Made by a program: the position numbers and the translations under genes
DNA from: Halobacterium salinarum DSM 3754
GTDB taxonomy: Archaea > Halobacteriota > Halobacteria > Halobacteriales > Halobacteriaceae
NCBI RefSeq assembly: GCF_008124605.1
Contig: NZ_VRYN01000002.1
Span: forward strand, 124,001 to 188,000
Direction of reading: 5' to 3'
DNA length: 64,000 bases
Shown: positions 1 to 64,000 of the stretch, in pieces
Layout of the letters: each line of letters begins with the position of its first letter
Position numbering within the stretch: position 1 is the first letter of the stretch
The notes under the pieces: model-generated
Database searches by the model: none
The model's input: the letters and a program-made list of their open reading frames with translations, nothing else
Told to the model about the DNA's origin: nothing

Positions 1-152
1 CGAACGACCTCGATGAGGGCACTTACCAGCTGTACTGCGCTGAGTTCTGTGGCGCGGGCCACTCGAAGATGCTCAGCAAGATCCACGTCGTCGACCGCGA
101 CACGTACGACGCGTACATCAACGACCCGGAGAACGTCTCCGTCGGCGCCTGA
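1..152 (+). CDS. coxB: Cytochrome c oxidase subunit II (coxB), C-terminal fragment
   Basis: Only the last 49 or so codons are inside the window; the frame runs off the left edge and stops with TGA at 150-152. The fragment contains the binuclear CuA signature YCAEFCGAGHSKM: two Cys, the His and the Met that bind the copper pair accepting electrons for the oxidase. Subunit II sits in the membrane with this domain outside; in halophiles the donor is probably halocyanin (inference). It is followed tail to tail, with no spacer, by birA on the other strand. coxC and coxA follow within 3 kb, so this is the left part of the oxidase cluster. Confidence 0.93.
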   Translation, partial: NDLDEGTYQLYCAEFCGAGHSKMLSKIHVVDRDTYDAYINDPENVSVGA

Positions 153-1001
153 CTACGCGCGCCGCAGTCGCTGACACACTCCTTCTGTTACGTGCACGCG
201 CGCTCCGTCGGGTCGCTCCACGACGAGCGCGCCACGGTCGTCGATCGCCACGGCAGTGCCGGTGACTGGGTCGTCGTCGAAGCGGGTCACGCGCACCCGC
301 TTGCCCAGCGTCGCGCTGCGTTCGCGGACCGCGGCGACGGCGTCGTCCATCCCGCCCGCTGTTTGGACGCGCGACACCCACGTTCGGAGGTGCTCGTGCA
401 GCGTCGCCGCCACGGCCGTCGGATCGACAGCGCCACGCTCCGCTCGGAGCGTCGTCACGGCGCGGTCGAGGTCACCGAGCGAGTCGGGGTCAAGCGCCGC
501 GTTCACGCCGATGCCGAGCACCGCAAACGACATGTCGGCGTTCGCAGGGTCGGTCTCCGGAAGCACACTCCCGACGGGCTTGCCGGCGACAGGGACTTCG
601 TCGATGACCGCCTCAGTGAGCACGCCACACAGCTTCGACTGGTCGCTGCCGTCGGCGGCCGCGACCACCACGTCGTTGGGCCACTTCAGCCGGGCGTCGA
701 CGCCGAACGACGCGGCGGTGTCGGCGGCGGCCAGCCCGCCGGCAAGCGTGAGTCGTCCCACGTGGCTGGCTGCGATGTCGGCGCGAACGACGGTGCTCGA
801 CCAGACGCCACCGGGCGGGCTCGCCCAGGCGTTGCCGGTGCGCCCGCGGCCCGCCGTCTGTTCGTCCGCGATCACGAACGTGCCGTCGGTGGCCCCTGCC
901 CGCGCTTCGGCGCGCGCGATGTCGTTCGTGCTCGGGCACGTCTCGCGGTGGACGACCGGTGCCGACACCTGGCGCTGGAGCGCCGCGGGATCAACAGTCA
1001 T
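153..1001 (-). CDS. birA: Biotin--[acetyl-CoA/propionyl-CoA carboxylase] ligase (BirA)
   Basis: 282 aa. Makes biotinyl-AMP and transfers biotin to the carboxyl carrier protein. The N-terminus goes almost directly into the catalytic domain (CPSTNDIARAEA near residue 22), with the ATP/biotin loop GRGRTGNAWASPPGG near residues 51-65 and the KWPNDV motif near 105, followed by the small C-terminal SH3-like domain. There is no room for the N-terminal winged helix of bifunctional BirA, so it should be a ligase only and not a repressor. Its likely client is the biotin-dependent carboxylase whose beta subunit lies at 29289-31058. The stop abuts that of coxB, a convergent pair without spacer. Confidence 0.93.
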   Translation of the reverse strand: MTVDPAALQRQVSAPVVHRETCPSTNDIARAEARAGATDGTFVIADEQTAGRGRTGNAWASPPGGVWSSTVVRADIAASHVGRLTLAGGLAAADTAASFGVDARLKWPNDVVVAAADGSDQSKLCGVLTEAVIDEVPVAGKPVGSVLPETDPANADMSFAVLGIGVNAALDPDSLGDLDRAVTTLRAERGAVDPTAVAATLHEHLRTWVSRVQTAGGMDDAVAAVRERSATLGKRVRVTRFDDDPVTGTAVAIDDRGALVVERPDGARVHVTEGVCQRLRRA

Positions 1002-1050
1002 ACGGCGGCGTTCGCAACGCCAGCGAAAAAGACCAGCGGGTTCGCCGTGG

Positions 1051-1908
1051 TTAGGCGACCGACCCGGCGTACAGCACGACGACCAGGAAGATCCAGACGA
1101 TGTCGACGAAGTGCCAGTACATCGACACCGTGCTCACCGACGTGTGGCGGTCAGCGGAGTACTGCCCCCGAAGCCCGCGGACCATGATGATGCCAATGAG
1201 CACCGCGCCCATCGTGACGTGCAGTCCGTGTAGGCCAGTGAGCCCGAAGAACGCGCTCTCGAAGAGGCCGCCGGAGAGCGTGAACCCCTCGTGGGCGATG
1301 AACTCGTAGTACTCGTAGACCTGGCCGCCGATGAAGACGACACCCAGGACGAGCGTGGACACCAACAGCGCCAGGAACCGAGACCGGTTGCCCTTCCGGA
1401 GCGCGACGTGTGCGAAGTGGAGGGTGAAACTCGACACCACGAGGATGGCGGTGTTCACAACGACCAGGGAGCCCAGGAACCCGTCCGGAATGGCGCTGGC
1501 CGCGGTGCTCCACTGGGTGCCCGCGCGGATGAAGAAGTAGTACGCGAACCCGGCACCGAACGTCGCGATCTCGGAGCCCAGGAACCCGATCATCCCCCAC
1601 CGGAGTGCGGTGCTGCCGCCGCCGTCGTTGCTCCAGTAGGCGGCCACGAAGGCGTGGTACACCCAGCCGTAGAGCCCGGCAAGGAAGGCGAACGTGCTTG
1701 CGATGAACACGCCCGGCCCCACCATCGGACCCACGAGTGCGCTCTCGCCGCGGCCAAGCACGTAGAGTGCGGCGCCGATGTAGAAGCCCGCAGCGCCAAT
1801 GGCAGTGATGAAGGGCCACCAGCTGGCCTCCCCAAAGCCCTTCGGCCAGTCCTCCACGGCCGGCAGGTGGTGGCCGTGGTCGTCGGTCGAGTCGTCCGCT
1901 ACGCTCAT
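1051..1908 (-). CDS. coxC: Cytochrome c oxidase subunit III
   Basis: 285 aa, membrane. The hydrophilic His- and Asp-rich N-terminus (HDHGHH-like) is followed by seven predicted TM segments, as in subunit III of aa3 oxidases. The conserved C-terminal part (FFGLTGLHGLHVTMGA, then YWHFVDIVWIFLV) is diagnostic of the family. It stabilises the catalytic subunit and does not itself bind metal. It lies between birA and the small cox-cluster genes, transcribed away from coxA. A TATA-like TTTTTAAT about 26 bp before the ATG suggests a near-leaderless transcript of its own. Confidence 0.95.
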   Translation of the reverse strand: MSVADDSTDDHGHHLPAVEDWPKGFGEASWWPFITAIGAAGFYIGAALYVLGRGESALVGPMVGPGVFIASTFAFLAGLYGWVYHAFVAAYWSNDGGGSTALRWGMIGFLGSEIATFGAGFAYYFFIRAGTQWSTAASAIPDGFLGSLVVVNTAILVVSSFTLHFAHVALRKGNRSRFLALLVSTLVLGVVFIGGQVYEYYEFIAHEGFTLSGGLFESAFFGLTGLHGLHVTMGAVLIGIIMVRGLRGQYSADRHTSVSTVSMYWHFVDIVWIFLVVVLYAGSVA

Positions 1909-1930
1909 ACAACGGGGTTACGGAGCGAGT

Positions 1931-1938
1931 ATTAAAAA
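1931..1938 (-). promoter_or_regulatory. TATA box of coxC
   Basis: ATTAAAAA on the plus strand (TTTTTAAT in the coxC direction) is centred about 26 bp upstream of the coxC ATG, the archaeal TATA spacing. This predicts transcription starting at or next to the start codon. Confidence 0.6.
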
Positions 1939-2050
1939 CCCATCCAACTGCGGCGGCCAGCCAGCGCGTCCGAGGCGAACGTGTGGCTGGTGTCCCAGGA
2001 CGACGGCGTGAACCGGTGGGTTTCTAATGCTGTCACCCCAAGGCGTGTGC

Positions 2051-2413
2051 ATGGCTGAACGAACTGAGCCGGGGCTCAGCGACCAGTACACGCGAGCCAG
2101 CCCGTGGCCGATCCCGCTCGTGATCGGGATCGTCGTCACCGAGGTCGGACTCGTGTTCGAGGGGTTGACCCCGGTCGCGGTCAGTGGCATGCTGTTGTTC
2201 GCCGCCTGTGTGGTCGGGATCACTCGCGAGTCGGCGTTCGCCGACACCCTCTGGCGGCCGGGCGTCGCCGTCGGCGTGCTGTTCGCCGTGCTCGGGGCGG
2301 TCATCTACACGGGGACGACCGCCACCACCCGCGGGATCGCGATGCTCGGCACGAGTGTGCTCGTCTGGGCGGCGTCTGCGGTGGCGTTCCTCTACGAAAC
2401 CCAGCGGCTCTGA
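2051..2413 (+). CDS. Small cox-cluster membrane protein (DUF7541-like)
   Basis: 120 aa, four predicted TM segments after a short polar head (MAERTEPGLSDQYTRASPWP). The frame is open to 2027, but ATG 2051 is preferred: a TTTCTAAT box lies about 26 bp upstream, and the codons before it are not coding-like. No catalytic residues are visible. I believe it belongs to a family known only from haloarchaeal oxidase clusters (family number from memory, unverified), so an assembly or accessory role is inferred from position between coxC and coxA. Confidence 0.8.
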   Translation: MAERTEPGLSDQYTRASPWPIPLVIGIVVTEVGLVFEGLTPVAVSGMLLFAACVVGITRESAFADTLWRPGVAVGVLFAVLGAVIYTGTTATTRGIAMLGTSVLVWAASAVAFLYETQRL

Positions 2414-2422
2414 ACTAGCAAC

Positions 2423-2430
2423 GTATATCA
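2423..2430 (+). promoter_or_regulatory. TATA box for the 75-aa cox-cluster gene
   Basis: GTATATCA centred 28 bp before ATG 2455, in the otherwise GC-rich 41-bp gap after the preceding gene. The spacing fits a leaderless mRNA. Confidence 0.6.
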
Positions 2431-2454
2431 GTCAGCCACACTCACTACACACCA

Positions 2455-2682
2455 ATGTCAGCGCGACTCTTCGACCGGGATACCATCCTGGACATCACGG
2501 TGAACCTCGTTCCCCTGGCGATTCTCGGGTTCTTCTTCGTGGTCTTCATGGTGTTGAACCCGTGGGACGGTGGGCTCACGCTGAAACGCATCATCCAGTT
2601 CGTGCTCATCGGCTGGATTTTCACCGCGCTCGCGGTGCTGACGTACTTCGCCGCCAAGGCCATCGAAGGCCCGGAGACGTAG
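2455..2682 (+). CDS. Small two-TM cox-cluster protein (DUF6684-like)
   Basis: 75 aa. The short polar N-terminus MSARLFDRDTILDI is followed by two predicted TM helices (about residues 15-33 and 44-66) separated by a short loop containing NPWDGG. No metal-binding residues are seen. It has its own TATA box and lies 125 bp before coxA in the same direction. Such proteins accompany coxA in haloarchaea; assembly factor or accessory subunit are both possible. Function is not established from sequence. Confidence 0.8.
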   Translation: MSARLFDRDTILDITVNLVPLAILGFFFVVFMVLNPWDGGLTLKRIIQFVLIGWIFTALAVLTYFAAKAIEGPET

Positions 2683-2807
2683 GCACCGCCCGCCGCGCGG
2701 CGACGCCGCACAGTCTCGTGTCGACCGCTGACTTGGTGGCGTGGTCGCGCCGACATTTCCGTGGACAATCCTAAGCTTTCTTTACCGTCGAATCCTGACT
2801 AGGAGGC

Positions 2808-4589
2808 ATGGCTACAGCAGCGTCATCGATTACACTCACTGTGCTGATGGGCGTGTTGCTCGTCGGCGTGGTCGCTGTCCTCGCGCGACTCGAGGACTGG
2901 CGGTCGTACACGCCCCTCAGCGACGTGGGCGGTGGGCTCGGGGAGCGCACCGGCTACACGCACGAGGAGAAGCCTGGGGGCATTATCCGCTGGTTCACGA
3001 CGGTCGATCACAAGGACATCGGGATCCTGTACGGCGTCTACGGCACCATCGCGTTCGCATGGGGCGGGGTGTCGGTGCTCCTGATGCGGACTGAGCTTGC
3101 GACGAGCAGTGAGACGCTGATCAGCCCGTCGCTGTACAACGGGCTGTTGACGAGTCACGGGATCACGATGTTGTTCCTGTTCGGGACGCCGATGATCGCG
3201 GCCTTCGGGAACTACTTCATCCCGCTGTTGATCGACGCCGACGACATGGCGTTCCCGCGCATCAACGCGATCGCGTTCTGGCTGCTGCCGCCGGGCGCGA
3301 TCCTCATCTGGTCCGGGTTCCTGATCCCGGGGATCGCCACCGCACAGACGTCGTGGACGATGTACACGCCGCTGTCGCTCCAGATGTCGAGTCCCGCGGT
3401 GGACATGATGATGCTGGGGCTGCACCTCACCGGCGTGTCCGCGACGATGGGTGCGATCAACTTCATCGCGACAATCTTCACCGAGCGCGGTGAGGACGTC
3501 GGATGGCCGGATCTGGACATCTTCTCGTGGACGATGCTCACCCAGTCCGGACTGATCCTGTTCGCGTTCCCGCTGTTCGGCAGCGCCCTCATCATGCTGC
3601 TGCTCGACCGGAACTTCGGAACGACGTTCTTCACGGTCGCCGGCGGGGATCCGATCTTCTGGCAGCACCTCTTCTGGTTCTTCGGCCATCCCGAAGTGTA
3701 CGTGCTCGTGTTGCCGCCGATGGGGATCGTGTCGCTGATCCTGCCGAAGTTCTCGGGGCGGAAGCTGTTCGGGTTCAAGTTCGTCGTCTACTCGACGCTG
3801 GCGATCGGCGTGCTGAGTTTCGGGGTGTGGGCCCACCACATGTTCACGACGGGCATCGACCCGCGGATTCGGTCGAGTTTCATGGCGGTGTCGCTGGCGA
3901 TTTCGATCCCGTCGGCGGTGAAGGTGTTCAACTGGATCACCACGATGTGGAACGGGAAACTGCGCCTGACCGCGCCGATGCTGTTCTGCATCGGGTTCGT
4001 GCAGAACTTCATCATCGGCGGTGTGACCGGCGTGTTCCTCGCGGTCATTCCGATCGACCTCATCCTGCACGACACCTACTACGTGGTCGGTCACTTCCAC
4101 TTCATCGTCTACGGTGCGATCGGGTTCGCGCTGTTCGCGGCGTCGTACTACTGGTTCCCGATGGTCACGGGCCGGATGTACCAGAAGCGCCTGGCGCACG
4201 CGCACTTCTGGACGGCGCTCGTCGGCTCCAACGCGACGTTCCTGGCGATGTTGTGGCTCGGCTACGGCGGGATGCCACGGCGGTACGCGACGTACATCCC
4301 GCAGTTCGCGACCGCACACCGGCTCGCAACAGTGGGGGCGTTCCTGATCGGGGTGTCGACGCTGATCTGGCTGTTCAACATGGCGACCTCGTGGCGTGAG
4401 GGGCCACGCGTCGACTCCACTGACCCATGGGACCTAGAGGAGACCGACCAGTTCACCAACGACTGGGCGTGGTTCCGTGCGAAAGAGGAGACGACCGTGC
4501 TCCCCGACGGCGGTGACGAAGCGCAATCCGAGGCGGACGCGGTGACTGACGGCGGGCAGCCGGCCGCGGACAGCGACACCGAGTCGTAG
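2808..4589 (+). CDS. coxA: Cytochrome c oxidase subunit I (aa3 type)
   Basis: 593 aa, catalytic haem-copper subunit that reduces O2 and pumps protons. All ligands are visible: H117 (low-spin haem), H294 and Y298 in GHPEVY (CuB with the cross-linkable Tyr), H343-H344 (CuB), and H429/H431 in GHFHF (high-spin and low-spin haems). GHPEVY with its Glu marks a type A oxidase. The N-terminus has an extra TM helix (about residues 8-27) before the usual start, and the C-terminal 70 residues are a polar acidic tail, a halophile adaptation. An AGGAGG sits one base before the ATG, too close for a normal Shine-Dalgarno; a TTTACC element near 2781 may be the promoter. Confidence 0.97.
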   Translation: MATAASSITLTVLMGVLLVGVVAVLARLEDWRSYTPLSDVGGGLGERTGYTHEEKPGGIIRWFTTVDHKDIGILYGVYGTIAFAWGGVSVLLMRTELATSSETLISPSLYNGLLTSHGITMLFLFGTPMIAAFGNYFIPLLIDADDMAFPRINAIAFWLLPPGAILIWSGFLIPGIATAQTSWTMYTPLSLQMSSPAVDMMMLGLHLTGVSATMGAINFIATIFTERGEDVGWPDLDIFSWTMLTQSGLILFAFPLFGSALIMLLLDRNFGTTFFTVAGGDPIFWQHLFWFFGHPEVYVLVLPPMGIVSLILPKFSGRKLFGFKFVVYSTLAIGVLSFGVWAHHMFTTGIDPRIRSSFMAVSLAISIPSAVKVFNWITTMWNGKLRLTAPMLFCIGFVQNFIIGGVTGVFLAVIPIDLILHDTYYVVGHFHFIVYGAIGFALFAASYYWFPMVTGRMYQKRLAHAHFWTALVGSNATFLAMLWLGYGGMPRRYATYIPQFATAHRLATVGAFLIGVSTLIWLFNMATSWREGPRVDSTDPWDLEETDQFTNDWAWFRAKEETTVLPDGGDEAQSEADAVTDGGQPAADSDTES

Positions 4590-4646
4590 CCGCCGTCAGC
4601 GACGTTTTCTGCGGGTTCGGGCGGCGTACGCCCAGCGACGGAGCTG

Positions 4647-4733
4647 TCAGGCGAGTACCAGCACGAACCCGGTGATGAACATGAGGACTGCGATCCCGCC
4701 GAACAACAGCAACAATACGACTTTGTCTTCCAT
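4647..4733 (-). CDS. Tiny single-TM protein in the oxidase cluster (28 aa)
   Basis: An ATG-to-TGA frame antisense to the coxA/93-aa gene gap encodes 28 residues: MEDKVV followed by one continuous hydrophobic helix (LLLLFGGIAVLMFITGFVLVLA) to the C-terminus. The amphipathic acidic/basic head and uninterrupted TM helix are what one expects of a micro-subunit, and chance ORFs in GC-rich DNA here are Arg/Pro-rich instead. Codon choice includes a few AT-rich codons (GTA, TTG), so homologue conservation is the decisive test. A role as an oxidase small subunit or assembly peptide is inferred purely from position. Confidence 0.6.
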   Translation of the reverse strand: MEDKVVLLLLFGGIAVLMFITGFVLVLA

Positions 4734-4792
4734 GGCGCTGCGTTGGGCGTGACACCGCAAAAGGCTACTCACTGCGCCACCAACGACCGGCC

Positions 4793-5074
4793 GTGAGTGA
4801 CACCGAGAGCAGTGGGCGTCGCATCGTGTTGTGGATGTACGCCGGCGCGATGGGGACGGCCGGCGTCTTCGGCTACGTGCTGGGCGTGATCGTGTACGGC
4901 AACGGTGGCGCGGCCGGCCCGCTCGCGACCGGGCCGTCCCCGGAGTACGGAAGCCTCGGCCCGATCGTCTTCGAGTTGACCCCGTTGAACCTCGCCGTGT
5001 TCGGGGTTTGTGCCGTGGGTGCGCTGTTGGGGGTCGGGTTGGCGGCGATCATCTTGGTGTCGAACCGCGAGTGA
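4793..5074 (+). CDS. Small cox-cluster membrane protein (DUF7520-like)
   Basis: 93 aa from a GTG start (VSDTESSGRR...). Two predicted TM helices (about residues 11-34 and 66-88) flank a loop rich in Gly, Pro and Ser. No cofactor motif. It is the last gene of the oxidase cluster; downstream genes are unrelated. Family number is from memory and unverified. An accessory or assembly role is an inference from the conserved neighbourhood. Confidence 0.75.
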   Translation: MSDTESSGRRIVLWMYAGAMGTAGVFGYVLGVIVYGNGGAAGPLATGPSPEYGSLGPIVFELTPLNLAVFGVCAVGALLGVGLAAIILVSNRE

Positions 5075-5097
5075 CCACGGCGACGGGTAGCAGGCAC

Positions 5098-5106
5098 GTA
5101 TATATG
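5098..5106 (+). promoter_or_regulatory. TATA box for the GNAT gene
   Basis: GTATATATG centred 27 bp before ATG 5129. It decides between two possible starts: GTG 5108 would lie upstream of the expected transcription start, ATG 5129 at it. Confidence 0.65.
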
Positions 5107-5128
5107 CGTGGCATCCGAACAAACGATC

Positions 5129-5872
5129 ATGATAGTTCGGGAGGCAACCCACGCCGACGGCGACGCCGTTCGTGCGGTCGCAAACGCGTCCTTGGAGGCG
5201 TCGTACGCCGATCCGTTGGGCGACGACATCGTGCACACCGCGGCCACCGAGTGGTACGACAGCGACCGCCTGGCCGACCGCCTGGACACCGACGCCGTGC
5301 AGTATCTGGTCGCTGAACGGGACGACGCGGTGGTCGGGTTCTCGGAGAGCGAGCGCGACGGGGACGTGGCGGCGATCCAGTGGCTGCACGTCCACCCGGA
5401 CGCCCGGGGTGACGGGGTCGGCGGCAGCCTGCTCAGTGACACCGAAACACACCTGCTGGAACACGGCGCGAGCCGGATCGAGGGGCGGGTGCTCGCGGCC
5501 AACGAACCCGGCAACGACTTCTATCAGGCACACGGCTACGCGCGGAGCGGCACCCGGGAGCTGGCGATCCGCGACGACACCCACACCGAGCACCTGTACG
5601 TCAAGCTCCCGGCGGCCGCGAGCACGGCCGCGATGACCGAACGGCGCGAGACCACGGTCGGCGACCTCTGGGTGGCGCTGGACGAACGCGAGCGCGGCTC
5701 TGACGCGCCGTTTTACGCGGCGTACCGGGACGCGGATCGGGAGACGAAATACGGGTTTTACTGTGCGGCCTGCGAGCACGCCGACACCGCGATGAACACG
5801 ATGGGGCGAGTGGCATGCAACAACTGTGGGAACGAGCGCCGGGAGACCCGGTGGGACGCGGCCTACCTCTGA
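5129..5872 (+). CDS. GNAT family N-acetyltransferase with C-terminal zinc-finger-like domain
   Basis: 247 aa. Residues about 1-160 are a GNAT fold (acetyl-CoA-dependent acyl transfer) with the CoA-binding stretch VHPDARGDGVGGSLL and the C-terminal NDFYQAHGY motif. Residues about 170-247 form a separate domain with two Cys pairs, YCAACE and CNNCGN, probably binding Zn (DUF5816-like). The acceptor substrate cannot be told; protein or small-molecule amines are both possible. The fusion suggests the Cys4 domain recognises the target or a nucleic acid (inference). Monocistronic, with a strong leaderless promoter; it is tail to tail with the mutase gene, 4 bp apart. Confidence 0.85.
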   Translation: MIVREATHADGDAVRAVANASLEASYADPLGDDIVHTAATEWYDSDRLADRLDTDAVQYLVAERDDAVVGFSESERDGDVAAIQWLHVHPDARGDGVGGSLLSDTETHLLEHGASRIEGRVLAANEPGNDFYQAHGYARSGTRELAIRDDTHTEHLYVKLPAAASTAAMTERRETTVGDLWVALDERERGSDAPFYAAYRDADRETKYGFYCAACEHADTAMNTMGRVACNNCGNERRETRWDAAYL

Positions 5873-5876
5873 GTGG

Positions 5877-7580
5877 TCACGCGGCGGCGGCCGTCTCCTG
5901 GTAGCCGCCGAACTCGTCTTTGAACACGGCCATGATCTCGCCCATGGTGGCGTACGCCTTGACCGCGGCCACGATGTACGGGATGGTGTTCTCGTCCGCG
6001 CGGATTCCGGCCCGAAGCTCGGCCAGCGTGGCCTCGACGGCGTCGTCGTCGCGCTCGGCCTTGACGTCGCTGAGGCGGCCGAGCTGCCGGTCCCGAGTGG
6101 CCTCCGCGTCGACGTGAAGCGTGTCCGGGCTGGTGTCGGCGTCCATCTCGTGTTCGTTGACGCCCACGACGGTTTCCTCGCCGTCGTCGACACGGGACTG
6201 GTACTCGTAGGCGGACTCCTGGATCTCGCGGTGGAAGTAGCCGTCCGCGATGCCGGCCAGCACGCCGTCGCGGACGCTGCCGTCGCCCAGCTCCTTGATC
6301 TCGGTGAGGTACGCCATCGCCTCGGCCTCGATCTCGTTCGTGAGCGACTCCACGGCGAAGCTGCCACCCAGTGGGTCAACGATGTCCGCCGCGCCCGACT
6401 CCTCGGCGATGATCTGTTGGGTCCGCAACGCGACCCGCACCGCCTCCTCGCTGGGCAACGCGAGTGCTTCGTCGAAGGAGTTCGTGTGAATGCTCTGGCT
6501 CCCGCCGAGCACCGCGGCCAGCGCCTGGAGCGTGACGCGGGCGATGTTGTTCTTGGGCTGTTGGGCGGTGAGGCTCTGCCCGGCGGTCTGGGTGTGGAAC
6601 TTCAGTTGCGTTGCGGCGTCGGCCTCGGCCCCGTACCAGTCGTCCATGAGGGTCGCGTAGATCCGGCGGGCCGCCCGGAACTTCGCGACCTCCTCGAAGA
6701 TGGCGTTGTGGGAGTTGAAGAAAAACGAGAGCTGTGGCGCGAACGCGTCGACATCCAACCCACGGTCGATGGCGTCCTCGACGTACGCGAACCCGTCGGC
6801 GAGCGTGAACGCCAGCTCCTGGACCGCGGTCGAGCCGGCCTCGCGGATGTGGTAGCCCGACACCGAGATCGGGTGGAAGTTCGGCGTTTCGGCGACGCAG
6901 TACTCGACGACATCGGTCACCAGGTCCAGTGACGGTGTGGGCGGCACAACCCACTCTTTCTGTGCGATGAACTCCTTGAGCATGTCGTTTTGGAGGGTGC
7001 CACGGATGTCCTCACGGGGGACGCCTTGCTGGTCGGCCAACGCTAGGTACATCGCGTAGATGACCGGCGCGCTGGGGTTGATGGTGAAACTCGTCGAAAC
7101 CGCCGCGAGGTCGATGCCGTCGAAGAGGATCTCCATGTCTCGGAGGGTGTCGACGGCGACGCCCTCCTTGCCGACTTCCCCGAGGCTCATTCGGTGATCG
7201 GAGTCCAGGCCCATGAGCGACGGCATGTCGAAAGCCGTCGACAGCCCGGTTTGGCCGTTGTCGATGAGGTAGTGGAAGCGCTCGTTTGTCTCCTCGGCGG
7301 TGCCGAAGCCGGCGAACTGGCGCATCGTCCACGTCCGACCCCGGTACCCCGTGGGGTAGACGCCGCGCGTGTACGGGAACTCGCCCGGGAACCCGAGGTC
7401 CTCGTTGTAGTCGGTGTCGGCGACGTCGGCGGGCGTGTAGAGCCGATCGACTTCCATGTTCGAGACGGTCGCAAACCGGGCTTTGCGCTCGCCGTACGCG
7501 TCCTGCACCGGCCCGAGCGTGGTTTCGGTCCAGTCGTCGCGTGCCTCCCGGATGTCCGCGAGGTCGTCGTCATCGTACAT
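5877..7580 (-). CDS. mcmA1: Methylmalonyl-CoA mutase, large (catalytic TIM-barrel) subunit
   Basis: 567 aa. Interconverts (R)-methylmalonyl-CoA and succinyl-CoA with adenosylcobalamin. The barrel motifs are present: RGVYPTGYRGRTWTMRQFAG, the substrate-binding STAFDMPSLMG and SGYHIREAGS. The B12-binding domain (DxHxxG) is absent, so a separate small subunit must be encoded elsewhere. Start: ATG 7595 is possible, but the TATA-like TTAATG element at 7607-7614 predicts transcription beginning near 7584, so ATG 7580 (MYDDDDLADI) is preferred. It supplies the final step from propionyl-CoA, linking to the carboxylase and lyase genes at 27-31 kb. Confidence 0.95.
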   Translation of the reverse strand: MYDDDDLADIREARDDWTETTLGPVQDAYGERKARFATVSNMEVDRLYTPADVADTDYNEDLGFPGEFPYTRGVYPTGYRGRTWTMRQFAGFGTAEETNERFHYLIDNGQTGLSTAFDMPSLMGLDSDHRMSLGEVGKEGVAVDTLRDMEILFDGIDLAAVSTSFTINPSAPVIYAMYLALADQQGVPREDIRGTLQNDMLKEFIAQKEWVVPPTPSLDLVTDVVEYCVAETPNFHPISVSGYHIREAGSTAVQELAFTLADGFAYVEDAIDRGLDVDAFAPQLSFFFNSHNAIFEEVAKFRAARRIYATLMDDWYGAEADAATQLKFHTQTAGQSLTAQQPKNNIARVTLQALAAVLGGSQSIHTNSFDEALALPSEEAVRVALRTQQIIAEESGAADIVDPLGGSFAVESLTNEIEAEAMAYLTEIKELGDGSVRDGVLAGIADGYFHREIQESAYEYQSRVDDGEETVVGVNEHEMDADTSPDTLHVDAEATRDRQLGRLSDVKAERDDDAVEATLAELRAGIRADENTIPYIVAAVKAYATMGEIMAVFKDEFGGYQETAAAA

Positions 7581-7709
7581 GTGTGACACACTCATTCAGG
7601 AAGATTCATTAAGGAACCGGTGGGCATCGGGTTCGAATAGTGGGTGGTCGGGCGTGGCCATGCGGCAGCACCGAGCGGGACTGTGGGCACGTGACTGGCG
7701 GACAGCCGG

Positions 7710-7859
7710 TCAGTAGTGGCCCATGACGCCGTCTCTGCGCGCCCACCGCTGGCAGTAGTAGAACGCCACGTCCCCGGCGGCGAGGTAGCCGAGGGCGGTC
7801 ACCACGAGCACGGTCAACTCTCCGAGGGGGAGCCCGCAGAGCGCGACGCCGTCTGCCAT
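7710..7859 (-). CDS. Small hypothetical protein, one hydrophobic segment
   Basis: 49 aa from ATG 7859 (MADGVALCG...). A hydrophobic stretch (about residues 11-28, ELTVLVVTALGYLAAGD) precedes a basic tail (QRWARRDG). The same frame stays open upstream for about 30 codons with plausible residues (YYRDRPLDTLGVNNAK) but without an ATG or GTG, so the true start could be a rarer codon. Third positions are GC-rich, as in coding DNA. It lies directly downstream of the CBS-domain gene on the same strand. Function unknown. Confidence 0.45.
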   Translation of the reverse strand: MADGVALCGLPLGELTVLVVTALGYLAAGDVAFYYCQRWARRDGVMGHY

Positions 7860-7957
7860 TGCGATCTGGAGCAGTTGGCTGCCCTGTACGCGGCTTTTTG
7901 CGTTGTTGACGCCCAGCGTGTCGAGCGGTCGATCGCGGTAATAGCAGTCCGTGGACC

Positions 7958-8776
7958 CTACTGGAGGCGTTCGATCGTTTCGACCAGCGGATGGCGCGCG
8001 TAATCGACGACATCGATGTCCGCGATGGAGTCCAGGCCCTCGGTCCGGGCGGTCCGCGCCATCCCGAGATCGACCGCGCGCTCCAACACGATGACGTACG
8101 CGTCCATCTCCGCGACGCCGGCGCGTTCGGCGGCCATCACGCGGTGGTGGCCGTCGGCCAACAGCAGACTGCCGTCGTCGCCGGTGCTGCCGTTGTCGAT
8201 CACCACGAGTGGCTCCGCCAGCCCGTTTTCGAGCTCGTAGCGGCGGCCTTCGAGTTCGTCGGCGTACACCTTCCCCTGGGTCGGAACGACGTCGCTGATC
8301 GTGACCGTGCGGCGCTCCTCGGTGATCGAAACGCCGTGTATCGTCTCCAGCGTTCGCATGAGCTTGCCGACTTTCTCGGGGGTCGCGCGCTCGATCTGGG
8401 AGCGGATCACGTCGGCGTTCGTGATGATGCCCACGAGGTTGCCCGCGTCGTCGACCACCGGGAGTTTCTGGATGCCAGAGCGCAGGATGACCCGTGCGGC
8501 GTCGGTCACGTCCATCTCCGGGTGCGCGACCACCAGGTCCTCGGTCATCACCTTGAACAGCAGTTCGTCGGGATCGGCCAACAGGAGGTCGCGCGCGGAG
8601 ACGAACCCTTCGACGTGTCGGCCGTCGGTCACCGGGAACCCGTTGTGATCGCTCTCGGAGATCCGGGCCGCAACGTCCGAGACCGTGTCGTCTGCGGACA
8701 CGGTCGCGACGTCCCTGGTCATGTAGTCCCCGACGGCCGGCGTCTCGCCGTTGGCGTGCGCTAAAGCCTCGTCCAT
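7958..8776 (-). CDS. CBS-pair protein with ParB-like C-terminal domain
   Basis: 272 aa from ATG 8776 (MDEALAHANGE). Residues about 15-125 hold two CBS domains (each with a VTDGR/VVDDAGNLVGIITNADV-type core), which usually bind adenine nucleotides as energy or ligand sensors. Residues about 150-272 resemble the ParB/sulfiredoxin-like fold, with LLLADGHHRVMAAERAG matching the conserved G-x-H-R motif. In archaea this fusion is a predicted transcriptional or nucleotide-dependent regulator; the activity is not proven. The frame extends to 8839, but the extra 21 codons encode an Arg/Pro-rich stretch typical of non-coding sequence. Confidence 0.82.
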   Translation of the reverse strand: MDEALAHANGETPAVGDYMTRDVATVSADDTVSDVAARISESDHNGFPVTDGRHVEGFVSARDLLLADPDELLFKVMTEDLVVAHPEMDVTDAARVILRSGIQKLPVVDDAGNLVGIITNADVIRSQIERATPEKVGKLMRTLETIHGVSITEERRTVTISDVVPTQGKVYADELEGRRYELENGLAEPLVVIDNGSTGDDGSLLLADGHHRVMAAERAGVAEMDAYVIVLERAVDLGMARTARTEGLDSIADIDVVDYARHPLVETIERLQ

Positions 8777-8807
8777 ACAGGGACTACGCCGCCGCCGCAG
8801 AAATAGC

Positions 8808-10241
8808 TCACTCACCCTGTTGGATGCCGGAGGTGCCACCGTGGACCTCCTCGAAGAACCGCGACGCGACCACCTCCTCGATCATCTCGGTGAGCGTCGT
8901 GGCTGCATCCTCACCGACGGCGTCGAACAGCCCCAGGGGGAGCTGTGCACCCGCCATGTCGGCGTGGCCGCCGGCCGACCCGAGGTCGTCGAAGGCCGAC
9001 CGGAGCACCGCACCGAGATCCAGGTCCTTTCGGCGCGACCGCGCGGAGACGTAGATCGTGCCGTCGAAGTAGCCGTAGACGAACGTGACCGCCACGCCCC
9101 GCATCGCCAACAGGCGGTCGGCGGTCTGTGCGAGCGTATCCCTGGCGGTGATCTGCCCCACGCAGGACGCCAACACGGACCCATTGAGCTGCCGGTTGCG
9201 GATTCCGGCGGCGATGGTGTCGAACGTGTCCGCGCTCAGTGACGGGGCTTCGATGCGTTCGAGCACGTCGGTGTCGGCGTTGGGCAACAGCCACGCGGCG
9301 GCCGTGAAGTCACGCGGCGTGATCTCCCGCGCGAAGTCGTCGGTGTCCACGCGGATGCCGTACAACAGTGCTGTCGCCACCGCGGTCCGGACGTCGATCC
9401 CGTAGCCACGCAGGTACTCCACGAGGATCGTGCTGGTCGCGCCGGTGTCCGGCCGAATGTCGGTGAACCCGGCGTCGACATCGGTCGTCGGCGGATGGTG
9501 GTCGATGACGATGTCCACGTCGGTGTCGGGGGCGAGCTGGTCGTTGACCCCGGGGCCGGAGTGGTCGACCAGCGCCACCGCGTCGAATTCGGCGTCGGAC
9601 TGTGTTTCGACGTTCCGCAGGTCGAACTCCAGGAGGTTCACGAACGCCCGGTTTTCCTGGTGTGAGATCTCCCCGAAGTAACAGGCCTGGCTGTCGACGC
9701 CGGCGTCCTCGGCGATGCGCTGGAGGCCGACGGCGGCCGCGATCGCGTCGGGGTCGGGGTTGTCGTGCATGAACACCCCGAGGCGGCCGTCGATCCCTTG
9801 CAGGGTCTGGCGCAGCGCCTGGAGGCGCTGTGATGCGCCCGATTCGGTCAACGAGTTGGCGTGCGACAGCAGCTCCGCGCCGGGATCGACGACGCGATCC
9901 GCGACCGAGTCGATCCGGTGGCGGTCTTTCGGCGTCGCGTCGAACCCCAGATACACCACCAGCCCGGCGTCGGGATGCGCCGCGTCGGCGGCGATCGCGG
10001 CCAGCCGGTTCCGGTCGGCGCGCTCCCCGGCAACGACGACCATGTCGACCGACCGATCCGGGAGCGTGATCGCCGCCGGATCGGTGACGTCCCGGACTTC
10101 GGCGGCGACGGACTCGTTGCGGAGGCTGTCCACGCGGCTCTCGTCGCCGTCGAAGACGAACAACTCCCCGCGTCGGTCCGCCAGCGAGCCGATGACAGCG
10201 TGCCCGACCGTTCCGCAGCCAAGCACCAGCCGAGAAACCAT
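8808..10241 (-). CDS. TrkA-N domain fused to DHH/DHHA1 phosphoesterase
   Basis: 477 aa. Residues 1-130 form a Rossmann/RCK-N fold (LVLGCGTVGHAVIG), the type that binds NAD(H) or nucleotides. Next comes a DHH phosphoesterase domain with metal ligands in HDNPDPDA, VDHSGPG and VIDHHPP, then a DHHA1 domain with SAGGHADMAG. It probably cleaves a phosphodiester in a small nucleotide (nanoRNA, pAp or a cyclic dinucleotide) under control of the N-terminal sensor; the substrate is inference. Start 10241 is chosen because a GTTAAAAAG box lies 32 bp upstream, which would put an upstream ATG at 10262 before the transcript start. Confidence 0.88.
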   Translation of the reverse strand: MVSRLVLGCGTVGHAVIGSLADRRGELFVFDGDESRVDSLRNESVAAEVRDVTDPAAITLPDRSVDMVVVAGERADRNRLAAIAADAAHPDAGLVVYLGFDATPKDRHRIDSVADRVVDPGAELLSHANSLTESGASQRLQALRQTLQGIDGRLGVFMHDNPDPDAIAAAVGLQRIAEDAGVDSQACYFGEISHQENRAFVNLLEFDLRNVETQSDAEFDAVALVDHSGPGVNDQLAPDTDVDIVIDHHPPTTDVDAGFTDIRPDTGATSTILVEYLRGYGIDVRTAVATALLYGIRVDTDDFAREITPRDFTAAAWLLPNADTDVLERIEAPSLSADTFDTIAAGIRNRQLNGSVLASCVGQITARDTLAQTADRLLAMRGVAVTFVYGYFDGTIYVSARSRRKDLDLGAVLRSAFDDLGSAGGHADMAGAQLPLGLFDAVGEDAATTLTEMIEEVVASRFFEEVHGGTSGIQQGE

Positions 10242-10268
10242 TCGTTGCCATGCCTTACCCACGAGCCT

Positions 10269-10277
10269 GTTAAAAAG
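10269..10277 (-). promoter_or_regulatory. TATA box of the DHH gene
   Basis: GTTAAAAAG on the plus strand (CTTTTTAAC in the gene's direction), centred 32 bp before ATG 10241. It predicts a leader of only a few bases. Confidence 0.55.
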
Positions 10278-10308
10278 TACCGCTGTGGAACCGCGCGCGA
10301 ACTCCGGA

Positions 10309-11796
10309 TCAGCCAGCGAACAGCACGTCAGCGGCGTGCGTTGCGGTCTGCGCGACGGGATCGAACGCCACCAGGAGCGCGATCGTGCCGACCGCCGCAG
10401 CCAGCACGGCGACGTAGAGGCCCGTCGGCTGCCCCGAAAGCGACAGGTCGTCGCGTGGGTCCTCGATCCACAGCGCCTTCACGACCCGCGAGTAGTAGAA
10501 CAGCGACAGCGCGCTGTTGATGGCTGCGATGCCCGCCAGCCATGCGAACCCGGACTGGACCGCGCCCGCGAACAGGACGTACTTCGAGAGGAAGCCAGCG
10601 CCGACCGGCAGGCCAGCGAGACTGAACATGAACACGGTCATCGCGACACACGCGACGGGCGCGCGCTTCGAGAGGCCGTTGTAATCCTCGAACGTCCGGC
10701 CCACGTCCCAGTACTCCGCGAGCGCGACGAACAGGAACGCGCCCGTGTTCATGAAGCCGTAGACGAGCAGGTGCATCATCGACGCCCCCAACACGAGGGA
10801 GTTCTGTGCGCCGCCGCCGCTTTGCAGCGCGGCGAGGCCGATGAGCACGTAGCCCGCGTGGCCGACACTGGAGTACGCCAACATCCGCTTGACGTTCTCC
10901 TGGGTGGCCGCCGCGAAGTTCCCGAGTGTCATCGTGACCACCGCCAGCGCCGCGAACAGCAGCGACCAGTCGATGACCGTGCCGGCGATGACGTCCAGGG
11001 GGAACGCGGTCGTGAACACGCGGAACAGCACGGCGAACCCGGCGGCTTTCGACGCCGAGGAGATGAACGCCGACACCGGCGCGGGCGCGCCCTCGTAGGC
11101 CTCCGGCGCCCAGAAGTGGAACGGCACGGAGGCGGTCTTGAACGCGAACCCGGCGACCAGCATCACGATCCCCAGCCCCAGCACGCCAACGAAGTCGGTG
11201 CCGGCGGTGATCGTGTCCGCGATCGCGGGCAGCCCCATGACGCCGGTCGCGGCGTACACGAGGCTGATGCCGTAGAGCATGACCCCCGACGACAGCGCGC
11301 CGATGAGGAAGTATTTCAGCCCGGCTTCGATGCTGCCGCGGTCGCGTTTCAGATACGACACCAGCACGTACGACGGGAGGCTGGCGAGTTCGAGGCTGAT
11401 GAACACCGTCACGAGGCTGTTGGCGGCTGCCATCAGCGTCATTCCGGTGGCGGCAAGCAGTGTCAGCGCGTAGAACTCCGCGACGCTGTCGGCGTCGTCG
11501 AGGTAGTCGTGGCTGGCCATCACGACCAGCGTGCCGACCGAGCCGACGACGACCACGAAGAACAGCGACAGCGCGTCGACGATGATCGCGCCGTCGAACT
11601 GCACGAACTGCGCGTCGCCGGTGCCCGCCGACAGGAACCACGCAGCCGTCCCGGCGGCGAGCAGCGTGCCGGCGGTCGCGATCCCGGCGAGCAGCGTGTT
11701 GTTGTCGCGGTCCGGCAACAGCGTGTCGACACCGAACACGAGCAGTGCCGCTGCGACCAGCACGAACTGCGGTGTCAACGGCGGAAGCTCCGTCAC
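10309..11796 (-). CDS. nuoN: Complex I-type quinone oxidoreductase subunit N
   Basis: 495 aa, about 14 TM helices, Mrp-antiporter-like proton-pumping subunit. It has the conserved broken-helix and Lys/Glu positions typical of NuoN, including ELASLPSYVLVSYLKRD and FKTASVPFHFWAPEAYEG. Its start overlaps the nuoM stop (ATGA), so translation is coupled. It is the last gene of the operon. In haloarchaea, which lack NuoEFG, the electron donor to this complex is unsettled (ferredoxin or another carrier; inference). Confidence 0.96.
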   Translation of the reverse strand: MTELPPLTPQFVLVAAALLVFGVDTLLPDRDNNTLLAGIATAGTLLAAGTAAWFLSAGTGDAQFVQFDGAIIVDALSLFFVVVVGSVGTLVVMASHDYLDDADSVAEFYALTLLAATGMTLMAAANSLVTVFISLELASLPSYVLVSYLKRDRGSIEAGLKYFLIGALSSGVMLYGISLVYAATGVMGLPAIADTITAGTDFVGVLGLGIVMLVAGFAFKTASVPFHFWAPEAYEGAPAPVSAFISSASKAAGFAVLFRVFTTAFPLDVIAGTVIDWSLLFAALAVVTMTLGNFAAATQENVKRMLAYSSVGHAGYVLIGLAALQSGGGAQNSLVLGASMMHLLVYGFMNTGAFLFVALAEYWDVGRTFEDYNGLSKRAPVACVAMTVFMFSLAGLPVGAGFLSKYVLFAGAVQSGFAWLAGIAAINSALSLFYYSRVVKALWIEDPRDDLSLSGQPTGLYVAVLAAAVGTIALLVAFDPVAQTATHAADVLFAG

Positions 11797-13352
11797 AGGA
11801 ACACACCCCCGGTTGACACCACGACAGCACTCGCAGACGCCGCGGCGTCCACCACCGGCGTCACGGCGTCCTGGATCATGCCGTAGAACACGTTCGGGAC
11901 GGTTCCGGCCACGATGACCAACAGGAGCAACGCGACGATCGGCACGGTGTCGTGGAGCGCCGCCGGCACGATGTCGTAGTCAGTTTCGGCGGCGAACGGC
12001 CCGAACAACACCCGCTGCATCGCGAACAGCAGGTAGCCGGCGACGATCACGATGCCGAACATCGCCAGCGCCGTGAACAGCTGGGCGTGCGCGAAGTCGG
12101 CGCCGAACCCGCCGAGGAAGATGAACAGCTCGCCGGCGAACCCGGCCATCAGCGGCAGGCCCATGTACCCGAACGCGGCGGCGATGAACACCGCTGCGGT
12201 CACCGGCATCTTGTCCGCGATGCCGGAGAGGTCACCGACCATGCGCGTGTGCGCGGTGTTGTAGATGACACCGACACACATGAACATCAGGCCGGAGATG
12301 AGGCCGTGAGCGACCATCTGGAAGGTCGCGCCGCCGACCCCGTAGTAGTTGTACGCCACCAACCCGAGGATGACGTACCCCATCGAGGACACCGACGAGT
12401 ACGCGACGATGCGTTTGAGGTCGCGCTGTGCGAGCGCGAGCATCGCCCCGTAGATCACTGAGAGCACCGCCAGCGCGGCGATCGGGACCGCGTACTGCTG
12501 TGCGATCCCCGGCATCATCGTGAAGTTGAACCGCAGCAACGCGTACGTCCCCATCTTCAGGAGGACGCCCGCAAGCATCACCGACGCCGGCGTCGGGGCC
12601 TGCACGTGGGCGTCGGGCAGCCACGTATGCAGCGGGACCGTCGGCACCTTCACCGCGAACCCGATGAACATCGCGAAGAACGCCACCGTCTTCAGCGTCT
12701 CCGCGCCCAGGCCGTACGTCGTCCCGAACTGCCCGGCGTGGATCGCTTGCGCGATCGCGGGCATGTCCATGGTGGTGACGTCAAGCCCGAACACGAGCGC
12801 CATGAACCCGATGAACATCAGCAGGCTCGCGACGTTCGTGTACACGAAGAACTTGATGGCGGCGTACTTCCGCCGGGGGCCGCCCCAGATGCCGATGAGG
12901 AAGTACATCGGCACCAGCACGAACTCCCAGAACACGAACCACACGAAGAAGTCAAGCGCCGTGAACACGCCCAGGAGGCTGGCCTCCATGAGCAACATCA
13001 ACGCGTAGAACTGGCTTTGGCGCTCGTCGATGGGCGTCCACGCGCTCGTGATGGCGAGCGTGGTGAGGACCGTCGACAACACGACCAGCGGCATGCTGAT
13101 GCCGTCGATGCCGACGTGCCAGTTCAGCGTGTACGGCCCGATGGTGATCCAGTGTGTCATCGTCTCGAACGCGAGCGAGCCGCCCTCAAGCAGGGCGTTC
13201 CCGCTCCCGTCGAACTGTACGAACATCCACACGCTCCCCACGACGGGAAGCAGGCTGAGGCCGGCGGCGAGCTTCCCCGCGATGCGGTCCGGGGCAAGCA
13301 TCACGACGAGCGCCGACAGCAGCGTAACGCCGAGTAACGCTTCTATCATCAT
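11793..13352 (-). CDS. nuoM: Complex I-type quinone oxidoreductase subunit M
   Basis: 519 aa, about 14 TM helices, antiporter-like membrane-arm subunit. Family motifs include KVPTVPLHTWLPDAHVQAPTP and YSSVSSMGYVILG. It begins with two ATG codons immediately after the nuoL stop and overlaps nuoN by four bases. With NuoL and NuoN it forms the distal proton-translocating arm. Confidence 0.96.
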   Translation of the reverse strand: MMIEALLGVTLLSALVVMLAPDRIAGKLAAGLSLLPVVGSVWMFVQFDGSGNALLEGGSLAFETMTHWITIGPYTLNWHVGIDGISMPLVVLSTVLTTLAITSAWTPIDERQSQFYALMLLMEASLLGVFTALDFFVWFVFWEFVLVPMYFLIGIWGGPRRKYAAIKFFVYTNVASLLMFIGFMALVFGLDVTTMDMPAIAQAIHAGQFGTTYGLGAETLKTVAFFAMFIGFAVKVPTVPLHTWLPDAHVQAPTPASVMLAGVLLKMGTYALLRFNFTMMPGIAQQYAVPIAALAVLSVIYGAMLALAQRDLKRIVAYSSVSSMGYVILGLVAYNYYGVGGATFQMVAHGLISGLMFMCVGVIYNTAHTRMVGDLSGIADKMPVTAAVFIAAAFGYMGLPLMAGFAGELFIFLGGFGADFAHAQLFTALAMFGIVIVAGYLLFAMQRVLFGPFAAETDYDIVPAALHDTVPIVALLLLVIVAGTVPNVFYGMIQDAVTPVVDAAASASAVVVSTGGVFL

Positions 13353-15431
<2,079 letters not shown>

Positions 15432-15432
15432 C

Positions 15433-15735
15433 TTACCACCTCATCGTCGTCGCGTTTGTCACATCGATGTCATCGAAGTTACGATACAGCGTCAGGATGA
15501 TGCCGAGACCGACCGCGACCTCGGCGGCGGCAAGCGCCATCACGAACAGCGTGAACGCCTGCCCCGAGAGGTTCCCGTGGAACCACGAGAACGCCACGAG
15601 GTTGATGCCCGCCGCGTTCAGCATCAACTCGACGGACATCAGGAACAGCAACGCACTGCGGCGCGTCAGCACGCCGAAGACGCCGATACAGAAGACGGCA
15701 GCGGACAACAGGAGGTAGTACTCCATGGGCACCAT
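15433..15735 (-). CDS. nuoK: Complex I-type quinone oxidoreductase subunit K
   Basis: 100 aa, three TM helices. The two buried Glu positions of NuoK are present, in SVELMLNAAGINLV (helix 2) and AAAEVAVGLGII (helix 3). ATG 15735 is chosen because it forms a TGATG junction with the nuoJ2 stop and is preceded at proper distance by GGAGGTGA; a GTG one codon upstream is possible. Confidence 0.95.
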   Translation of the reverse strand: MVPMEYYLLLSAAVFCIGVFGVLTRRSALLFLMSVELMLNAAGINLVAFSWFHGNLSGQAFTLFVMALAAAEVAVGLGIILTLYRNFDDIDVTNATTMRW

Positions 15736-16043
15736 CACTGGTCACCTCCCTGGCTGCTGCGGTTTGCGAGGAAGACGGCGCCCGCCAGCGCCGCGACCAA
15801 CACGACGTCGATGATCTCGAACGCAGCGAGGAACCCCGGCGTCGCCTCCGCCAGCGCCGTGCCGTTGAGGTCCATGAGTACGTAGCCGAGGCTCGCCGTG
15901 ACGGAAACGTCCGCCGGGAACCCGGCGGTCGCCGACTCGAAGCCCGCACCGACGAACACGACGGCCATGACAGCGAACAGCGCGACTGCGGCCAACCCGG
16001 AACCGAAGTTCAGGTCGCCCGCGAACTCCGGGCGCGACGTCAC
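15735..16043 (-). CDS. nuoJ2: Complex I-type subunit J, C-terminal half (NuoJ2)
   Basis: 102 aa from GTG 16043 (VTSRPEFAGDLNFG). NuoJ, usually one protein of about 165-200 residues with five TM helices, is split here; this half has two to three TM helices and ends the chain. The GTG overlaps the nuoJ1 stop (GTGA), so the halves are translationally coupled. The frame is open much further upstream, but that part lies over nuoJ1 and has Arg-rich non-coding character. Confidence 0.9.
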   Translation of the reverse strand: MTSRPEFAGDLNFGSGLAAVALFAVMAVVFVGAGFESATAGFPADVSVTASLGYVLMDLNGTALAEATPGFLAAFEIIDVVLVAALAGAVFLANRSSQGGDQ

Positions 16044-16300
16044 GAGGACGTCACCCCCGGTTGTTTCTTCGTGAGCATCACGGCGAACGTGATGAGGATG
16101 AGCACTCCACCGACGTACACGAGGATCTGCATCGCCATGAGGAACGGCGCCTGCAGCATCACGTAGTGGACGCCGATGCTGAGCAACGCGATGCCCAACA
16201 ACAGCGCGGAGTGCCACACGTCCCGCACGAGAACGACACCGAGGCTGCTCGCTACCGTGAGGGCAGCGAACAACGCGAACGCGAGTGTCTCGTATGGCAT
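16040..16300 (-). CDS. nuoJ1: Complex I-type subunit J, N-terminal half (NuoJ1)
   Basis: 86 aa from ATG 16300 (MPYETLAFALFAAL). Three TM helices, including LQAPFLMAMQILVYVGGVLILI, the NuoJ helix with the pi-bulge that couples quinone reduction to the pumps. An AGGTGA sequence eight bases upstream supports ATG 16300 over a GTG four codons earlier. It overlaps nuoJ2 by four bases. Split NuoJ is known in haloarchaea. Confidence 0.9.
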   Translation of the reverse strand: MPYETLAFALFAALTVASSLGVVLVRDVWHSALLLGIALLSIGVHYVMLQAPFLMAMQILVYVGGVLILITFAVMLTKKQPGVTSS

Positions 16301-16357
16301 TGATTTGGTCACCTGATGGATTGAGAGAGCGCCCTATGTAGGTTTCGAGACGCTCGT

Positions 16358-16819
16358 CTACTGGTAGTCGACTTCGCCCTCGCCGTCACCGATCCAGGCG
16401 CCGCGGTCGGGTTCGCGCGAGGCAACCGGGTCGATATCGTTGTACCACGGTACGTTTTTCAGCTGCTCTTTGTTGAACACGAGATCGTGTTTCGTGTCCC
16501 CGGTGAACTCGAAGTTCTCCGTGAGCAGGATGGCGTCCACGGGACAGACTTCCTCACACAGCCGGCAGTAGATGCACTGGCCGACGTGGAGGTTGTACTG
16601 TTCGCCGTTGCGCTGGTTGTCCGTCACGATCTGGATGGTGTCGTTCGGACAGACGTTCTCGCATTGCCGACACCAAATGCAGCGTTCCTGGCTGAACTTG
16701 TGGACGCCGCGGAAGCGCGCCGACACTTCGGGCGCTTCCTCGGGATACTCGACGGTGAACGTATCACCGCTGAGCGCGTGTTTCATCGTCGTCGCCATCG
16801 ATTTGAGGAGGCCTATCAT
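16358..16819 (-). CDS. nuoI: Complex I-type subunit I, 2x[4Fe-4S] ferredoxin-like
   Basis: 153 aa. Two four-cysteine clusters, CIWCRQCENVCP and CIYCRLCEEVCP, bind clusters N6a and N6b that carry electrons towards NuoB. The acidic C-terminus is a halophilic feature. The start ATG overlaps the nuoH stop by four bases. The clusters are the likely entry path for electrons in a complex without NuoEFG (inference). Confidence 0.96.
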   Translation of the reverse strand: MIGLLKSMATTMKHALSGDTFTVEYPEEAPEVSARFRGVHKFSQERCIWCRQCENVCPNDTIQIVTDNQRNGEQYNLHVGQCIYCRLCEEVCPVDAILLTENFEFTGDTKHDLVFNKEQLKNVPWYNDIDPVASREPDRGAWIGDGEGEVDYQ

Positions 16820-17871
16820 AGTCCAGTCACCCCGAGTGCAGTCGCGGTGAGCACGAGGTTCGCGAACGACAACACGAGCAGTCCCTTCCAGCCGATGCCG
16901 ATGAGCTGGTCGATCCGCACGCGTGGGATCGCGGACCGGCACCACTGCGTGAAGAAGTACACGGCCCAGATCTTGATCGTGAACCAGACGAACCCGGGCA
17001 GGAACGGCCCGCCAGGGCCGCCGAGGAACAGCGTTGCGATGATCGCACCGCCCAGGAAGATGTGGATGAACTCGCCGAGGTAGAACAGCACGAAGTACGC
17101 CGACGAGTACTCCGTCTGGTAGCCGGCGACGATCTCGGTCGGTGCTTCCGGCGTGTCGAAGGGGTTGCGGCCGACTTCGGCGAGGTTCGCCACGACGAAC
17201 AGCACGAACGCGAACGGGTTCACGAACGCGAACCACGCCGGGATGCGGACGCCGGCGATGGTCGCAAGCGTGGTGTTCTGTTGGATGGCGACGATCTCGC
17301 TGAGCTGCAGGGTCCCCGTGAACAACACGACTGACGCCGCAGTGAGCACGAGCGGGATCTCGTACGCGATGTTTTGCGCGACGGCGCGCAGGCCGCCGAG
17401 CAGGCTGTACTTGTTGTTCGACGCGTAACCGCCCATGATCAGCCCCAGGCTCGCGATCGACGCGATGGCGAACACGAACACGAGTCCGACTTCGGGGTCG
17501 GCAAGCTGGATGCCGTTGCCCATCGGGATGACGGCGAACGCGAACAGCGCCGACCCCGCGAGCACGATCGGTGCGAGGTCGTAGGCGGGCCGGTCGACGC
17601 CCTCCGGGATCACCAGCTCCTTCGAGAGCAGGCGCACGGAGTCGACGACGATCGTTCCGAGCCCCCACGGGCCGACGCGGTTGACCGAGATGCGGTCGGT
17701 GAACGCCGCGGTGATCTTCCGCTTGGCCCACGGGCCGGCGAACGCGGTCATCGTGAGCATGATGGTGCCGACGAGCGCGGCGGCGACCAGCATCGAAACC
17801 GCGTCCCCGAGGAACCCGCCGACACCGAGGAGGTCCGAGATGATGTCCGGCAGGGGTGTCTGCGTGGCCAT
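16816..17871 (-). CDS. nuoH: Complex I-type subunit H
   Basis: 351 aa, eight predicted TM helices; forms the quinone channel entrance at the junction of the two arms. Motifs include NRVGPWGLG near residue 63, and EVGRNPFDTPEAPTEIVAGY with its acidic loop residues. Overlaps nuoI by four bases and abuts nuoCD. Confidence 0.96.
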   Translation of the reverse strand: MATQTPLPDIISDLLGVGGFLGDAVSMLVAAALVGTIMLTMTAFAGPWAKRKITAAFTDRISVNRVGPWGLGTIVVDSVRLLSKELVIPEGVDRPAYDLAPIVLAGSALFAFAVIPMGNGIQLADPEVGLVFVFAIASIASLGLIMGGYASNNKYSLLGGLRAVAQNIAYEIPLVLTAASVVLFTGTLQLSEIVAIQQNTTLATIAGVRIPAWFAFVNPFAFVLFVVANLAEVGRNPFDTPEAPTEIVAGYQTEYSSAYFVLFYLGEFIHIFLGGAIIATLFLGGPGGPFLPGFVWFTIKIWAVYFFTQWCRSAIPRVRIDQLIGIGWKGLLVLSFANLVLTATALGVTGL

Positions 17872-19560
17872 CTATCTGTCCACCTCCCCAAGGATCACGT
17901 CGAGGCTGCCGAGGGTCGCAACGAGGTCGGGGATGTACTCCCCGGTGGACATCTCCTTGAGCGCGGAGAGGTTCGAGAAACACGGGCTGCGGATCTTGAA
18001 CCGGCCGGGCTTCTCGGTGCCGTCGGCGCGGATGTAGACGCCGAGCTCGCCTTTGGCGCCCTCGACGGTCCGGTAGGTCTCGGTGCCCGCCTCGGGCTTG
18101 AGCGTGCGCGGGACGTTGGCTTGGATGTCGCGTTCGTCCTCGGGCCAGCCCTCCAGCAGGTCGACGCACTGCTCGATGATGCGGGCCGACTGCTCGACTT
18201 CCTCCATGCGCACGAGCAGCCGCGAGTAGTTGTCGCCGCCGTCCTCGGTGACGACGTCCCAGTCGAGTTCGGGGTAGTAGCCGTAGGGGTCGTCGCGGCG
18301 AACGTCGTAGTCGACGCCGGAGCCGCGAGCCACCGGGCCGGTCACGCCGTAGTCTTTGGCGGTCTCGTAGTCGAGAACACCGGTGTTGACCGTTCGCGCC
18401 TGGAAGATCTCGTTGCTGGTGATGAGGTCGCTGTACTCGTCGAGGCGCTCGGGCAGCTCGTCGAGGAAGTCCCGGACGCTCTCGAAGAACTCCGCGCGGG
18501 GCTCGGGGATGTCCCAGACCACGCCGCCGAGGCGGAGGTAGTTGAGCATCATCCGCTGGCCCGTGAGGTCTTCGAGGATGTTCTGGACGACTTCGCGGTC
18601 CCGCATCGCGTACATGAAGATGGCGGTGAAGTCGCCGTAGATGTCCAGACAGAACGTCCCCAGCGCGAGCATGTGGCACGCGATGCGGCACAGCTCGCCG
18701 CCCATGGTGCGCAGGATCTGTGCGTACTCGGGGACGTCGATGTCCGCGAGGTCTTCGGCGGTGCGGGCGTACGCCCACTCGTTCAGGATGCCGCCCGGGC
18801 CGTAGTCCCAGCGGTCCGGATACGGCATGATCTGGTGGCGGTACGTCCCCTTCTGTGCCATCTGCTCCTCGCAGCGGTGGAGGTAGCCGATGTCGGGGTT
18901 GACGTCCGCGACCTGCTCGCCGTCGAGGACGGTTTCGACGTGGAGCACACCGTGTGTTGCGGGGTGGTGTGGGCCGATGTTGAGGAACATCGTGTCCGAG
19001 TCATCGGCGGCCTGCTCGTGGCCCTCCAGTGGGTTCTTGTGCTCGTCGAAGGTGACGATCTGGGGTTTGTTCTGGTTGTAGTCCAACCCCAGGGGATGGC
19101 CCTGCCAGGTGTCCGGCAGCAGGATGCGTTCGAGGTTCGGGTGGTCGTCGTACTCGACGCCCACGAGGTCGTAGGCCTCGCGTTCGTGCCAGTCGGCGGT
19201 GCGGAAGACGGGCTCCGCCGTCTCGCTGACGGGGTTGTCCCGGCTGGTGGGCACGATGATCGAGACCTCCTGTGTGGGGTCGTCGTACTTCCGGAGGTGA
19301 TAGATGCTCTCGAAGCGGTCCTCGTGCTCTTCGGCGGTGACACAGGACAGGTGGTCGAACCCGGCCTCCGTTTTGAGCGTCGACAGCACGTCCTGGACGG
19401 CGTCGGCGCGGATGACGAACCCGGGCGCGTTGAGGTGGTCCTCGCGTTCGAGGACGTGGTCCTCGATGAGCGCCTCGAGCGCTGCGGGACTGCCGGATGC
19501 CGGCGTCGCCGGAGCGGCGTCGTCGACGTCCGGCGTGTCGTCTTCTTGCTGTGTGCTCAT
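17872..19560 (-). CDS. nuoCD: Fused complex I-type subunit CD
   Basis: 562 aa. Residues about 25-165 are NuoC (ending with the HEREAYDLVGVEYDDHPNLERILLPDTW signature region); residues about 185-562 are NuoD/49-kDa, with GPHHPATHGV, whose His helps shape the quinone headgroup site. The final DVVLG...VDR-type C-terminus of NuoD is intact. C-D fusion is also known in enterobacteria and in haloarchaea. Stop abuts the nuoH start; start overlaps the nuoB stop (ATGA). Confidence 0.95.
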   Translation of the reverse strand: MSTQQEDDTPDVDDAAPATPASGSPAALEALIEDHVLEREDHLNAPGFVIRADAVQDVLSTLKTEAGFDHLSCVTAEEHEDRFESIYHLRKYDDPTQEVSIIVPTSRDNPVSETAEPVFRTADWHEREAYDLVGVEYDDHPNLERILLPDTWQGHPLGLDYNQNKPQIVTFDEHKNPLEGHEQAADDSDTMFLNIGPHHPATHGVLHVETVLDGEQVADVNPDIGYLHRCEEQMAQKGTYRHQIMPYPDRWDYGPGGILNEWAYARTAEDLADIDVPEYAQILRTMGGELCRIACHMLALGTFCLDIYGDFTAIFMYAMRDREVVQNILEDLTGQRMMLNYLRLGGVVWDIPEPRAEFFESVRDFLDELPERLDEYSDLITSNEIFQARTVNTGVLDYETAKDYGVTGPVARGSGVDYDVRRDDPYGYYPELDWDVVTEDGGDNYSRLLVRMEEVEQSARIIEQCVDLLEGWPEDERDIQANVPRTLKPEAGTETYRTVEGAKGELGVYIRADGTEKPGRFKIRSPCFSNLSALKEMSTGEYIPDLVATLGSLDVILGEVDR

Positions 19561-20264
19561 GGTGAATCAGCCCAGTTGTACCGCATGACGAGCGACTCCT
19601 CGTCGATGTCGGCGGCGAGCTTGTCGACGATCTCGTCGCGTTCGAGGTCGCCGAACTCTTCGAGTTCGTATGGCTTGACCGTGACCGGCGACGATTCGCC
19701 GTTGGCGATGCGTTCCTGGAGCTTCGCGACGCCGTAGACGAGCGCTTCCGGGCGCGGCGGGCACCCGGGGATGTGGATGTCCACGGGGATGACTTCCTCG
19801 GCGCCCTTGACGACGTTGTACCCTTCCTGGAACGGGCCGCCGGACGTCGAACAGTTGCCCATGTTCACGACGAACTTCGGCTCGGGCATCTGGTCGTAGA
19901 CGCGCTTCATGCGCGGCGCGAACTTCGAGACGATAGTGCCGGGCACGATCATCACGTCAGCCTGCCGCGGGGATGCCCGGGGGACCCCCGCGTGGAAGCG
20001 GTCGAGGTCGTGTTTGACCGAGTACGTGTGCATCATTTCGATGCTGCAACAGGCGATCCCGAACTGCAGCATGAACATGCTCGATCCCCGGACCCAGTTC
20101 ATGAACTTGTCGAACTTCGTGAGGATGAACGGCGTGGAGCCGAACGCCTCGCGGAGCCGGGAGTTGAATCGATCGTCGACGCCATCCCCCATGCGGGCGT
20201 CACGAGTCGATGTCAACGGGTCACTCGTGTCGGTGATACTGTCTCTTGGTTGGTCACTACTCAT
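19557..20264 (-). CDS. nuoB: Complex I-type subunit B ([4Fe-4S] N2)
   Basis: 235 aa from ATG 20264 (MSSDQPRDS). Holds the terminal cluster N2 that reduces quinone: the Cys ligands are seen in GIACCSIEMM, NMGNCSTSGG and PGCPPRPEA. A disordered acidic leader of about 50 residues precedes the conserved core. The ATG lies inside nuoA's last codons. The frame continues upstream, but only in Ser/Arg-rich shadow of nuoA. Confidence 0.96.
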   Translation of the reverse strand: MSSDQPRDSITDTSDPLTSTRDARMGDGVDDRFNSRLREAFGSTPFILTKFDKFMNWVRGSSMFMLQFGIACCSIEMMHTYSVKHDLDRFHAGVPRASPRQADVMIVPGTIVSKFAPRMKRVYDQMPEPKFVVNMGNCSTSGGPFQEGYNVVKGAEEVIPVDIHIPGCPPRPEALVYGVAKLQERIANGESSPVTVKPYELEEFGDLERDEIVDKLAADIDEESLVMRYNWADSP

Positions 20265-20667
20265 GTGTGGTCCTTTGTTCGTGTGCCGGGGTCCGCATCC
20301 ACTGCACGACGCCCTTGCGCCAGGCCCATGCGAGGCCGACGACGAGAATACCGATGAAGACGAGCATCGGCGCAAGCACGTTCGTTAGGCCGATCCCGTC
20401 CATCGCGAGCGCGTCGCGGTAGATGACGGTCCACGGGAAGATGAGCACGGTTTCGATGTCGAAGACGAGGAACAGCAACGCGACCATGTAGTACTGCGTG
20501 TTGAACTGGAGTCGCGCGTTCCCGGTCGGCACCTCCGCGCTCTCGTACGTGGCTCGTTTTCCCTGCTCGGATACGCTGGGCCGGATCAGTGACGAGACGC
20601 TCAGCATCCCTGCGGGGATGAGAACGGATACGAGCGCCAGCATACCGATGGCGATCCATGGATTCAT
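20257..20667 (-). CDS. nuoA: Complex I-type subunit A
   Basis: 136 aa, three TM helices. The conserved EVPTGNARLQFNTQYYMVALLFLVFDIE region between helices 1 and 2 is the NuoA hallmark loop at the quinone site. First gene of the operon, overlapping nuoB by eight bases. Confidence 0.95.
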   Translation of the reverse strand: MNPWIAIGMLALVSVLIPAGMLSVSSLIRPSVSEQGKRATYESAEVPTGNARLQFNTQYYMVALLFLVFDIETVLIFPWTVIYRDALAMDGIGLTNVLAPMLVFIGILVVGLAWAWRKGVVQWMRTPAHEQRTTHE

Positions 20668-20705
20668 AGGATTATCTCCGTGACGGCTGGGAGTTTGAAC
20701 CGCAC

Positions 20706-20715
20706 ACTCATAAAC
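20706..20715 (-). promoter_or_regulatory. Probable promoter of the nuo operon
   Basis: ACTCATAAAC (GTTTATGAGT in the operon's direction) is the only A+T-rich element in the 125-bp gap before nuoA. It is about 45 bp from the ATG, predicting a leader of roughly 18 bases. Confidence 0.4.
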
Positions 20716-20792
20716 GTTGATTTATGGCCTTACGGGCAGAGGAACGCGTTATCCGGAGTTTCAGGCCCCTAGCCGCAGTCGGGGTGGCGCGG

Positions 20793-21404
20793 TTAGTTCT
20801 GGGGGCTGCGAAGGCTGTCGGTTCCCTGGCTGTGGAGGCGCGCGGAGACATCGGCGACCCCCTCCTGGCGGGCGGCCTGGAGGTCGCGCAGTCGGTCGGC
20901 GAGCGTGGGGTCGTCGGTGGCGAGGAACTGGGCGGCAGCGAGGCCGGCGTTGTAGGATTTCCCGGCGTCGACGGCCGTGATCGGCGCGCCGGTCGGCATG
21001 CCGATCACTGATGGCACGGATTTCTCCTGGACGGGCACCCCAACGACCGGAATGGGGTAGGCGAGCGACGCGGTCATGTTCGGGAGGTCGGCTGATTTCC
21101 CGCCCGCGCCGGCGATGATGACGTCCAGTCCCCGGGCGGCGGCTGTGCGCGCGTACGCGTCCATGAGTGTCGGCGTCCGGTGGGCGGAGACGACCCAGGA
21201 TTCGAACGTGTATCCGGTCGGCGGGTCGTCGTAGTCGGTGAGCTCGGTGAACCCGAGGTCGGTGAGCGCGTCGTGTGCGCCCGCCATCACGTCCAGGTCG
21301 CTGTCGCTGCCCATGATGACGCCGACGTCGGGCGTTTCGTCGGGCGGATGGTCGGCTGCTGCTTCGGTCTCGAACAGGTCGATGAGGTCTGAGACGGTTG
21401 TCAT
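20793..21404 (-). CDS. purE: N5-carboxyaminoimidazole ribonucleotide mutase (PurE)
   Basis: 203 aa. Converts N5-CAIR to CAIR in purine synthesis. The phosphate-binding MGSDSDLDVM, the WVVSAHRTP motif with catalytic His, and AGAGGKSADLPNM are all present. The N-terminal 27 residues are a haloarchaeal extension. The ATG overlaps the purK stop (ATGA), so PurK and PurE are made together; they act consecutively. Confidence 0.95.
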   Translation of the reverse strand: MTTVSDLIDLFETEAAADHPPDETPDVGVIMGSDSDLDVMAGAHDALTDLGFTELTDYDDPPTGYTFESWVVSAHRTPTLMDAYARTAAARGLDVIIAGAGGKSADLPNMTASLAYPIPVVGVPVQEKSVPSVIGMPTGAPITAVDAGKSYNAGLAAAQFLATDDPTLADRLRDLQAARQEGVADVSARLHSQGTDSLRSPQN

Positions 21405-22552
21405 GAGTGGTGGGTGTCGGTGAACGAGACGGCATCGCGGGCGGCGCGCGCTCTCGCCAGGCGGTCGTCGCCGCCGCTGACGGTGACGTGGGCCATCTTC
21501 CGGTGCGGGCGGAGCTGTCGTTTCCCGTACCAGTGCAGCGCCACGCCGGCGTCGCGGAACGCGGCCGGGACGCCGGCGATCGTCGCCGGATGTGGATCGA
21601 CATCCGGGTCGCCGATGAGGTTCGCCATGACGGTCGGTTCGCGGAGCGTCGTGTCCCCCAGCGGGAGCCCGAGGACGGCGCGGATGCACTGTTCGAACTG
21701 GGAGGTCCGACACCCCTCGATGGTGTAGTGGCCGGAGTTGTGGGGGCGGGGTGCGATCTCGTTGACGAGCACGCGCCCGTCGACGGCGAAGAGTTCGACG
21801 CCGAAGACGCCGCGACCGTCGAGGGCGTCGAGCACGTCCGCGGCGACACCGGTGGCGTCCTCGCGGACGGCTGGGCTGGTGCGCGCCGGGACGACCGATT
21901 CCCGGAGGATCTCCGCCTCGTGGAGGTTTTCGGCGACCGGGAACGTGGCCGTCTCGGCGTCGCCGCGGGCGGCGATGACCGAGAGTTCGCGCTCGAAGTC
22001 GACGAGTTCCTCGGCGACGAACCCGCCGAGGTCGCCGCCGAACTCCGCGCGGGCGTCGGCGACGGAGTCCACGGGGGCGTTCCCGCTGCCGTCGTACCCG
22101 CCGGTGCGGCGTTTCAACATCAGCGGCGCGCCGAGCTCCTCGAAGGCCGCGCGCAGGTCGGCCGCGTCGTCGACCGCGCGGAACGCCGGCACGGGGATGC
22201 CGGCGTCGGCGAGCGCGCGGTTCTGCACGAGTTTGTCCTGGATCGTGCGCAGGGTCTCGGGCGAGGGGTGGACCGCCACCTCGTGTGCCTCGGCGGCGTC
22301 GGCGAGCACGTCGGGGTCCGCGAGTTCGATCTCGTAGGTGAGCACGTCCGCGCGCGCGGCGAGTTCCCGGACGCCATCGGGGTCGTCGAAGTCGGCGCGG
22401 ATGTGGTCGGTTGCGGGCTGTGAGGCGGGGCAGTCCGGCGTCGGGTCGAGGACGATCACGTCGACGCCGAGCGGGCTGGCGGCGTCGGCCAGCATCCGGC
22501 CGAGTTGGCCGCCACCCACGACGCCGATCGTGGAACCGGGCACGCGTGTCAT
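21401..22552 (-). CDS. purK: 5-(carboxyamino)imidazole ribonucleotide synthase (PurK)
   Basis: 383 aa. ATP-grasp enzyme that makes N5-CAIR from AIR, ATP and bicarbonate. The N-terminal pre-ATP-grasp fold starts with TIGVVGGGQLGRMLADAA; the ATP-binding KRRTGGYDGSGN and the metal/ATP residues around FGVELFAVDG and NEIAPRPHNSGHYT follow. ATG 22552 is preferred to a GTG three codons earlier because GGAGGT stands seven bases before it. First gene of a two-gene operon with purE. Confidence 0.94.
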   Translation of the reverse strand: MTRVPGSTIGVVGGGQLGRMLADAASPLGVDVIVLDPTPDCPASQPATDHIRADFDDPDGVRELAARADVLTYEIELADPDVLADAAEAHEVAVHPSPETLRTIQDKLVQNRALADAGIPVPAFRAVDDAADLRAAFEELGAPLMLKRRTGGYDGSGNAPVDSVADARAEFGGDLGGFVAEELVDFERELSVIAARGDAETATFPVAENLHEAEILRESVVPARTSPAVREDATGVAADVLDALDGRGVFGVELFAVDGRVLVNEIAPRPHNSGHYTIEGCRTSQFEQCIRAVLGLPLGDTTLREPTVMANLIGDPDVDPHPATIAGVPAAFRDAGVALHWYGKRQLRPHRKMAHVTVSGGDDRLARARAARDAVSFTDTHHS

Positions 22553-22621
22553 CACCGACACCTCCCACCTACACCTGCATAAGAATTGCCCAGTTGGACC
22601 GAGAAGTATACACGAACCTGG

Positions 22622-24367
22622 TTACTTGTTGGGCGTTGGCGGTTCGTATCCGGGCGCTGTCGTGTCCACGAACACCACGATGATCGGCCCATCGGCGTCG
22701 AGTTCGTAGGTGACGCTATCGTAGCCGCGGTCACCGAGCGTGGGTGCGAGTTCGTCGTAGTGGGTGGCGGGCGCGATCACCACGGGCGCGTCACAGAGCG
22801 AGGCGGTGCCGGCGGCCGTGTCACACGACACGACCGCGTCGGGGCGGGGCGTCGACGTGACGGTGGCGTTGGCGCGCTCGAGATACCACGGTAGCGGGAG
22901 GCGGTCGAACCACGACGTGCCCGCAACGCGTGCGGGGTCTCCGCGGTCGAACGGCGACGAGACGGCGAACTGGTCGCCGACGTACACGACACCGGCACCG
23001 CGCTCGGCCGCCGGGTCACCGCGGGTCGACGGCCCCAGCACCGACGCCGCCGATTCCAGGCCCGGGTGCATGTCGCTGGTCGGTTGGCCGGGCTGCACCA
23101 GCGGGTTGTCGCCGGCCTGTGGCGTCACGTAGCTGGTTTCGGCCGCCACCACGCCGACCTGTGCGACGGCGGCCAGCAACACCAGGCCCGCGAGCGCGGC
23201 GTTCACCGTGTCCCGGGACGCAACCGCGCTGTGTCCCGTGCGGACGACGGCGGCGATGCCGACGGCCGCCGGGATCGCGAGCGGCACCACCGCGTGGGTC
23301 ACCGACCACGCGCCCGCCACGGTCGTGATCGCGGGGTACACGACGACCGAGGCGAGCCCCCAGTAGCCCGCGAACAGCACGAGCGGCCGGGGAGTGTCGG
23401 CGGCGTACCGCTCCGCGAGGAACCCGAGCACGCCACCGCCCGCGACCACGACGGCGGTCGTGGCCAGCGTGCGCAGGGCGGCCACCAGGTACGCGATGTA
23501 GCTGTGGTCGCGGTCGACCCCGTCGACGACCCACGTCTGCCAGAGGGCGTGGGCGGCGTCGGCGGACCCGGCGGCGACGGCGGACGGAAGCCGGGTGGGA
23601 GCAGCGCCGAGTCCGCCCGCGACCGGCCGAGGGGTGTAGAACGCGACGAACACGGCACCCGCAACCACCGCGGACGCCGCGAGCGTGCGCCGCCACGCCC
23701 AGAATCCGCGGGCGGCCCGTGTGACACCGGCCTGCAGCGACTGCGTCCAGGACAGCCCCCGGGGGTTGGCGGTGAGCAGCCGGCGATCCGCGACGAGCGC
23801 GCCCGCCCCCGCGAACATGGCGGCGTAGACGAGGGCGTTCTCCTTGGCCGTGAGCGCGAGCGCGAGCCACCCCGCGGCGACCGGGAGCAGCCAGCGGCGT
23901 CCGGTGTCGTGGGCGCGGACCGCGAACCCGACCGCAGCGAGGCTGAACGCCGCCACGAGCACGTCGCTGCGCATGAACCGCGAGTAGTACACCAGCGTGG
24001 GGGTGAACGCGAGCAGGCCGGCGAGCGCGATGACCTCGGTGTCGTCGAGTCGCCCCCGGAACAGCCACGCGACGCCGGGCAGGAGCCCGCCGACGACCGC
24101 CACCGGGGCGCGCGCGACCGCGTCTGACGCCCCGAACAGACCGAACAGCGCGTCGTTGACGTGGAACAGGAACGGCCCGTGAACGATCGGCCGATACGAC
24201 CACGCGCCGGTCGCGTGGTAGTCGAGGATCCAGTACCCGACGCGCGCCTCGTCGGCGTGGAACGGCCGCGCGCCCAGCCCGGCGAGGCGCGCGGCGAGCG
24301 CACCCGCAACCACGGCGGCGACCGCGCCGGCAACCACGACACGGCGGTCGCGTCCCGTCGAGTCCAT
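22622..24367 (-). CDS. Membrane GT-C glycosyltransferase (TIGR03663/Agl23-like)
   Basis: 581 aa from ATG 24367 (MDSTGRDRRV). At least ten TM helices; the first extracellular loop has PFHADEARVGYW, the acidic D-E pair of GT-C enzymes using polyprenyl-phosphate sugars, and KENALVYAAMF follows in the middle. The last 170 residues form a soluble extracellular domain. It probably transfers a sugar from a dolichol-type carrier to protein or lipid on the outer face; the acceptor is unknown. The frame runs further upstream to 24694, but only over ribH and with Arg-rich content. Divergent from ribH. Confidence 0.82.
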   Translation of the reverse strand: MDSTGRDRRVVVAGAVAAVVAGALAARLAGLGARPFHADEARVGYWILDYHATGAWSYRPIVHGPFLFHVNDALFGLFGASDAVARAPVAVVGGLLPGVAWLFRGRLDDTEVIALAGLLAFTPTLVYYSRFMRSDVLVAAFSLAAVGFAVRAHDTGRRWLLPVAAGWLALALTAKENALVYAAMFAGAGALVADRRLLTANPRGLSWTQSLQAGVTRAARGFWAWRRTLAASAVVAGAVFVAFYTPRPVAGGLGAAPTRLPSAVAAGSADAAHALWQTWVVDGVDRDHSYIAYLVAALRTLATTAVVVAGGGVLGFLAERYAADTPRPLVLFAGYWGLASVVVYPAITTVAGAWSVTHAVVPLAIPAAVGIAAVVRTGHSAVASRDTVNAALAGLVLLAAVAQVGVVAAETSYVTPQAGDNPLVQPGQPTSDMHPGLESAASVLGPSTRGDPAAERGAGVVYVGDQFAVSSPFDRGDPARVAGTSWFDRLPLPWYLERANATVTSTPRPDAVVSCDTAAGTASLCDAPVVIAPATHYDELAPTLGDRGYDSVTYELDADGPIIVVFVDTTAPGYEPPTPNK

Positions 24368-24463
24368 GTTGTCCGTGGGACGGATCGGCGCGCATACAAG
24401 TGTTGCGTGTTGCTGGAGGGCGGGAGCGGTAGGCATTAGTCCACGCCCGAAGATAGGACTGGT

Positions 24464-24865
24464 ATGACACGGCTCGGGCTGGTGGTTGCGGAGTTCAACC
24501 GCAGCGTCACCGAACGGATGGAGGCGGCGGCGCGGGAGGCGGCCGCCGACGCCGACGCGGCGATCACGGACACGGTACACGTGCCGGGGGCGTACGATTC
24601 GCCGCTGGCGGCCGACCGGCTCGCGCGCCGCGACGACATCGACGCCGTGGCGGTCGTCGGCGCGATCGTCACCGGCGACACGGACCACGATCACGTGATC
24701 GCCAGCGCGACCGCCGACACGCTCACCGACGTGAGCCTCGAACGCGACACGCCCGTGACGTTCGGCGTGTCCGGCCCCGGCATGTCCGGCGCGGAAGCCC
24801 GAGAGCGTGTGGAGAAAGGCGCGGCGGCGGTCGAAAGCGCGGTCAGTCTGACCCAGGAACTATGA
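24464..24865 (+). CDS. ribH: 6,7-dimethyl-8-ribityllumazine synthase
   Basis: 133 aa, the penultimate riboflavin enzyme, which forms icosahedral or pentameric particles. The N-terminal VVAEFNRSVTE contacts the pyrimidine, and GAIVTGDTDHDHV contains the catalytic His and phosphate site. Length fits archaeal members. The stop overlaps the next gene's ATG by four bases (ATGA). Confidence 0.93.
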   Translation: MTRLGLVVAEFNRSVTERMEAAAREAAADADAAITDTVHVPGAYDSPLAADRLARRDDIDAVAVVGAIVTGDTDHDHVIASATADTLTDVSLERDTPVTFGVSGPGMSGAEARERVEKGAAAVESAVSLTQEL

Positions 24866-26004
24866 ACTTCAGCACCAGAGTCACGAGCGTTGAACCGAGC
24901 GCAACCCTCGCGGTGAGCACTCTCGCGAGCGAACTGGAAGCCGACGGCGTCGACGTGGTCGATCTGTCCGTGGGCGAACCCGACTTCGACACGCCGGAGA
25001 GCATCGTGGACGCCGGGAAGGCGGCGATGGACGCCGGCCACACCGGCTACGCGCCGTCCAACGGCGTGCCCGAACTCCGGGACGCGATCGCGGAGAAGCT
25101 GCAGGGCGACGGCCTCGACTACGAGGCGGGCAACGTCATCGTGACCCCGGGCGCGAAGCAGGCGCTCTACGAGACGTTTCAGGCGGTCGTCGACGAGGGC
25201 GACGAGGTCGCGTTGCTGGACCCGGCGTGGGTGTCCTACGAGGCGATGGCGAAGCTCGCGGGCGGCGAGCTGAACCGCGTCGACCTCGCGCCCCACGACT
25301 TCCAGTTGGAGCCGGCACTCGACGACCTCGCGGACGCGGTCTCCGACGACACCGAGTTGCTGGTGGTGAACTCCCCGAGCAACCCGACGGGTGCGGTGTA
25401 CTCGCGGGCGGCCATGGAGGGCGTTCGCGATCTCGCCGTCGACCACGACATCACGGTGATCTCCGACGAGATCTACCAGCGCGTCAACTACGGCCCGGCG
25501 CACGTGAGCCTCGCGGGCCTCGATGGAATGTTCGAGCGCACGGTCACCATCAACGGGTTCTCGAAGGCGTACTCGATGACCGGGTGGCGACTCGGCTACC
25601 TCGCCGGCCCCGAGGCGCTCGTCGATCAGGCCGGGAAGGTGCAGTCACACTCCGTCTCGTCGGCCGCGAACTTCATCCAGCGCGCCGGCGTCGAAGCCAT
25701 CCGGCACACCGACGACGCCATCGACGAGATGGTCGCCGCCTTCGAATCGCGGCGGGACCTGCTCGTGGACCTGTTCGCCGAGCACGGCACCGACGTCTCG
25801 ACGCCCGACGGCGCGTTCTACCTGATGCTGCCGGTCGCCGACGACGACCAGGCGTGGTGCCAGGACGCGCTCAAAGACGCCCACGTCGCAACCGTGCCCG
25901 GATCGGCGTTCGGCGCGCCCGGCTACGCGCGACTCTCCTACGCGGCGAGCACCGACCGCCTCGAAGCGGCAGTCGATCGGCTCGCGGCCGAAGGCTACCT
26001 GTAG
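24862..26004 (+). CDS. PLP-dependent aminotransferase (aspartate aminotransferase type, class I)
   Basis: 380 aa. PLP-binding Lys in INGFSKAYSMTGWRLGY, the cofactor-phosphate region TPGAKQALYE, the NSPSNPTGAVYS motif and SDEIYQRVNYG are all present. The fold and length match aspartate/aromatic transaminases; the exact amino acid specificity cannot be told. Translationally coupled to ribH, an association that seems to be about co-expression rather than pathway. Confidence 0.9.
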   Translation: MNFSTRVTSVEPSATLAVSTLASELEADGVDVVDLSVGEPDFDTPESIVDAGKAAMDAGHTGYAPSNGVPELRDAIAEKLQGDGLDYEAGNVIVTPGAKQALYETFQAVVDEGDEVALLDPAWVSYEAMAKLAGGELNRVDLAPHDFQLEPALDDLADAVSDDTELLVVNSPSNPTGAVYSRAAMEGVRDLAVDHDITVISDEIYQRVNYGPAHVSLAGLDGMFERTVTINGFSKAYSMTGWRLGYLAGPEALVDQAGKVQSHSVSSAANFIQRAGVEAIRHTDDAIDEMVAAFESRRDLLVDLFAEHGTDVSTPDGAFYLMLPVADDDQAWCQDALKDAHVATVPGSAFGAPGYARLSYAASTDRLEAAVDRLAAEGYL

Positions 26005-26127
26005 CGGCCGCCGCTGTGCGCCCGGGTATCGGCGTCGCTCCGGTCGCCGGCCCAGTTATGCGACACCCGGAAGCGCGCCGGACACGGACAGGGACGCCGC
26101 GGACGAAGCTGGTAGTTACGGCCGTTC

Positions 26128-27381
26128 TCAGGGCCAGCTACCGCTGCCCTCGTAGGCGTCGACGACGCGCTGGACGGCGACCACGTAGGCGGCGGTGCGG
26201 AGGTTCGGCGTGCCGGCGTCCTCGTGGGCGTCGGTCATCGCGTCGAAGGCGTCCGTGATGATGGCCTCAAGCTCCTCGTTGACGCGGTCCTCGGTCCACT
26301 GGAAGCGCTGGCGGTTCTGCACCCACTCGAAGTACGAGACGGTGACGCCGCCCGCGTTCGCGAGGATGTCCGGGACGACGGTGACGCCGCGCTCGGTGAG
26401 CACGTCGTCGGCGTCGGGGGTGAGCGGGCCGTTGGCCGCCTCGACGACGACGTCGGCGTCGACGTCGTGGGCGAGGTCCTCGTCGATGGCGTTTTCTAGC
26501 GCCGCGGGCACGAGGAGATCGACGTCCATCGTGAGCAGGGCCTCGTTCGAGAGCTCCTCGGTGGCACCCTCGTAGCCGGAGACACTGCCGGTCTCCGTCT
26601 TGAATGCTTTGACCGCGCGCGTGTCCAGCCCGTCGGGGTTGTGGACCGCGCCCGAGGAGTCCGAGACGGCGACCACGTCCGCGCCCTGGTCGGCGATGAG
26701 CTTCGCGGCGACGCTGCCGGCGTTGCCGTAGCCTTGGACGGCGACGGTGGCGTCACTGAGGTCCCGATCGAGGTAGTCGAACACCTCGCGGGCGGCGAAC
26801 ATCGTGGAGCGCCCGGTGGCGTTCACCCGGCCCTCGCTGCCGCCGTTCTCAAGCGCCTTCCCCGTGATGACACCGGGCGCGGTGGTGTCTTCGAGGGTTT
26901 CGTAGGTGTCTTTGATCCAGTTCATCTCGCGCTGGCCCGTGTTCACGTCGGGTGCGGGCACGTCTTTGTCCTCGCCGATGAACGGGCGGAGTTCCGTGGC
27001 GAACGCGCGTGTGATGCGTTCGAGCTCGCTGTCGGAGTACTCCTCTGGGTCGAGGATGATCCCGCCCTTCCCGCCGCCGTACGGGATGTCTGCGACGGCG
27101 GTCTTGTACACCATCCATCCCGAGAGCGCTTTCACCTCGTCGCGGGTGACGCCCGGGTGGTAGCGAATGCCGCCCTTGTAGGGGCCGCGGTCCCCGTTGA
27201 ACTGCGAACGGAAGGCTTTGAACGTCTCAATCGTCCCGTCGTCCATCTCCACGGAGAGCGTCGTTTCGAGGACGCGCTCCGGGTGTTTCAGGCGTTCGAG
27301 AACGTCCGCGTTGACGTCGAGGAACTCGCCGGCGTCGTCGAGCTGTTCCTGCAGGCTCTCGAATGGGTTGGCTTCCGGCAT
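26128..27381 (-). CDS. gdhB: Glutamate dehydrogenase
   Basis: 417 aa. Reversible oxidative deamination of glutamate to 2-oxoglutarate. The substrate-binding [12 protein letters not shown], catalytic Lys region [17 protein letters not shown] and the Rossmann motif [14 protein letters not shown] are intact. ATG 27381 is chosen because a CGAATAAGC box lies 28 bp upstream, implying a leaderless mRNA, and the frame beyond it is not coding-like. It lies 69 bp downstream of the CitE-type lyase, which is transcribed the same way. Isoform letter is uncertain, since Halobacterium has several paralogues. Confidence 0.93.
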
Positions 27382-27404
27382 ATCTAAGCCACTTTCAAAC
27401 TCAA

Positions 27405-27413
27405 CGAATAAGC
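27405..27413 (-). promoter_or_regulatory. TATA box of glutamate dehydrogenase
   Basis: CGAATAAGC on the plus strand (GCTTATTCG in the gene's direction), centred 28 bp before ATG 27381. The gene can therefore be expressed separately from the upstream lyase. Confidence 0.6.
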
Positions 27414-27450
27414 ATGACGGATCATCCCCGCCGGAAGCGTCAGCGCCCAA

Positions 27451-28287
27451 TCAGTTGTCCGCGGCCCGCGCCCGTCGCATGATTCGTTCGGCCTGCGCGA
27501 TGAGCGGCGCGTCGATCATCTCGCCGTCCACGCGGAACACCCCCGCGTCGGAGTCGGCTGCGGCGTCGAGCACGCGGGTCGCCCACGCGGTGTCGGCCTC
27601 GGTGGGCGTGTACGCGTCGTTGATCGGGTCGACCTGCGCCGGGTGAATCGCCAGCTTCCCGTCGAACCCCAGGTCGGCCGCGAACCGCGCGTCGGCGGCG
27701 ACGGCACTGGGGTCCTCGATGGCAGTGTGAACGGTGTCGATGGCGTCCACGCCAGCCGCGCTCGCCGCGAGCACGACGCGCTCGCGGGCGTACAACACCT
27801 CCGTCCCCTCGTCCGTCCGGGTGGCCCCGATGTCCGCAGAGAGGTCTTCGGCACCGAACACCAGCGCGTCCGTGGGGCCTGCGGCTGCGATCTCGTGGGC
27901 GTTCAGCACGCCCGCCGCCGACTCCACGAGCGCGAGCACCGGCGATGTGGCGTCGTGCTCGGCGAGCAGGCTGTCGACCGTCGCCACGTCGTCGGCGTCG
28001 GTCACCTTCGGGACCACCACCGAATCGAAGCCGCCCCCCGAGAGGACCGCGTCCACGTCGTCGCCCGCGCCCGATCCGACGGGGTTGACGCGCACACAGA
28101 CCTCACAGTCGGGGTCGAAGTCGGCGGCCGTGAGCAGGTCGCTGACCGCGCGCCGCGCGTCGCCTTTGCGGGCTGGCGCGACGGCGTCTTCGAGGTCGAA
28201 AACCACCACATCGGCCCCCGTGGTCGGTGCCTTCCGCATCAGGCTGGGCTGGTCGCCCGGCGAGAACAGCACGCTGCGTCGGGTCAT
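27451..28287 (-). CDS. HpcH/HpaI-family CoA-ester lyase (CitE/malyl-CoA lyase type)
   Basis: 278 aa from ATG 28287 (MTRRSVLFSPGDQP). TIM-barrel lyase: DVVVFDLEDAVAP gives the metal-binding Asp/Glu, RVNPVGSG the substrate Arg, and LVESAAGV plus VFGAEDLSADIG the second acidic cluster. Such proteins split beta-methylmalyl-CoA or malyl-CoA, or hydrolyse malyl-CoA. Given the divergent MaoC hydratase 73 bp away and the carboxylase and mutase in this window, beta-methylmalyl-CoA lyase is the best guess (inference). Upstream in-frame ATGs at 28311 and 28362 are possible but less likely. Confidence 0.82.
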   Translation of the reverse strand: MTRRSVLFSPGDQPSLMRKAPTTGADVVVFDLEDAVAPARKGDARRAVSDLLTAADFDPDCEVCVRVNPVGSGAGDDVDAVLSGGGFDSVVVPKVTDADDVATVDSLLAEHDATSPVLALVESAAGVLNAHEIAAAGPTDALVFGAEDLSADIGATRTDEGTEVLYARERVVLAASAAGVDAIDTVHTAIEDPSAVAADARFAADLGFDGKLAIHPAQVDPINDAYTPTEADTAWATRVLDAAADSDAGVFRVDGEMIDAPLIAQAERIMRRARAADN

Positions 28288-28360
28288 GTGCACGACGACG
28301 GCGGCCCCCATCTTGTACGTTTCCGGAGCGACTTTGACGGGTGGCGTCCACCTCCCGGGC

Positions 28361-28834
28361 ATGACAGGCCGCTACTACGAGGGCTTCGAGGTCGGGGAGA
28401 CGATCGAGCACGCCACCCGGCGCACGGTCTCGGAGGCGGACAACCAGGAGTTCTGTGACATGACGATGAACCAGCAGCCGCTGCATCTGGACGCCGCGTT
28501 CGCGTCCGAAACGCAGTTCGGCGAGCGAATCGTCAACGGCCTCTACACGATGAGTCTGGCCGTCGGCATCACCATCCCCGAAACGACCGACGGCACCATC
28601 GTCGCGAACCTCTCCTACGACGACGTGGAGCACCCGGCGCCGGTGTTCCACGGCGACACCATCCGAGTGCAGTCGACGGTCACCGACAAGCGCGAGACCA
28701 GCGACGGCGAGCGCGGCGTCGTCACGATGCGCGTCGAGGTGTTCGCCGTCAACCGCGAGGACGAACCGCTGGTCTGCGAGTTCGAGCGCACCGTTCTCTC
28801 GCTGAAGCGCGCACACGACGCGACCGGGGACTGA
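28361..28834 (+). CDS. MaoC-like (R)-specific enoyl-CoA hydratase, possible mesaconyl-CoA hydratase
   Basis: 157 aa, a single hot-dog domain. The region MNQQPLHLDAAFA takes the place of the catalytic D-x5-H hydratase 2 motif (canonical DxNPIH), and FGERIVNGLYTMSLAVG is the conserved helix after it. In the haloarchaeal methylaspartate cycle such a protein adds water to mesaconyl-CoA to give beta-methylmalyl-CoA, the substrate of the lyase type encoded divergently next door. Alternative: a hydratase in lipid or PHA metabolism. The stop is four bases before the next gene's GTG. Confidence 0.82.
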   Translation: MTGRYYEGFEVGETIEHATRRTVSEADNQEFCDMTMNQQPLHLDAAFASETQFGERIVNGLYTMSLAVGITIPETTDGTIVANLSYDDVEHPAPVFHGDTIRVQSTVTDKRETSDGERGVVTMRVEVFAVNREDEPLVCEFERTVLSLKRAHDATGD

Positions 28835-28838
28835 ACCC

Positions 28839-29270
28839 GTGACTGCACGCGACCGCGCCGACGCGCTCGGCGGCCGCGCGAGCAGCCTCGCCGAGCGCGC
28901 ACCCGCACCGGCGACGCTCGCCCGCGTGGGACTGGGCCTCATGCTCGTCGCGGCGGGCGCGCACAAACTCATCGACCCCGCGGGCTGGACCGTCTACGTC
29001 ACGGACTGGCTGGCCCCCCTGCTCGTCGTCTCCTCGACGACGTTCATGCTGGCGAACGGCTACCTCGAACTCGGGTTCGCCGCGCTCCTCCTCGCGGACC
29101 GCTGTACGGCGTTCGCGGCGCTCGTCGCGGCCGGCTCGCTCGCCGTGACGACCGTGTACCTCGCCGTCGTCTGGGTCGACACGGGGCTGTTCGGGGACGT
29201 GGTCGCCCGTGACGTGGGGCTGACCGGGCTTGCGCTGGCGGTGCTCGTGGGCGCACTTCGAGGCGAGTAG
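28839..29270 (+). CDS. DoxX-like four-TM membrane protein
   Basis: 143 aa from a GTG start. After a polar leader of about 27 residues there are four TM helices (beginning ARVGLGLMLVAAGAHKLIDP). The GAHKL motif in the first helix is typical of DoxX/SURF4-like proteins. Function unknown; these occur as parts of thiosulfate oxidoreductases or of uncertain redox membrane systems. It is in one unit with the MaoC gene (four-base gap) and tail to tail with the carboxylase gene. Confidence 0.72.
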   Translation: MTARDRADALGGRASSLAERAPAPATLARVGLGLMLVAAGAHKLIDPAGWTVYVTDWLAPLLVVSSTTFMLANGYLELGFAALLLADRCTAFAALVAAGSLAVTTVYLAVVWVDTGLFGDVVARDVGLTGLALAVLVGALRGE

Positions 29271-29288
29271 GCGGCCGGACAGTGCCGA

Positions 29289-31058
29289 CTACAGGATGGT
29301 GCCGTGTTTCTTCGACGGGCGGTCTTTCTCCACGTCCTCGTAGAAGCTGAACCGGTTCGAGAGTTCAGTCCGGAGTTCGGAGGGCGGCACGATCTCGTCG
29401 ATGACCGTCTCGGAGGCCATCCGGTGGGCGTCGATGTCCTCGCGGTACGCCTCGCGGAGCTCCTGCTCGCGCTGTTTGCGCTCCTCGGGGTCGTCGATGG
29501 CGTCGAGCTTGTTCGCGTAGACGGCGTTGATCGCGGCTTCGGGCCCCATGATCCCGATCTCGCCGGATGGGAGTGCGATGGTGGACTCGGGGTCGTAGGC
29601 GGGCCCGGACATCGCGTAGATGCCGGCGCCGTAGGCCTTCCGCACCACGACGGACTGCTTCGGGACGGTGGCCTCGCTGGTGGCGTAGATCATCTTCTTG
29701 CCTTTCTCCAGGATGGCGTCTTTCTCGACGGACGACCCCGGCATGAAGCCGGGCGTGTCACAGAGGTACAGCAACGGGATGTTGTAGGCGTCGGACTTCC
29801 AGACGAACTCCGCGGCCTTCTCGGCGGCGTCCGGGAAGATGGCGCCGGCGCGCTGGGCGGGCTGGTTCGCGACGATGCCGACCGTGCGGCCGTCGATGCG
29901 CGCGTACCCCGTCAGGATCTCGGCACCGTACTCGGGCCGCAACTCGAAAAAGGAGTCCTGATCGACCACGCGGCCGATGAGGTCGTGCATGTCGTAGGCG
30001 CGGTTCGGTGCCTCCGGGATCAGGCCGTCGATGCCCTTGGGCGGCTTCGCTGGCGGCTTCGCCGGCTGACTGGGCGGTTTCTCGTCGCTGTTGTCGGGGA
30101 GGTACTGCACGAGGTCCGCGACCAGCTCGCGGGCGTGGTCCTCGTCGCGGGCGACCAGGTCGGCGCTGCCGGACTGCTCGGCGTGCACCTGCGGGCCGCC
30201 GAGGTCCTGCATCTCGATCTGCTCGCCGGTCACCATCTCCACCATCCGGGGGCTGGCGATGGCCATCGCGGACATCCCCTCGACCATGATCGTGAAGTCC
30301 GCGAACACCGGCGTGTACGCTGCCCCGGCGATACAGGGGCCGTACAGCACGCAGATCTGGGGGACGCGGCCGGAGAGCCGGGAGTGATTGAAGTAGTATT
30401 TGCCGATGCCTTCGCGGTTCGCGAAGAACCCCGACTGCTGGTCGATGCGCCCCCCCGAGGAGTCCATCAGGTACAACACGGGTTTGCCGGTCTTGAGCGC
30501 GCGCTGCTGCATGCGGAGGAACTTCTCGACGCCGCGCTCGGCCATCGACCCCGCTTTCACGGTGAAGTCGTTGGCCATGAAGTGGAGGTCCCGGCCGTCG
30601 AAATCCGCCGCGCCCGTGATGAGCCCGTCGGCCGGGACCCGAGTGCCGTCGTCTGCCTCGTCGACATCGGGGCTGTTGGGATGCCAGCCGTCGAAATGCG
30701 CGAACCTGCCGTCCTCGAAGAGGAGATCGTCGTCGCCGTCGTCGTCGTCGCCGAACCAGAGGGCGAGGCGGTCGCGGACGAACAGTTTGTCCTGCTCGGG
30801 CAGGCGCTGTTTGTACTTCTCGGGGCCGCCGTCGAGGATGTCCGCGATCTCCTCGCGGAGCACCTCCTCGCGCTCGGTCGGCCCGAGGTCGTCGGCGTCG
30901 GCGCTGTCGTCGGCAGGGGGCTCGGGCTCGTGGACTGCTGCCGGCTCGTCGGCGTCGCCCAGATACACCGCAACGTCGTCGCTGACGTGTGCCGCGAGTG
31001 CGGCCGCGACCGCGCTGGCCTCCGCGTCCGTCGCACCGACGCCGATTCGTACTTTCAT
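29289..31058 (-). CDS. pccB: Acyl-CoA (propionyl-/acetyl-CoA) carboxylase, carboxyltransferase subunit with N-terminal extension
   Basis: 589 aa. From about residue 65 it is a classic biotin-dependent carboxyltransferase beta subunit: two crotonase-like halves with YLMDSSGGRIDQQ and YGPCIAGAAYTPVF in the first, and LYLCDTPGFMPG and RKAYGAGIYAMSG in the second. The first 40 residues (MKVRIGVGATDAEASAVAAA...) plus an Asp/Glu/Pro-rich linker are extra and resemble the small epsilon/PccX-type helper subunits of such carboxylases (inference). A 15-residue Pro/Lys-rich spacer (near PSQPAKPPAKPPKG) joins the halves. The start may instead be ATG 31064. Biotin carboxylase/carrier is not in this window. 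Confidence 0.9.
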   Translation of the reverse strand: MKVRIGVGATDAEASAVAAALAAHVSDDVAVYLGDADEPAAVHEPEPPADDSADADDLGPTEREEVLREEIADILDGGPEKYKQRLPEQDKLFVRDRLALWFGDDDDGDDDLLFEDGRFAHFDGWHPNSPDVDEADDGTRVPADGLITGAADFDGRDLHFMANDFTVKAGSMAERGVEKFLRMQQRALKTGKPVLYLMDSSGGRIDQQSGFFANREGIGKYYFNHSRLSGRVPQICVLYGPCIAGAAYTPVFADFTIMVEGMSAMAIASPRMVEMVTGEQIEMQDLGGPQVHAEQSGSADLVARDEDHARELVADLVQYLPDNSDEKPPSQPAKPPAKPPKGIDGLIPEAPNRAYDMHDLIGRVVDQDSFFELRPEYGAEILTGYARIDGRTVGIVANQPAQRAGAIFPDAAEKAAEFVWKSDAYNIPLLYLCDTPGFMPGSSVEKDAILEKGKKMIYATSEATVPKQSVVVRKAYGAGIYAMSGPAYDPESTIALPSGEIGIMGPEAAINAVYANKLDAIDDPEERKQREQELREAYREDIDAHRMASETVIDEIVPPSELRTELSNRFSFYEDVEKDRPSKKHGTIL

Positions 31059-31148
31059 GATCATCGGTGACAGGAGGCTCCCCCATACCGTTTTCTCTTC
31101 TGACCATTGGCTGCCTGGGTTTTTGACGGGCGAGCGCCAACACAGCGT

Positions 31149-32177
31149 ATGGATTCGCTGGCAATCGTCGGCGCTGGTCCCGCGGGCGCGGCGGCCGCGT
31201 ACGGGCTCCGGGAGGCTGACCGCGAGATCACCGTCTTCGAGAAGTCCCGGGGCGTCTGTGGGCGGGCCGCGACCCGGCGCAAGGACGGCTGTCGCTACGA
31301 CCACGGTGCGAACTACGTGAAACCCGGTGACGGCCCGGTCGCGGAGCTCGTCCACGCGCTCGGTGACGACGGACTCGTGGACGTGACCGCGCCTGTGTGG
31401 ACGTTCACTGGGGACGGCGAGCTCTCGCCGGGGCGGGGCGACGACGACCCGAAGTGGACGTGGGAGGCGGGCATCACACAGCTCGCAAAGCGGCTGTTCG
31501 CGGCGACCGACGCCACCGTCCAAACGGAGACACGCGTCGAGACGCTCGCACGCACCGACGACGGCGACTGGACCGTGGCGACCGACGGCGGAACTCGACA
31601 CACTGGCTTCGACGACGTGTTGCTGACGCCGCCCGCCCCACAGACAGCCACGCTGCTGTCGAGCACCGACTGGGCGGACGACCGCCGGGACGCGCTCCGG
31701 GCGGCGGCCGCCGACGTGTCCTACCGGAGCATCGTCACCGCCGTCCTACACTATCCCTTCGAGCTGGACCGGGAGTGGTACGGACTAGTGAACACCGACG
31801 ACGGCCACGACATCGGGTGGCTCTCACGGGAGGCCTGCAAGGCCGGCCACGTTCCGGACGGCGAGGAGATCCTGATCGTGCAGATGGCTCCCGACTGGTC
31901 GCGGGAGCACTACGACCACCCCGCCAGCAAGCAGGCTACGGTGGCGGCCCGCGCCGCCGGCGTCCTGCTCGACGACGACCGGCTGGCCGACCCCGACTGG
32001 ACGGACACCCAGGGGTGGCGGTACGCGATCCCCAACGACGCCGTTGCGGGCGCGCCCGTGGACGCCGCCCGGGAGGCGGGGCTGCACGTCGCGGGTGACT
32101 GGGTGGCCGGCGACGGCCGGGTCCACGCCGCCGTCGAAGCCGGGCTCGCCGCTGCCGACCACATCACACGGGGGTAG
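31149..32177 (+). CDS. FAD-dependent oxidoreductase (renalase/amine-oxidase-like)
   Basis: 342 aa from ATG 31149. The N-terminus DSLAIVGAGPAGAAAAYGL is a dinucleotide-binding Rossmann motif, EITVFEKSRGVCGRAATRR is the following FAD motif of the renalase-like group, and the C-terminal HVAGDWVAGDGRVHAAVEAGLAAAD closes the FAD site. Substrate unknown. The neighbour on the left is divergent with an 90-bp gap; the frame upstream of 31149 is non-coding in character. Confidence 0.85.
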   Translation: MDSLAIVGAGPAGAAAAYGLREADREITVFEKSRGVCGRAATRRKDGCRYDHGANYVKPGDGPVAELVHALGDDGLVDVTAPVWTFTGDGELSPGRGDDDPKWTWEAGITQLAKRLFAATDATVQTETRVETLARTDDGDWTVATDGGTRHTGFDDVLLTPPAPQTATLLSSTDWADDRRDALRAAAADVSYRSIVTAVLHYPFELDREWYGLVNTDDGHDIGWLSREACKAGHVPDGEEILIVQMAPDWSREHYDHPASKQATVAARAAGVLLDDDRLADPDWTDTQGWRYAIPNDAVAGAPVDAAREAGLHVAGDWVAGDGRVHAAVEAGLAAADHITRG

Positions 32178-32289
32178 CCGCGGTCAGAGTGCCGGCCCGC
32201 GTGGCCGGTGGCTCCCGCCCGCTGAGACGGGGGTATATGATTGTGACGGACCGGCGTCGGGTTTGCAGGTCCTGCGAGCCGGTGGGCGC

Positions 32290-32298
32290 GTTTAAGAC
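32290..32298 (+). promoter_or_regulatory. Promoter of the sppA operon
   Basis: GTTTAAGAC within GC-rich flanks, about 67 bp before the sppA ATG. It predicts a leader of about 38 bases. The rest of 32178-32360 shows nothing else recognisable. Confidence 0.45.
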
Positions 32299-32360
32299 AG
32301 TTGGCCGTGTTGGACGGAGTGAACGCCGTCTTGGTTTCGACAGACGGTGCATCGACTACA

Positions 32361-33263
32361 ATGACGAATCCAATCGACAAACACGCAAAAACGCTTGCGA
32401 CCAGTTGGACGTTCATCATCGTCGTCGCCGCCATCGTTGGCGGCGTCGGCGGGGTTGCGCTCCAGTCGGGGTCCGACAGTGGCCCGGAGAACTCGGTCGC
32501 GGTCGTTAACATCGAATCGGCGATCACTGGTGGGACAGGCGACGCGGTAGCCAAGGAACTGCGATCGATCCGTGGAAACGACTCGATCGACGCGGTCGTG
32601 CTCCGGGTGTCCAGCCCGGGCGGCGCTGTCTCAGGCAGCGAGGTGCAGTACCGCGCGGTGAAACGGCTCGCACAGGAGAAGCCGGTCGTGACAAGCGTCC
32701 GAGGCCCGGCAGCCTCGGGCGGCTACTACACGATCGCGCCGACTGACAAGATCTACGTCACGCCGAGCTCGCTCGTTGGCAGCGTTGGCGTGATCAGTTC
32801 CGTGTCGGAGAACAACGGCGTCCCCTCGCGGTGGAAATCCGCGCCGGACAAAGGGACGACCGGCCCGGCTGACAAGGCTCGCGCGCGTGCCGCGACCTTC
32901 CGGCAGTCGTTCCTCGACGTGGTGATGAACGAGCGCGGCGACGACCTCACGGTCGACCGTGAGACGATCGGCCGGGCGCAGATCTACGCCGGCAACAAGG
33001 CCGTCGAGATCGGGCTCGCCGACGAGATCGGCGGCCTCGACGCGGCGATCGCGGACGCCGCCGACCGCGCGAGCGTGCAGAACTACGGCGTCGTGTACCG
33101 GAGCCCGGGCGGTCTCGGCGGGCTCCTCAGCATCATCGGCGGCAACTCCGATACGGGGGCGGCGAACGCCGTCTCGGCGTCGGAGTTCTGTACCAACGAA
33201 TACCTTGCATACGCTCCACAGGCGGGGCCTGACCTGGAGGTGATCCAAAATGCGTCCTGCTGA
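32361..33263 (+). CDS. sppA: Signal peptide peptidase SppA (S49 family)
   Basis: 300 aa. One N-terminal TM anchor (about residues 15-35) and a short-form S49 domain facing outwards. The catalytic dyad is visible: S119 in RGPAASGGYY and K172 in GPADKARARAA, 53 residues apart as in Bacillus SppA. It degrades cleaved signal peptides or membrane peptides. Overlaps the next gene by 14 bp; its 3' end contains that gene's ribosome binding site. Confidence 0.92.
   Translation: MTNPIDKHAKTLATSWTFIIVVAAIVGGVGGVALQSGSDSGPENSVAVVNIESAITGGTGDAVAKELRSIRGNDSIDAVVLRVSSPGGAVSGSEVQYRAVKRLAQEKPVVTSVRGPAASGGYYTIAPTDKIYVTPSSLVGSVGVISSVSENNGVPSRWKSAPDKGTTGPADKARARAATFRQSFLDVVMNERGDDLTVDRETIGRAQIYAGNKAVEIGLADEIGGLDAAIADAADRASVQNYGVVYRSPGGLGGLLSIIGGNSDTGAANAVSASEFCTNEYLAYAPQAGPDLEVIQNASC
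33237..33244 (+). promoter_or_regulatory. Shine-Dalgarno inside sppA for the downstream gene
   Basis: GGAGGTGATC near 33237-33246 stands six bases before ATG 33250 and matches the anti-SD almost perfectly. It selects ATG 33250 over ATG 33265 and indicates coupled translation in a genome where most genes are leaderless. Confidence 0.65.
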
Positions 33264-34191
33264 TATGACATCTCGGATCGGCGCGTTCGTGCTCGTCGCG
33301 GTCATCGTTGCGGCGGCCATCGTGGGGCCGAGCATGATCGCTGGCGGTAGCGGATCGTTCTCCGCAGGAGAGCTGTCGGTGCCGGGCCACGACTCGCCGA
33401 ACATCGCCACGCAGCCCGTCGAGGAGGGGCAGATCGAGATGTCGGCGACAACCAGCGGGAAAGTCGTCGTCATCGACGAAGCCCACGGGAACGGCGTCGG
33501 CGAGTTCCAGCTGCGGCCACTGATCAACACGCTCACCGAGAACGGCCACGAGGTTCGGTTCTACGGGCCCGACCGTGGGCCGAGCGGCGAGCAGCTGAAC
33601 AAGACGCTTCGGGGCGCCGACGCGTTCGTTTCGCTGGCCCCCGATAACCGGTTCAAGCCGGCTGAGGCCGACGGCGTGTCGGCGTTCGTGGACGCCGGTG
33701 GTCGCGTGCTTGCAGCGGGCGAACCGGAGTCCGGCGGTGGCGGCGGACTGCTCGGGATCGGCGGGTTCGGTCGGTCCGGCCGGTCGGCGGCCGAGTTCAC
33801 GCCGGTGTTGTCGCAGTACGGGCTGACGGTCGGCTCCGGGTACCTGTACGACACCACGGACAACGTGAACAACCACGCGAACATCGACGCCGCTCCGACC
33901 GGGAGTAGTGACCTCACCGCGGGTGTCGACAGCGTCGTCGTGCATCAGGCGGCACCGGTCACCGGCAACAACGTGTTGTTGCAGACCGACTCGGAGACGG
34001 AGTTGACGACCACCCGGGACGCCGACGCGTACGGCGTGCTGGCGCGGACCGGCAACATCGTGGCGCTCGGTGATTCGTCGGTGCTGGATCCGGACTGGAC
34101 GTACGTCGCCGACAACGAAGTGCTGGTGGGCAACCTCGCGGACTACCTGGTGACGGGTGACCGCGGGCGGATGCCGGCGCCGAGCGAGTAA
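33250..34191 (+). CDS. Membrane-anchored DUF4350/GATase-like protein
   Basis: 313 aa. An N-terminal TM segment (about residues 9-31) is followed by an extracellular domain beginning KVVVIDEAHGNGVGEFQLRPL, the DUF4350 pattern of a GATase1-like fold in which DEAHGN is conserved. A Gly-rich loop (ESGGGGGLLGIGGFGRSG) interrupts the middle. No catalytic Cys of true GATases is seen, so it probably binds rather than hydrolyses. Expressed with SppA from an overlapping frame, suggesting a joint role in envelope protein turnover (inference). Confidence 0.75.
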   Translation: MRPADMTSRIGAFVLVAVIVAAAIVGPSMIAGGSGSFSAGELSVPGHDSPNIATQPVEEGQIEMSATTSGKVVVIDEAHGNGVGEFQLRPLINTLTENGHEVRFYGPDRGPSGEQLNKTLRGADAFVSLAPDNRFKPAEADGVSAFVDAGGRVLAAGEPESGGGGGLLGIGGFGRSGRSAAEFTPVLSQYGLTVGSGYLYDTTDNVNNHANIDAAPTGSSDLTAGVDSVVVHQAAPVTGNNVLLQTDSETELTTTRDADAYGVLARTGNIVALGDSSVLDPDWTYVADNEVLVGNLADYLVTGDRGRMPAPSE

Positions 34192-34282
34192 GCCGGCGAG
34201 TCGGTGCGGTTCGCTGTGCGGTGTTCTTTATTGCGGGGAGCCGACACCGGAGGCGCCGTCTGTGACTGCGTTCTCGGTGGCG

Positions 34283-34288
34283 TTTAAT
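34283..34288 (+). promoter_or_regulatory. TATA box of the potassium channel gene
   Basis: CGTTTAATGG, core TTTAAT, 27 bp upstream of ATG 34312; predicts leaderless transcription. Confidence 0.6.
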
Positions 34289-34311
34289 GGGGTGGGTGTG
34301 ACGACACGTGC

Positions 34312-35949
34312 ATGAACAAGTGGCAACGGCGCACCGCCGCCTACTCGCTCGGCCTGCTGGGGTTGATGGCGGCGTTCGCTGTGGGCTACTACTACGGGAT
34401 GCGGCTGTTCGAGGGCGACCCGAAGACGTTCGTGCATTCGTTCCGGGTGGTGGTGGAGACGTTCACGACGACGGGGTATGGGTCCGACGCGCCGTGGGCG
34501 ACCCCGGAGATGAACGTGTTCGTGGCGGTCATGGACCTCACCGGGGTCGCGTTGATCTTCATGGCGCTGCCGGCGTTCGTGTTCCCGCTCATGGAGGACG
34601 CGTTCGCGACGACGGTGCCACAGACGGTGGTCGACGACTACAGCGATCACGTGGTCGTGTGCACGTACACGTCTCGGGCGGGCGCGCTCGTGGCTGATCT
34701 CGAATCCCGGGACGTGGCGTACGTGATCGTCGAACCCGACCGCGAGCAGGCGATCGAGCTCTACGAGGACGGGGTCGACGTTGTGCACGCCGATCCGGAG
34801 TCGGTGTCGGGGCTGCGTGGCGCTGGCCTGGCGTCGGCGCGCGCACTCGTGGCCGACGTGTCCGACCGCGTCGACGCCAGCATCGTGCTCGCTGCCCGGG
34901 AGGCCAACGAGGATGTACCGATCGTGAGCGTCGTGGAGGATCCCGACCGCATTCCCTACCATCGCCTCGCGGGGGCTGACGACGTGTTGTCCCCGCGGCC
35001 GCTGCTGGGGCGGAGTCTCGCGTCCAAGGTGACGATGTCGGTGTCGATGGACGCGGCGGACGCCGTCGAGATCCGGGACGGCTTCGAGATGGCGGAGTTC
35101 CCGGTGCATCCGGGCAGTGAGCTACAGGGGACGACGCTCGCGCGGAGCGGGATCCGCGAGCGAACGGGTGTGAACGTCGTGGGTGCGTGGTTCAACGGCG
35201 AGTTCGAAACCCCGCCGGACCCCGAGACGCGGCTCACTGACGGCACCGTGCTGTTGGTGACCGGGCGGAAAGACCAACTGGAGGCGCTCATGGAGATCAC
35301 GCAGTCGGAGTTTCGGCGCTTCGAGCGCGGGGAGACGCTCGTAATCGGGTACGGCCACGTCGGCAAGTCGATCGCCGACGAGTTGGATACCGCGGGGGTG
35401 CCACACACCGTCGTGGATGCCAGCGCGGACGTTGATGGCGTCGATGTGGTGGGGAACGCGGTGGAGCCGGAGACGCTGCGTGCGGCGGGCATCGAGGACG
35501 CGCGGTCGGTGATTCTGGCGCTGCCCGACGACACGCTCACCGAGTTCGCGACGCTGGTGATCCGCGAGCTGAGCCCGGCAACGGAGGTGATCGCGCGGGT
35601 CGAGGAGTCCGGCAGCATTCAGAAGATGTACCGTGCGGGCGCGGACTACGTGCTGTCGTTGGCGGCTGTCACGGGCCGCATGATCGCGTCGACGGTCATC
35701 GACGGCGAGGACGTGCTGGCGCTTGACCGCCAGATCGAGGTGGTCCGGACCGCAGCACCCGGGCTCGTGGGGACGCGCATCGGTGATGCGTTGGTGCGAA
35801 CCCGAACCGGCTGCACGGTCGTGGCGATCAACCGGGACGGTGCGCTCACCACTGAGGTCGGCCCGAACAGTCGCGTCCGGGACGGGGACAAGCTGGTGGT
35901 GGCTGGCACCACCGAGGGCATCCGAGCGTTCACCGACGCGTTCGTGTGA
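34312..35949 (+). CDS. Two-TM potassium channel with two RCK modules
   Basis: 545 aa. TM1 (about 12-30), a pore loop with the K+ selectivity filter TTTGYG at 52-57, and TM2 (about 70-93). Then two complete RCK units: N1 (about 110-240) with C1, and N2 (about 340-460) with C2. N2 keeps the NAD-binding GYGHVGKS; in N1 the equivalent VCTYTSRAG has lost GxGxxG. The tandem arrangement can form the eight-RCK gating ring without the internal start used by MthK. It presumably regulates K+ flux in a cell with molar internal KCl. Monocistronic. Confidence 0.9.
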   Translation: MNKWQRRTAAYSLGLLGLMAAFAVGYYYGMRLFEGDPKTFVHSFRVVVETFTTTGYGSDAPWATPEMNVFVAVMDLTGVALIFMALPAFVFPLMEDAFATTVPQTVVDDYSDHVVVCTYTSRAGALVADLESRDVAYVIVEPDREQAIELYEDGVDVVHADPESVSGLRGAGLASARALVADVSDRVDASIVLAAREANEDVPIVSVVEDPDRIPYHRLAGADDVLSPRPLLGRSLASKVTMSVSMDAADAVEIRDGFEMAEFPVHPGSELQGTTLARSGIRERTGVNVVGAWFNGEFETPPDPETRLTDGTVLLVTGRKDQLEALMEITQSEFRRFERGETLVIGYGHVGKSIADELDTAGVPHTVVDASADVDGVDVVGNAVEPETLRAAGIEDARSVILALPDDTLTEFATLVIRELSPATEVIARVEESGSIQKMYRAGADYVLSLAAVTGRMIASTVIDGEDVLALDRQIEVVRTAAPGLVGTRIGDALVRTRTGCTVVAINRDGALTTEVGPNSRVRDGDKLVVAGTTEGIRAFTDAFV

Positions 35950-36021
35950 CCCCGGTACGGCGGTCGACGAGCGGGTGATCGTGCGCGACAGCGTGGCGAC
36001 CCCAGGCGCGCCGTCGGTGAT

Positions 36022-36031
36022 GTGTTTATCA
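36022..36031 (+). promoter_or_regulatory. Promoter of the transducer gene
   Basis: GTGTTTATCA, core TTTATC, is the only TATA-like element between the channel and transducer genes. It predicts transcription from about 36053, a leader of roughly 40 bases before GTG 36093. Confidence 0.5.
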
Positions 36032-36092
36032 GTCCGCCGCCCATGAGTGCGTGTATCATGGGCACAGACAGAGTGGGCACCAACAGCGAGGG

Positions 36093-38471
36093 GTGTCGCG
36101 CGTGACGCTCGAAGACACGCTCCCGGACTGGGTGCGGCGGAGCTACGTCCGGAAGTTCAGCGTGCTTGCGGCCGTCTTGATCGTTAGCATCGTCGTCACC
36201 GGTGTCGTCACGCAGACCGCGGTCTCGAATCAACTCACCGACCAACAACAGGCAACGCTGCTGACGAACGCCGACCAGGAGGCCGGATCGCTAGAGCAGT
36301 GGGTGCAATCCCAGCGCTCGACGGTCCGCACGCTCTCGAAACACCGCGGCCTGACCGCCGACAGCAACGCCGCGGTTCGCCAAACGCTCGCCACGGAGCG
36401 GGAGTTCCTCCCGCCGGAGGTCGCACACCTCCACTACGTCGGCCGGCAGAACGGCAGCATACGCGCCAGCACCGACCGGCAACTCGAGGGCGCGGGCATC
36501 GCCGCCACGAACATCGTCTGGCCACAGGAGCAGGCGTTCTCGGACGTCTCGTTTGAGACGCCCGACGCGGTCGTTCAGACCTGGATGTACACCGACGACG
36601 GCACGCCGTCGGTCGCCTACGCGTCCCCGGTCCCCGAGGAAGACGCGTTGCTCATCGCGGTGGTTCGGACCAGCGAGCGCGCACAGCGGTTCACGAGCGC
36701 GATCAACGGCACCAAAACCACGGCGGTCGGCGACACCACCGGGGACGTGTTGTTCGACCGCAACGAGTCGGCGTTCCTCACGCAGTACCAGAGCATCGGC
36801 GGCAGTGGGGTCATCGAAACCATCGAGTCCCAGGACCGTGGCACGGTCGTCACCGAGGACACGATCATCGCGTTCGCGGCCGTCCAGGACGACGCCACCA
36901 ACTGGGTTGTCGTCAAGGAGACACCCAAATCGGACGCGCTGGCCATCGCGAACAACGTGCAAACGAACATCTGGGTGCTGTTGGGGCTGACCCTCGTCGG
37001 TCTCGTCGGCTTCGTCGCGGTGGTCCGGGCGGGCTTGATCGGCTCGCTGCGCGAGATCACCACCCAGACGGCCGCGATCGCCGATGGGAACCTCGACCAG
37101 GAGATCCAGGACAACGGCCGCATCGACGAGATCGGGCGGGTTCGGTCGGGGTTCCGCGACATCAAATCGTACCTTCAAACCGTCGAAGGGCAGGCCATCG
37201 CGCTCTCCCAACAGGACTTCGACAACGACGTGCTCGACGACGAGGTGCCCGGAACCCTCGGAGAGTCGCTCACGGCGATGCAGACGGATCTGGAAACGTT
37301 CATCGAAGACCTCACCGATGCCCGCGAGGAGGCCGAGCGCTCGCAGCGAGACGCCGAGCAGTCCCGCGAGGAGGCCCAGGCGCTTGCCGATTCGCTGGAG
37401 CGCCAGGCCGAACGCTTCAGCACGCAGATGCAGCAGGCGGCCGACGGCGACCTCACACAGCGCCTCGATACGGACGTCGACCGCGAGTCGCTGGCGCAGA
37501 TCGCCACGGCGTTCAACGACATGCTCGTGCAGCTGGAAGCCCTTGTCGACCGGATCCAAGCCACGGCCAACGCCGTCGACGACAGAACCCACGCGATGTC
37601 CGCATCAACCGACGAGATCGAACAGTCCAGTATGTCGGTGGCGAAAAGCATCGAGCAGATCTCCGCCGGCGCGGAGAACCAAAACGAGAAGCTGACCGCT
37701 GCCGCCGGCGAAATGACGGACCTCTCGGCGACCGTCGAGGAGATCGCGTCCTCCTCGAACAACGTCGCCCAGCAGGCCGAGGACGCGGCGGCGATGGGCC
37801 AGGACGGACAGGCAGCCGCGACGGACGCCATCGCGGAGATGGACGCCATCGAATCCAAGGCCACGCAGACCGTCGAAGAGATGCAGTCCCTCCAGGAGGA
37901 GGTCGGCCGGATCAGCGACATCGTCACGATGATCGACGACATCGCGTCCCAGACGGACATGCTCGCGATCAACGCGTCCATCGAGGCCGAGAACGCGAGC
38001 ACCAGCGGGGACGGGTTCGCAGTGGTCGCCGACGAGGTCAAATCCCTCGCCGAGGACACTGCGACCGCAACCGACGAAGTCGAATCCCTGATCGCGGAGG
38101 TCGAGGCATCGACGAGCGCGCTCGCCGAGGACATGTACGAGATGCGCGACCGCGTCGGCGACGGACAGGACACCATCACGGACACCGCCGCGCTGCTGGA
38201 GGACATCGTCGATCGCGTCGAAGACGCCAACGCGGGCATCCAGTCGATCAACGACGCGACCGAAGACCAAGCGGCGTCCGTCCAGGAAGCCACACGCATG
38301 GTCGAGGAGGTCGCCAGCGTGAGCGATCAGACGGCCGGCGAAGCCAGCAACGTCTCGGCCGCCGCCGAAGAGCAGACCAGCGCCATCCAGGAGATCTCCC
38401 AGAGCGCGCAGTCACTGCAAACCCAGGCCACGGAGCTCCTGGATCGAGCCGAACAGTTCGACACCTCGTAA
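36093..38471 (+). CDS. Htr-type methyl-accepting chemotaxis/phototaxis transducer
   Basis: 792 aa from GTG 36093. TM1 (about 22-41), an extracellular sensor domain of about 245 residues (dCache-like in size), TM2 (about 288-311), HAMP repeats with Gln/Glu-rich coiled coil, and the signalling tip with SQTDMLAINASIEAENA. Methylation-type Gln/Glu pairs flank it. It signals to CheA/CheW; the ligand is unknown. Size matches the about 790-805 aa Htr proteins of H. salinarum, but I cannot assign the number. A GTG at 36051 is also in frame, but those codons (AGA, CAT, TAT, AGT) are unlike coding sequence here. Confidence 0.92.
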   Translation: MSRVTLEDTLPDWVRRSYVRKFSVLAAVLIVSIVVTGVVTQTAVSNQLTDQQQATLLTNADQEAGSLEQWVQSQRSTVRTLSKHRGLTADSNAAVRQTLATEREFLPPEVAHLHYVGRQNGSIRASTDRQLEGAGIAATNIVWPQEQAFSDVSFETPDAVVQTWMYTDDGTPSVAYASPVPEEDALLIAVVRTSERAQRFTSAINGTKTTAVGDTTGDVLFDRNESAFLTQYQSIGGSGVIETIESQDRGTVVTEDTIIAFAAVQDDATNWVVVKETPKSDALAIANNVQTNIWVLLGLTLVGLVGFVAVVRAGLIGSLREITTQTAAIADGNLDQEIQDNGRIDEIGRVRSGFRDIKSYLQTVEGQAIALSQQDFDNDVLDDEVPGTLGESLTAMQTDLETFIEDLTDAREEAERSQRDAEQSREEAQALADSLERQAERFSTQMQQAADGDLTQRLDTDVDRESLAQIATAFNDMLVQLEALVDRIQATANAVDDRTHAMSASTDEIEQSSMSVAKSIEQISAGAENQNEKLTAAAGEMTDLSATVEEIASSSNNVAQQAEDAAAMGQDGQAAATDAIAEMDAIESKATQTVEEMQSLQEEVGRISDIVTMIDDIASQTDMLAINASIEAENASTSGDGFAVVADEVKSLAEDTATATDEVESLIAEVEASTSALAEDMYEMRDRVGDGQDTITDTAALLEDIVDRVEDANAGIQSINDATEDQAASVQEATRMVEEVASVSDQTAGEASNVSAAAEEQTSAIQEISQSAQSLQTQATELLDRAEQFDTS

Positions 38472-38639
38472 GCGGCGGCGGGCGTGCGCCCCGTCCCTAT
38501 GGGGGGTCACGCTCCCCACCGCGGTTGGATCGCGGCCACGGCGTCTCCGAGGCGGGCCTGCCGTTCCGTCCCGACCGGTGCGATGCGGGATCGCCCCGAC
38601 ACAGGGCGACCCCGAGAGGCCACTGCACAGGGAGGTGTC

Positions 38640-38891
38640 TCACGCCCAGTGGAGGAGATAGAGCAGATAGCCGCTGGCGCCGGTCACGAGTATCCCGACG
38701 GCAGCGAAAGCCACGGCAGCCAAGCCAGTTGTGTGGAACGCCAGCTGTACCGCTTGGAGGCCAACGAGAACCGTGAAGGCGGCCAGTATCGTCCAGAAAA
38801 CGGTCGAGACGAGGGACAGCCCCGCGTCTGCCACCCCCTGTCTGACAGCGCGCCGAACGCCGGCTTCGGTGAGATCATCGGAAGTTCCCAT
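38640..38891 (-). CDS. Small two-TM membrane protein
   Basis: 83 aa. A polar head of about 24 residues precedes two TM helices (about 27-49 and 56-80), ending HWA. Its own CACTAAAAC TATA box sits 27 bp upstream, typical of a real leaderless gene. It is antisense to no other gene, convergent with the transducer. No family recognised. Confidence 0.68.
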   Translation of the reverse strand: MGTSDDLTEAGVRRAVRQGVADAGLSLVSTVFWTILAAFTVLVGLQAVQLAFHTTGLAAVAFAAVGILVTGASGYLLYLLHWA

Positions 38892-38913
38892 GTGAGGGGC
38901 CAGACTCGCGATC

Positions 38914-38922
38914 CACTAAAAC
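38914..38922 (-). promoter_or_regulatory. TATA box of the 83-aa gene
   Basis: CACTAAAAC on the plus strand (GTTTTAGTG in the gene's direction), centred 27 bp before ATG 38891. Confidence 0.55.
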
Positions 38923-38935
38923 TCCCCCGGTGAAG

Positions 38936-39202
38936 TGCTGGGGTAATCACACCTTCACCCAGTGGTGGACCGGACGAGTCGCCGTCCGAGGGGCACGGAG
39001 ACGCCGAGTTGTCGTACGAGCAGTGCACTTGGCTCGTCGAGCGCCCACAGGACACTCTAAACGAGTCTGGGAGTTATGTACAGAGCCCAGAGCAGCCCGT
39101 AGGCTCCCTTCGAGTTGAGTTCCGCTACTTGCTCGCTCTTTCTGTAGATCACGACGTGATCCAATCTTGGCAGGCAATCACCACGATCGAGTCCGGAGTG
39201 TA
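38936..39202 (+). pseudogene. Possible truncated gene remnant at the island edge
   Basis: A frame without ATG or GTG near its beginning runs about 88 codons to TAA, with haloarchaeal-looking composition (PDESPSEGHGDAELSYEQ, then VEFRYLLALSVDHDV). Only a TTG at 39009 could start it. Residue use is more protein-like than surrounding random frames, and codon bias fades towards the A+T-rich side. It could be the tail of a gene cut by island insertion. This covers most of the 386-bp stretch 38892-39277, in which otherwise only promoter sequence for the flanking genes is seen. Confidence 0.25.
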
Positions 39203-39277
39203 ATCTGGGACGTGATTAGTAGTAATAGAAAAAGAAGCTTCCACGATCTCTGAGAAAGTACTCTTGACGAGGCTGCG

Positions 39278-39472
39278 ATGGACGCCCTTGACGAGAACAC
39301 AAAGACCGCCGCGGTCCTAGCTGCCTGCGAGCACGCACGTCAGGACCGCCGGGCGAAGGAGAAGGCGTTGGAGTATCCCGATATGACGCCGGAGCTTGCT
39401 AAGGTTTTGAGCACCCAGATGGTCAGCCTCAACTACTGTGTAGAAACGAAAATCGACGTGGTACAGAGCTAA
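39278..39472 (+). CDS. Hypothetical small protein on the island
   Basis: 64 aa, charged and soluble (MDALDENTKTAAVLAACEHARQDRR...). A GAGG stands four bases before the ATG, and an A+T-rich promoter-like stretch (AGTAATAGAAAAAG) near 39217-39233 lies about 50 bp upstream. Predicted mostly helical. No family recognised. Its TAA overlaps the stop of a short minus-strand frame. Confidence 0.5.
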   Translation: MDALDENTKTAAVLAACEHARQDRRAKEKALEYPDMTPELAKVLSTQMVSLNYCVETKIDVVQS

Positions 39473-39558
39473 GATTTGGGGTCGTCCAGATGGCTCTCTA
39501 AGGACTCAATTGCTCTTTTCTGGGCCTCCGCCAGCTTCTCAATCTGTTCCCGAAACAT
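39469..39558 (-). CDS. Short coiled-coil ORF or detached gene tail
   Basis: 29 aa (MFREQIEKLAEAQKRAIESL...), strongly helical heptad-like sequence. It is in the same frame as, and 51 bases beyond, the TGA of the membrane protein gene at 39610, separated by a second TGA, so it may be the former C-terminus of that protein rather than a free gene. Convergent overlap with the 64-aa gene. Confidence 0.3.
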   Translation of the reverse strand: MFREQIEKLAEAQKRAIESLESHLDDPKS

Positions 39559-39609
39559 CTCATTCCGACTCTGAGGGCTTTTTTCCGTACTTTCCGAGCG
39601 TCACCGTCC

Positions 39610-40005
39610 TCACCAGCCACCGTTGGAGTCTGATAGATTGATGAAAATAAGTTTCAAGAGCACCCTCAAGAGGCCGATTTTCGATGTATTTAACTCATAG
39701 ATTTTGTTGGGTGTTGCAATTCCCAATACGCTATTCCCTACCGAGTAGTTCTCCGTGAGGCTCTCGAAATACTGGATTTTGTAGATCTCCTCGTACAGCG
39801 CTCGCCGAAGGGCGTGTACCTCTCTCTTATTCTCTTCCTCTTTGGGCTTCAAACGGCTCTGTCGATCTTTTTCAGTTTCGCTGACGAGTTTTTCTGTTTG
39901 GTCGGCATACTGCGCAGTCAGGGAAGCGAGCAAGACTGTTGCGGAGGCCGCACAGATTGAAGCTATCTGCCCTGCTATCTCGAAGAGTCCTCCTATGGCC
40001 GCCAC
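39610..40005 (-). CDS. Hypothetical membrane protein on the island
   Basis: 131 aa from GTG 40005. An N-terminal hydrophobic region (about 4-30, IAGQIASICAASATVLLASLTA) is followed by a basic/acidic coiled coil (EKDRQSRLKPKEEENKREV) and a soluble C-terminus. The frame is open for 32 more codons upstream to about 40101 (ATT CAG GAC AGA...), adding a lysine-rich cytosolic start and one further hydrophobic stretch, but with no standard start codon; the true N-terminus may lie there. No family recognised. Confidence 0.5.
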   Translation of the reverse strand: MAAIGGLFEIAGQIASICAASATVLLASLTAQYADQTEKLVSETEKDRQSRLKPKEEENKREVHALRRALYEEIYKIQYFESLTENYSVGNSVLGIATPNKIYELNTSKIGLLRVLLKLIFINLSDSNGGW

Positions 40006-40357
40006 TATTGCAAGAATCCCCCTCCCGGCAGTGAGCAGAAAAGCCGTATACCGAAGATATCGCTCCTTAGGGCTCTTCTTGCCATATTTTCTGTCCTGAA
40101 TTTATTAGAATACTACATGTCAAGTTACCGTAGTTTGCTAACAGGACTTAATGAATCTATCCTCTCTTGGAAATTTTTCTACTTTAACTCTCACAGTAGG
40201 TCTCCAATCAATAGCTTCGCCTACTGGGTAGCTTGATGCTTACCGCGACCATGCCAGCGATACGGTGGCGGCCGAAGCACGTCGCGTCAATGGCCCGATT
40301 CGGTCGGGATAAAATATCTAATCTATAGGAATGAAGCCAGCGTTCCTGCCCCTTAAT

Positions 40358-41338
40358 TCACTTCCGAGCAGAATCCGTACCAAACAGTTCTTCCAGAATT
40401 TGCGTCAGCCTCGCTCTCATGCCGTCAAGTTCCTCTTTTGTAGCTTCTCCCGACTTGTGGTGGCCCATCCATCGTCTCTCGGCTCTATTGAGCGACTTGA
40501 TCCTCGAGATCGACTTCTGCGATAGTTCGCCAGTGTCCTGTACCTCGCCCAGAATCGAATTGCCCGAAGCGAAGTAGTAGAGATCGCCATTCTTCTCCTG
40601 CTGTATGATATCTACGTCTTCTTTCTCTTTAAGGAACGAGATGAGTGCCCACTCTATCGCGTGAATATAGCTGGAGAGAGCGGGATGGAGCAAGCTGTTT
40701 CTATAACACTCGTCGCCCTCGTGAAGATGGTGTCTTACTTCTTCGCCCCATTCAGCTGACTGAAGTTCAGAAACAAGCTCAGTTGGTAGAGGTTCGAGAC
40801 CCGGGGTAGAGCCACCATCCTGCATTGATTGGATGAACGACTCAATTCTAGAGACATTGTGCCGATCTTGAGGAGTATCGTGATGGGTCACCTCGTAGTA
40901 GGGGATGATTGGATTGTCCCCAGCGAACGTCTCAATTACAACCCGGTCAGATAATGCCTCAAAGCGGATTGGGCTGGGCGTATACTTGTTCTTCTCCTTA
41001 TCAGAAGTCCCCGCACCAGGCCGTTTGGTGACCTGCTGGATAATATCTCCTGAGATGTCTACGTGGAACGAGTGGCTCGAATCACGGGGTTTCTCTTCTA
41101 GAAAGAAGCTAGTGAGTTTGGAGTGCTGTTTCTCATCCAATTCCATGTAGAGATAGACATCTTTCGTGTGCCTACTGGAAATCTCGTCTTTCTCTTTCTG
41201 ATATTCAAATTCCCACATATTGTCTTCTGGGTTTACTTTTATATCACAAACATGAAGTATATGCGGCCTCTCATCGAAAACTCGATGTCCGGGGATGAAA
41301 TTATCTGACCTAATCGAGACCTGCTTCGTGATACCCAT
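40358..41338 (-). CDS. Hypothetical island protein with HEPN-like C-terminal region
   Basis: 326 aa. The N-terminal 150 residues are mixed alpha/beta and unrecognised. From about residue 195 the protein is all-helical: YRNSLLHPALSSYIHAIEWALISFL, then RAERRWMGHHKSGEATKEEL and a final amphipathic helix. Helix-R-x4-H-helix with a preceding polar helix is the HEPN pattern (R-R-W-M-G-H), seen in RNases of toxin-antitoxin and abortive-infection systems. That reading is inference from a short motif. Low-GC codon use unlike the flanks. A CTTTTAAAT box 27 bp upstream supports ATG 41338 and leaderless expression. Confidence 0.65.
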   Translation of the reverse strand: MGITKQVSIRSDNFIPGHRVFDERPHILHVCDIKVNPEDNMWEFEYQKEKDEISSRHTKDVYLYMELDEKQHSKLTSFFLEEKPRDSSHSFHVDISGDIIQQVTKRPGAGTSDKEKNKYTPSPIRFEALSDRVVIETFAGDNPIIPYYEVTHHDTPQDRHNVSRIESFIQSMQDGGSTPGLEPLPTELVSELQSAEWGEEVRHHLHEGDECYRNSLLHPALSSYIHAIEWALISFLKEKEDVDIIQQEKNGDLYYFASGNSILGEVQDTGELSQKSISRIKSLNRAERRWMGHHKSGEATKEELDGMRARLTQILEELFGTDSARK

Positions 41339-41360
41339 ACAGTGTATTCTAGCGCTGGTC

Positions 41361-41369
41361 TTTTAAATC
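41361..41369 (-). promoter_or_regulatory. TATA box of the HEPN-like gene
   Basis: CTTTTAAAT on the plus strand (ATTTAAAAG in the gene's direction), centred 27 bp before ATG 41338; the best TATA match in the window. Confidence 0.65.
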
Positions 41370-41493
41370 ATGTCAGTCGTCTATGTGATAGAGCGTCCGT
41401 GATGCCGACTTTCGCCTGCTGCGTATCTCGATGCTCCCCGCCCCCGTGCCAACGAAGCGTCGAGAGCTTTGAGGCCGACCCTGACCGGACGCG

Positions 41494-41523
41494 GCCCATC
41501 GGGGCGAGCGCCCCGCGATGGGC
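41494..41523. repeat. Imperfect inverted repeat (hairpin)
   Basis: GCCCATCGGGGCG is answered after two bases by CGCCCC-GC-GATGGGC: 13 paired positions with a two-base bulge. As RNA the loop would be very tight, so pairing may open to a larger loop. Confidence 0.6.
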
Positions 41524-41580
41524 TGTATGTAAAGGGGGGTTGGTTGCACTTTCATCTTTACACCCCCACGCAGTCTACCA

Positions 41581-41602
41581 GTTTCACGGTACCCCGTGAA
41601 AC
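41581..41602. repeat. Perfect 9-bp inverted repeat with 4-base loop
   Basis: GTTTCACGG TACC CCGTGAAAC. Perfect arms; the form fits a terminator-like hairpin, an operator, or an element end. Just downstream, CTCTTCGAAGAG at 41624-41635 is a perfect 12-bp palindrome; upstream, TGTAAAG (41528) and CTTTACA (41556) form a further pair. Confidence 0.65.
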
Positions 41603-41873
41603 CAGGTCCCCGACTCCCCGAGGCTCTTCGAAGAGATACGCTCCCGATTCGGCTGTCTGCGGGCGTAACAGACGACTCAGAGACTCACGCTGACCACCTC
41701 CGCGAGCCAGAGTTGGCGCGCGTCAGTCGGATACGGCGAGACGCCGCAGCCCGGTGCGTGTTGGTATCCGATTCAGACGTTCCCTTGTGGCACCCCTGGT
41801 TCCCGTATACACAGGTAGTAGAGAAGCATAGCTCGCGCTCCTGAGTTGGACGCGATTTAGGAAGGAATCGAGT

Positions 41874-41947
41874 GGGCGCTGCAGGATTTGAACCCGCGGC
41901 ATCTTGGTCCGAAGCCAAGTGCTCTGTCCAAGCTGAGCTAAGCGCCC
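41874..41947 (-). tRNA. tRNA-Arg(TCG)
   Basis: On the minus strand GGGCGCT...AGCGCCC forms a 7-bp acceptor stem; D arm GCTC/GAGC, anticodon stem CTTGG/CCAAG with loop CTTCGGA (anticodon TCG, reading CGA), and T arm with GGTTCGAATCC. No intron. The CCA end is not encoded. A GTTTAAG box lies 28 bp upstream. The A+T-rich island begins on its 3' side. Confidence 0.96.
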
Positions 41948-41973
41948 TGCGTCCCACGGTATTCGGGGGGGAC

Positions 41974-41980
41974 GTTTAAG
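41974..41980 (-). promoter_or_regulatory. TATA box of tRNA-Arg
   Basis: GTTTAAG on the plus strand (CTTAAAC in the tRNA's direction), about 30 bp before the mature 5' end. Confidence 0.55.
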
Positions 41981-42063
41981 CCCAGTGATTCGGGGACGGA
42001 TGCGGTGTGGCTGGGGCAGTGGTTTCGCTCGGTTTTTGTGGGCTCCACTCGCGGATACGACGC

Positions 42064-42906
42064 ATGGGGACGGGCGTGGAGACCGGGCGCGGGCTGGTTG
42101 AGTTGGCGCGGCCAGTGAACACGCTGGCGGCGGGGGCGTTGACGTTCATCGGGGCGTTCGTTGCGGGCGGTGCCGTCGGGCGGCCGGCGGCGACCGGCGC
42201 TGCGGTGGGGGCGACCTGGCTGGCGACGGCGGGCGGGAACGCGATCAACGATTACTTCGACCGCGAGGTCGACCGGATCAACGATCCCGACCGCGCGATC
42301 CCCCGGGGTGCGGTGTCGCCGCGGGGGGCGCTGGCGTACAGCGTCGTGTTGTTCGTGGGGGCGGCCGCGTTGGCGGCGACGCTGCCGGTGCTTGCGGTCT
42401 GCATCGCGGCACTGAACCTGGCCGGGTTGCTGACGTACACGCAGTATTTGAAGGGACGGCCGGGTGCGGGAAACGCGCTGGTGGCGTACCTCGGCGGCAG
42501 CACGTTCGTGTTCGGGGCGGCGGCGGTCGGCAGTCCGCTTGCGGGCGGTGTGTTGGCGGCGTTGGCGGCGCTGTCGACGTTCGCCCGCGAGGTCATCAAG
42601 GACGTCGAGGACCTGGCTGGTGATCGGGCGGCGGGCTTGCGGACGCTGCCGGTGGTGGTGGGGCACCAGCGCGCGCTGGCGGTCAGTGCGGTGTTCGTCG
42701 TGGGCGCAGCGGCGGCGAGTCCGGTGCCGTATCTCGTGGGCGTGTTCGGGTGGTGGTATCTGGTGGCCGTGTGTCCGGGCGTGGTCGTGATGGTGGTGGC
42801 GGCAGCCCGGAGTTACACGGACCCAGCCGCCGGTCAGCGGCTGTTGAAGCGCGGACAGTTGCTCGCCGCGGCGGCGTTCGTCGTCGGGCGTCTTGTCACG
42901 CCATAA
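42064..42906 (+). CDS. UbiA-type prenyltransferase, probable digeranylgeranylglyceryl phosphate synthase
   Basis: 280 aa, eight to nine TM helices. Both Asp-rich motifs are present: NDYFDREVDRINDPDRAIPRG and DVEDLAGDRAAGLRTLP, which bind prenyl diphosphate through Mg2+. Such enzymes add the second geranylgeranyl group of archaeal ether lipids; menaquinone and haem O prenyltransferases belong to the same superfamily and cannot be fully excluded. ATG 42064 is chosen, as the upstream frame codes for a Ser/Arg-rich stretch. Confidence 0.85.
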   Translation: MGTGVETGRGLVELARPVNTLAAGALTFIGAFVAGGAVGRPAATGAAVGATWLATAGGNAINDYFDREVDRINDPDRAIPRGAVSPRGALAYSVVLFVGAAALAATLPVLAVCIAALNLAGLLTYTQYLKGRPGAGNALVAYLGGSTFVFGAAAVGSPLAGGVLAALAALSTFAREVIKDVEDLAGDRAAGLRTLPVVVGHQRALAVSAVFVVGAAAASPVPYLVGVFGWWYLVAVCPGVVVMVVAAARSYTDPAAGQRLLKRGQLLAAAAFVVGRLVTP

Positions 42907-42921
42907 CAGCCTAATCAAAAG

Positions 42922-42930
42922 GAATATAAC
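42922..42930 (+). promoter_or_regulatory. Promoter of the RAD55-like gene
   Basis: GAATATAAC, with transcription expected near 42953. This gives an unusually long leader of about 68 bases for this genome. Confidence 0.5.
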
Positions 42931-42971
42931 CGCCACAGGACACAGTAGACGCAGGCAAGAACGGGGGAGCT

Positions 42972-42992
42972 GGGTGGCCTGTGGGGCCGCCC
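42972..42992 (+). promoter_or_regulatory. Hairpin and Shine-Dalgarno in the leader of the RAD55-like gene
   Basis: GGGTGGCC TGTGG GGCCGCCC forms an 8-bp stem with one G-U pair. It lies between the promoter and GGGAGGTGAT at about 43003-43012, which is correctly spaced before ATG 43021. A leader with stem and SD suggests translational control. Confidence 0.5.
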
Positions 42993-43020
42993 CTGACTAC
43001 CGTTGGGAGGTGATGATACT

Positions 43021-43668
43021 ATGTACGAGTTAGGCGCCGCGTTCTCCGGCGTCGACGTGTCGGAGGGGACAAACCTCCTTGTGGAGGGACCAGCGATGAG
43101 TGGGAAGCGCGATCTCGGGTTCCGGGTGCTTGCGGCCGGAACCGACGCCGGCGAGAGCGCGCTTGTCGTCTCGACCAAGGATAGTGCCAACCGCGTGATC
43201 GATGCCTTCGATGGCGTCGGCGACGCCGAGACTGCGACGCTCGGCGTCGTCGATTGTGTGACAAAACAACAAGGAATGGGGGGTGAGCGGCGCGACGCGG
43301 AGTTGGTGCGGTACGCGTCCTCGCCGAACGATCTGACCGGGATCGGGATCGAGCTGTCGGAGCTGTTACAGCGCCTCTACGAGCAACGCGACAGCACCCG
43401 CAATCGGATCCTGCTGCATTCGTTGTCGACGTTGTTGATGTACTCCGACCTGCAGACCGTGTTCCGGTTCCTGCACGTGTTCACCGGGCGCGTGCAGTCC
43501 GCGGACGCCCTGGGGCTGTTCACCGTTGACGGGGCAGCTCACGACGCCAAGACCGTGAGCACGCTCAAGCAGTTGTTCGACGGTGTGATCACCATCCAGG
43601 AGCACGACGGCGGGTTTCGGGCGCGGGTACTGGGCGTCGGTGACGACACGTCGTGGCGGGAGCTATAG
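43021..43668 (+). CDS. RAD55/KaiC-like RecA-superfamily protein (HtlD-like)
   Basis: 215 aa, one RecA fold. Walker A-like EGPAMSGKRDL at residues about 24-34. The Walker B equivalent, RILLHSLSTLL, has His where Asp is expected, so ATP hydrolysis is doubtful. Related haloarchaeal proteins were named Htr-like or DUF7504 (from memory); a signalling or DNA-related role is not proven. The start is fixed by a good SD. Confidence 0.75.
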   Translation: MYELGAAFSGVDVSEGTNLLVEGPAMSGKRDLGFRVLAAGTDAGESALVVSTKDSANRVIDAFDGVGDAETATLGVVDCVTKQQGMGGERRDAELVRYASSPNDLTGIGIELSELLQRLYEQRDSTRNRILLHSLSTLLMYSDLQTVFRFLHVFTGRVQSADALGLFTVDGAAHDAKTVSTLKQLFDGVITIQEHDGGFRARVLGVGDDTSWREL

Positions 43669-43700
43669 GTTTATCGGCGCGGTAGCCGTACGCCGGTGGA

Positions 43701-44114
43701 ATGGCAGGCAACACCGACAGCGAGCGCAGGGCAGTCCTGGACGCCGAAACGATCGCGGTCGTCGGGTGTTCGGCGACGCCCGGGAAACCCGCCCACGAGG
43801 TGCCCGCGTATCTCGACGCGCACGGCTACACGGTGGTGCCGGTCAACCCGTACGCCGAGCGCGTACTCGGACATGCGGCGGCCGACTCGCTCGCCGAGAT
43901 CGACCAGCGGGTCGATGTCGTGGACGTGTTCCGGCCCCGCGAGGAGGTGCCGGGGATCGTCGACGCTGCGATCGCGCGCGACGACGTCGGCGCCGTCTGG
44001 CTGCAGGTCGGCATCCAGCACGCCGACGCCGAGGAGCGCGCCGCGGCGGCCGGCCTTCGGGTGGTGTCGAACAGCTGTATCAAAGTCGACCACCAGCGCC
44101 TGGTGGCACCGTAG
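43701..44114 (+). CDS. CoA-binding protein (YccU-like)
   Basis: 137 aa, a single CoA-binding Rossmann domain as in succinyl-CoA synthetase alpha: TIAVVGCSATPGKPAHEVPAYL at the start, VVPVNPYAERVLG, VDVVDVFRPREEVPGIVD and a final VVSNSCIKVDHQRL. These stand-alone proteins bind CoA; their role is unknown. Thirty-two bases after the RAD55-like gene, possibly co-transcribed, and convergent with the cysteine synthase-like gene. Confidence 0.9.
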   Translation: MAGNTDSERRAVLDAETIAVVGCSATPGKPAHEVPAYLDAHGYTVVPVNPYAERVLGHAAADSLAEIDQRVDVVDVFRPREEVPGIVDAAIARDDVGAVWLQVGIQHADAEERAAAAGLRVVSNSCIKVDHQRLVAP

Positions 44115-44123
44115 GGGGCGGCG

Positions 44124-45104
44124 TCAGCCCTCCCACTCCTCGTAGTCGCCGTAGAGCCCCTTCGAGAGGTAGCGCTCGCTTGAGTCCGGGAACACAGTGA
44201 CCACGCAGTCGTGTGGGAGGTCGATGTGTCCGGCGGCGGCGCGCTCGGCGACATCGATGGCGGCGAGACTGTTCGCGGCGGCGCTGGACGCGACCAGTTG
44301 GGCTTCCTCGGCGGCGAGGCGCTGCATTTCGGCGTGCGTGTCCTCGTCGGGGATCTGGGTGACGTCGTCGACGAACTCGGGGTCGAACAGCTCGCTGGTC
44401 GACGGGTCGTGGGTGCCGATGCCCTCGGTCTTGTACTCGCCTTCGGAGACGTCGGCCCCGGCGGCCGAGGCGTACATCGACCCTTCCGGTTCGACGGCCG
44501 TGACGTGTAGCGCCGAGATCTGGTCGCGGAGGAACCGGCTGGTGCCCATCAGGGTGCCGGCCGTGCCACAGCCGGCGACGAACGCGCCGACAGCACCGTC
44601 GAGCGCGTGGTAGATCTCGGGGCCGGTGGTCTCGTAGTGGGCTTCGGCGTTCAGGGGGTTGGAGAACTGCTGGGGGACGATGGCGTCCTCGCGCTCGGCG
44701 GCGAGGTCGTGGGCGCGCTGGATCGCGCCACCCATGCCGTCGTCGGTGGGTGTGTTGACCACGTCCGCGCCGAGCGCGCGCATCAGCTGTTGTTTTTCGA
44801 GACTGAACCGCTCCGGCACGACGAAGACGGCGTCGATGCCGAGTTGGCTGGCGGCCACCGCGAACCCGACGCCGGTGTTGCCGGCGGTCGGCTCGATGAT
44901 GGTGCCGCCCTCGGGGAGCTCGCCGGAGGCGAGCATCTGTTCGATCATGTACGTGCCGATGCGGTCTTTGATGCTGGCCCCGGGGTTGAACGATTCCAGT
45001 TTCGCGTACACGGGGACGTCATCGGGCGCGGCCTGCACGCGCACGAGCGGCGTTTCACCGACGGTGTCCAGCACCGAGTCAAGGGGTCTGTCGTGGGTCG
45101 TCAT
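44124..45104 (-). CDS. PLP-dependent cysteine synthase/cystathionine beta-synthase-like enzyme
   Basis: 326 aa, fold-type II PLP enzyme. PLP Lys in NPGASIKDRIG, substrate loop EPTAGNTGVGFA, and phosphate-binding GCGTAGT. PTAGNTG rather than PTSGNTG leans towards the cystathionine beta-synthase type, but O-acetylserine sulfhydrylase activity is equally possible. No C-terminal CBS domains. Makes cysteine or cystathionine. Confidence 0.9.
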   Translation of the reverse strand: MTTHDRPLDSVLDTVGETPLVRVQAAPDDVPVYAKLESFNPGASIKDRIGTYMIEQMLASGELPEGGTIIEPTAGNTGVGFAVAASQLGIDAVFVVPERFSLEKQQLMRALGADVVNTPTDDGMGGAIQRAHDLAAEREDAIVPQQFSNPLNAEAHYETTGPEIYHALDGAVGAFVAGCGTAGTLMGTSRFLRDQISALHVTAVEPEGSMYASAAGADVSEGEYKTEGIGTHDPSTSELFDPEFVDDVTQIPDEDTHAEMQRLAAEEAQLVASSAAANSLAAIDVAERAAAGHIDLPHDCVVTVFPDSSERYLSKGLYGDYEEWEG

Positions 45105-45131
45105 CTGTACGGGGGTTTCTGGCTGTGGCGT

Positions 45132-45413
45132 TTAGTCGTTGGCATCCGGGTCCGGGTTGCCGGCGTCGTCCTGGGGCGAGTCCGTGGCTGGGGCGACCGC
45201 CGCGACGTCGATGTCGTGCTCGGCGGCGATGGCGTCGATGATCGCGCGCTGCTCGGTGAGTTCCGTCTCGAGGGCTGCAACCCGGTCGTTGGTCTCCTCG
45301 ACCGTGCCGGTGAGGTCGCTGACTTGCTGGCGGAGTTGTTCGAAGCGCTCGTAGAGGTTGTCCGCGAGGTCGGTGACTTTTTGGAGTTTCTTCGCGGTTG
45401 AACCGAATCCCAT
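45132..45413 (-). CDS. Small coiled-coil protein (DUF5798-like)
   Basis: 93 aa from ATG 45413 (MGFGSTAKKLQK). Residues 8-70 form a heptad coiled coil (ADNLYERFEQLRQQVSDLTGTVEETND), and the last 25 are an acidic disordered tail. Possibly an oligomerisation or scaffold protein. Family number from memory. Function unknown. Confidence 0.75.
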   Translation of the reverse strand: MGFGSTAKKLQKVTDLADNLYERFEQLRQQVSDLTGTVEETNDRVAALETELTEQRAIIDAIAAEHDIDVAAVAPATDSPQDDAGNPDPDAND

Positions 45414-45421
45414 ACAGCCGA

Positions 45422-45559
45422 TTAACAGCCCCTGTGGGTTGATCGTTTCCCCTCCGACGGCCACGCTCGGGAGGGGGCAGCGAGGGAGTCCGTGTACGCG
45501 TCGACGGCCGCGTCCCAGCCCTCGCGGAGGGTCTCGTAGTGGTTCGGTAGCGCGGACAT
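45422..45559 (-). CDS. Small hypothetical ORF
   Basis: 45 aa (MSALPNHYETLREGWDAAVDAY...). The first 26 codons have strong GC third-position bias and balanced amino acids; the last 19 look less coding. It might be real but short, or have lost its original C-terminus by frameshift. Eight bases before the coiled-coil gene on the same strand. Confidence 0.35.
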   Translation of the reverse strand: MSALPNHYETLREGWDAAVDAYTDSLAAPSRAWPSEGKRSTHRGC

Positions 45560-45639
45560 ACTCGGGGACACGACGGACTTCTGTAAAGTGCTAACGCGAG
45601 ACACGGTAGCAAGTATCATTTTCTCGAACCCGAAAGGCC

Positions 45640-45648
45640 CTTAAGAAC
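45640..45648 (+). promoter_or_regulatory. TATA box of the SRP RNA gene
   Basis: CTTAAGAAC centred 27 bp before the predicted 5' end at about 45671. Confidence 0.55.
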
Positions 45649-45670
45649 GACCCGGGTAGGATGAGATGGA

Positions 45671-45975
45671 CTAGGCCGGGCGGTTTGGCTCCGCCCGACA
45701 CCCGTGAGACAGTCATCAGCGGGGGCCGAACACCGGGCGCGTCCGACCGCCGCGGTCGGGCCCCGGAAGCCAACGTGGAAGCCTCGTCCGTCGGGGACGG
45801 CGGTCCGCGGCGTGCGCCCGCAGGGGCGTTCCGTCGTGGTTCGACGGTGGCAACCCGCCAGGCACGGAAGTGAGCAGCGGACCACCGAACGCCCGTCGCT
45901 CGACGGGTCGCGGGGTGGAGAAGGCGACCGGGACTACCCGGCCGGGAACGCCGGGCTACCCCGACTGTCCACTCA
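45671..45975 (+). ncRNA. Signal recognition particle 7S RNA
   Basis: About 305 bases, the size of haloarchaeal 7S RNA. The SRP54-binding helix 8 is unmistakable: GGTGGCAACCCGCCAGGCACGGAAGTGAGCAGC region at about 45846-45878, with CCAGG, GGAAG and AGCAGC internal loops. The 5' domain has GGGCGGTTTGGCTCCGCCC, and the ends (CTAGGCCGGG... and ...CCGGGCTACC) can pair as helix 1. Ends are approximate. With SRP54/SRP19 it targets membrane proteins to the Sec channel. Confidence 0.93.
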
Positions 45976-46034
45976 TTCATACCGTATTCGGAGCCGAACA
46001 GCGACGGCTCCCGGTCGCCGGGAACAGCGGGCGG

Positions 46035-46042
46035 ATTTATTG
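46035..46042 (+). promoter_or_regulatory. TATA box of the UspA gene
   Basis: ATTTATTG centred 28 bp before ATG 46066; it rules out a GTG at 46051 as start. Confidence 0.6.
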
Positions 46043-46065
46043 TCCGTGGCGTGGCAGGCGTTGCT

Positions 46066-46527
46066 ATGTACGATCGAGTGTGCCTCGCAACGAACGGCGG
46101 CGTGGCGTCCGAGAACGCGGAGACGCACGCGCTCAACCTCGCGGCGGCGATGGACGCGACGCTGCACGCGGTGTACGTCGTCGACGAGGCGGTGACCACG
46201 GCGTACAGCGGCGACGAGTACGTCGACACCGCCGAGGGGCCGGCCCACGGCCTGACCGAGTACGGCAACAGCGTCTTGGGTGCGCTGGCCGAACGCGCCG
46301 ACGCCGCGGGCGTCACCATCGAGACGGCGGTGTTGTACGGCAGCCCGGCCGACGAGATCGTGACTGTCGCCGACGAGGTCGACGCGGACATCGTGATCCT
46401 GGGGACGAAGCGGCGCTCGGACGAGTACCGGTCGCTGCTCGGGAGCGTGACTGATCGGGTGTTGCGCGTGACCGACCGGTCAACGACCGTGGTGAAAACG
46501 AACGTGAGCGACGAGGACGCCCCGTAG
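46066..46527 (+). CDS. Universal stress protein (UspA family)
   Basis: 153 aa, one Usp domain: N-terminal YDRVCLATNGGVASENAETHAL, HAVYVVDEAVTTAY, and a C-terminal nucleotide-site region IVILGTKRRSDEYRSLLGSVTDRVLR ending TTVVKT. The ATP-binding G-x2-G-x9-G(S/T) motif is only partly met (Arg in place of the second Gly), so nucleotide binding may differ. Leaderless. Confidence 0.88.
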   Translation: MYDRVCLATNGGVASENAETHALNLAAAMDATLHAVYVVDEAVTTAYSGDEYVDTAEGPAHGLTEYGNSVLGALAERADAAGVTIETAVLYGSPADEIVTVADEVDADIVILGTKRRSDEYRSLLGSVTDRVLRVTDRSTTVVKTNVSDEDAP

Positions 46528-46542
46528 CCGCGGGCCAGCGTG

Positions 46543-46785
46543 TTAGTGGTAGACGGCGGTGTTGCCCCGCACGTCCACGACGGTCGCGCCGACGCGGTCG
46601 GCGAGATCGGCGGCGAGCCCTGCCGTGTCGTCGCCGCCACGGGCCGCCCGGAGGAACTTCACTTTCACAACGTCGCGGTCGTCGAGTTGGTCGGCAAGCT
46701 CTTCGACAACGGACTCGATGCCGGCCTTCCCAACCCAGACAGTAACGTCGGCCTCGTGGGCTTTCGTCGCCAGATCGTCTGACAT
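46543..46785 (-). CDS. YhbY/CRM-domain RNA-binding protein
   Basis: 80 aa, a single CRM domain with the VWVGKAGIESVVEELADQL core (GxxG RNA-binding loop as GKAG) and KVKFLRAARGG. Bacterial YhbY binds pre-50S ribosomes. It is downstream of rnp4 on the same strand, with a TTCAAAC box of its own 27 bp upstream. A role in RNA processing or ribosome assembly fits the neighbour. Confidence 0.85.
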   Translation of the reverse strand: MSDDLATKAHEADVTVWVGKAGIESVVEELADQLDDRDVVKVKFLRAARGGDDTAGLAADLADRVGATVVDVRGNTAVYH

Positions 46786-46832
46786 TCGTGTGCGTGCTTG
46801 CGCCCCGGGCTGTTTGAACCTTGTTGCATGGG

Positions 46833-47114
46833 TCAGCCGGTGTACGGGTATCGTGCGTGCGTGCCGCAGTCACAGGTCACGACGACGTGGCCGCTGCGGG
46901 TGCGAACGCGGGCGTTGCGCCCTGGAACCAGGACGGCGTCGCAGTCGTCACAGGTGAACCGGCGGAACGCCGGTGGGAGTGTGAGGCGGTTGCGTTCGGC
47001 GAGTCGGCGGGCGAGCCGGACGTACTCGCGGGCGCGATCGTCGTCGCCGGTGCGGGCCGCCGCCCGCGCGAGCGTGTGGAGGCGGTCGATGCGCTCGGCC
47101 GCGATGGACGCCAT
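46833..47114 (-). CDS. rnp4: RNase P protein component 4 (Rpp21/Rpr2)
   Basis: 93 aa. N-terminal helices (IDRLHTLARAAARTGDDDRAREYVRLARRLAERN pattern) and a C-terminal zinc ribbon with Cys55/Cys58 and Cys81/Cys83. The second pair is spaced by one residue (CDC) rather than the usual two, a small oddity. Helps the RNase P RNA process pre-tRNA 5' ends. Divergent from the glycosyltransferase operon. Confidence 0.85.
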   Translation of the reverse strand: MASIAAERIDRLHTLARAAARTGDDDRAREYVRLARRLAERNRLTLPPAFRRFTCDDCDAVLVPGRNARVRTRSGHVVVTCDCGTHARYPYTG

Positions 47115-47183
47115 ACTGGAGGTCGACGACGCCCGCTGAAGACAGTTCCGGTAGGGTTATCGGCGGCGGCGTACGTCCACCGG

Positions 47184-48269
47184 ATGATGCGAGCGCTGAA
47201 CTACCTCGAAGCGGCGGAGGCCCTTCGCGGCGGGATGGTGACCGCGACGAACCAGCAGCGGGCCGCCCTCGAAACGACCGACGTTGAGGTAGTTGAAACG
47301 CCGTGGCGGGCCGGCGATCCGGTGCGTTCGATCGGCTCGCTGGCGGCTGGCGGGTCGTGTTTCACGGCGTTCGATGTGGCGCACTGTAACCTCGTGGGGC
47401 CGGGAAGCGTCGCGGTCGCGCGCCACGCGCGGCGCACCGACACGCCGCTGGTGTTGCACGCACACCTCACTCGCGAGGACTTCGCGCAGTCGTTCCGGGG
47501 GTCGAGCACGATCGCGCCCGCCCTCGAACCGTACCTGCGGTGGTTTTACTCGCAGGCCGACCTCGTGTTGTGCCCGAGCGAGTACACGAAAGACGTGCTC
47601 CGGGCGTACCCCGTCGACGCCCCGATTCGACAGCTCTCGAACGGCGTGGACCTCGAAAGCATGCAGGGGTATGAGTCGTTCCGGGCGGACACCCGGGCGC
47701 GGTTCGATCTCGACGGAACCGTGGTGTACGCCGTCGGCGAGGTGTTCGAGCGCAAGGGGTTGACGATGTTCTGCGAGTTGGCGAAAGCCACCGACCACGA
47801 GTTCGCGTGGTTTGGCCCCTACGACGAGGGGCCACAGGCCGGCGCGGCCACGCGGAAGTGGGTGGCCGACCCACCGGCGAACGTGACGTTCACGGGCTAC
47901 ATGGAGGACAAGCGCGCGGCGTTCGGCGCGGGCGACATCTACCTGTTCCCGGCGAAAGTGGAGAACCAGGGCATCGCCGTCCTGGAGGCGATGGCGTGTG
48001 GGAAGCCGGTGGTCCTCCGGGACATCCCGGTGTTCCGAGAGTTCTTCACCGACGGGGAGGACTGTCTCATGTGTTCGACGTTCGAAGCGTTCCGCGACGC
48101 CATCGACCGCCTCGCCGACGACCCCGAGTTGCGGACGCGGCTGGGCGAGAACGCGCGGGAGACCGCGGAATCACACAGCCTCGATCGCATCGGCGAGGAG
48201 CTCGCCAGCATCTACGAGTGCCTGCGTGACGGCGACGTGGCGTCGGCCGTCGCGGCCACGGAGGGGTAG
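47184..48269 (+). CDS. GT4-family glycosyltransferase, first of a pair
   Basis: 361 aa, GT-B fold. C-terminal nucleotide-sugar site with FPAKVENQGIAVLEAMACGKPVV (E-x7-E motif) and YAVGEVFERKGL at the domain junction. The short N-terminal domain lacks the typical glycine loop near residue 15. Acceptor unknown; glycolipid synthesis is the common role of such pairs in haloarchaea (inference). ATG 47187 is an alternative. A GGTTATCGG element lies about 27 bp upstream. Confidence 0.85.
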   Translation: MMRALNYLEAAEALRGGMVTATNQQRAALETTDVEVVETPWRAGDPVRSIGSLAAGGSCFTAFDVAHCNLVGPGSVAVARHARRTDTPLVLHAHLTREDFAQSFRGSSTIAPALEPYLRWFYSQADLVLCPSEYTKDVLRAYPVDAPIRQLSNGVDLESMQGYESFRADTRARFDLDGTVVYAVGEVFERKGLTMFCELAKATDHEFAWFGPYDEGPQAGAATRKWVADPPANVTFTGYMEDKRAAFGAGDIYLFPAKVENQGIAVLEAMACGKPVVLRDIPVFREFFTDGEDCLMCSTFEAFRDAIDRLADDPELRTRLGENARETAESHSLDRIGEELASIYECLRDGDVASAVAATEG

Positions 48270-48270
48270 T

Positions 48271-49380
48271 GTGTCCGGACGGCTGCCGACCGTTGCGGCG
48301 TTCACGGACTCCTACCTGCCGACGGTCAACGGCGTGACGTACACGGTGTCTGCGTGGCACACCGAGTACGAGGCGCGAGGCGGCCGGATGCCCGTGGTCT
48401 ATCCGGCGTCGGACCACGAGCCGGCCGAGACCGAGCACCCGGTCGCGAGCCTGGCGTTCCCGTTCTACGACGGCTATCGGATGGCGTTCCCGAGCCCGCC
48501 CGACGCCGTCGCGGGGGCCGACGTCGTGCACGCGCACACGCCGTTCGGACTGGGGCTCGCGGCCGTCCGGCTCGCCCGCCGCAACGACGCGCCGCTGGTT
48601 GCGACCTACCACACGCCCACCGCGGAGTACGCCGAGTACGTGGGGCCGGACGCCGTGACTGGGGCGGTGCGGCGGGCCAGCGAGCGATACGAGCGGTGGT
48701 TCCTGTCGCGTGCCGACCTCGTGTTGACGCCGAGCGAGCGCACCCGCAGGGAGGTCCGGGCGCTCGGCGTGGACACGCCCGTGGAGGCGATGCCCAACGG
48801 CGTGGACACGGACCGCTTCCAGCCGACCGATCCCACCGCGTTCCTGGCGGCACACGATCTGCCCGCCGACGAGCCGTTGATCGGGTACACTGGCCGCCAC
48901 GGCTACGAGAAGCGACTCGGGGACCTGCTCGCGGCCGCCGCGGGCGTCGACGCCACGGTGGTGTTCGGCGGCGACGGACCCGCCCGCGGCGACCTCGAAG
49001 CCGAGGCCGACGCCCGCGGCGTCGACGCGCGCTTCCTGGGGTTCCTGGATCGCGAGGAGATGCCGGCGTTCTACTCGGCGCTGGACGTGTTCGCGTTTCC
49101 GAGCCCCATCGAGACGGAGGGACTGGTCGCCCTGGAAGCCAACGCCTGTGGCACGCCGGTTGCGGGCGTGGACGCGGGCGCGCTCTCCGAGACGATCATC
49201 GACGGGACGACCGGCTACCACTACGACGCCGGCGACATCCCCGGGTTTCGGCGTGCGATACGGCGCGCGCTCGACGATCGTGACACACTCGCTGAGAACT
49301 GTGTGGCGCGCAGACCCGACATCAGCGTGGGGCGCGCCATCGACCGGCTCGCGGCCCGCTACCGCGAGTTGCTCGGTTAG
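48271..49380 (+). CDS. GT4-family glycosyltransferase, second of a pair
   Basis: 369 aa from a GTG one base after the previous stop. The N-terminal TDSYLPTVNGVTYTV is characteristic of PimA/diglucosyl-diacylglycerol-type lipid glycosyltransferases; HAHTPFGLGLAA and PSPIETEGLVALEANACGTPV (donor site) follow. It probably adds a sugar to a lipid acceptor at the inner membrane face, acting in sequence with its neighbour (inference). Its TAG overlaps the stop of the convergent gene by three bases (TTAG). Confidence 0.88.
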   Translation: MSGRLPTVAAFTDSYLPTVNGVTYTVSAWHTEYEARGGRMPVVYPASDHEPAETEHPVASLAFPFYDGYRMAFPSPPDAVAGADVVHAHTPFGLGLAAVRLARRNDAPLVATYHTPTAEYAEYVGPDAVTGAVRRASERYERWFLSRADLVLTPSERTRREVRALGVDTPVEAMPNGVDTDRFQPTDPTAFLAAHDLPADEPLIGYTGRHGYEKRLGDLLAAAAGVDATVVFGGDGPARGDLEAEADARGVDARFLGFLDREEMPAFYSALDVFAFPSPIETEGLVALEANACGTPVAGVDAGALSETIIDGTTGYHYDAGDIPGFRRAIRRALDDRDTLAENCVARRPDISVGRAIDRLAARYRELLG

Positions 49381-49778
49381 TCTTCGAGCGCGTTCGCGAT
49401 GCGGTCGAGCTTGTTGTTCGTGCGCTCCAGTTCCTTGCGCAGCATCTCCAGTTCGCGTTCGGCCGTCTCGCTGGTGCCGCCGGACTCATCGCCGCCGGGG
49501 CCGCCACCCATGCCGGGCGGGCCGCCACCGCCGCCCCCCATCATGCCGCCCATCATCTGCGCGAACGGGTTGCCCCCGCCACCACCGCCGCCGCCCATGC
49601 CGGGCGGGCCGCCACCGCCGCCCATCGCGTCGGCCATGCGCTCGCGGGGGTCCTCGCCGTCGCCCTCGTCGCGCTCTTCGGCTCGCTCCTCACGGATCTC
49701 CTCGACGCGCTCGCGGAAGGACTTCTCCTCGCCGTCGTCCTCGGCGGCGTCGTCTGCTGGTTGGTCGTCGTCTGCCAT
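49377..49778 (-). CDS. Gly/Pro/Met-rich low-complexity protein with coiled-coil ends
   Basis: 133 aa. Acidic head (about 1-48, coiled-coil-prone EEIREERAEERDE), a central stretch (about 52-98) of glycine runs broken by PPGMGG and QMMGGMMGG, then a final coiled coil (about 105-133, EMLRKELERTNNKLDRIANALE). No catalytic motif. A CTTTTTTCAA box 26 bp upstream supports ATG 49778. The architecture suggests an oligomer with a flexible or condensate-forming linker. Confidence 0.7.
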   Translation of the reverse strand: MADDDQPADDAAEDDGEEKSFRERVEEIREERAEERDEGDGEDPRERMADAMGGGGGPPGMGGGGGGGGNPFAQMMGGMMGGGGGGPPGMGGGPGGDESGGTSETAERELEMLRKELERTNNKLDRIANALED

Positions 49779-49828
49779 GCAGGGTGGTTTGCCGCCCGCA
49801 TTGAAAAAAGCCGGCTTCCCGGACGCGC

Positions 49829-50587
49829 CTAGAACGCGGTGAGACTGGCCTGGCGGTCGCGGTCGTCGGCGCCGGGCGTGATCTCGTGGCCGACGAGCGC
49901 GCGCATGTCGACGCCGTAGGTCGTTTCCCGCCGGTCGAGGACGAGCAGGCGGCCTTTGGTTGCGCGGACCGTGCCGGTGAGCATCGTCTCCGCGACGGGG
50001 CGGCTGTCGACATCGAGGCCGTAGTCGAAGTCGAACTCGTCGATGGGGTCGAAGTCGGACACGAGGTCGCGCCACGCGGTCCGGTCGAGGGTGGCACCGA
50101 GCCCCCGGCGTTTGGTGGGAACGCGCACCCGGTCGGTGATGCGGTCCGCGATGCCGGCCTCGATGCGGCGGGCGCGCCGCCCGTCGGCGACCGTGTGGAC
50201 GTGTGCGGCGCGGTCCGCGCCCTGCTCGCGGAGGCGGGTGTCGAGGCGCCAGGAGCGGGTCACGCCCACTTTGAACACGTCCGGTGCGAACGCCGCGAGG
50301 TAGACGGCGTGTTCCTCCTCGCAGGCGTCCAGGGGTTTGTTACACTGCCCCGTGCAGCGCGCGCACGGCCAGACCGACGTGTGCGCGTCGCAGTACGGCG
50401 CGTCGGGGCGCTGGCAAGGCTGGTGGCCGTCGTCGCCGCGGTCGACGCCGGCGCAGTGGCGGTCGGCAAGCGAGTACGCCAGCTCGGTGGTGGGGGCCAG
50501 CGTGATGTGGTCGATGGTCCCCGCGTCGGCGACGCGAAGCGCGGCGGGTCCTTCGCCTGGCGCGGTTTCGTACCCGACAATTTGCAC
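49829..50587 (-). CDS. DUF2797-like cysteine-rich protein
   Basis: 252 aa from GTG 50587 (VQIVGYETAPGEG). A Cys-rich segment at about residues 55-92 (HQPCQ, YCDAH, PCARCTGQC, ACEEEH) probably binds zinc. It is followed by VYLAAFAPDVFKVGVTRSWRLDTRLREQGA, which resembles the GIY-YIG-like core of DUF2797 proteins. GAATAAAGC 26 bp upstream confirms the GTG start. Function unknown; nucleic-acid binding or cutting is plausible. Confidence 0.78.
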   Translation of the reverse strand: MQIVGYETAPGEGPAALRVADAGTIDHITLAPTTELAYSLADRHCAGVDRGDDGHQPCQRPDAPYCDAHTSVWPCARCTGQCNKPLDACEEEHAVYLAAFAPDVFKVGVTRSWRLDTRLREQGADRAAHVHTVADGRRARRIEAGIADRITDRVRVPTKRRGLGATLDRTAWRDLVSDFDPIDEFDFDYGLDVDSRPVAETMLTGTVRATKGRLLVLDRRETTYGVDMRALVGHEITPGADDRDRQASLTAF

Positions 50588-50608
50588 GCACTCGGGTACG
50601 CCGGCCCT

Positions 50609-50617
50609 GAATAAAGC
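50609..50617 (-). promoter_or_regulatory. TATA box of the DUF2797-like gene
   Basis: GAATAAAGC on the plus strand (GCTTTATTC in the gene's direction), centred 26 bp before GTG 50587; it decides the start, because the frame stays open far upstream. Confidence 0.6.
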
Positions 50618-50773
50618 GGTGGCGCTGTCACGGGGTCGCTGTACGGACGGCGGTCCGCATCGAAGCGCCACACGGGCCGGTGCGTCAGTAGACACGGTGC
50701 TGGGTGACACGGCCGTCACCGGGTGGCGCGGACGCCCGCGAGCGCTTTTGTTCGGCCGCTGCCTACGTGTGGT

Positions 50774-51388
50774 ATGGCGGACACCAACAGCCCAGTCAGT
50801 GCGGACGCCCCCGACAGCCCGTTCCGGACGACCGGCACCGATCACGTCACGATCTGGGGGAGCAACGCCGAGGACACCATCGCGTTCTACCGCGACCTGC
50901 TCGGGATGCCGCTGGTGATGCGCCAGCCGAACCTCGACGACCCCTCCCAGACGCACCTCTTTTTTGACACGGGGGACGGCCGCATCCTCACCGTCTTCGT
51001 GAACGACGAGCGAGCCTCGAACCACGACCGTCTCCGCACGCAGGTCGGCGGCGTCCACCACCTCTCCTTTTCCATCGCGGCCGCGGACTTCGAGGACGTG
51101 ATGGCGGCGCTGGACGACGCCGGCCACGGCTACAACGTCTTCGACCGCGGCATCTTCTGCTCGCTGTACACGCAGGACAACAACGGCCTCATCGTCGAGC
51201 TGGCGGCTGACAAGTACGACATCCCGGACGACCGCCGGGGCGAGGTGCTGGCGACCGCCCAGCGCATCCGTGAGGCCGACGGCGCGGACTTCGCCGCGGA
51301 CCGCCACATGGAGGCGGCCCTAGACGAGCTCGGCATCGACGCCGAACCCGCCGACCTGCCCGACGCCGCCACCGGTGCCGGCGTCTGA
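50774..51388 (+). CDS. VOC-superfamily (glyoxalase/dioxygenase-like) protein
   Basis: 204 aa from ATG 50774. The betaalphabetabetabeta repeats begin TGTDHVTIWGSNAEDTIAFYRDLLGMPL, with candidate metal ligands His41-type at DHVTI, H in VHHLSFSI, and Glu in LIVELAADKYD. That set fits a metal-dependent VOC enzyme such as a glyoxalase or ring-cleavage dioxygenase; substrate unknown. The acidic C-terminal 40 residues are extra. Confidence 0.85.
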   Translation: MADTNSPVSADAPDSPFRTTGTDHVTIWGSNAEDTIAFYRDLLGMPLVMRQPNLDDPSQTHLFFDTGDGRILTVFVNDERASNHDRLRTQVGGVHHLSFSIAAADFEDVMAALDDAGHGYNVFDRGIFCSLYTQDNNGLIVELAADKYDIPDDRRGEVLATAQRIREADGADFAADRHMEAALDELGIDAEPADLPDAATGAGV

Positions 51389-51398
51389 GCGGCGTCGC

Positions 51399-51725
51399 TC
51401 AGTCGAGGACACGCAATCGGTAGCCCGCCAGCCGCTCGGGGGTCGCCACGCGGTCGGTCCGCGTGGCGGCGTCTACGATGGCTGCGACGAACGACGTCGG
51501 GACCTCCACGGCGATGAAATCCGAGTCCCCGGGCACCGTCAGACGCGCCATCGTCCGGTCGGTGCCGTCGTCGTTGTAGATACTGCCGACCCGGTCGCCG
51601 TCGTGGCGGAACCGCAGCGTCACGTCGGTCACCTCGAGCGCGTCGAATCGCACCTCGAAGACGCGGTCCGTTGCTTCGAGGCGTGCGAGGAGGGCACCGT
51701 CGAGTTCGGTGACAGTGGTGTCCAT
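51399..51725 (-). CDS. Conserved-looking hypothetical protein
   Basis: 108 aa (MDTTVTELDGALLARLEATD...). Predicted beta-rich with VFEVRFDALEVTDVTLRFRHDG, acidic and soluble. No family recognised. Tail to tail with the VOC gene, ten bases apart. Third-position GC and amino acid balance support coding. Confidence 0.65.
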   Translation of the reverse strand: MDTTVTELDGALLARLEATDRVFEVRFDALEVTDVTLRFRHDGDRVGSIYNDDGTDRTMARLTVPGDSDFIAVEVPTSFVAAIVDAATRTDRVATPERLAGYRLRVLD

Positions 51726-52006
51726 GGGGACGTAACGGGCGGCTCCCGCATAGGCGTGCTGGGGGCGTGTGCTGAAAGCTTCTATCGGCGGTGTGTTCTG
51801 GCCCCAGTGCGGTCAGCACAGTGCAATCACGGCTCGAAGTCGGCCGACACCGATCAGCTCTGTTCGGAACGCCGCACGGGGCACAGGACGTATTCGGCGA
51901 ACGGCGACCGTACAGATCATACGCTACAGGGTGTGAACCGCGGTAGGTAGCTGCGCTGCTATGTGGAAACTGATTTAATATGAACACGCTATCACGTAAT
52001 CCATAC

Positions 52007-52201
52007 ATGAACAAGCCCGAAATTGTTCGGTTGCTCGTACTCTGGTTCGTCGTCGTGGTTTTTCTGCAGACATCGTCTGGGAGTGACGGGCCAATAACGA
52101 TGGGGATCGGTCTCTTCGCGCTCGCGTTGTTTTGCATCATCCCCCTCTATGTGCTCACATCCTGTTTGTCGACAGTGATGGGGGGATTGCGGGCTAAGTG
52201 A
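52007..52201 (+). CDS. Small two-TM membrane protein
   Basis: 64 aa from ATG 52007 (MNKPEIVRLLVL). Two TM helices (about 6-22 and 34-56) with a Ser/Gly loop. Lower GC than the neighbours. A GATTTAATA element at 51972-51980 makes ATG 52007 the better start than ATG 51980. The 280 bp upstream (51726-52006) show no gene or repeat. Confidence 0.6.
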   Translation: MNKPEIVRLLVLWFVVVVFLQTSSGSDGPITMGIGLFALALFCIIPLYVLTSCLSTVMGGLRAK

Positions 52202-52390
52202 CATCCTCCTCGCGGTAAACGGCGAGGCTTCCCGTGCCGCAGGTGGGATATCTGCCGGGCTGCGATACGACCTGTTCTCTCGTGGTGAACGTCCCGCTCT
52301 CGCGGTCGTGGTTTCGGTGGTGTCGTTTCCGTCGGTGTCGTCGGTGCCTCCCGAGTAGCCGGCGAGGCCGTGGGTCGTGGACCGAGGCAC

Positions 52391-53368
52391 TCAGAAGATC
52401 GCGTCGCGCTCGTCGAGTTCGTGGGCAGGCCCGCCGACCTCCCAGACGGCGGTGTCGACGCCGCAGTCGGCGACCGCAGCCTCGACCTCGTCGGCGTGAC
52501 TCGCAGTGGTGTTCACGTACACTGTCGCGCCGGTATCCGTCGAGAAGTACGTCGGCACGCCGTCCGCCCGGAGCTCCCGCACGGTCTCGAATATCGAGAG
52601 CGTCTCGGGCTTCCAGTACACCCACCCGGACGGCCCCGTCATCGTCGTCGCCGCGAGCGACAGCGAGTCGTGTTCGGCGGTCTCGAAGACGCGCTGGAAG
52701 TCGCCCGCGCGGACGGCGTCACGCATCTCCGCGAGTTGGCCCTGGACGTGTGCCAGCCGCGCGTCGAACATGTGGCTGTCGGCGGCCTCGGCGTGGGCAG
52801 ACTCCGTCTCCTTGTACGCGGGCACTTCGCCCACGACGATGCGCAGATCGGACGCGAACTCCGCGGGGGCGTCGAGGCGTTCGCTGCGGCAGTCGGCGTC
52901 GTTCAATCCCGCGTGCAGATCCGAGAACCCGCCCGTGACGGCGCGGGCCGCCGACGCCGATCCGCGGCGCGCGACCGTCGACACCGTCGGGAGGTCCAGA
53001 TCCAGGCCGGCGGCGCGGACGCACGCCAGCGCGGCCGCCGCGAACCCCGACGACGACGACCCCAGGCCGATGTTCGTGGGGAAGCTGTTCTGGCTCTCCA
53101 GGCGCACGCGGTGGTCGAACCCGGCGCGGTCGCGGACCGCATCGACCACACTGCGGATGCGGTCCGCGCCGTGACCGGTGACCGTGTCGCCGTCGACGAC
53201 GTACTGGTCGGCGTCGCGGTCGGGATCGAACTCGACGGTCGTCGTGGTGTTGCTGGGCGCGGTGCAGACGCTGATGGAGTCGTGGTACGGCATGCGAAGC
53301 GACTCGTCGCGCATCCCGTGGTATTTCACGAGGCCCTGGATGGGGTGTGCGCGCGCGGTTGCTTTCAT
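52391..53368 (-). CDS. mvaD: Phosphomevalonate decarboxylase (GHMP family)
   Basis: 325 aa from ATG 53368 (MKATARAHPIQGLVKYHG). GHMP fold with the ATP loop PTNIGLGSSSSGFAAAAL and a decarboxylase-type C-terminus (FSTDTGATVYVNTT). In haloarchaea this enzyme turns mevalonate 5-phosphate into isopentenyl phosphate, feeding isoprenoid lipid, retinal and quinone synthesis; that assignment follows the characterised Haloferax enzyme and is an inference here. Confidence 0.88.
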   Translation of the reverse strand: MKATARAHPIQGLVKYHGMRDESLRMPYHDSISVCTAPSNTTTTVEFDPDRDADQYVVDGDTVTGHGADRIRSVVDAVRDRAGFDHRVRLESQNSFPTNIGLGSSSSGFAAAALACVRAAGLDLDLPTVSTVARRGSASAARAVTGGFSDLHAGLNDADCRSERLDAPAEFASDLRIVVGEVPAYKETESAHAEAADSHMFDARLAHVQGQLAEMRDAVRAGDFQRVFETAEHDSLSLAATTMTGPSGWVYWKPETLSIFETVRELRADGVPTYFSTDTGATVYVNTTASHADEVEAAVADCGVDTAVWEVGGPAHELDERDAIF

Positions 53369-53475
53369 ACGTCGATGCGGGGGTGTCGCGCGCATAAGCG
53401 TCCCGGAAGCAACCGCACGGACACACCCCGTGGTGGTTCCGGTACAGCGAAGGGCGTCGACGCCCTGGCAGTGGT

Positions 53476-54159
53476 ATGGGCACGCGACTGGAGACGCGAA
53501 GCGCACAGGTCGGGACCGTCATCGACCGGCTGCGCGAGCAACACCCCGACCCGGAGATCTCGCTGCGGTTCTCCTCACGCATGGAGCTGCTCGTGGCGGT
53601 GATCCTGTCCGCACAGTGCACTGACGAGCGCGTCAACGCCGAGACCGAACACCTCTTCGACACCTACGAGACCGTCGCGGACTACGCGAACGCCGACGAG
53701 GAAGCGCTGGCTGCGGAACTGAACTCGATCACGTACTACAACAGCAAAGCCGGATACATCAAAAGCGCCGCACAGTCGATCCTCGAAGACCACGACGGCG
53801 CAGTACCCGACACCATGAGCGACCTCACGGACCTCTCGGGTGTCGGTCGGAAGACGGCCAACGTCGTCCTCCAGCACGGCCACGATCTGACCCAGGGCAT
53901 CGTCGTAGACACCCACGTGCAGCGGCTGTCCCGGCGGCTCGGCATCACCGAGAAAAAGCGCCCGGAAGCCATCGAAACCGACCTGATGCCGGTCGTGCCC
54001 GAGGACCACTGGAAGAACTACACGCACTGGCTGATCGCGCACGGCCGGGAAACGTGTACGGCCCGGAACCCGGACTGCGGGGCGTGCGTGCTTGCGGACA
54101 TCTGTCCGTCGTCGAAGACCGACCACGACATCGACTTGGCCGACGGAAGCGAGTGGTGA
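53476..54159 (+). CDS. nth: Endonuclease III (DNA glycosylase/AP lyase)
   Basis: 227 aa. Removes oxidised pyrimidines. The HhH motif LSGVGRKTANVVL carries the catalytic Lys, VVDTHVQRLSRRLG the catalytic Asp, and the C-terminus binds [4Fe-4S] through C-x6-C-x2-C-x5-C (CTARNPDCGACVLADIC). Start ATG 53476. Divergent from the decarboxylase. Confidence 0.95.
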   Translation: MGTRLETRSAQVGTVIDRLREQHPDPEISLRFSSRMELLVAVILSAQCTDERVNAETEHLFDTYETVADYANADEEALAAELNSITYYNSKAGYIKSAAQSILEDHDGAVPDTMSDLTDLSGVGRKTANVVLQHGHDLTQGIVVDTHVQRLSRRLGITEKKRPEAIETDLMPVVPEDHWKNYTHWLIAHGRETCTARNPDCGACVLADICPSSKTDHDIDLADGSEW

Positions 54160-54227
54160 CGACTGCTCGGTGACTGTTTTGGTCCCGCCAGAGGGGAGTT
54201 AAACACGGATTGTAGCCTCGCGAGCGG

Positions 54228-54236
54228 TTTTATATC
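54228..54236 (+). promoter_or_regulatory. TATA box of the membrane regulator
   Basis: TTTATATCC centred 27 bp before ATG 54259; leaderless. Confidence 0.6.
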
Positions 54237-54258
54237 CGGCCGCCGTACGTCCGTGTGG

Positions 54259-54903
54259 ATGACAGCGAACCGCCTCCTCCCGGGCAGCGTATCGGTCGAC
54301 GGCGGCGACGGCTCGGAAGTCGTTCACATCCGGGAGGACGCCGCCGATGATGTCTTCGACGCGCTCGGGTCCCGGACCGCACGCGAGATCCTGAGCGCGC
54401 TCTACGAGGAGCCCGACACGGCGTCGAGCGTCGCCGACCGCGTCGACACCTCCCTGCAGAACGCGAGCTACCACATCGAGAACCTCGTCGAGGCCGACCT
54501 CCTGGAGGTCGCGGACACGTGGTACTCCGCCCAGGGCCGGGAGATGAGCGTGTACGCGCCGGCGAGCGACACCCTGGTGTTGTTCGCCGCCGACAGCGGG
54601 CAGTCGCCGTCGCTGCGCAGCCGGCTGGCCGGACTGCTCGGCGTGCTCGGTGCCCTCGGCGTGGTGAGCGTCGCCGTCCAACGGCTGCTCACCGGGGGTA
54701 CACCGCGCCCCGGTGCCAGGATGCGCGTGGCATCCGAGCGAGTCACACAAGCCGCCGAAAACACCACCGAGCCCGGCGTCATCGATCGGATCGGACACGC
54801 AGTCACGGCGACGCTGCAGACACTCCCGCCCGGCGTCGTGTTCTTCGCCGGTGGCGTGTTCGTCCTCGCGATGGTGGGCGCGTACGCGTGGTATCAGTCC
54901 TAA
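54259..54903 (+). CDS. Winged-helix (ArsR-like) regulator with two C-terminal TM helices
   Basis: 214 aa. Residues about 32-100 are a winged helix (DALGSRTAREILSALYEEPDTASSVADRV, recognition helix around SLQNASYHIENLVEADLL). Residues about 114-134 and 187-210 are TM helices, so the DNA-binding domain would be tethered to the inner face. It opens the cytochrome b/Rieske cluster, transcribed towards it, and may sense membrane or redox state to control these genes (inference). Its stop overlaps that of the convergent gene. Confidence 0.85.
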   Translation: MTANRLLPGSVSVDGGDGSEVVHIREDAADDVFDALGSRTAREILSALYEEPDTASSVADRVDTSLQNASYHIENLVEADLLEVADTWYSAQGREMSVYAPASDTLVLFAADSGQSPSLRSRLAGLLGVLGALGVVSVAVQRLLTGGTPRPGARMRVASERVTQAAENTTEPGVIDRIGHAVTATLQTLPPGVVFFAGGVFVLAMVGAYAWYQS

Positions 54904-55388
54904 AACGGGAACTCGGGGTACCGGATGACGTACCGGGCGAGGCCCAGCACCCAGGCGACCAGCCAGCAGAGCACGTAGCCCGCGACGCCGGCGCGCAGCC
55001 GGAGCCGCCAGGCGCCCATGTTCTCGTGGATGTCGTCGATCTCCAGGTTAGGCTCGGGGTCGTTGTAGAGGTTGTACTGGCGTTTCGCGCGCAGGATCGG
55101 CACGATCCCGGTGAGCGCGAACACCAGAAACGCGTACGCCTGCACGCCGAAGAAGGCGTGCAGCGCCGCGAACCCACCGAGCTGGCCGAGCAACCGGGGT
55201 GCCATCCACGTGACAACGGGCACGGTGTTCAGCGTCAGCCCGACAACGATATACGAGAGGTGGTGTCGCAGCACACCCCACGTGACGGGGTCGGCGTCGA
55301 TGATGATCCACGCGCCGTAGATGTAGAACGGAAAGCTGAGCGTGACCAGCGCCGCGGCGAGGGTGGCGACCGCCACGTCTTCGACCAT
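54900..55388 (-). CDS. Four- to five-TM membrane protein of the bc cluster (DUF7321-like)
   Basis: 162 aa from ATG 55388 (MVEDVAVATLAAALV). TM helices at about 5-27, 42-64, 74-98 and 133-155; two adjacent His in GVLRHHLSYIV and one in AALHAFFGV are potential haem ligands but unproven. Family number from memory. It is the only cluster gene on the minus strand between the regulator and the 303-aa gene. Confidence 0.72.
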   Translation of the reverse strand: MVEDVAVATLAAALVTLSFPFYIYGAWIIIDADPVTWGVLRHHLSYIVVGLTLNTVPVVTWMAPRLLGQLGGFAALHAFFGVQAYAFLVFALTGIVPILRAKRQYNLYNDPEPNLEIDDIHENMGAWRLRLRAGVAGYVLCWLVAWVLGLARYVIRYPEFPF

Positions 55389-55483
55389 ACGTCGGTCTTT
55401 GGCCGGCGGGACAAAACGCGTTCGGGTCGCGGCCACCCCGTCGGTCGGAAGCGTTTACTCCGTCGCCCCGCAACGCGCAGACG

Positions 55484-56395
55484 ATGACGGACTCCAGCGC
55501 CGGCGGAGACGAAACGGAGCCGGCGGATCGCACGACACAGGACACCGACGCCGACAAGTCCGTCGAGTCGATGACCGCAAGCGACATCGCCGCGGAGGTC
55601 GACGACGAGTACGACTTCGAGGAGTTCGGCCCCCGACAGATGGCCGAGATGGACGCCGACGAGTGGGAGGCGGCGTTCGACCCGGACGCGTGGATCACCG
55701 GCGGGGCGTTGCTCGACCGCGTGGCCGACGACCTCCGCAGCCGGGTGGCCACGCGGGACGTGTTCGCGGTCGTCGAGCGCGACACGATCGACGGCGAGCC
55801 CGTGGTGTTGGCGTACTCGGACGAGGGGTACGCCGTCGTCTACGAGGACGGCACCGTGGAGGGGTCGGGCACCGTGCTGCGCGACGTCAAGCCGACGGTT
55901 GCGTTGTGTTCGATGGACAGCTACGATGCGCCCGACCCGCCGGCGGACGCGGGGCTGCCCGACCCCCAGGAGATCCCGGAGTCGGCAAGCGGGTTCGGCA
56001 CCACGCTGCTCCAGTACATCGGCATCGCACAGCTGGTGGCTGGCGTGCTGTTGTTCCTCGCACCGTTCGTGTACGACCCGCTCGTGCGGCAGTGCCCACC
56101 GGTCTCGGTGCCGGGGTCGACGGCGCGTGCGTGCGAGATCGCGGGCGCGTCGTTCACGCTGCATCCGCTGGGTGATTCCGGGATCATCGCAGCCATCGCG
56201 GGTGTGGGGTTCGTCCTGTTCGGCGTGTTCATGCTGGTGTTGGTGGCGAACGCACGGCTCTCGGATCGGTTCCGCGCCGACGAGTTCCGGGCGCGGCTGC
56301 GGTCGGTGGGTGTCGGCACCGACGACCGCCCGGCGTTCGTCCCACAGACCGACGCCGATACCGGGACGGCCGAACCGGACGAAGACACCCCGTAA
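55484..56395 (+). CDS. Two-TM protein with acidic cytosolic domain (DUF7319-like)
   Basis: 303 aa. A very acidic N-terminal half with EEFGPRQMAEMDADEWEAAFD and a beta-rich domain (VFAVVERDTIDGEPVVLAYSDEGYAVVYEDG), then two TM helices (about 172-192 and 230-250) around an external Cys/Pro loop with two Cys (RQCPP, ARACE) that could pair. Found beside halocyanin and Rieske genes; perhaps a biogenesis factor. Family number unverified. Confidence 0.75.
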   Translation: MTDSSAGGDETEPADRTTQDTDADKSVESMTASDIAAEVDDEYDFEEFGPRQMAEMDADEWEAAFDPDAWITGGALLDRVADDLRSRVATRDVFAVVERDTIDGEPVVLAYSDEGYAVVYEDGTVEGSGTVLRDVKPTVALCSMDSYDAPDPPADAGLPDPQEIPESASGFGTTLLQYIGIAQLVAGVLLFLAPFVYDPLVRQCPPVSVPGSTARACEIAGASFTLHPLGDSGIIAAIAGVGFVLFGVFMLVLVANARLSDRFRADEFRARLRSVGVGTDDRPAFVPQTDADTGTAEPDEDTP

Positions 56396-56437
56396 GCCGG
56401 CGATACTGGCGGCGTAGTGGCACCGAGCCATCGGTGG

Positions 56438-56446
56438 GTTTATCCG
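56438..56446 (+). promoter_or_regulatory. TATA box of the halocyanin-Rieske-cytochrome b operon
   Basis: GTTTATCCG about 29 bp before ATG 56471. The genes from 56471 to 59963 follow with almost no gaps, so this is probably the operon promoter. Confidence 0.55.
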
Positions 56447-56470
56447 GTTCGCATCCTGATTTCAGCGTGT

Positions 56471-57160
56471 ATGAAGAGGCGGGACTTTCTCAAAATTGCA
56501 ACCGGCTCGGCTGGCGGCGCGGCGGCCGTCGGAGCAGTCGGTGCGCGGTCGTCCTCGTCTTCGTCAGCCGTACACCAACAGGCACCCGGAAACGCCACGG
56601 GCAACGGCACGGCGATGGACAACAGCACAGCAGGCAACGAGACGGCCGCCGGCGGCGACAGCGAGTCCGGTGACGGCGGCGGTGGTGCAACCACGAAGAC
56701 GGTGAAGGTTGGGCCGAACAACCAGAACGTGTTCGATCCGGCGGAAGTGTACGTCTCACCGGGTGACACCGTGAAGTGGGTGTGGGAAGGATCGACTGGG
56801 CACAACGTCCACGCGACCAGCGTTCCGGACGAGGCTGGCTGGGACGCCCAGACGGAGATCGTCTCCGCCCCTCACGAGTACTCACATACGTTCGAGGGGC
56901 CGACCGGCGAGTACAGCTACGTCTGTGACCCCCACAAGAGTCTGGGGATGAAAGGCAAAGTGATCGTCAACGAGAACGGCCAGGCACCGAGCGGCGGCGG
57001 CGGGCCGGTGGAGCGGTCGCCCCACGAGATGGGCGTCCCGATTCAGGCCCACTACGTGGGCATCGCCACCATCCTCATGATGATCCTGAGCATGGTGTAC
57101 ACGTTCTTCGTGTTGAAGTACGGCGAGTCACGGAACGCCAGCGCCCCGAACAAACCATAA
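56471..57160 (+). CDS. Membrane-anchored halocyanin (blue copper protein)
   Basis: 229 aa from ATG 56471. Tat-type signal (KRRDFLKIATG, residues 2-12), an Asn/Thr/Gly-rich linker with several N-x-T/S sites (about 40-75), then a plastocyanin fold with type I copper ligands H111, C152, H155 and M160 (VCDPHKSLGM). Unlike most halocyanins it ends with a TM helix (about 195-216). As first gene of the Rieske/cytochrome b operon it probably does the job of cytochrome c1/f, passing electrons from Rieske to a mobile halocyanin or the oxidase (inference). Confidence 0.9.
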   Translation: MKRRDFLKIATGSAGGAAAVGAVGARSSSSSSAVHQQAPGNATGNGTAMDNSTAGNETAAGGDSESGDGGGGATTKTVKVGPNNQNVFDPAEVYVSPGDTVKWVWEGSTGHNVHATSVPDEAGWDAQTEIVSAPHEYSHTFEGPTGEYSYVCDPHKSLGMKGKVIVNENGQAPSGGGGPVERSPHEMGVPIQAHYVGIATILMMILSMVYTFFVLKYGESRNASAPNKP

Positions 57161-57546
57161 TGTCTTCGAAAGGCTCCAACTACGGCGACATCCACCGGTA
57201 CGAGCCGGCCAGTGAGAGCACGGCCGCGATGATCACGATCGTGCTCCTGACAGTCATCGAGGTGCTGCTCGTCGGGCTGTTCACCTGGGGGCTCGTGACC
57301 GGACTGGGCACCGATCCAGTCGGAAACATGTATCTCGGGTTCCTGCTGGCGGCGGTCTTCATCGACCTGTCGTTCATCCTGATGCTGTACCGCAAGGAGT
57401 TCCTGCCGGACGTGATGATCGTCAAGAAGCGCCGCCGCAAGTGGGAGGATCTCTACATTCGCGAAGACCAGGTCGACGGCACCTCGATGTTCGAGAACAC
57501 CGTCGAACAGTTCAAAACGGCGCTGTATCCGTACAAGCGTAAATAA
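57160..57546 (+). CDS. Two-TM subunit of the bc operon (DUF7318-like)
   Basis: 128 aa, translationally coupled to the halocyanin (TAATG). TM helices at about 22-46 and 54-74, then a basic/acidic soluble C-terminus (KKRRRKWEDLYIRE). Always beside halocyanin and Rieske genes as far as I recall, so likely a structural subunit of the complex. Family number unverified. Confidence 0.78.
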   Translation: MSSKGSNYGDIHRYEPASESTAAMITIVLLTVIEVLLVGLFTWGLVTGLGTDPVGNMYLGFLLAAVFIDLSFILMLYRKEFLPDVMIVKKRRRKWEDLYIREDQVDGTSMFENTVEQFKTALYPYKRK

Positions 57547-57548
57547 CA

Positions 57549-58379
57549 ATGTCAGACAAATATCCAGAGAGTTCGGGTCGACGCCGGTTCGTGAAAGGCG
57601 TCGTGGGAAGCGCAGCGCTGGCCGGCGCTGGGACGGCCGGCACGGCAGTTCTCGAATCGGTCACCAATCCAACGGGGTCGGGTGGTGGGCAGACGAACTA
57701 CTTCGCCGTCGAGAACACCGCCGGTCCGGCACCCCGGGGGATGCCGATGGTCCCCATCGAGATCGACGACAACGGCGACATCAAGGGCGTGTTCCCGGAT
57801 GTCAAGGAGGTCGAGACGGAGACCGGTGGCACGAAAAAGCAAGCCCGGATGGAGCTGGGCGGCATCGAGTACACGCCCAACTGGTACCAGTACTGTGGCG
57901 TGCAGGGCTACGGCGGGTTGCGCCCGGACTACGACGGTGACAACTACTTCCGGTTCTCGGGCGCCGGGTACAGCTGGCAGCCCTCCGGTGGGAAAGTCAA
58001 CATCGACGAGTTCGACGACTACGACACCTGGGAGAACGACTACGGTGACGCCGGCATCGGGAAGCCGGCGAAAGCGACGTGGCGGTCCCAGAACACCGAT
58101 AACACGATCCCGATCCTGATCATCCGCAGTCCCGTCCTCGAAGACCGCGTCGAGTCCGCTGAGGGGGAGGTCGCCGAGTGGCTGGAGGCCGCGACCGATC
58201 AGGGCGTCATGGCGATCGTCAACAAGTGTACGCACTTCTGCTGTGCGCCACAGGGGTTCCGCACGTCGAACTACGAGGGCGCTGAGGACAAGATCTACTG
58301 TCAGTGCCACCAGTCGATCTACGATCCGTTCAGCATCGTGAAAAAGAGCTTCGTCGCGTTCGCGCGGCCTGAAAACTAA
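57549..58379 (+). CDS. petA: Rieske iron-sulfur protein
   Basis: 276 aa. Tat-type N-terminus (GRRRFVKGVVGSAALAG) serving as signal anchor. Rieske centre: C227-T-H229-F-C-C232 and C251-Q-C253-H254-Q-S, giving two Cys and two His ligands plus the C232-C253 disulfide. An inserted Tyr/Asp-rich region (about 105-170) is larger than in bacterial Rieske proteins. Takes electrons from quinol at the Qo site and hands them to the copper protein. Confidence 0.94.
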   Translation: MSDKYPESSGRRRFVKGVVGSAALAGAGTAGTAVLESVTNPTGSGGGQTNYFAVENTAGPAPRGMPMVPIEIDDNGDIKGVFPDVKEVETETGGTKKQARMELGGIEYTPNWYQYCGVQGYGGLRPDYDGDNYFRFSGAGYSWQPSGGKVNIDEFDDYDTWENDYGDAGIGKPAKATWRSQNTDNTIPILIIRSPVLEDRVESAEGEVAEWLEAATDQGVMAIVNKCTHFCCAPQGFRTSNYEGAEDKIYCQCHQSIYDPFSIVKKSFVAFARPEN

Positions 58380-58381
58380 CA

Positions 58382-59194
58382 ATGAGCATTGAACGCAAAG
58401 ACGACCACGACCACAAGGCCTGGATCAAGGAGAAGGATCTGACGGCCATCGAGAGCACGTTCCTCACGGTGCTGGTGTGGCTCGACCGCCGCCTCCGCAT
58501 TGTCGATTACTTGGAACTCCTGGAGACGCTGTACTACCGCGTCAACCTCCAGATGCCGAAAAGCCACACCGAACAGTACAACCTCGACAACAAGTTCTGG
58601 TACTGGTATCCGCTGTACTCGCTTGGGTTCTTCTCGACGCTGTCGTACGTCGTCGCGGCGATCTCCGGGGCCCTGCTTGGGTTCTACTATTCGCCGTCGG
58701 CGGCCGCGGCGACCTGTGGCGTCGACGGGAGCACGGTGGCGTACTGTGCGGTCGCGGGGATCATGACCGATCTGAACTTCGGGTTCTTCCTGCGGTCGCT
58801 GCACCGGTGGGCCGCACAGGTCATGACCGCCGCGGTCTTCCTGCACATGCTGCGCGTGTACTTCACGGGCTCGTACAAGGAACCCCGCGAAGTCAACTGG
58901 CTCATCGGCATCGTCCTGCTCAGCCTGACGATGGTGTTCGGGTACACGGGCTACCTCCTGCCGTGGGACCAGCTCGCGTACTGGGCGGGACAGATCGGTG
59001 TCGAGATGAGCCTCTCGATCCCACTGGTCGGCGACTGGGTCGCCCAGTTGATGTTCGGTGGGTTCTCGCTCGGACAGGCAACGCTCCAGCGGATGTACCT
59101 CCTGCACGTGTTCCTGTTGCCGTTCGTGGTGACAACCGTGATCGCGATCCACCTCGGGCTGGTGTGGATGCAGGGCATCGCAGAACCCCACTAA
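58382..59194 (+). CDS. petB: Cytochrome b, N-terminal (b6-like) subunit
   Basis: 270 aa, four core TM helices. Haem ligands H141/H155 (13 residues between) and H242/H257 (14 between). The 14 spacing is the cytochrome b6 type, whereas mitochondrial-type cytochrome b has 13. The first 70 residues are an extra polar extension. Two bases after the Rieske stop. Confidence 0.94.
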   Translation: MSIERKDDHDHKAWIKEKDLTAIESTFLTVLVWLDRRLRIVDYLELLETLYYRVNLQMPKSHTEQYNLDNKFWYWYPLYSLGFFSTLSYVVAAISGALLGFYYSPSAAAATCGVDGSTVAYCAVAGIMTDLNFGFFLRSLHRWAAQVMTAAVFLHMLRVYFTGSYKEPREVNWLIGIVLLSLTMVFGYTGYLLPWDQLAYWAGQIGVEMSLSIPLVGDWVAQLMFGGFSLGQATLQRMYLLHVFLLPFVVTTVIAIHLGLVWMQGIAEPH

Positions 59195-59198
59195 CACA

Positions 59199-59963
59199 AT
59201 GAGTGACGACCAACCAACGGACGAGGACGCTCGCACCGACGGCACGGGGATCGTCTCACCCGACGACGAGACGCCCACGTGGCGCGAACGGAAAGAACGA
59301 ACGACGGGGCTGTCGCGGCTGACCTACGAGTACTTCGAGCGGTCGCGCCGCGAGGACCAAGACCTCCGCCAGGAGTCGGACTACGTCGAGCGGGACGTGC
59401 TGGCGTTCCCGACGTGGCCCCACGAGCTCGTGCGGAACCTCGCGATCACGAGCTTCTTCGTGGGCATGATCCTGTTCCTCGGCGCGACGCTGCCGCCGCA
59501 CCTCGGACAGCCGGCCAACCCCAGCACGACGCCGGCCGTGATCCTGCCCGACTGGTATCTGTACTGGTCGTTCGGGCTGTTGAAGCTCAGCGCGTTGAAC
59601 CCCGAGCTCGCCATCCTCGGCGGCCAGAAGCTGCTGGCCGACCGGACGTTCGGCGTGCTCGCGAACGTCGTTGTGGTCGGGTTCATTGCCATCGTGCCGT
59701 TCCTCAACAAGGGGAGCGCACGACGCCCCGTCGAGCAGCCGTTCTGGGCGTCCGTCGGCGTGATGGGTGTCGTGTTCGCGTTCACCATCAGCGCGTACTC
59801 GGCGAAAACCCACCTCCCGTTGAACCCGCATCTGAGCTTCGATCTGGCGTTCCTCATCCCGCCGATGGCGGGTGCGGTCGCGTACGCCATCCTGAAGACG
59901 ATGCGCGAGGGGTACATGTACGACCTGAACAAGCGGTATTACAAGCTGCGGCCGCCGAAGTAG
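59199..59963 (+). CDS. petD: Cytochrome b C-terminal part (subunit IV-like)
   Basis: 254 aa. Three to four TM helices after an 80-residue acidic extension. The Qo-site motif PEWY is PDWY here (117-120, VILPDWYLYWSFG). Splitting of cytochrome b into b6 and subunit IV parallels b6f complexes. Four bases after the petB stop. Confidence 0.92.
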   Translation: MSDDQPTDEDARTDGTGIVSPDDETPTWRERKERTTGLSRLTYEYFERSRREDQDLRQESDYVERDVLAFPTWPHELVRNLAITSFFVGMILFLGATLPPHLGQPANPSTTPAVILPDWYLYWSFGLLKLSALNPELAILGGQKLLADRTFGVLANVVVVGFIAIVPFLNKGSARRPVEQPFWASVGVMGVVFAFTISAYSAKTHLPLNPHLSFDLAFLIPPMAGAVAYAILKTMREGYMYDLNKRYYKLRPPK

Positions 59964-60056
59964 CGGCCCGCTTGCGGCGTCGTTTTTTCGCGTGTCGGCT
60001 CCCGGTGAGCTGTGGTTCCGTCGCAGTAAAGTAGCCAGCACCCCCACAGTACCGTG

Positions 60057-60344
60057 ATGGGTGACGATTCACGCAGTATCGTTGTTCCCGAGCGCCTCTA
60101 CAAGACCGTGACCGTGTTTTCGACGTTGTTCGCGATCGTGACGGTCGTCGGGGGGTTCGTGGCGCTCGACGCGGCGACGAAGAGCGCGTCGGCCAAAGCC
60201 AGTGAGGTGAGCGTCCCGTTCGCGGTGTTGGGTATCGGGCTGATCGCGGCCGGCGGCCTGGTGTACGCGTTCGCGTCCCGGTTCCGGGCCCGTGGAATGG
60301 CAACGGATAAGAACAGCGACGACCAACAACCAAACAATGGCTGA
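60057..60344 (+). CDS. Two-TM small protein of the bc cluster (DUF7315-like)
   Basis: 95 aa from ATG 60057 (a GTG one codon earlier is possible). TM helices about 20-42 and 55-77, polar basic tail. Ends in an eight-base overlap with the next gene. Likely complex subunit or assembly protein; family number unverified. Confidence 0.75.
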   Translation: MGDDSRSIVVPERLYKTVTVFSTLFAIVTVVGGFVALDAATKSASAKASEVSVPFAVLGIGLIAAGGLVYAFASRFRARGMATDKNSDDQQPNNG

Positions 60345-60597
60345 CGAATTCATCAAGGGGCTGGGCATGTTGACCGGCGGTGGCCTCGTGTGGATGATCA
60401 TGGCGGGGTGGTACCGGACGCCGGAGTTCGGGCACGGCCAGCTCATCAGTGAGGTGCCAAGCAACCTAACCATGTACGACCAGATGGCGGTCGTGCTGTT
60501 GGAGGGGGCGTTCTGGGTGGCGATCATCGGGGCGTTGTTCTTCTGGATCGGCCTGCCGTTGGGCCGTGAAGCGTACGCGACGTACGCCTCGAATTAA
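60337..60597 (+). CDS. Two-TM small protein of the bc cluster (DUF7314-like)
   Basis: 86 aa from ATG 60337 inside the previous gene's end. TM helices about 8-27 and 53-75; the first contains MLTGGGLVWMIMAGWY. The upstream in-frame sequence is shadow of the previous gene. Function inferred only from position. Confidence 0.75.
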   Translation: MADEFIKGLGMLTGGGLVWMIMAGWYRTPEFGHGQLISEVPSNLTMYDQMAVVLLEGAFWVAIIGALFFWIGLPLGREAYATYASN

Positions 60598-60691
60598 GCG
60601 GGCGGGCGGCGTGCTGTTAGATCACTCGGAACGCGCCACAGCGGGCATCGAAACGGAGAACGTCGGCAGGCCGGAGCCGCGAGCGTGACGA

Positions 60692-61132
60692 TCAGACGAC
60701 CTGCGTCCACAGCGGCTTGACGATGAAAAACAGGCTGAGGTAGGCGACGTACAGCAGCATGAAGGTCGCAGCGACGAGCGCGCCCTTGGGGCGTTCGAGG
60801 CTGCGGCCGTCGCGTGCTTCGACTTTCCGGGCTTCGAACTCGAAGAAGTCGGCGAAGAACACGCCGAGCACGAGCACCGACAGCACCATTCCAGCGTGGT
60901 GGTGGAGTGTGAGGTAGTACAGCGTCGTGATGACGAGGCCCCACGTGGTGAACGAGTGGAACCAGTGTCGGCTGAGCGCTTCGGGACCGTCGGCGGCCTG
61001 CGTGACGTGTTGTGCGTGCGCGATGCGTCGGCTGACGAAGTTCAGGACCGCGAGCGCCAGGATCGCATATTCGAGGTATGGCGCGACCAACGTGTCAAGG
61101 GGCCCGAAGATCGCGACCGAGGGGTCTACCAT
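60692..61132 (-). CDS. Four-TM protein of the bc cluster (DUF7313-like)
   Basis: 146 aa. TM helices at about 18-36, 60-80, 82-96 and 118-140, with several His in the second and nearby loops (HWFHSF, LTLHHHAGMV) that could bind haem or metal. AGTATTATG 26 bp upstream supports ATG 61132. Convergent with the small-subunit genes. Family number unverified. Confidence 0.75.
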   Translation of the reverse strand: MVDPSVAIFGPLDTLVAPYLEYAILALAVLNFVSRRIAHAQHVTQAADGPEALSRHWFHSFTTWGLVITTLYYLTLHHHAGMVLSVLVLGVFFADFFEFEARKVEARDGRSLERPKGALVAATFMLLYVAYLSLFFIVKPLWTQVV

Positions 61133-61153
61133 GGTCGGGTTTCGGTGGGACGC

Positions 61154-61162
61154 AGTATTATG
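61154..61162 (-). promoter_or_regulatory. TATA box of the four-TM gene
   Basis: AGTATTATG on the plus strand (CATAATACT in the gene's direction), centred 26 bp before ATG 61132. Confidence 0.55.
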
Positions 61163-61176
61163 TCTTTTCCAATCGC

Positions 61177-61911
61177 TTAATCGCCGTGCGTCCCGGCGTG
61201 GGACACCACCGCGATCGGGAGCGGCGTCCCCCAGGACAGCGTGACGGGGCTGTCGACGGGGACGCGGCCGTGGGCGTGCCCGTCGGCGTGGAGTTCGACG
61301 GTGGTTTCGTCGCGGGCCACCGTGACCGAGACCGGCGGGCAGACGACCCAGTTGGTGCGGTCGACGCGGAACGGCGAGACGGGAACGACGGCGGCCGCCG
61401 AGACGCCGGGGGCGAGGTGCGGGCCGCCGGCGTCGGCGGCGTATCCATGGCTCCCGAGTGGTGTGGCGGCGACGATCCCGTCGGCGCGGACCGACGCCAC
61501 GGTCCGGTCGGGCGTCGAGACCGTGTACTCGGAGATCTTCGCGGGCGCGGTCGTCATCAGCGACACGTCGGCGATCGCGCGCGCGTCGGTGGTCGGCGTG
61601 GTCACGTCGAACGTGGGGTGGTCGACGACCGTGTACGAGCCGGCGGCGACAGCGGCGATCGCGTCGGTGGTGTCGGCGGGGGCGACGCTGTCGGGGGCGG
61701 CGTCGACGTCGACCGGCACCACCGGCGGCTGGGCGGCGGGCGCGACGTCGGACAGCGCGGCCGCACGGAGCCCGGCGTCACCGACCGCGACGACGATGTC
61801 AGCGGCTGCGGCGTCCCCAACCAGGGTTGCGTCGTCGCTCGCGGTGAGCGTCGCGACCGTGGGGGCGGTGCTGTCGCCGCGGACAGCGACGTGGAGTGTC
61901 ACCGCGGCCAC
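61177..61911 (-). CDS. NAD-kinase-like protein with degenerate GGDG motif
   Basis: 244 aa from GTG 61911. The C-terminal region matches the NAD kinase domain (DGIVAATPLGSHGYAADAGGP, then APGVSAAAVVPVSPF). But the N-terminal GGDGTxL loop, essential for phosphate transfer, reads VGDAGLRAAAL. It may be an inactive or altered paralogue. The frame is open without ATG/GTG for 25 more codons upstream (VTDETDADFRSAVAT), so the N-terminus is uncertain. Confidence 0.75.
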   Translation of the reverse strand: MAAVTLHVAVRGDSTAPTVATLTASDDATLVGDAAAADIVVAVGDAGLRAAALSDVAPAAQPPVVPVDVDAAPDSVAPADTTDAIAAVAAGSYTVVDHPTFDVTTPTTDARAIADVSLMTTAPAKISEYTVSTPDRTVASVRADGIVAATPLGSHGYAADAGGPHLAPGVSAAAVVPVSPFRVDRTNWVVCPPVSVTVARDETTVELHADGHAHGRVPVDSPVTLSWGTPLPIAVVSHAGTHGD

Positions 61912-62040
61912 AACCCCGGTTGCGGCGGTGGCGACAGCGCTCCGGAAGTCGGCGTCTGTCTCATCGGTAACATCGGGGACCGCGACTCACAAAAACCCGA
62001 CGGGCGCGACCCGGACGCCGGGAGTGTGGCGGCGTGGCGA

Positions 62041-63342
62041 CTAGTACGGCCAGTCGCCGGTGATCTGCATGCCTTCGGCGAGGCCTGCGTCCGTCAAGCC
62101 GGCGGCAACGTCGGCCTCACTGGCGTGCGCGACCGCGAAGCCGTCGTCGGCCAGGCGAGCCGCGAGCGCGGCGAGGAGGATAGCGTGCTCGCGGAACGTC
62201 CGGAGTTCGAGTTTGTCGAGCGTGTCGGCGGACGTGTGCCCCCAGCCGCGGCCGCCGGCGGCGTCGCTGGTGGCGTGGTAGCCGGGAACGCCGTGTTTGA
62301 CGTACGCCCAGTGGTCGGAGTGGGGGTTGAGGGCTGGGGCGACCGTGATCGGGTGGGCGAACGTGTCGCTGACCGCGTTGGCGGCGTCCCCGAGCGCGTC
62401 GAAGCGGTGGGTGTACAGCTTGAGCGTGCGCTCGCGCACCACGCCGTCGAGGTTGAGCACCGCGCGAACGTCGTCGAGGTCGCGCTGGGCGGCGTCGTGG
62501 TGTGAGCCGACGAGCCCGACCTCTTCGGCACCGAAACAGACGAAGTGAACACGCGTGTCGAGCGCCGACTCCCGGGCGGCCAGGATGCGTGCGAGCTCGA
62601 CGGCCATCGCAGTGCCGGCACCGTTGTCCATCGCCCCGTCCGTGATGTCGTGGGCGTCGACGTGGCTGGTGACCAGTAGCTCGGCGTCGGTGTCCGGGCC
62701 GAGTGTCGCGTGGACGTTCTGGCTGGTGGCGTCGTGCGTGTCGGCGTCGACGGTGAGCGTGACGGTGTCGTGCTCGAAGCGCCGGGAGAGCCGGGTTCCC
62801 GTCTCCGTGGAGACGCCGACCGCGGGGATCTCGCCGATCGGGTCGTCGCCGGTGCCGACGCTGCCGGTCGCCGGGAGACAGCCCGCGACGTGGTTCATGT
62901 ATACGAAGCCGGCGGCACCGGCCGCGACGGCGTGGGCGTATTTCTCTCGGCGGTGGAGGTGGCGGTCGTACCAGTCGGGCACGTCGGCGGCGACCATCAC
63001 GATCGCGCCGTCGAGGTCGGCGTCCTCGAAGTCCCCGGGCAGTCCGTAGCTGAGGTCGACGAACTCGCCGGCGGCGGTCCCGGCGGGACTGCGCGGGAGT
63101 GCGATGGTGTCCGCGGTGGTGTCGGCGGGCGTCTCGATGGCGCTGTCGCCGCGCGTCCACCCCTGGACCGGGAACGTATCGAGCCACGCGTCGTCGGCGT
63201 GCTGTGCGAGCGCGTCCCGGGTTGCGGCGGCGGCCTCGCGTTCGCCGTCGCTGCCCGCCATCCGGGTGGGGGTGTCAACGAGTCGTTGGAGGTGCGTCCA
63301 GCCGGTGGTGCTGGTGAACGTGTCGCCGATCCAGTCGGTCAT
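62041..63342 (-). CDS. M28-family zinc aminopeptidase/PA-domain peptidase
   Basis: 433 aa. N-terminal peptidase part, an inserted PA-like domain (about 85-185, FVYMNHVAGCLPATG), then metal ligands in SHVDAHDITDGAMDNGAG, catalytic Glu in CFGAEEVGLVGS, and later ligands in NLDGVVRE and WGHTSADTLDKL. No signal peptide, so cytosolic. Digests peptides to amino acids. A CTTCTTAG element lies about 30 bp upstream of ATG 63342. Confidence 0.92.
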   Translation of the reverse strand: MTDWIGDTFTSTTGWTHLQRLVDTPTRMAGSDGEREAAAATRDALAQHADDAWLDTFPVQGWTRGDSAIETPADTTADTIALPRSPAGTAAGEFVDLSYGLPGDFEDADLDGAIVMVAADVPDWYDRHLHRREKYAHAVAAGAAGFVYMNHVAGCLPATGSVGTGDDPIGEIPAVGVSTETGTRLSRRFEHDTVTLTVDADTHDATSQNVHATLGPDTDAELLVTSHVDAHDITDGAMDNGAGTAMAVELARILAARESALDTRVHFVCFGAEEVGLVGSHHDAAQRDLDDVRAVLNLDGVVRERTLKLYTHRFDALGDAANAVSDTFAHPITVAPALNPHSDHWAYVKHGVPGYHATSDAAGGRGWGHTSADTLDKLELRTFREHAILLAALAARLADDGFAVAHASEADVAAGLTDAGLAEGMQITGDWPY

Positions 63343-63392
63343 AGCGGGGCGGACGCGGGGCGTGGGCTAAGAAGTTATGGAAGAACAGCGAG

Positions 63393-63650
63393 CTACAGCT
63401 CGTCTTCGTCTTTGAGGCCGGCGATCACGTCGTCGACGAGGGTGTCGACGGAGTCGTAGGGGAAGTCCGCGCGGCTCGAGAGCTTGGTGGCCAGCTCCAT
63501 CGCCGTCCAGGATTCGCCGCCGGCCTCGAAGGACGTCGAGGGGCCGCTTGGGAGCGCCGGCACGAGCCCCATCTGGTTTTTGACGGGATAGTCGGCGGTT
63601 GCGAACGCGTCGGTGAGTTCCTCGCGGAGTTCGGACTCGACAGTGGACAT
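63393..63650 (-). CDS. MTH865-family small protein
   Basis: 85 aa, all-helical, EF-hand-like family of unknown function from archaea: DAFATADYPVKNQMGLVPALPSGP and ADFPYDSVDTLVDDVIAGL match the two halves of the fold. AATGATAAGC 27 bp upstream of ATG 63650 indicates a leaderless mRNA. Confidence 0.82.
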   Translation of the reverse strand: MSTVESELREELTDAFATADYPVKNQMGLVPALPSGPSTSFEAGGESWTAMELATKLSSRADFPYDSVDTLVDDVIAGLKDEDEL

Positions 63651-63671
63651 GGGAGGGTCGTCGGTACCACC

Positions 63672-63681
63672 AATGATAAGC
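63672..63681 (-). promoter_or_regulatory. TATA box of the MTH865-like gene
   Basis: AATGATAAGC on the plus strand (GCTTATCATT in the gene's direction), centred 27 bp before ATG 63650. Confidence 0.55.
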
Positions 63682-63792
63682 GTTCTGGAACGACGGACGT
63701 GCGGACGCGCGTTGTCGGTGGCGGCCTCACGGGGGCGTGTGGCGAACGGACAAACCAAAGTCTTCAGTAGCCGTGATTCCTTAGCCGCACGT

Positions 63793-64000
63793 ATGAACTC
63801 CGAGACCGATGTGGGGGTGTCCCGGCGGAGCGTCCTTCGCGGCGGCGTGGCTGCCGCTGCGGGTGCAGCGGCCACGGGCACGGCGGCGGCAGCCGAAGGC
63901 GAGGGCGGTGACGGCGGCGGGGAGAAAGTCGTGAAAGTCGGCCCCAACGGGAGTAACGTCTTCAAGCCCGCGGAGATGTACGTCAAACCCGGTACGAAAG
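63793..64000 (+). CDS. Second halocyanin, N-terminal part
   Basis: 69 codons before the window ends. Tat-type signal (SRRSVLRGGVAAAAGAAATG), a Gly/Glu linker, then KVGPNGSNVFKPAEMYVKPG, closely similar to residues 79-98 of the halocyanin at 56471. Copper ligands lie outside the window. With the anchored halocyanin it could form a two-step copper relay. Confidence 0.88.
   Translation, partial: MNSETDVGVSRRSVLRGGVAAAAGAAATGTAAAAEGEGGDGGGEKVVKVGPNGSNVFKPAEMYVKPGTK

Follow-up and report, generated by a model that had tools for sequence, protein, structure and literature searches.

The R-x4-6-H motif is the active-site motif of HEPN domains, and RNase L, RloC and PrrC depend on its residues for their activity (PMC3710099, section 6). 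The same 2013 survey describes the HEPN families as poorly conserved between one another, and gives N, D or H as the usual residue following the motif arginine, a typical and not a universal feature (PMC3710099). Ymh (PF09509) is listed there as HEPN, with a conserved motif, and occurs with N-domains of the AbiJ-NTD/AbiTii type, including fusions to AbiJ-NTD1 and AbiTii. Like P0001, the protein described in this work, Ymh proteins have a helical C-terminal domain with an R-x4-H motif, their haloarchaeal members being about 295-330 aa long, and N-domains common to Ymh and the P0001 family are found in two lineages. The Ymh motif is RNPxxH, in contrast to RxWxxHH in the P0001 family, and no profile similarity between the two is detectable.

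Abortive-infection HEPN proteins of the AbiJ type, as outlined in the survey, join a C-terminal effector to exchangeable N-domains (AbiJ-NTD1 to 5, AbiTii), as the P0001 family does; P0001, however, matches no such Pfam or PADLOC model, and its N-domains appear different. HepT, of the HepT/MntA pair, has in common with P0001 the R-x4-H pattern and, by structural comparison (VIA-align Z up to 11.2), the HEPN fold; its motif is given as RX4HXY, with an adenylylated tyrosine, and the MNT signature as GSX10DXD (PMC7641770). RnlA (RNase LS) and Csm6 (Z 8.0 and 9.1) also carry a C-terminal HEPN RNase behind another domain, but P0001 has no recognised CARF domain or Dmd/RnlB partner, and no known fold could be assigned to its N-domain. 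Searches of the open-licence PMC literature on HEPN, Ymh and haloarchaeal defence listed no description of the RxWxxHH family.

The gene for P0001, encoding a variable N-domain followed by a HEPN-like C-domain, spans positions 40358-41338 of the window, by which we mean the whole 64 kb stretch of DNA analysed; the assembly carrying it amounts to 2.36 Mb in 40 contigs, and its haloarchaeal nature is evident from the relatives found. The initial annotation had placed a protein here, and a genuine open reading frame of 326 aa, with homologues in the same frame, fills the interval; the strand, left unsaid at the time, is the minus strand, which we add as a correction. The start codon aligns with the start region of a homologous protein, L007.

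The gene was also said to lie on an island and to have the best promoter of that island. A patch of about 2.7 kb (39200-41870), between a transducer gene (36051-38471) and a tRNA-Arg (TCG) predicted by ARAGORN (41872-41947, minus strand), features a GC content of 49-55%, versus about 67%, and a third-position GC of 0.54, versus 0.86-0.89 in three flanking genes. It adjoins the 3' side of the tRNA gene, and its outline is drawn from composition and from comparison with a relative (G012). The TATA-like hexamer TTTAAA (41362-41367, minus strand) lies 29 nt upstream of the P0001 ATG; this is its single copy in the window, against 0.45 expected from shuffling, and no comparable box precedes the other two ORFs of the island, which supports the claim of a best promoter as far as sequence goes. 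Its spacing fits the position expected of the box for a leaderless haloarchaeal transcript.

Of the other two ORFs, one (39278-39472, plus strand) is a shortened remnant of a DUF7692 gene (8.6e-8); two longer DUF7692-like proteins, sharing 42% identity, are encoded near relatives of P0001, both on the minus strand (L037, 2222-2569; L042, 10732-11019). The second (39610-40101, minus strand) lacks a clear start codon; its product would have two hydrophobic segments, with a tail that is charged and looks helical. Small, unrelated membrane proteins are likewise encoded beside the relatives at L033, L039 and L042, the last one giving a weak 8xMP match (1.8e-5).

Family models were of little help in classifying P0001. 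The sole Pfam match, DUF7545, was rejected, being below its cut-off (E 0.067), as was a mycoplasma nuclease model of NCBIfam (20 bits, the cut-off being 225). No PADLOC model matched the protein, which is absent from the PADLOC listing, and no match to the Ymh profile (PF09509) was obtained up to an E-value of 10. A weak match of the C-domain alone to phrog_2039 (1.4e-4), a family of unknown function present in one of 116 haloarchaeal genomes, that of the window itself, was not taken as evidence.

The C-domain, proposed to be an RNase effector, takes up about residues 180-326 (40361-40801, minus strand). An alignment of this region, A1, was assembled from 13 rows, omitting L014, the same protein as L004. 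Removal of the near-copies L013 and L015 left 11 non-redundant members, with a mean identity of 37%, in which 12 of the 143 columns never vary; a single ten-column motif accounts for five of these 12 (hypergeometric P 3.5e-4). The motif reads R288-R-W-M-G-H293-H294-K-S-G297 (40448-40477, minus strand), the invariant positions being R288, W290, H293, H294 and G297, and the R288-x4-H293 pair is kept in all 13 rows. The RRWMGH pattern quoted in the initial annotation corresponds to residues 288-293 and is an exact R-x4-H, conserved beyond chance. The residue following the motif arginine is R, H or V in the rows of A1.

An AlphaFold2 model of the C-domain, obtained from six rows (the window protein and L016-L020), reached a pLDDT of 83.3 and a pTM of 0.81. 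Its core helices (25-40, 44-67, 101-119 and 128-146 in A1 row numbering) adopt the four-helix arrangement of the HEPN type, so that the C-terminal helices anticipated from the sequence are present in the predicted structure; R288 belongs to the final turn of core helix 3, which H293 immediately follows. When the model was compared with solved structures by VIA-align, the HEPN protein 2hsb ranked first (Z 12.9 over 115 residues, 2.6 A), a score to be read with the caveat that helical models often reach a Z of about 14 through arrangement alone. It was followed by the sacsin HEPN domain (Z 11.7), HepT (11.2), Csm6 (9.1) and RnlA (8.0), with archaeal HEPN proteins also among the matches. HEPN appears in the title of 13 of the first 41 rows; most of the remaining ones we take to be members of the superfamily, in part by identifiers given in the survey, and the first row which, to our understanding, is unrelated is a hemerythrin, at rank 42 (Z 7.1). 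In a Foldseek search with the same model, ranks 1-9 were HEPN or HEPN-like entries, with probabilities up to 1.00 and no E-value below 0.02; the full-length model likewise gave none below 0.001. The HEPN group to which 2hsb belongs usually lacks the motif histidine (PMC3710099), and this match is therefore informative on fold only, not on mechanism.

Profile methods did not link the C-domain to any named HEPN family. None of the HEPN Pfam models matched any of the 13 rows of A1, and a search of the PDB with the A1 profile found no HEPN chain. Comparison by hhalign with nine Ymh domains gave a probability of 0.19, lower than the best of 30 shuffled controls (5.0); these profile comparisons rest on few, divergent sequences. 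Similarity as weak as this is what the survey describes between HEPN families, and the case is therefore built on the fold as predicted, the motif and the domains with which the N-domain is partnered. Predicted fold and motif agree, a four-helix bundle with R288 and H293 placed at the end of helix 3, with HEPN structures leading both structural searches, and not the missing bundle or the distant R and H that the initial annotation had named as refuting it; they support the HEPN reading of that annotation: the C-domain is, on the model, HEPN-like and belongs to a family without a name in Pfam, NCBIfam and PADLOC. The R-x-W-x-x-H-H proteins make up an apparently unnamed HEPN family with a motif of its own, adding a HEPN type missed by these three resources.

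The N-terminal half had been reported as matching nothing recognisable. This holds for Pfam, NCBIfam, PADLOC and PHROG, none of which provides a convincing family, but not for haloarchaeal proteins: residues 1-172 (40823-41338, minus strand), the proposed sensor, match the L007 protein of genome G169 from the start methionine onwards (36% identity, BLASTP 8e-33), and the C-terminus of that protein is a Ymh domain (PF09509, E 1.4e-20). With a profile of this N-domain, matches were obtained in three of 392 genomes, including the window's own; one of them, in G387, is a partial match (L046), leading into a Ymh-like domain with the motif RNPLSH. A second exchange was observed in a relative belonging to the genus of the window, L002, the N-terminal 100 residues of which match the Ymh proteins L087 and L088 at 30-31% identity. 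One of the eight Ymh loci, L090, was left out of this swap comparison and of hhalign. No profile link was found by hhalign between the N-domain of P0001 and L007 (type A) and that of L002, L087 and L088 (type B), and the two types were therefore kept separate; type B also shows a weak similarity to L006.

Further N-terminal forms precede the same C-domain in other relatives: a DUF2321 zinc ribbon in two (1e-12 and 3e-13), a 420-aa form in one and another type in seven, the DUF2321 type and the seven-member type each forming one group in the tree. P0001 is thus a composite protein with an exchangeable front, since various N-domains are found on the RxWxxHH HEPN and two of them also on Ymh: it is built of two domains, and its N-domain has recombined with a second HEPN family. 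In the full-length AlphaFold2 model the pLDDT stays below 50 over residues 1-179; no fold was therefore assigned to the N-domain, and its role as a sensor is proposed on the basis of architecture. Similarities to ubiquitin hydrolase 7 and others, proposed by a profile search of the PDB, had E-values of 0.05 or worse and were attributed to chance.

It is conceivable, though we hold this broader reading only tentatively, that haloarchaea possess a plug-in immune platform, in which several unrelated N-terminal sensors (those of P0001, L002, the 'PDELxV' type and the DUF2321 zinc ribbons) are exchanged among two or more families of HEPN RNases, RxWxxHH and Ymh being devoid of detectable mutual sequence similarity. 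The infection cue and the killing module would then evolve independently, each N-domain reading a different viral signal. As one front half is found on two HEPN types unlike in sequence, chimeras could test whether the N-domain alone sets the trigger, a general question for abortive-infection proteins; archaea offer a setting in which single-gene antiviral systems have been little studied.

For P0001 itself, the reading that we regard as probable is that of a single-gene, two-domain abortive-infection RNase, made of a variable sensor and a HEPN effector. The C-domain, of about 140 residues, would be a HEPN RNase, probably dimeric, in which R288 and H293, perhaps with H294, may cut RNA without a metal. 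The N-domain, of about 170 residues, would act as a lineage-variable sensor or targeting part, keeping the RNase inactive until it encounters a sign of infection, which is probably some component of a virus. Once triggered, the HEPN part would cut cellular or viral RNA, virus multiplication would be blocked and the cell would become dormant or die. RNase activity, dimerisation, autoinhibition, a viral trigger and a benefit in defence are all properties that we infer for P0001. No partner gene conserved across the neighbourhoods of the relatives emerged, hence the proposal of a one-gene system. Besides fold, motif and the exchange of N-domains with Ymh, the low-GC setting at a tRNA spot and the ATPases near some relatives, described below and selected by eye, are counted in favour of this reading; the missing profile link to a known HEPN family, the R, H or V after the motif arginine, the poor N-domain model, the absence from PADLOC and the housekeeping-like surroundings of several relatives count against it.

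Alternatively, P0001 might be the toxic half of a toxin-antitoxin or addiction system of two genes that stabilises the island, the antitoxin being an RNA or, for example, the product of the 39610-40101 ORF. HEPN domains are indeed common as toxins of such systems (PMC3710099), and the ORF in question, with its two hydrophobic segments, lies about 350 nt downstream on the same strand. By BLAST, however, this ORF has no relative in 13 other neighbourhoods, and an N-domain of about 170 aa, varying between relatives, is not what is expected of a bare toxin. A pair of the HepT type is further disfavoured, because none of the island ORFs was recognised as an MNT nucleotidyltransferase and the tyrosine of HxY, adenylylated by MntA (PMC7641770), is replaced in P0001 by a lysine at H+2 (H293-H294-K295), besides the presence of the extra N-domain. 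On balance, we consider an addiction pair unlikely.

Less likely again is a non-catalytic C-domain, binding RNA or nucleotides in the manner of MtlR or of nucleotidyltransferase-fused HEPN domains, which would make P0001 a regulator. Structures of both these kinds match the model (3c8g, Z 8.5; 1jog, Z 8.7), and HEPN domains devoid of the motif probably bind RNA, according to the survey (PMC3710099). Non-catalytic HEPN families, however, lose the R-x4-H pair, whose invariance in 13 of 13 rows speaks against this reading.

P0001 might also serve a mobile element, as a superinfection-exclusion gene of islands, plasmids or proviruses. The spread of the protein family is patchy: with the full-length sequence as query, relatives were detected in two of 26 genomes at the level of the taxonomic family and in 12 of 392 at that of the order, its own included; the C-domain profile matched in 11 of the 392 order-level haloarchaeal genomes; and a class-wide sample added one further genome. 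Plasmid records gave two matches, the additional sequence being Halapricum desulfuricans pHSR-Bgl01, and the Haloferax elongans copy adjoins a viral-looking cluster, in which one ATPase has a terminase match (8e-9). Against this reading, scanning of viral contigs confirmed no relative, none was found among phage records, and a structural search of viral proteins gave nothing with an E-value below 0.001. Moreover, no integrase was recognised among the ORFs of the island, and a search of the whole window for att-like direct repeats, matching the tRNA end over 13 nt or more, found none. The patch is possibly a relic or the outcome of a recombinational swap, and we place service to a mobile element below the two preceding alternatives, as quite improbable.

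That the resemblance of the C-domain to HEPN is only that of some other helical bundle, as the missing sequence-level link and the ease with which four-helix bundles match one another might suggest, is very improbable, given that HEPN structures top Foldseek and its VIA-align second look before the step down to hemerythrin, that core helix 3 ends in the R-x4-H motif, and that the N-domain is paired with a true HEPN domain elsewhere.

Defence-type genes were noticed near several relatives of P0001. A PifA-like KAP ATPase (1.3e-124) adjoins L034, and Dsr1-like ATPases (2e-24 to 3e-40) adjoin L015, L040 and L041; L040 and L015 are near-copies, and L043, a near-copy of L041, has no Dsr1-like ATPase among its neighbours. 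An OLD/Gabija-like ATPase (2.4e-31; L037, 6613-8760) lies 20 nt from the Ymh-HEPN gene of L007 (L037, 8781-9770), and the two, the latter with an N-domain of the P0001 type, are a candidate two-gene defence operon. Several relatives, such as L032 and L038, are located among apparent housekeeping genes. The seven neighbour proteins compared here were selected by eye, as were two further sets of ten, one of them from the tRNA-Arg spot described below, and no enrichment for defence genes is therefore claimed. Near the Haloferax elongans relative, a run of small genes (L036, 10646-16282) resembles a provirus: besides the ATPase matching the terminase profile, another gene matches phrog_2095 (1.6e-10), and the other eight genes tested gave no match. 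At L015 (1-400), a second annotated HEPN domain-containing protein is found about 3 kb from the relative carried by the Halapricum desulfuricans plasmid.

The tRNA-Arg (TCG) spot was also inspected in eight genomes of the same genus, where ten genes, picked by eye, were tested. Restriction-type genes were found in three: a C5 DNA methylase (1.3e-62) in G014, a type I restriction HsdR along with a YgjP-like gene in G017, and a protein with PLD/NgoFVII-type matches in G009. Two small ORFs without a Pfam match occupy the spot in G011, and the remaining genomes of the eight feature no restriction-type genes there. Given the restriction-type genes at L078, L082 and L083, this spot is possibly a hotspot for defence genes in the genus. 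In G012 the order of the tRNA-Arg and a trkA-like gene is kept, with 5.8 kb of different DNA in between, so that no clean empty site was seen and the ends of the patch are unproven. In G009, G010, G013 and G018, the tRNA-Arg and a ubiA-like gene matched as two separate segments, spaced about 0.4 to 2.7 kb more widely than in the window, which suggests that insertions have occurred on the far side of the tRNA gene as well.

Follow-up and report, generated by a model that had tools for sequence, protein, structure and literature searches.

A probable haloarchaeal complex III with a dedicated, membrane-tailed halocyanin and a predicted circularly permuted Rieske protein

Introduction

Which protein takes the electron from the Rieske cluster in a quinol-oxidising complex that has no evident cytochrome c1 or f? 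The question is raised by a gene cluster at positions 54900–61132 of the 64,000-nucleotide stretch of Halobacterium salinarum DSM 3754 DNA analysed here (the window). A sequence-only reading of this DNA had proposed a b6-type complex in which an anchored halocyanin replaces the haem protein. The cluster is the haloarchaeal petABD complex, which was reportedly described by Baymann in 2012. The proposal was in part already in print: a b6f-like petABD, halocyanin as the presumed one-electron carrier and a missing c1 had all been put forward, the first two by Pfeiffer and Dyall-Smith (2021; PMC8305020). In the haloarchaeal petABD literature that we searched, we found no description of the linked tailed halocyanin, the conserved set of DUF proteins, the relation of DUF7318 to QcrA or the Rieske permutation, and the last two also go beyond the sequence-only reading. 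We conclude that the cluster probably encodes a complex III with a dedicated halocyanin held by its membrane tail and a permuted Rieske protein.

Gene content and conservation

All ten open reading frames of the cluster were found in place, which upholds the earlier inventory of a tailed halocyanin, a Rieske protein and a split cytochrome b. DUF7321 (54900–55436, minus strand; Pfam E 4e-75) is a divergent neighbour of the operon, which runs on the plus strand through DUF7319 (55484–56395; Pfam E 9e-92), the halocyanin, DUF7318, the Rieske protein and the two halves of cytochrome b to two overlapping genes for two-helix membrane proteins, DUF7315 (60054–60344; Pfam E 4e-30) and DUF7314 (60337–60597; Pfam E 6e-35). 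The membrane protein DUF7313 (60692–61132, minus strand; Pfam E 8e-60) completes the set. The small membrane proteins, counted before as five or six, number six, each of them a Pfam DUF family that had already been named.

All 40 haloarchaeal loci sampled, which represent about 30 genera, have the same gene order, far beyond what chance linkage would give; of 80 named loci, most have it as well, among them HikBin5 of Marine Group IV (Hikarchaeia). The halocyanin adjoins DUF7318 in all 40 loci; DUF7319, DUF7315 and DUF7314 are each linked in 39, DUF7321 in 38 and DUF7313, whose orientation goes either way in relatives, in 30. A count that weighs against the proposed assembly is that the Rieske gene stands apart from the cluster in half of the loci. 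Across 117 genomes, the 83 with the split cytochrome b are the same 83 that have the tailed halocyanin, DUF7318 and the apparently permuted Rieske protein, and none of the other 34 has a strong match to any of these four.

Cytochrome b

The N-terminal half of cytochrome b (PetB; 58382–59194, plus strand; Cytochrome_B E 8e-45) carries the haem ligands H141/H155 and H242/H257 with 13 and 14 residues between them, and the C-terminal half (PetD; 59199–59963, plus strand; Cytochrom_B_C E 2e-9) carries the motif PDWY. Both the ligands and PDWY are invariant in 41 of 41 sequences, confirming what had been read from the single genome. Four histidine ligands, a Qo motif and a Rieske 2Fe–2S protein place the complex in the complex III superfamily. 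Like cytochrome b6f, the complex has a cytochrome b divided between two proteins, the counterparts of b6 and subunit IV, and the 13/14 spacing of haem ligands, with the 14-residue interval on one helix; among solved structures, the closest sequences are b6 for PetB and b6f subunit IV for PetD. In b6, cysteine 35 binds haem ci. The aligned position in PetB is S80, and this column never holds a cysteine among the 41 sequences (16 Ser, 9 Thr and 16 Ala). Because of this substitution, and with no candidate for cytochrome f, the b6 label fits the cluster only in part; PDWY in place of PEWY, the predicted rearrangement of the Rieske protein and the halocyanin partner further set it apart from b6f. 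A second cytochrome b complex was sought in the H. salinarum genome and rejected, as a single one was found.

Search for cytochrome c1 and f

A codon-pattern search found no CxxCH within the cluster, as the sequence-only reading had also noticed. We extended the search for a c1- or f-like protein to the whole H. salinarum genome, a draft assembly of 40 contigs that is 99.2% complete, and found none: cytochrome c1 (PF02167) has no match at E 10, Cytochrome_CBB3 gives only noise-level matches and none above its cut-off, and none of the 97 CxxCH sites resembles an exported cytochrome. The haem c maturation gene CcmE was not found in this genome, and it is absent from 77 of the 83 genomes with the complex. 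The complex thus has neither the cytochrome c1 subunit of bc1 nor a candidate for cytochrome f.

Heme-staining c-type proteins have nevertheless been purified from Halobacterium, Haloferax and Natronomonas in the absence of a known gene (PMC4429474, PMC8305020), and the true acceptor might accordingly be a haem c protein that has escaped recognition and attaches its haem in a non-standard way, the halocyanin being a side branch. We consider this solution to the haloarchaea paradox very improbable. The absence of CcmE argues against it, as does the attribution of the Natronomonas haem protein to SdhD by Pfeiffer and Dyall-Smith (PMC8305020), and none of the small subunits of the cluster has a conserved cysteine pair, on which ground the DUF proteins were rejected as haem c carriers.

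A halocyanin with a conserved membrane tail

The halocyanin (56471–57160, plus strand; Copper-bind E 2e-17) has a Tat signal with the motif RRDFL, a cupredoxin domain and a C-terminal membrane helix, and its stop codon has one base in common with the start codon of DUF7318 (TAATG). The His, Cys, His and Met ligands of a type-1 copper site (H111, C152, H155 and M160) are present in 41 of 41 sequences. The membrane tail, with the pattern GVPxQxHxVG...TFxxLKYGES (57026–57133, plus strand), has a mean pairwise identity of 62%; the cupredoxin domain reaches 46%, and the Gly/Glu-rich linker, which has a median length of 19 residues, reaches 31%. A profile of the tail matches exactly the 83 b6-type genomes among the 117 (E < 1e-20) and gives no such match in the 34 genomes without the complex. 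Linkage, this perfect co-occurrence (83/83 versus 0/34) and the strongly conserved tail support the view that the halocyanin is tied to the complex, and we propose it as the electron acceptor of the Rieske cluster.

With the tail as the best-conserved part of the protein, we take the halocyanin to be docked in the complex as a subunit whose copper domain can move. An alternative is that it is a dedicated, membrane-anchored mobile carrier like the anchored cytochrome cy of Rhodobacter, placed in the operon for co-expression. The flexible linker would suit such a carrier, and halocyanins are generally taken to be the one-electron carriers of haloarchaea (PMC8305020). We nonetheless judge this unlikely, since an anchor needs hydrophobicity alone, whereas no other part of this protein is as well conserved as the tail, and genomes that lack the complex lack the tail too. 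As a docked subunit, a membrane-tethered copper protein appears to replace the usual haem protein of complex III. The association and the lack of c1 and CcmE thus favour the earlier suggestion of a built-in acceptor, but with its copper domain on a flexible stretch of about 19 residues, the halocyanin resembles a tethered carrier more closely than it does a rigid equivalent of c1 or f.

A predicted circular permutation of the Rieske head

The Rieske protein (PetA; 57549–58379, plus strand) contains the cluster motifs CTHFCC and CQCHQS in boxes I and II (residues 227–256), and C227, H229, C251 and H254 are conserved in 21 of 21 sequences. These motifs bear out its original assignment, which missed a rearrangement of the fold. 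A canonical Rieske domain runs in the order strands, box I, box II, Pro-loop and last strands. The cluster protein departs from this order: its Pro-loop and last strands (residues 50–84; 57696–57800, plus strand), with the GPAPRG segment at residues 59–80, are placed about 170 residues ahead of the cluster motifs. This segment precedes box I in all 61 cluster-type Rieske proteins resolved by pattern and follows box II in 13 nar-type proteins. Rotating the sequence raises the hhalign profile score from 59.6 to 100.3, with a maximum of 67.7 in a shuffled-segment control. The displaced segment alone aligns with the post-box-II segment of canonical Rieske proteins (E 4.8e-9) and with the C terminus of QcrA in PDB 7q21. 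The profile evidence indicates that the Rieske head is circularly permuted.

The N-terminal GPAP segment could instead be a convergent proline motif on a head that lacks its terminal strands. The aligned motif is short (about 29 columns), and a Foldseek search of the Rieske model against the PDB gave no Rieske match and only insignificant, unrelated ones, so that the permutation is argued from sequence profiles. We find convergence quite improbable, as the alignment runs through GPAPRGMPxxPxEIDDxG to the canonical Rieske proteins of both the nar type and actinobacteria at the same relative site, and neither shuffled nor other segments bring the gain in score. A missing Foldseek match is perhaps what a sequential aligner would give for a permuted protein. 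A phylum-level search found no permuted Rieske protein outside the haloarchaeal class among the genomes sampled; one such genome matched the Rieske box region only. If the head is permuted, its membrane tether would join near the cluster and not at the base of the head.

DUF7318 and the other small proteins

The small proteins had been considered novel subunits, which holds at most in part for DUF7318 (57160–57546, plus strand). All 41 members of this two-helix family match the NCBIfam QcrA profile NF050121 (best E 1.8e-6), all far below its curated cut-off, and the match spans profile positions 22–118 of 319. In the actinobacterial bcc complex, the Rieske protein QcrA has three membrane helices, and QcrC is the dihaem c subunit. 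DUF7318 thus appears to be related to the N-terminal two-helix hairpin of QcrA, here separately encoded, and is probably not a wholly new subunit. The box and Pro-loop sequences are also common to the head of QcrA and the haloarchaeal Rieske protein, but the actinobacterial protein comes from one gene in canonical order and works with QcrC, whereas the haloarchaeal system has two genes, a permuted order and a halocyanin.

A distant DUF7318 relative lies upstream of the nar-type Rieske gene; these relatives have no PDB match and no QcrA match of their own in NCBIfam. The haloarchaeal nar-type system shares a Rieske protein, a cytochrome b and an upstream DUF7318-like protein with the cluster, but differs in its unsplit cytochrome b, canonical Rieske order and lack of a linked tail-bearing halocyanin.

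DUF7319 has a soluble N-terminal domain and two membrane helices, with M53, M56 and M144 invariant and C142 present in 37 of 40 sequences. Its AlphaFold model (pLDDT 86) resembles no known fold in a Foldseek search of the PDB, and it is possibly an assembly or copper-handling factor. DUF7321 is a four-helix membrane protein in which H59 and H93 are invariant (39 of 39).

Proposed mechanism and related systems

Other cases in which a copper protein accompanies an archaeal complex III are already known. In the SoxM supercomplex of Sulfolobus, a bc1-like module passes electrons to the blue copper protein sulfocyanin (SoxE; PMC3062577), although that module is part of an oxidase supercomplex and involves other protein families and another anchor. 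In Angelarchaeales, a plastocyanin-like gene lies upstream of the Rieske gene in 23 of 30 loci, with no cytochrome c (PMC9038741); this complex III, like that of Nitrososphaerales, belongs to lineages other than haloarchaea.

In the haloarchaeal complex, the split cytochrome b would oxidise menaquinol at its PDWY site, and one electron would go through the two b haems and the other through the Rieske cluster to the halocyanin copper. The halocyanin would be held in the complex, presumably as a stoichiometric subunit, by its own conserved C-terminal helix. Since its copper domain sits on a flexible, glycine-rich linker, it could collect electrons at the Rieske cluster and hand them on to other halocyanins or halocyanin-linked oxidases, and would thus merge the roles of cytochrome c1 or f and the mobile carrier. 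The first two Rieske membrane helices would be made as a separate protein, DUF7318, and the tether of the Rieske protein would join beside its cluster rather than at the base of the head.

In accepted models, complex III and b6f avoid short circuits when they split electrons, and a large swing of the Rieske head, hinged at its base, has a central part in this. A rearranged Rieske protein matters because this motion is central to how the enzyme class works, and the permutation may alter it. In the classic complex, the head swings and cytochrome c1 or f is fixed; the converse, in which the permuted Rieske head is held near the quinol site and the tethered copper domain swings in to collect the electron, is a possibility that we raise only tentatively. 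A Rieske protein tethered at the opposite end together with a tethered copper acceptor would, if true, serve as a natural test of what is essential to the mechanism. The arrangement would also offer a resolution of the haloarchaea paradox, in which no c1 subunit was found, and it links a number of conserved but uncharacterised protein families with a single complex in a group that includes the genetically tractable Haloferax (petB is HVO_0842 in Haloferax volcanii). In favour of the proposed complex, the ba3 oxidase operon elsewhere in the H. salinarum genome carries a double-halocyanin subunit.

Organization and conservation of the complex III cluster

The ten ORFs claimed for the cluster (54900-61132) are all present on re-reading, in the order DUF7321 (minus strand), DUF7319, halocyanin, DUF7318, Rieske, the N-terminal and C-terminal halves of cytochrome b, DUF7315, DUF7314 and DUF7313 (minus strand). 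The halocyanin gene starts at 56471, and its stop codon shares one base with the DUF7318 start (TAATG); gaps of 2, 2 and 4 bases follow DUF7318, Rieske and the first cytochrome b gene. The haem-ligand spacing and the PDWY motif match the earlier description, and no CxxCH codon pattern lies within the cluster.

Gene order is constant across all 40 neighborhoods sampled (about 30 genera), with the halocyanin adjoining DUF7318 in every one. DUF7319, DUF7315 and DUF7314 each occur in 39 of the 40, DUF7321 in 38, DUF7313 in 30 and a linked Rieske gene in 20. Among 117 haloarchaeal genomes of at least 90% completeness, 83 encode the split-type cytochrome b, and DUF7318 is found in an identical set. 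A profile from the last 52 halocyanin residues alone recovers the same 83 at E < 1e-20; the full-length Rieske profile detects 83 genomes at E < 1e-88, with no comparable match in the other 34. Relatives with the cluster include Halobacterium, Haloferax, Haloquadratum, Haloarcula, Natronomonas, Actinarchaeum halophilum and Marine Group IV HikBin5.

The assignment to the b6 type stands only in part. The complex resembles cytochrome b6f in the splitting of cytochrome b, the ligand spacing and its nearest solved structures, but in 41/41 sequences Ser, Thr or Ala occupies the position of the haem ci cysteine, and cytochrome f is missing. Haloarchaeal petABD has been likened to b6f, with halocyanin named as the carrier (PMC8305020), a role also given in PMC3403918.

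Arrangement of the Rieske protein

Pfam and NCBIfam recognize only the cluster-binding boxes of the complex III Rieske protein (57549-58379) because its fold is, as read from sequence, circularly permuted. Canonical Rieske proteins carry GPAPxxLPxxPxxxxxxGxL a few residues after box II, and the haloarchaeal nar-type Rieske proteins, from clusters with an unsplit cytochrome b, keep this order, with the GPAP segment behind box II. In all 21 linked copies of the complex III protein, GPAPRGMPxxPxEIDDxG lies ~170 residues ahead of box I and the chain ends ~20 residues past box II; 61 proteins share the displaced-segment arrangement in a wider set. A profile search of the PDB aligned residues 61-82 with the C terminus of QcrA, the three-helix actinobacterial Rieske protein.

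Aligned to the nar-type profile with hhalign, the native-order protein scored 59.6 (E 2.4e-8) over the boxes only. With the N-terminal segment rotated behind the C terminus, the score rose to 100.3 (E 7.6e-15) in a single continuous alignment that runs through box II and on to the Pro-loop. With the moved segment shuffled, the score was at most 67.7 (mean 60.3); moving other segments gave 56-59, and the moved segment by itself aligned to the post-box-II site (E 4.8e-9). The AlphaFold model is confident (pLDDT 83.7, pTM 0.79); Foldseek, which aligns in sequence order, returned no match to it. It follows from the permutation that the membrane helix and GSGGG hinge would attach next to the cluster rather than at the head's base.

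No description of a Rieske circular permutation was found in the literature searched, with topic judged by title and abstract. The permutation is likely, although not certain, to be new, since Baymann 2012 lies outside the literature covered.

Nine genomes (G012, G016, G050, G055, G084, G100, G102, G106 and G109) encode a second full-length permuted-type Rieske elsewhere. Two further invariant cysteines of the complex III protein, C116, which is not part of the box motifs, and C231 (CTHFCC for CTHxGC), could form an additional disulfide.

A tethered halocyanin and the search for a c-type partner

The halocyanin (56471-57160) combines a Tat motif with a plastocyanin-type domain, whose four copper ligands do not vary among 41 sequences, and a Gly- and Glu-rich linker (median 19 residues) to a membrane helix. 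Mean pairwise identity is 62% in the tail, 46% in the copper domain and 31% in the linker. The tail motif, GVPxQxHxVG...TFxxLKYGES, contains His194, which is invariant and sits at the helix's outer end; no other halocyanin of the genome has this tail. Because the best conservation would be unexpected for a bare anchor, we take the helix to be docked on the complex and the copper domain to be the mobile part.

Downstream of the cluster lies another halocyanin gene (window 63613-64000 and beyond; genome C2:187940-188194), whose C-terminal helix (FFMKYGG) is loosely similar; several relatives carry related copies, 4.5-8 kb downstream of their cytochrome b gene.

In keeping with the proposal that halocyanin takes its place, cytochrome c1 was not found in the genome, an absence known as the haloarchaea paradox (PMC4429474). 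The Cytochrome_CBB3 profile gave only noise-level matches there. CcmE, part of the sole archaeal haem c maturation system found (PMC4429474), was detected neither in the source genome nor in 77 of the 83 genomes having the complex. All 97 CxxCH-coding sites in the genome were fetched and read, 47 of them within an ORF having a start, and none was judged a likely exported cytochrome; those that make plausible proteins look like thymidine kinase, radical SAM, HNH and thioredoxin-like proteins. The only cytochrome b in the genome is that of complex III.

Menaquinol would be oxidized at the PDWY site of cytochrome b, with electrons bifurcating to the b haems and the Rieske cluster. From the latter they would pass to the tethered halocyanin and then to other halocyanins or oxidases. 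Copper proteins at archaeal complex III have precedents in SoxM (PMC3062577) and Angelarchaeales (PMC9038741). A ba3-type oxidase operon (locus L268:999-4539, genome C1) encodes COX1 and COX2 beside a 432-residue subunit that contains a pair of halocyanin domains as well as a C-terminal helix, a composition that fits an all-copper link between complexes. Elsewhere, a multicopper oxidase, possibly NirK-like nitrite reductase (locus L269:2978-4741, genome C3), is directly followed by a 207-residue halocyanin with its own C-terminal helix.

The small membrane proteins

A literature search on DUF names from the cluster found no mention of them. The sequence-only reading had taken the small proteins as novel subunits, which does not wholly hold for DUF7318; DUF7319, DUF7321, DUF7315, DUF7314 and DUF7313 are without assignment. 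DUF7318 matches the actinobacterial QcrA model over the N-terminal hairpin in 41/41 members (best E 1.8e-6), and a search of the PDB gave a weak match to QcrA helix 2 (E 1.5). As all scores fall far below the model cut-off, the apparent homology is remote. In our reading, DUF7318 represents the initial helix pair of a three-helix Rieske subunit, split off as a separate protein. A distant relative occurs upstream of Rieske in nar-type clusters (best E 1e-5).

In nar-type loci L080-L099, a 190-200-residue membrane protein with a DUF7318-like C-terminal part precedes Rieske. Cu(I) might be bound by two conserved motifs of DUF7319 (55484-56395), MxxM (M53, M56) and CxM (C142, M144).
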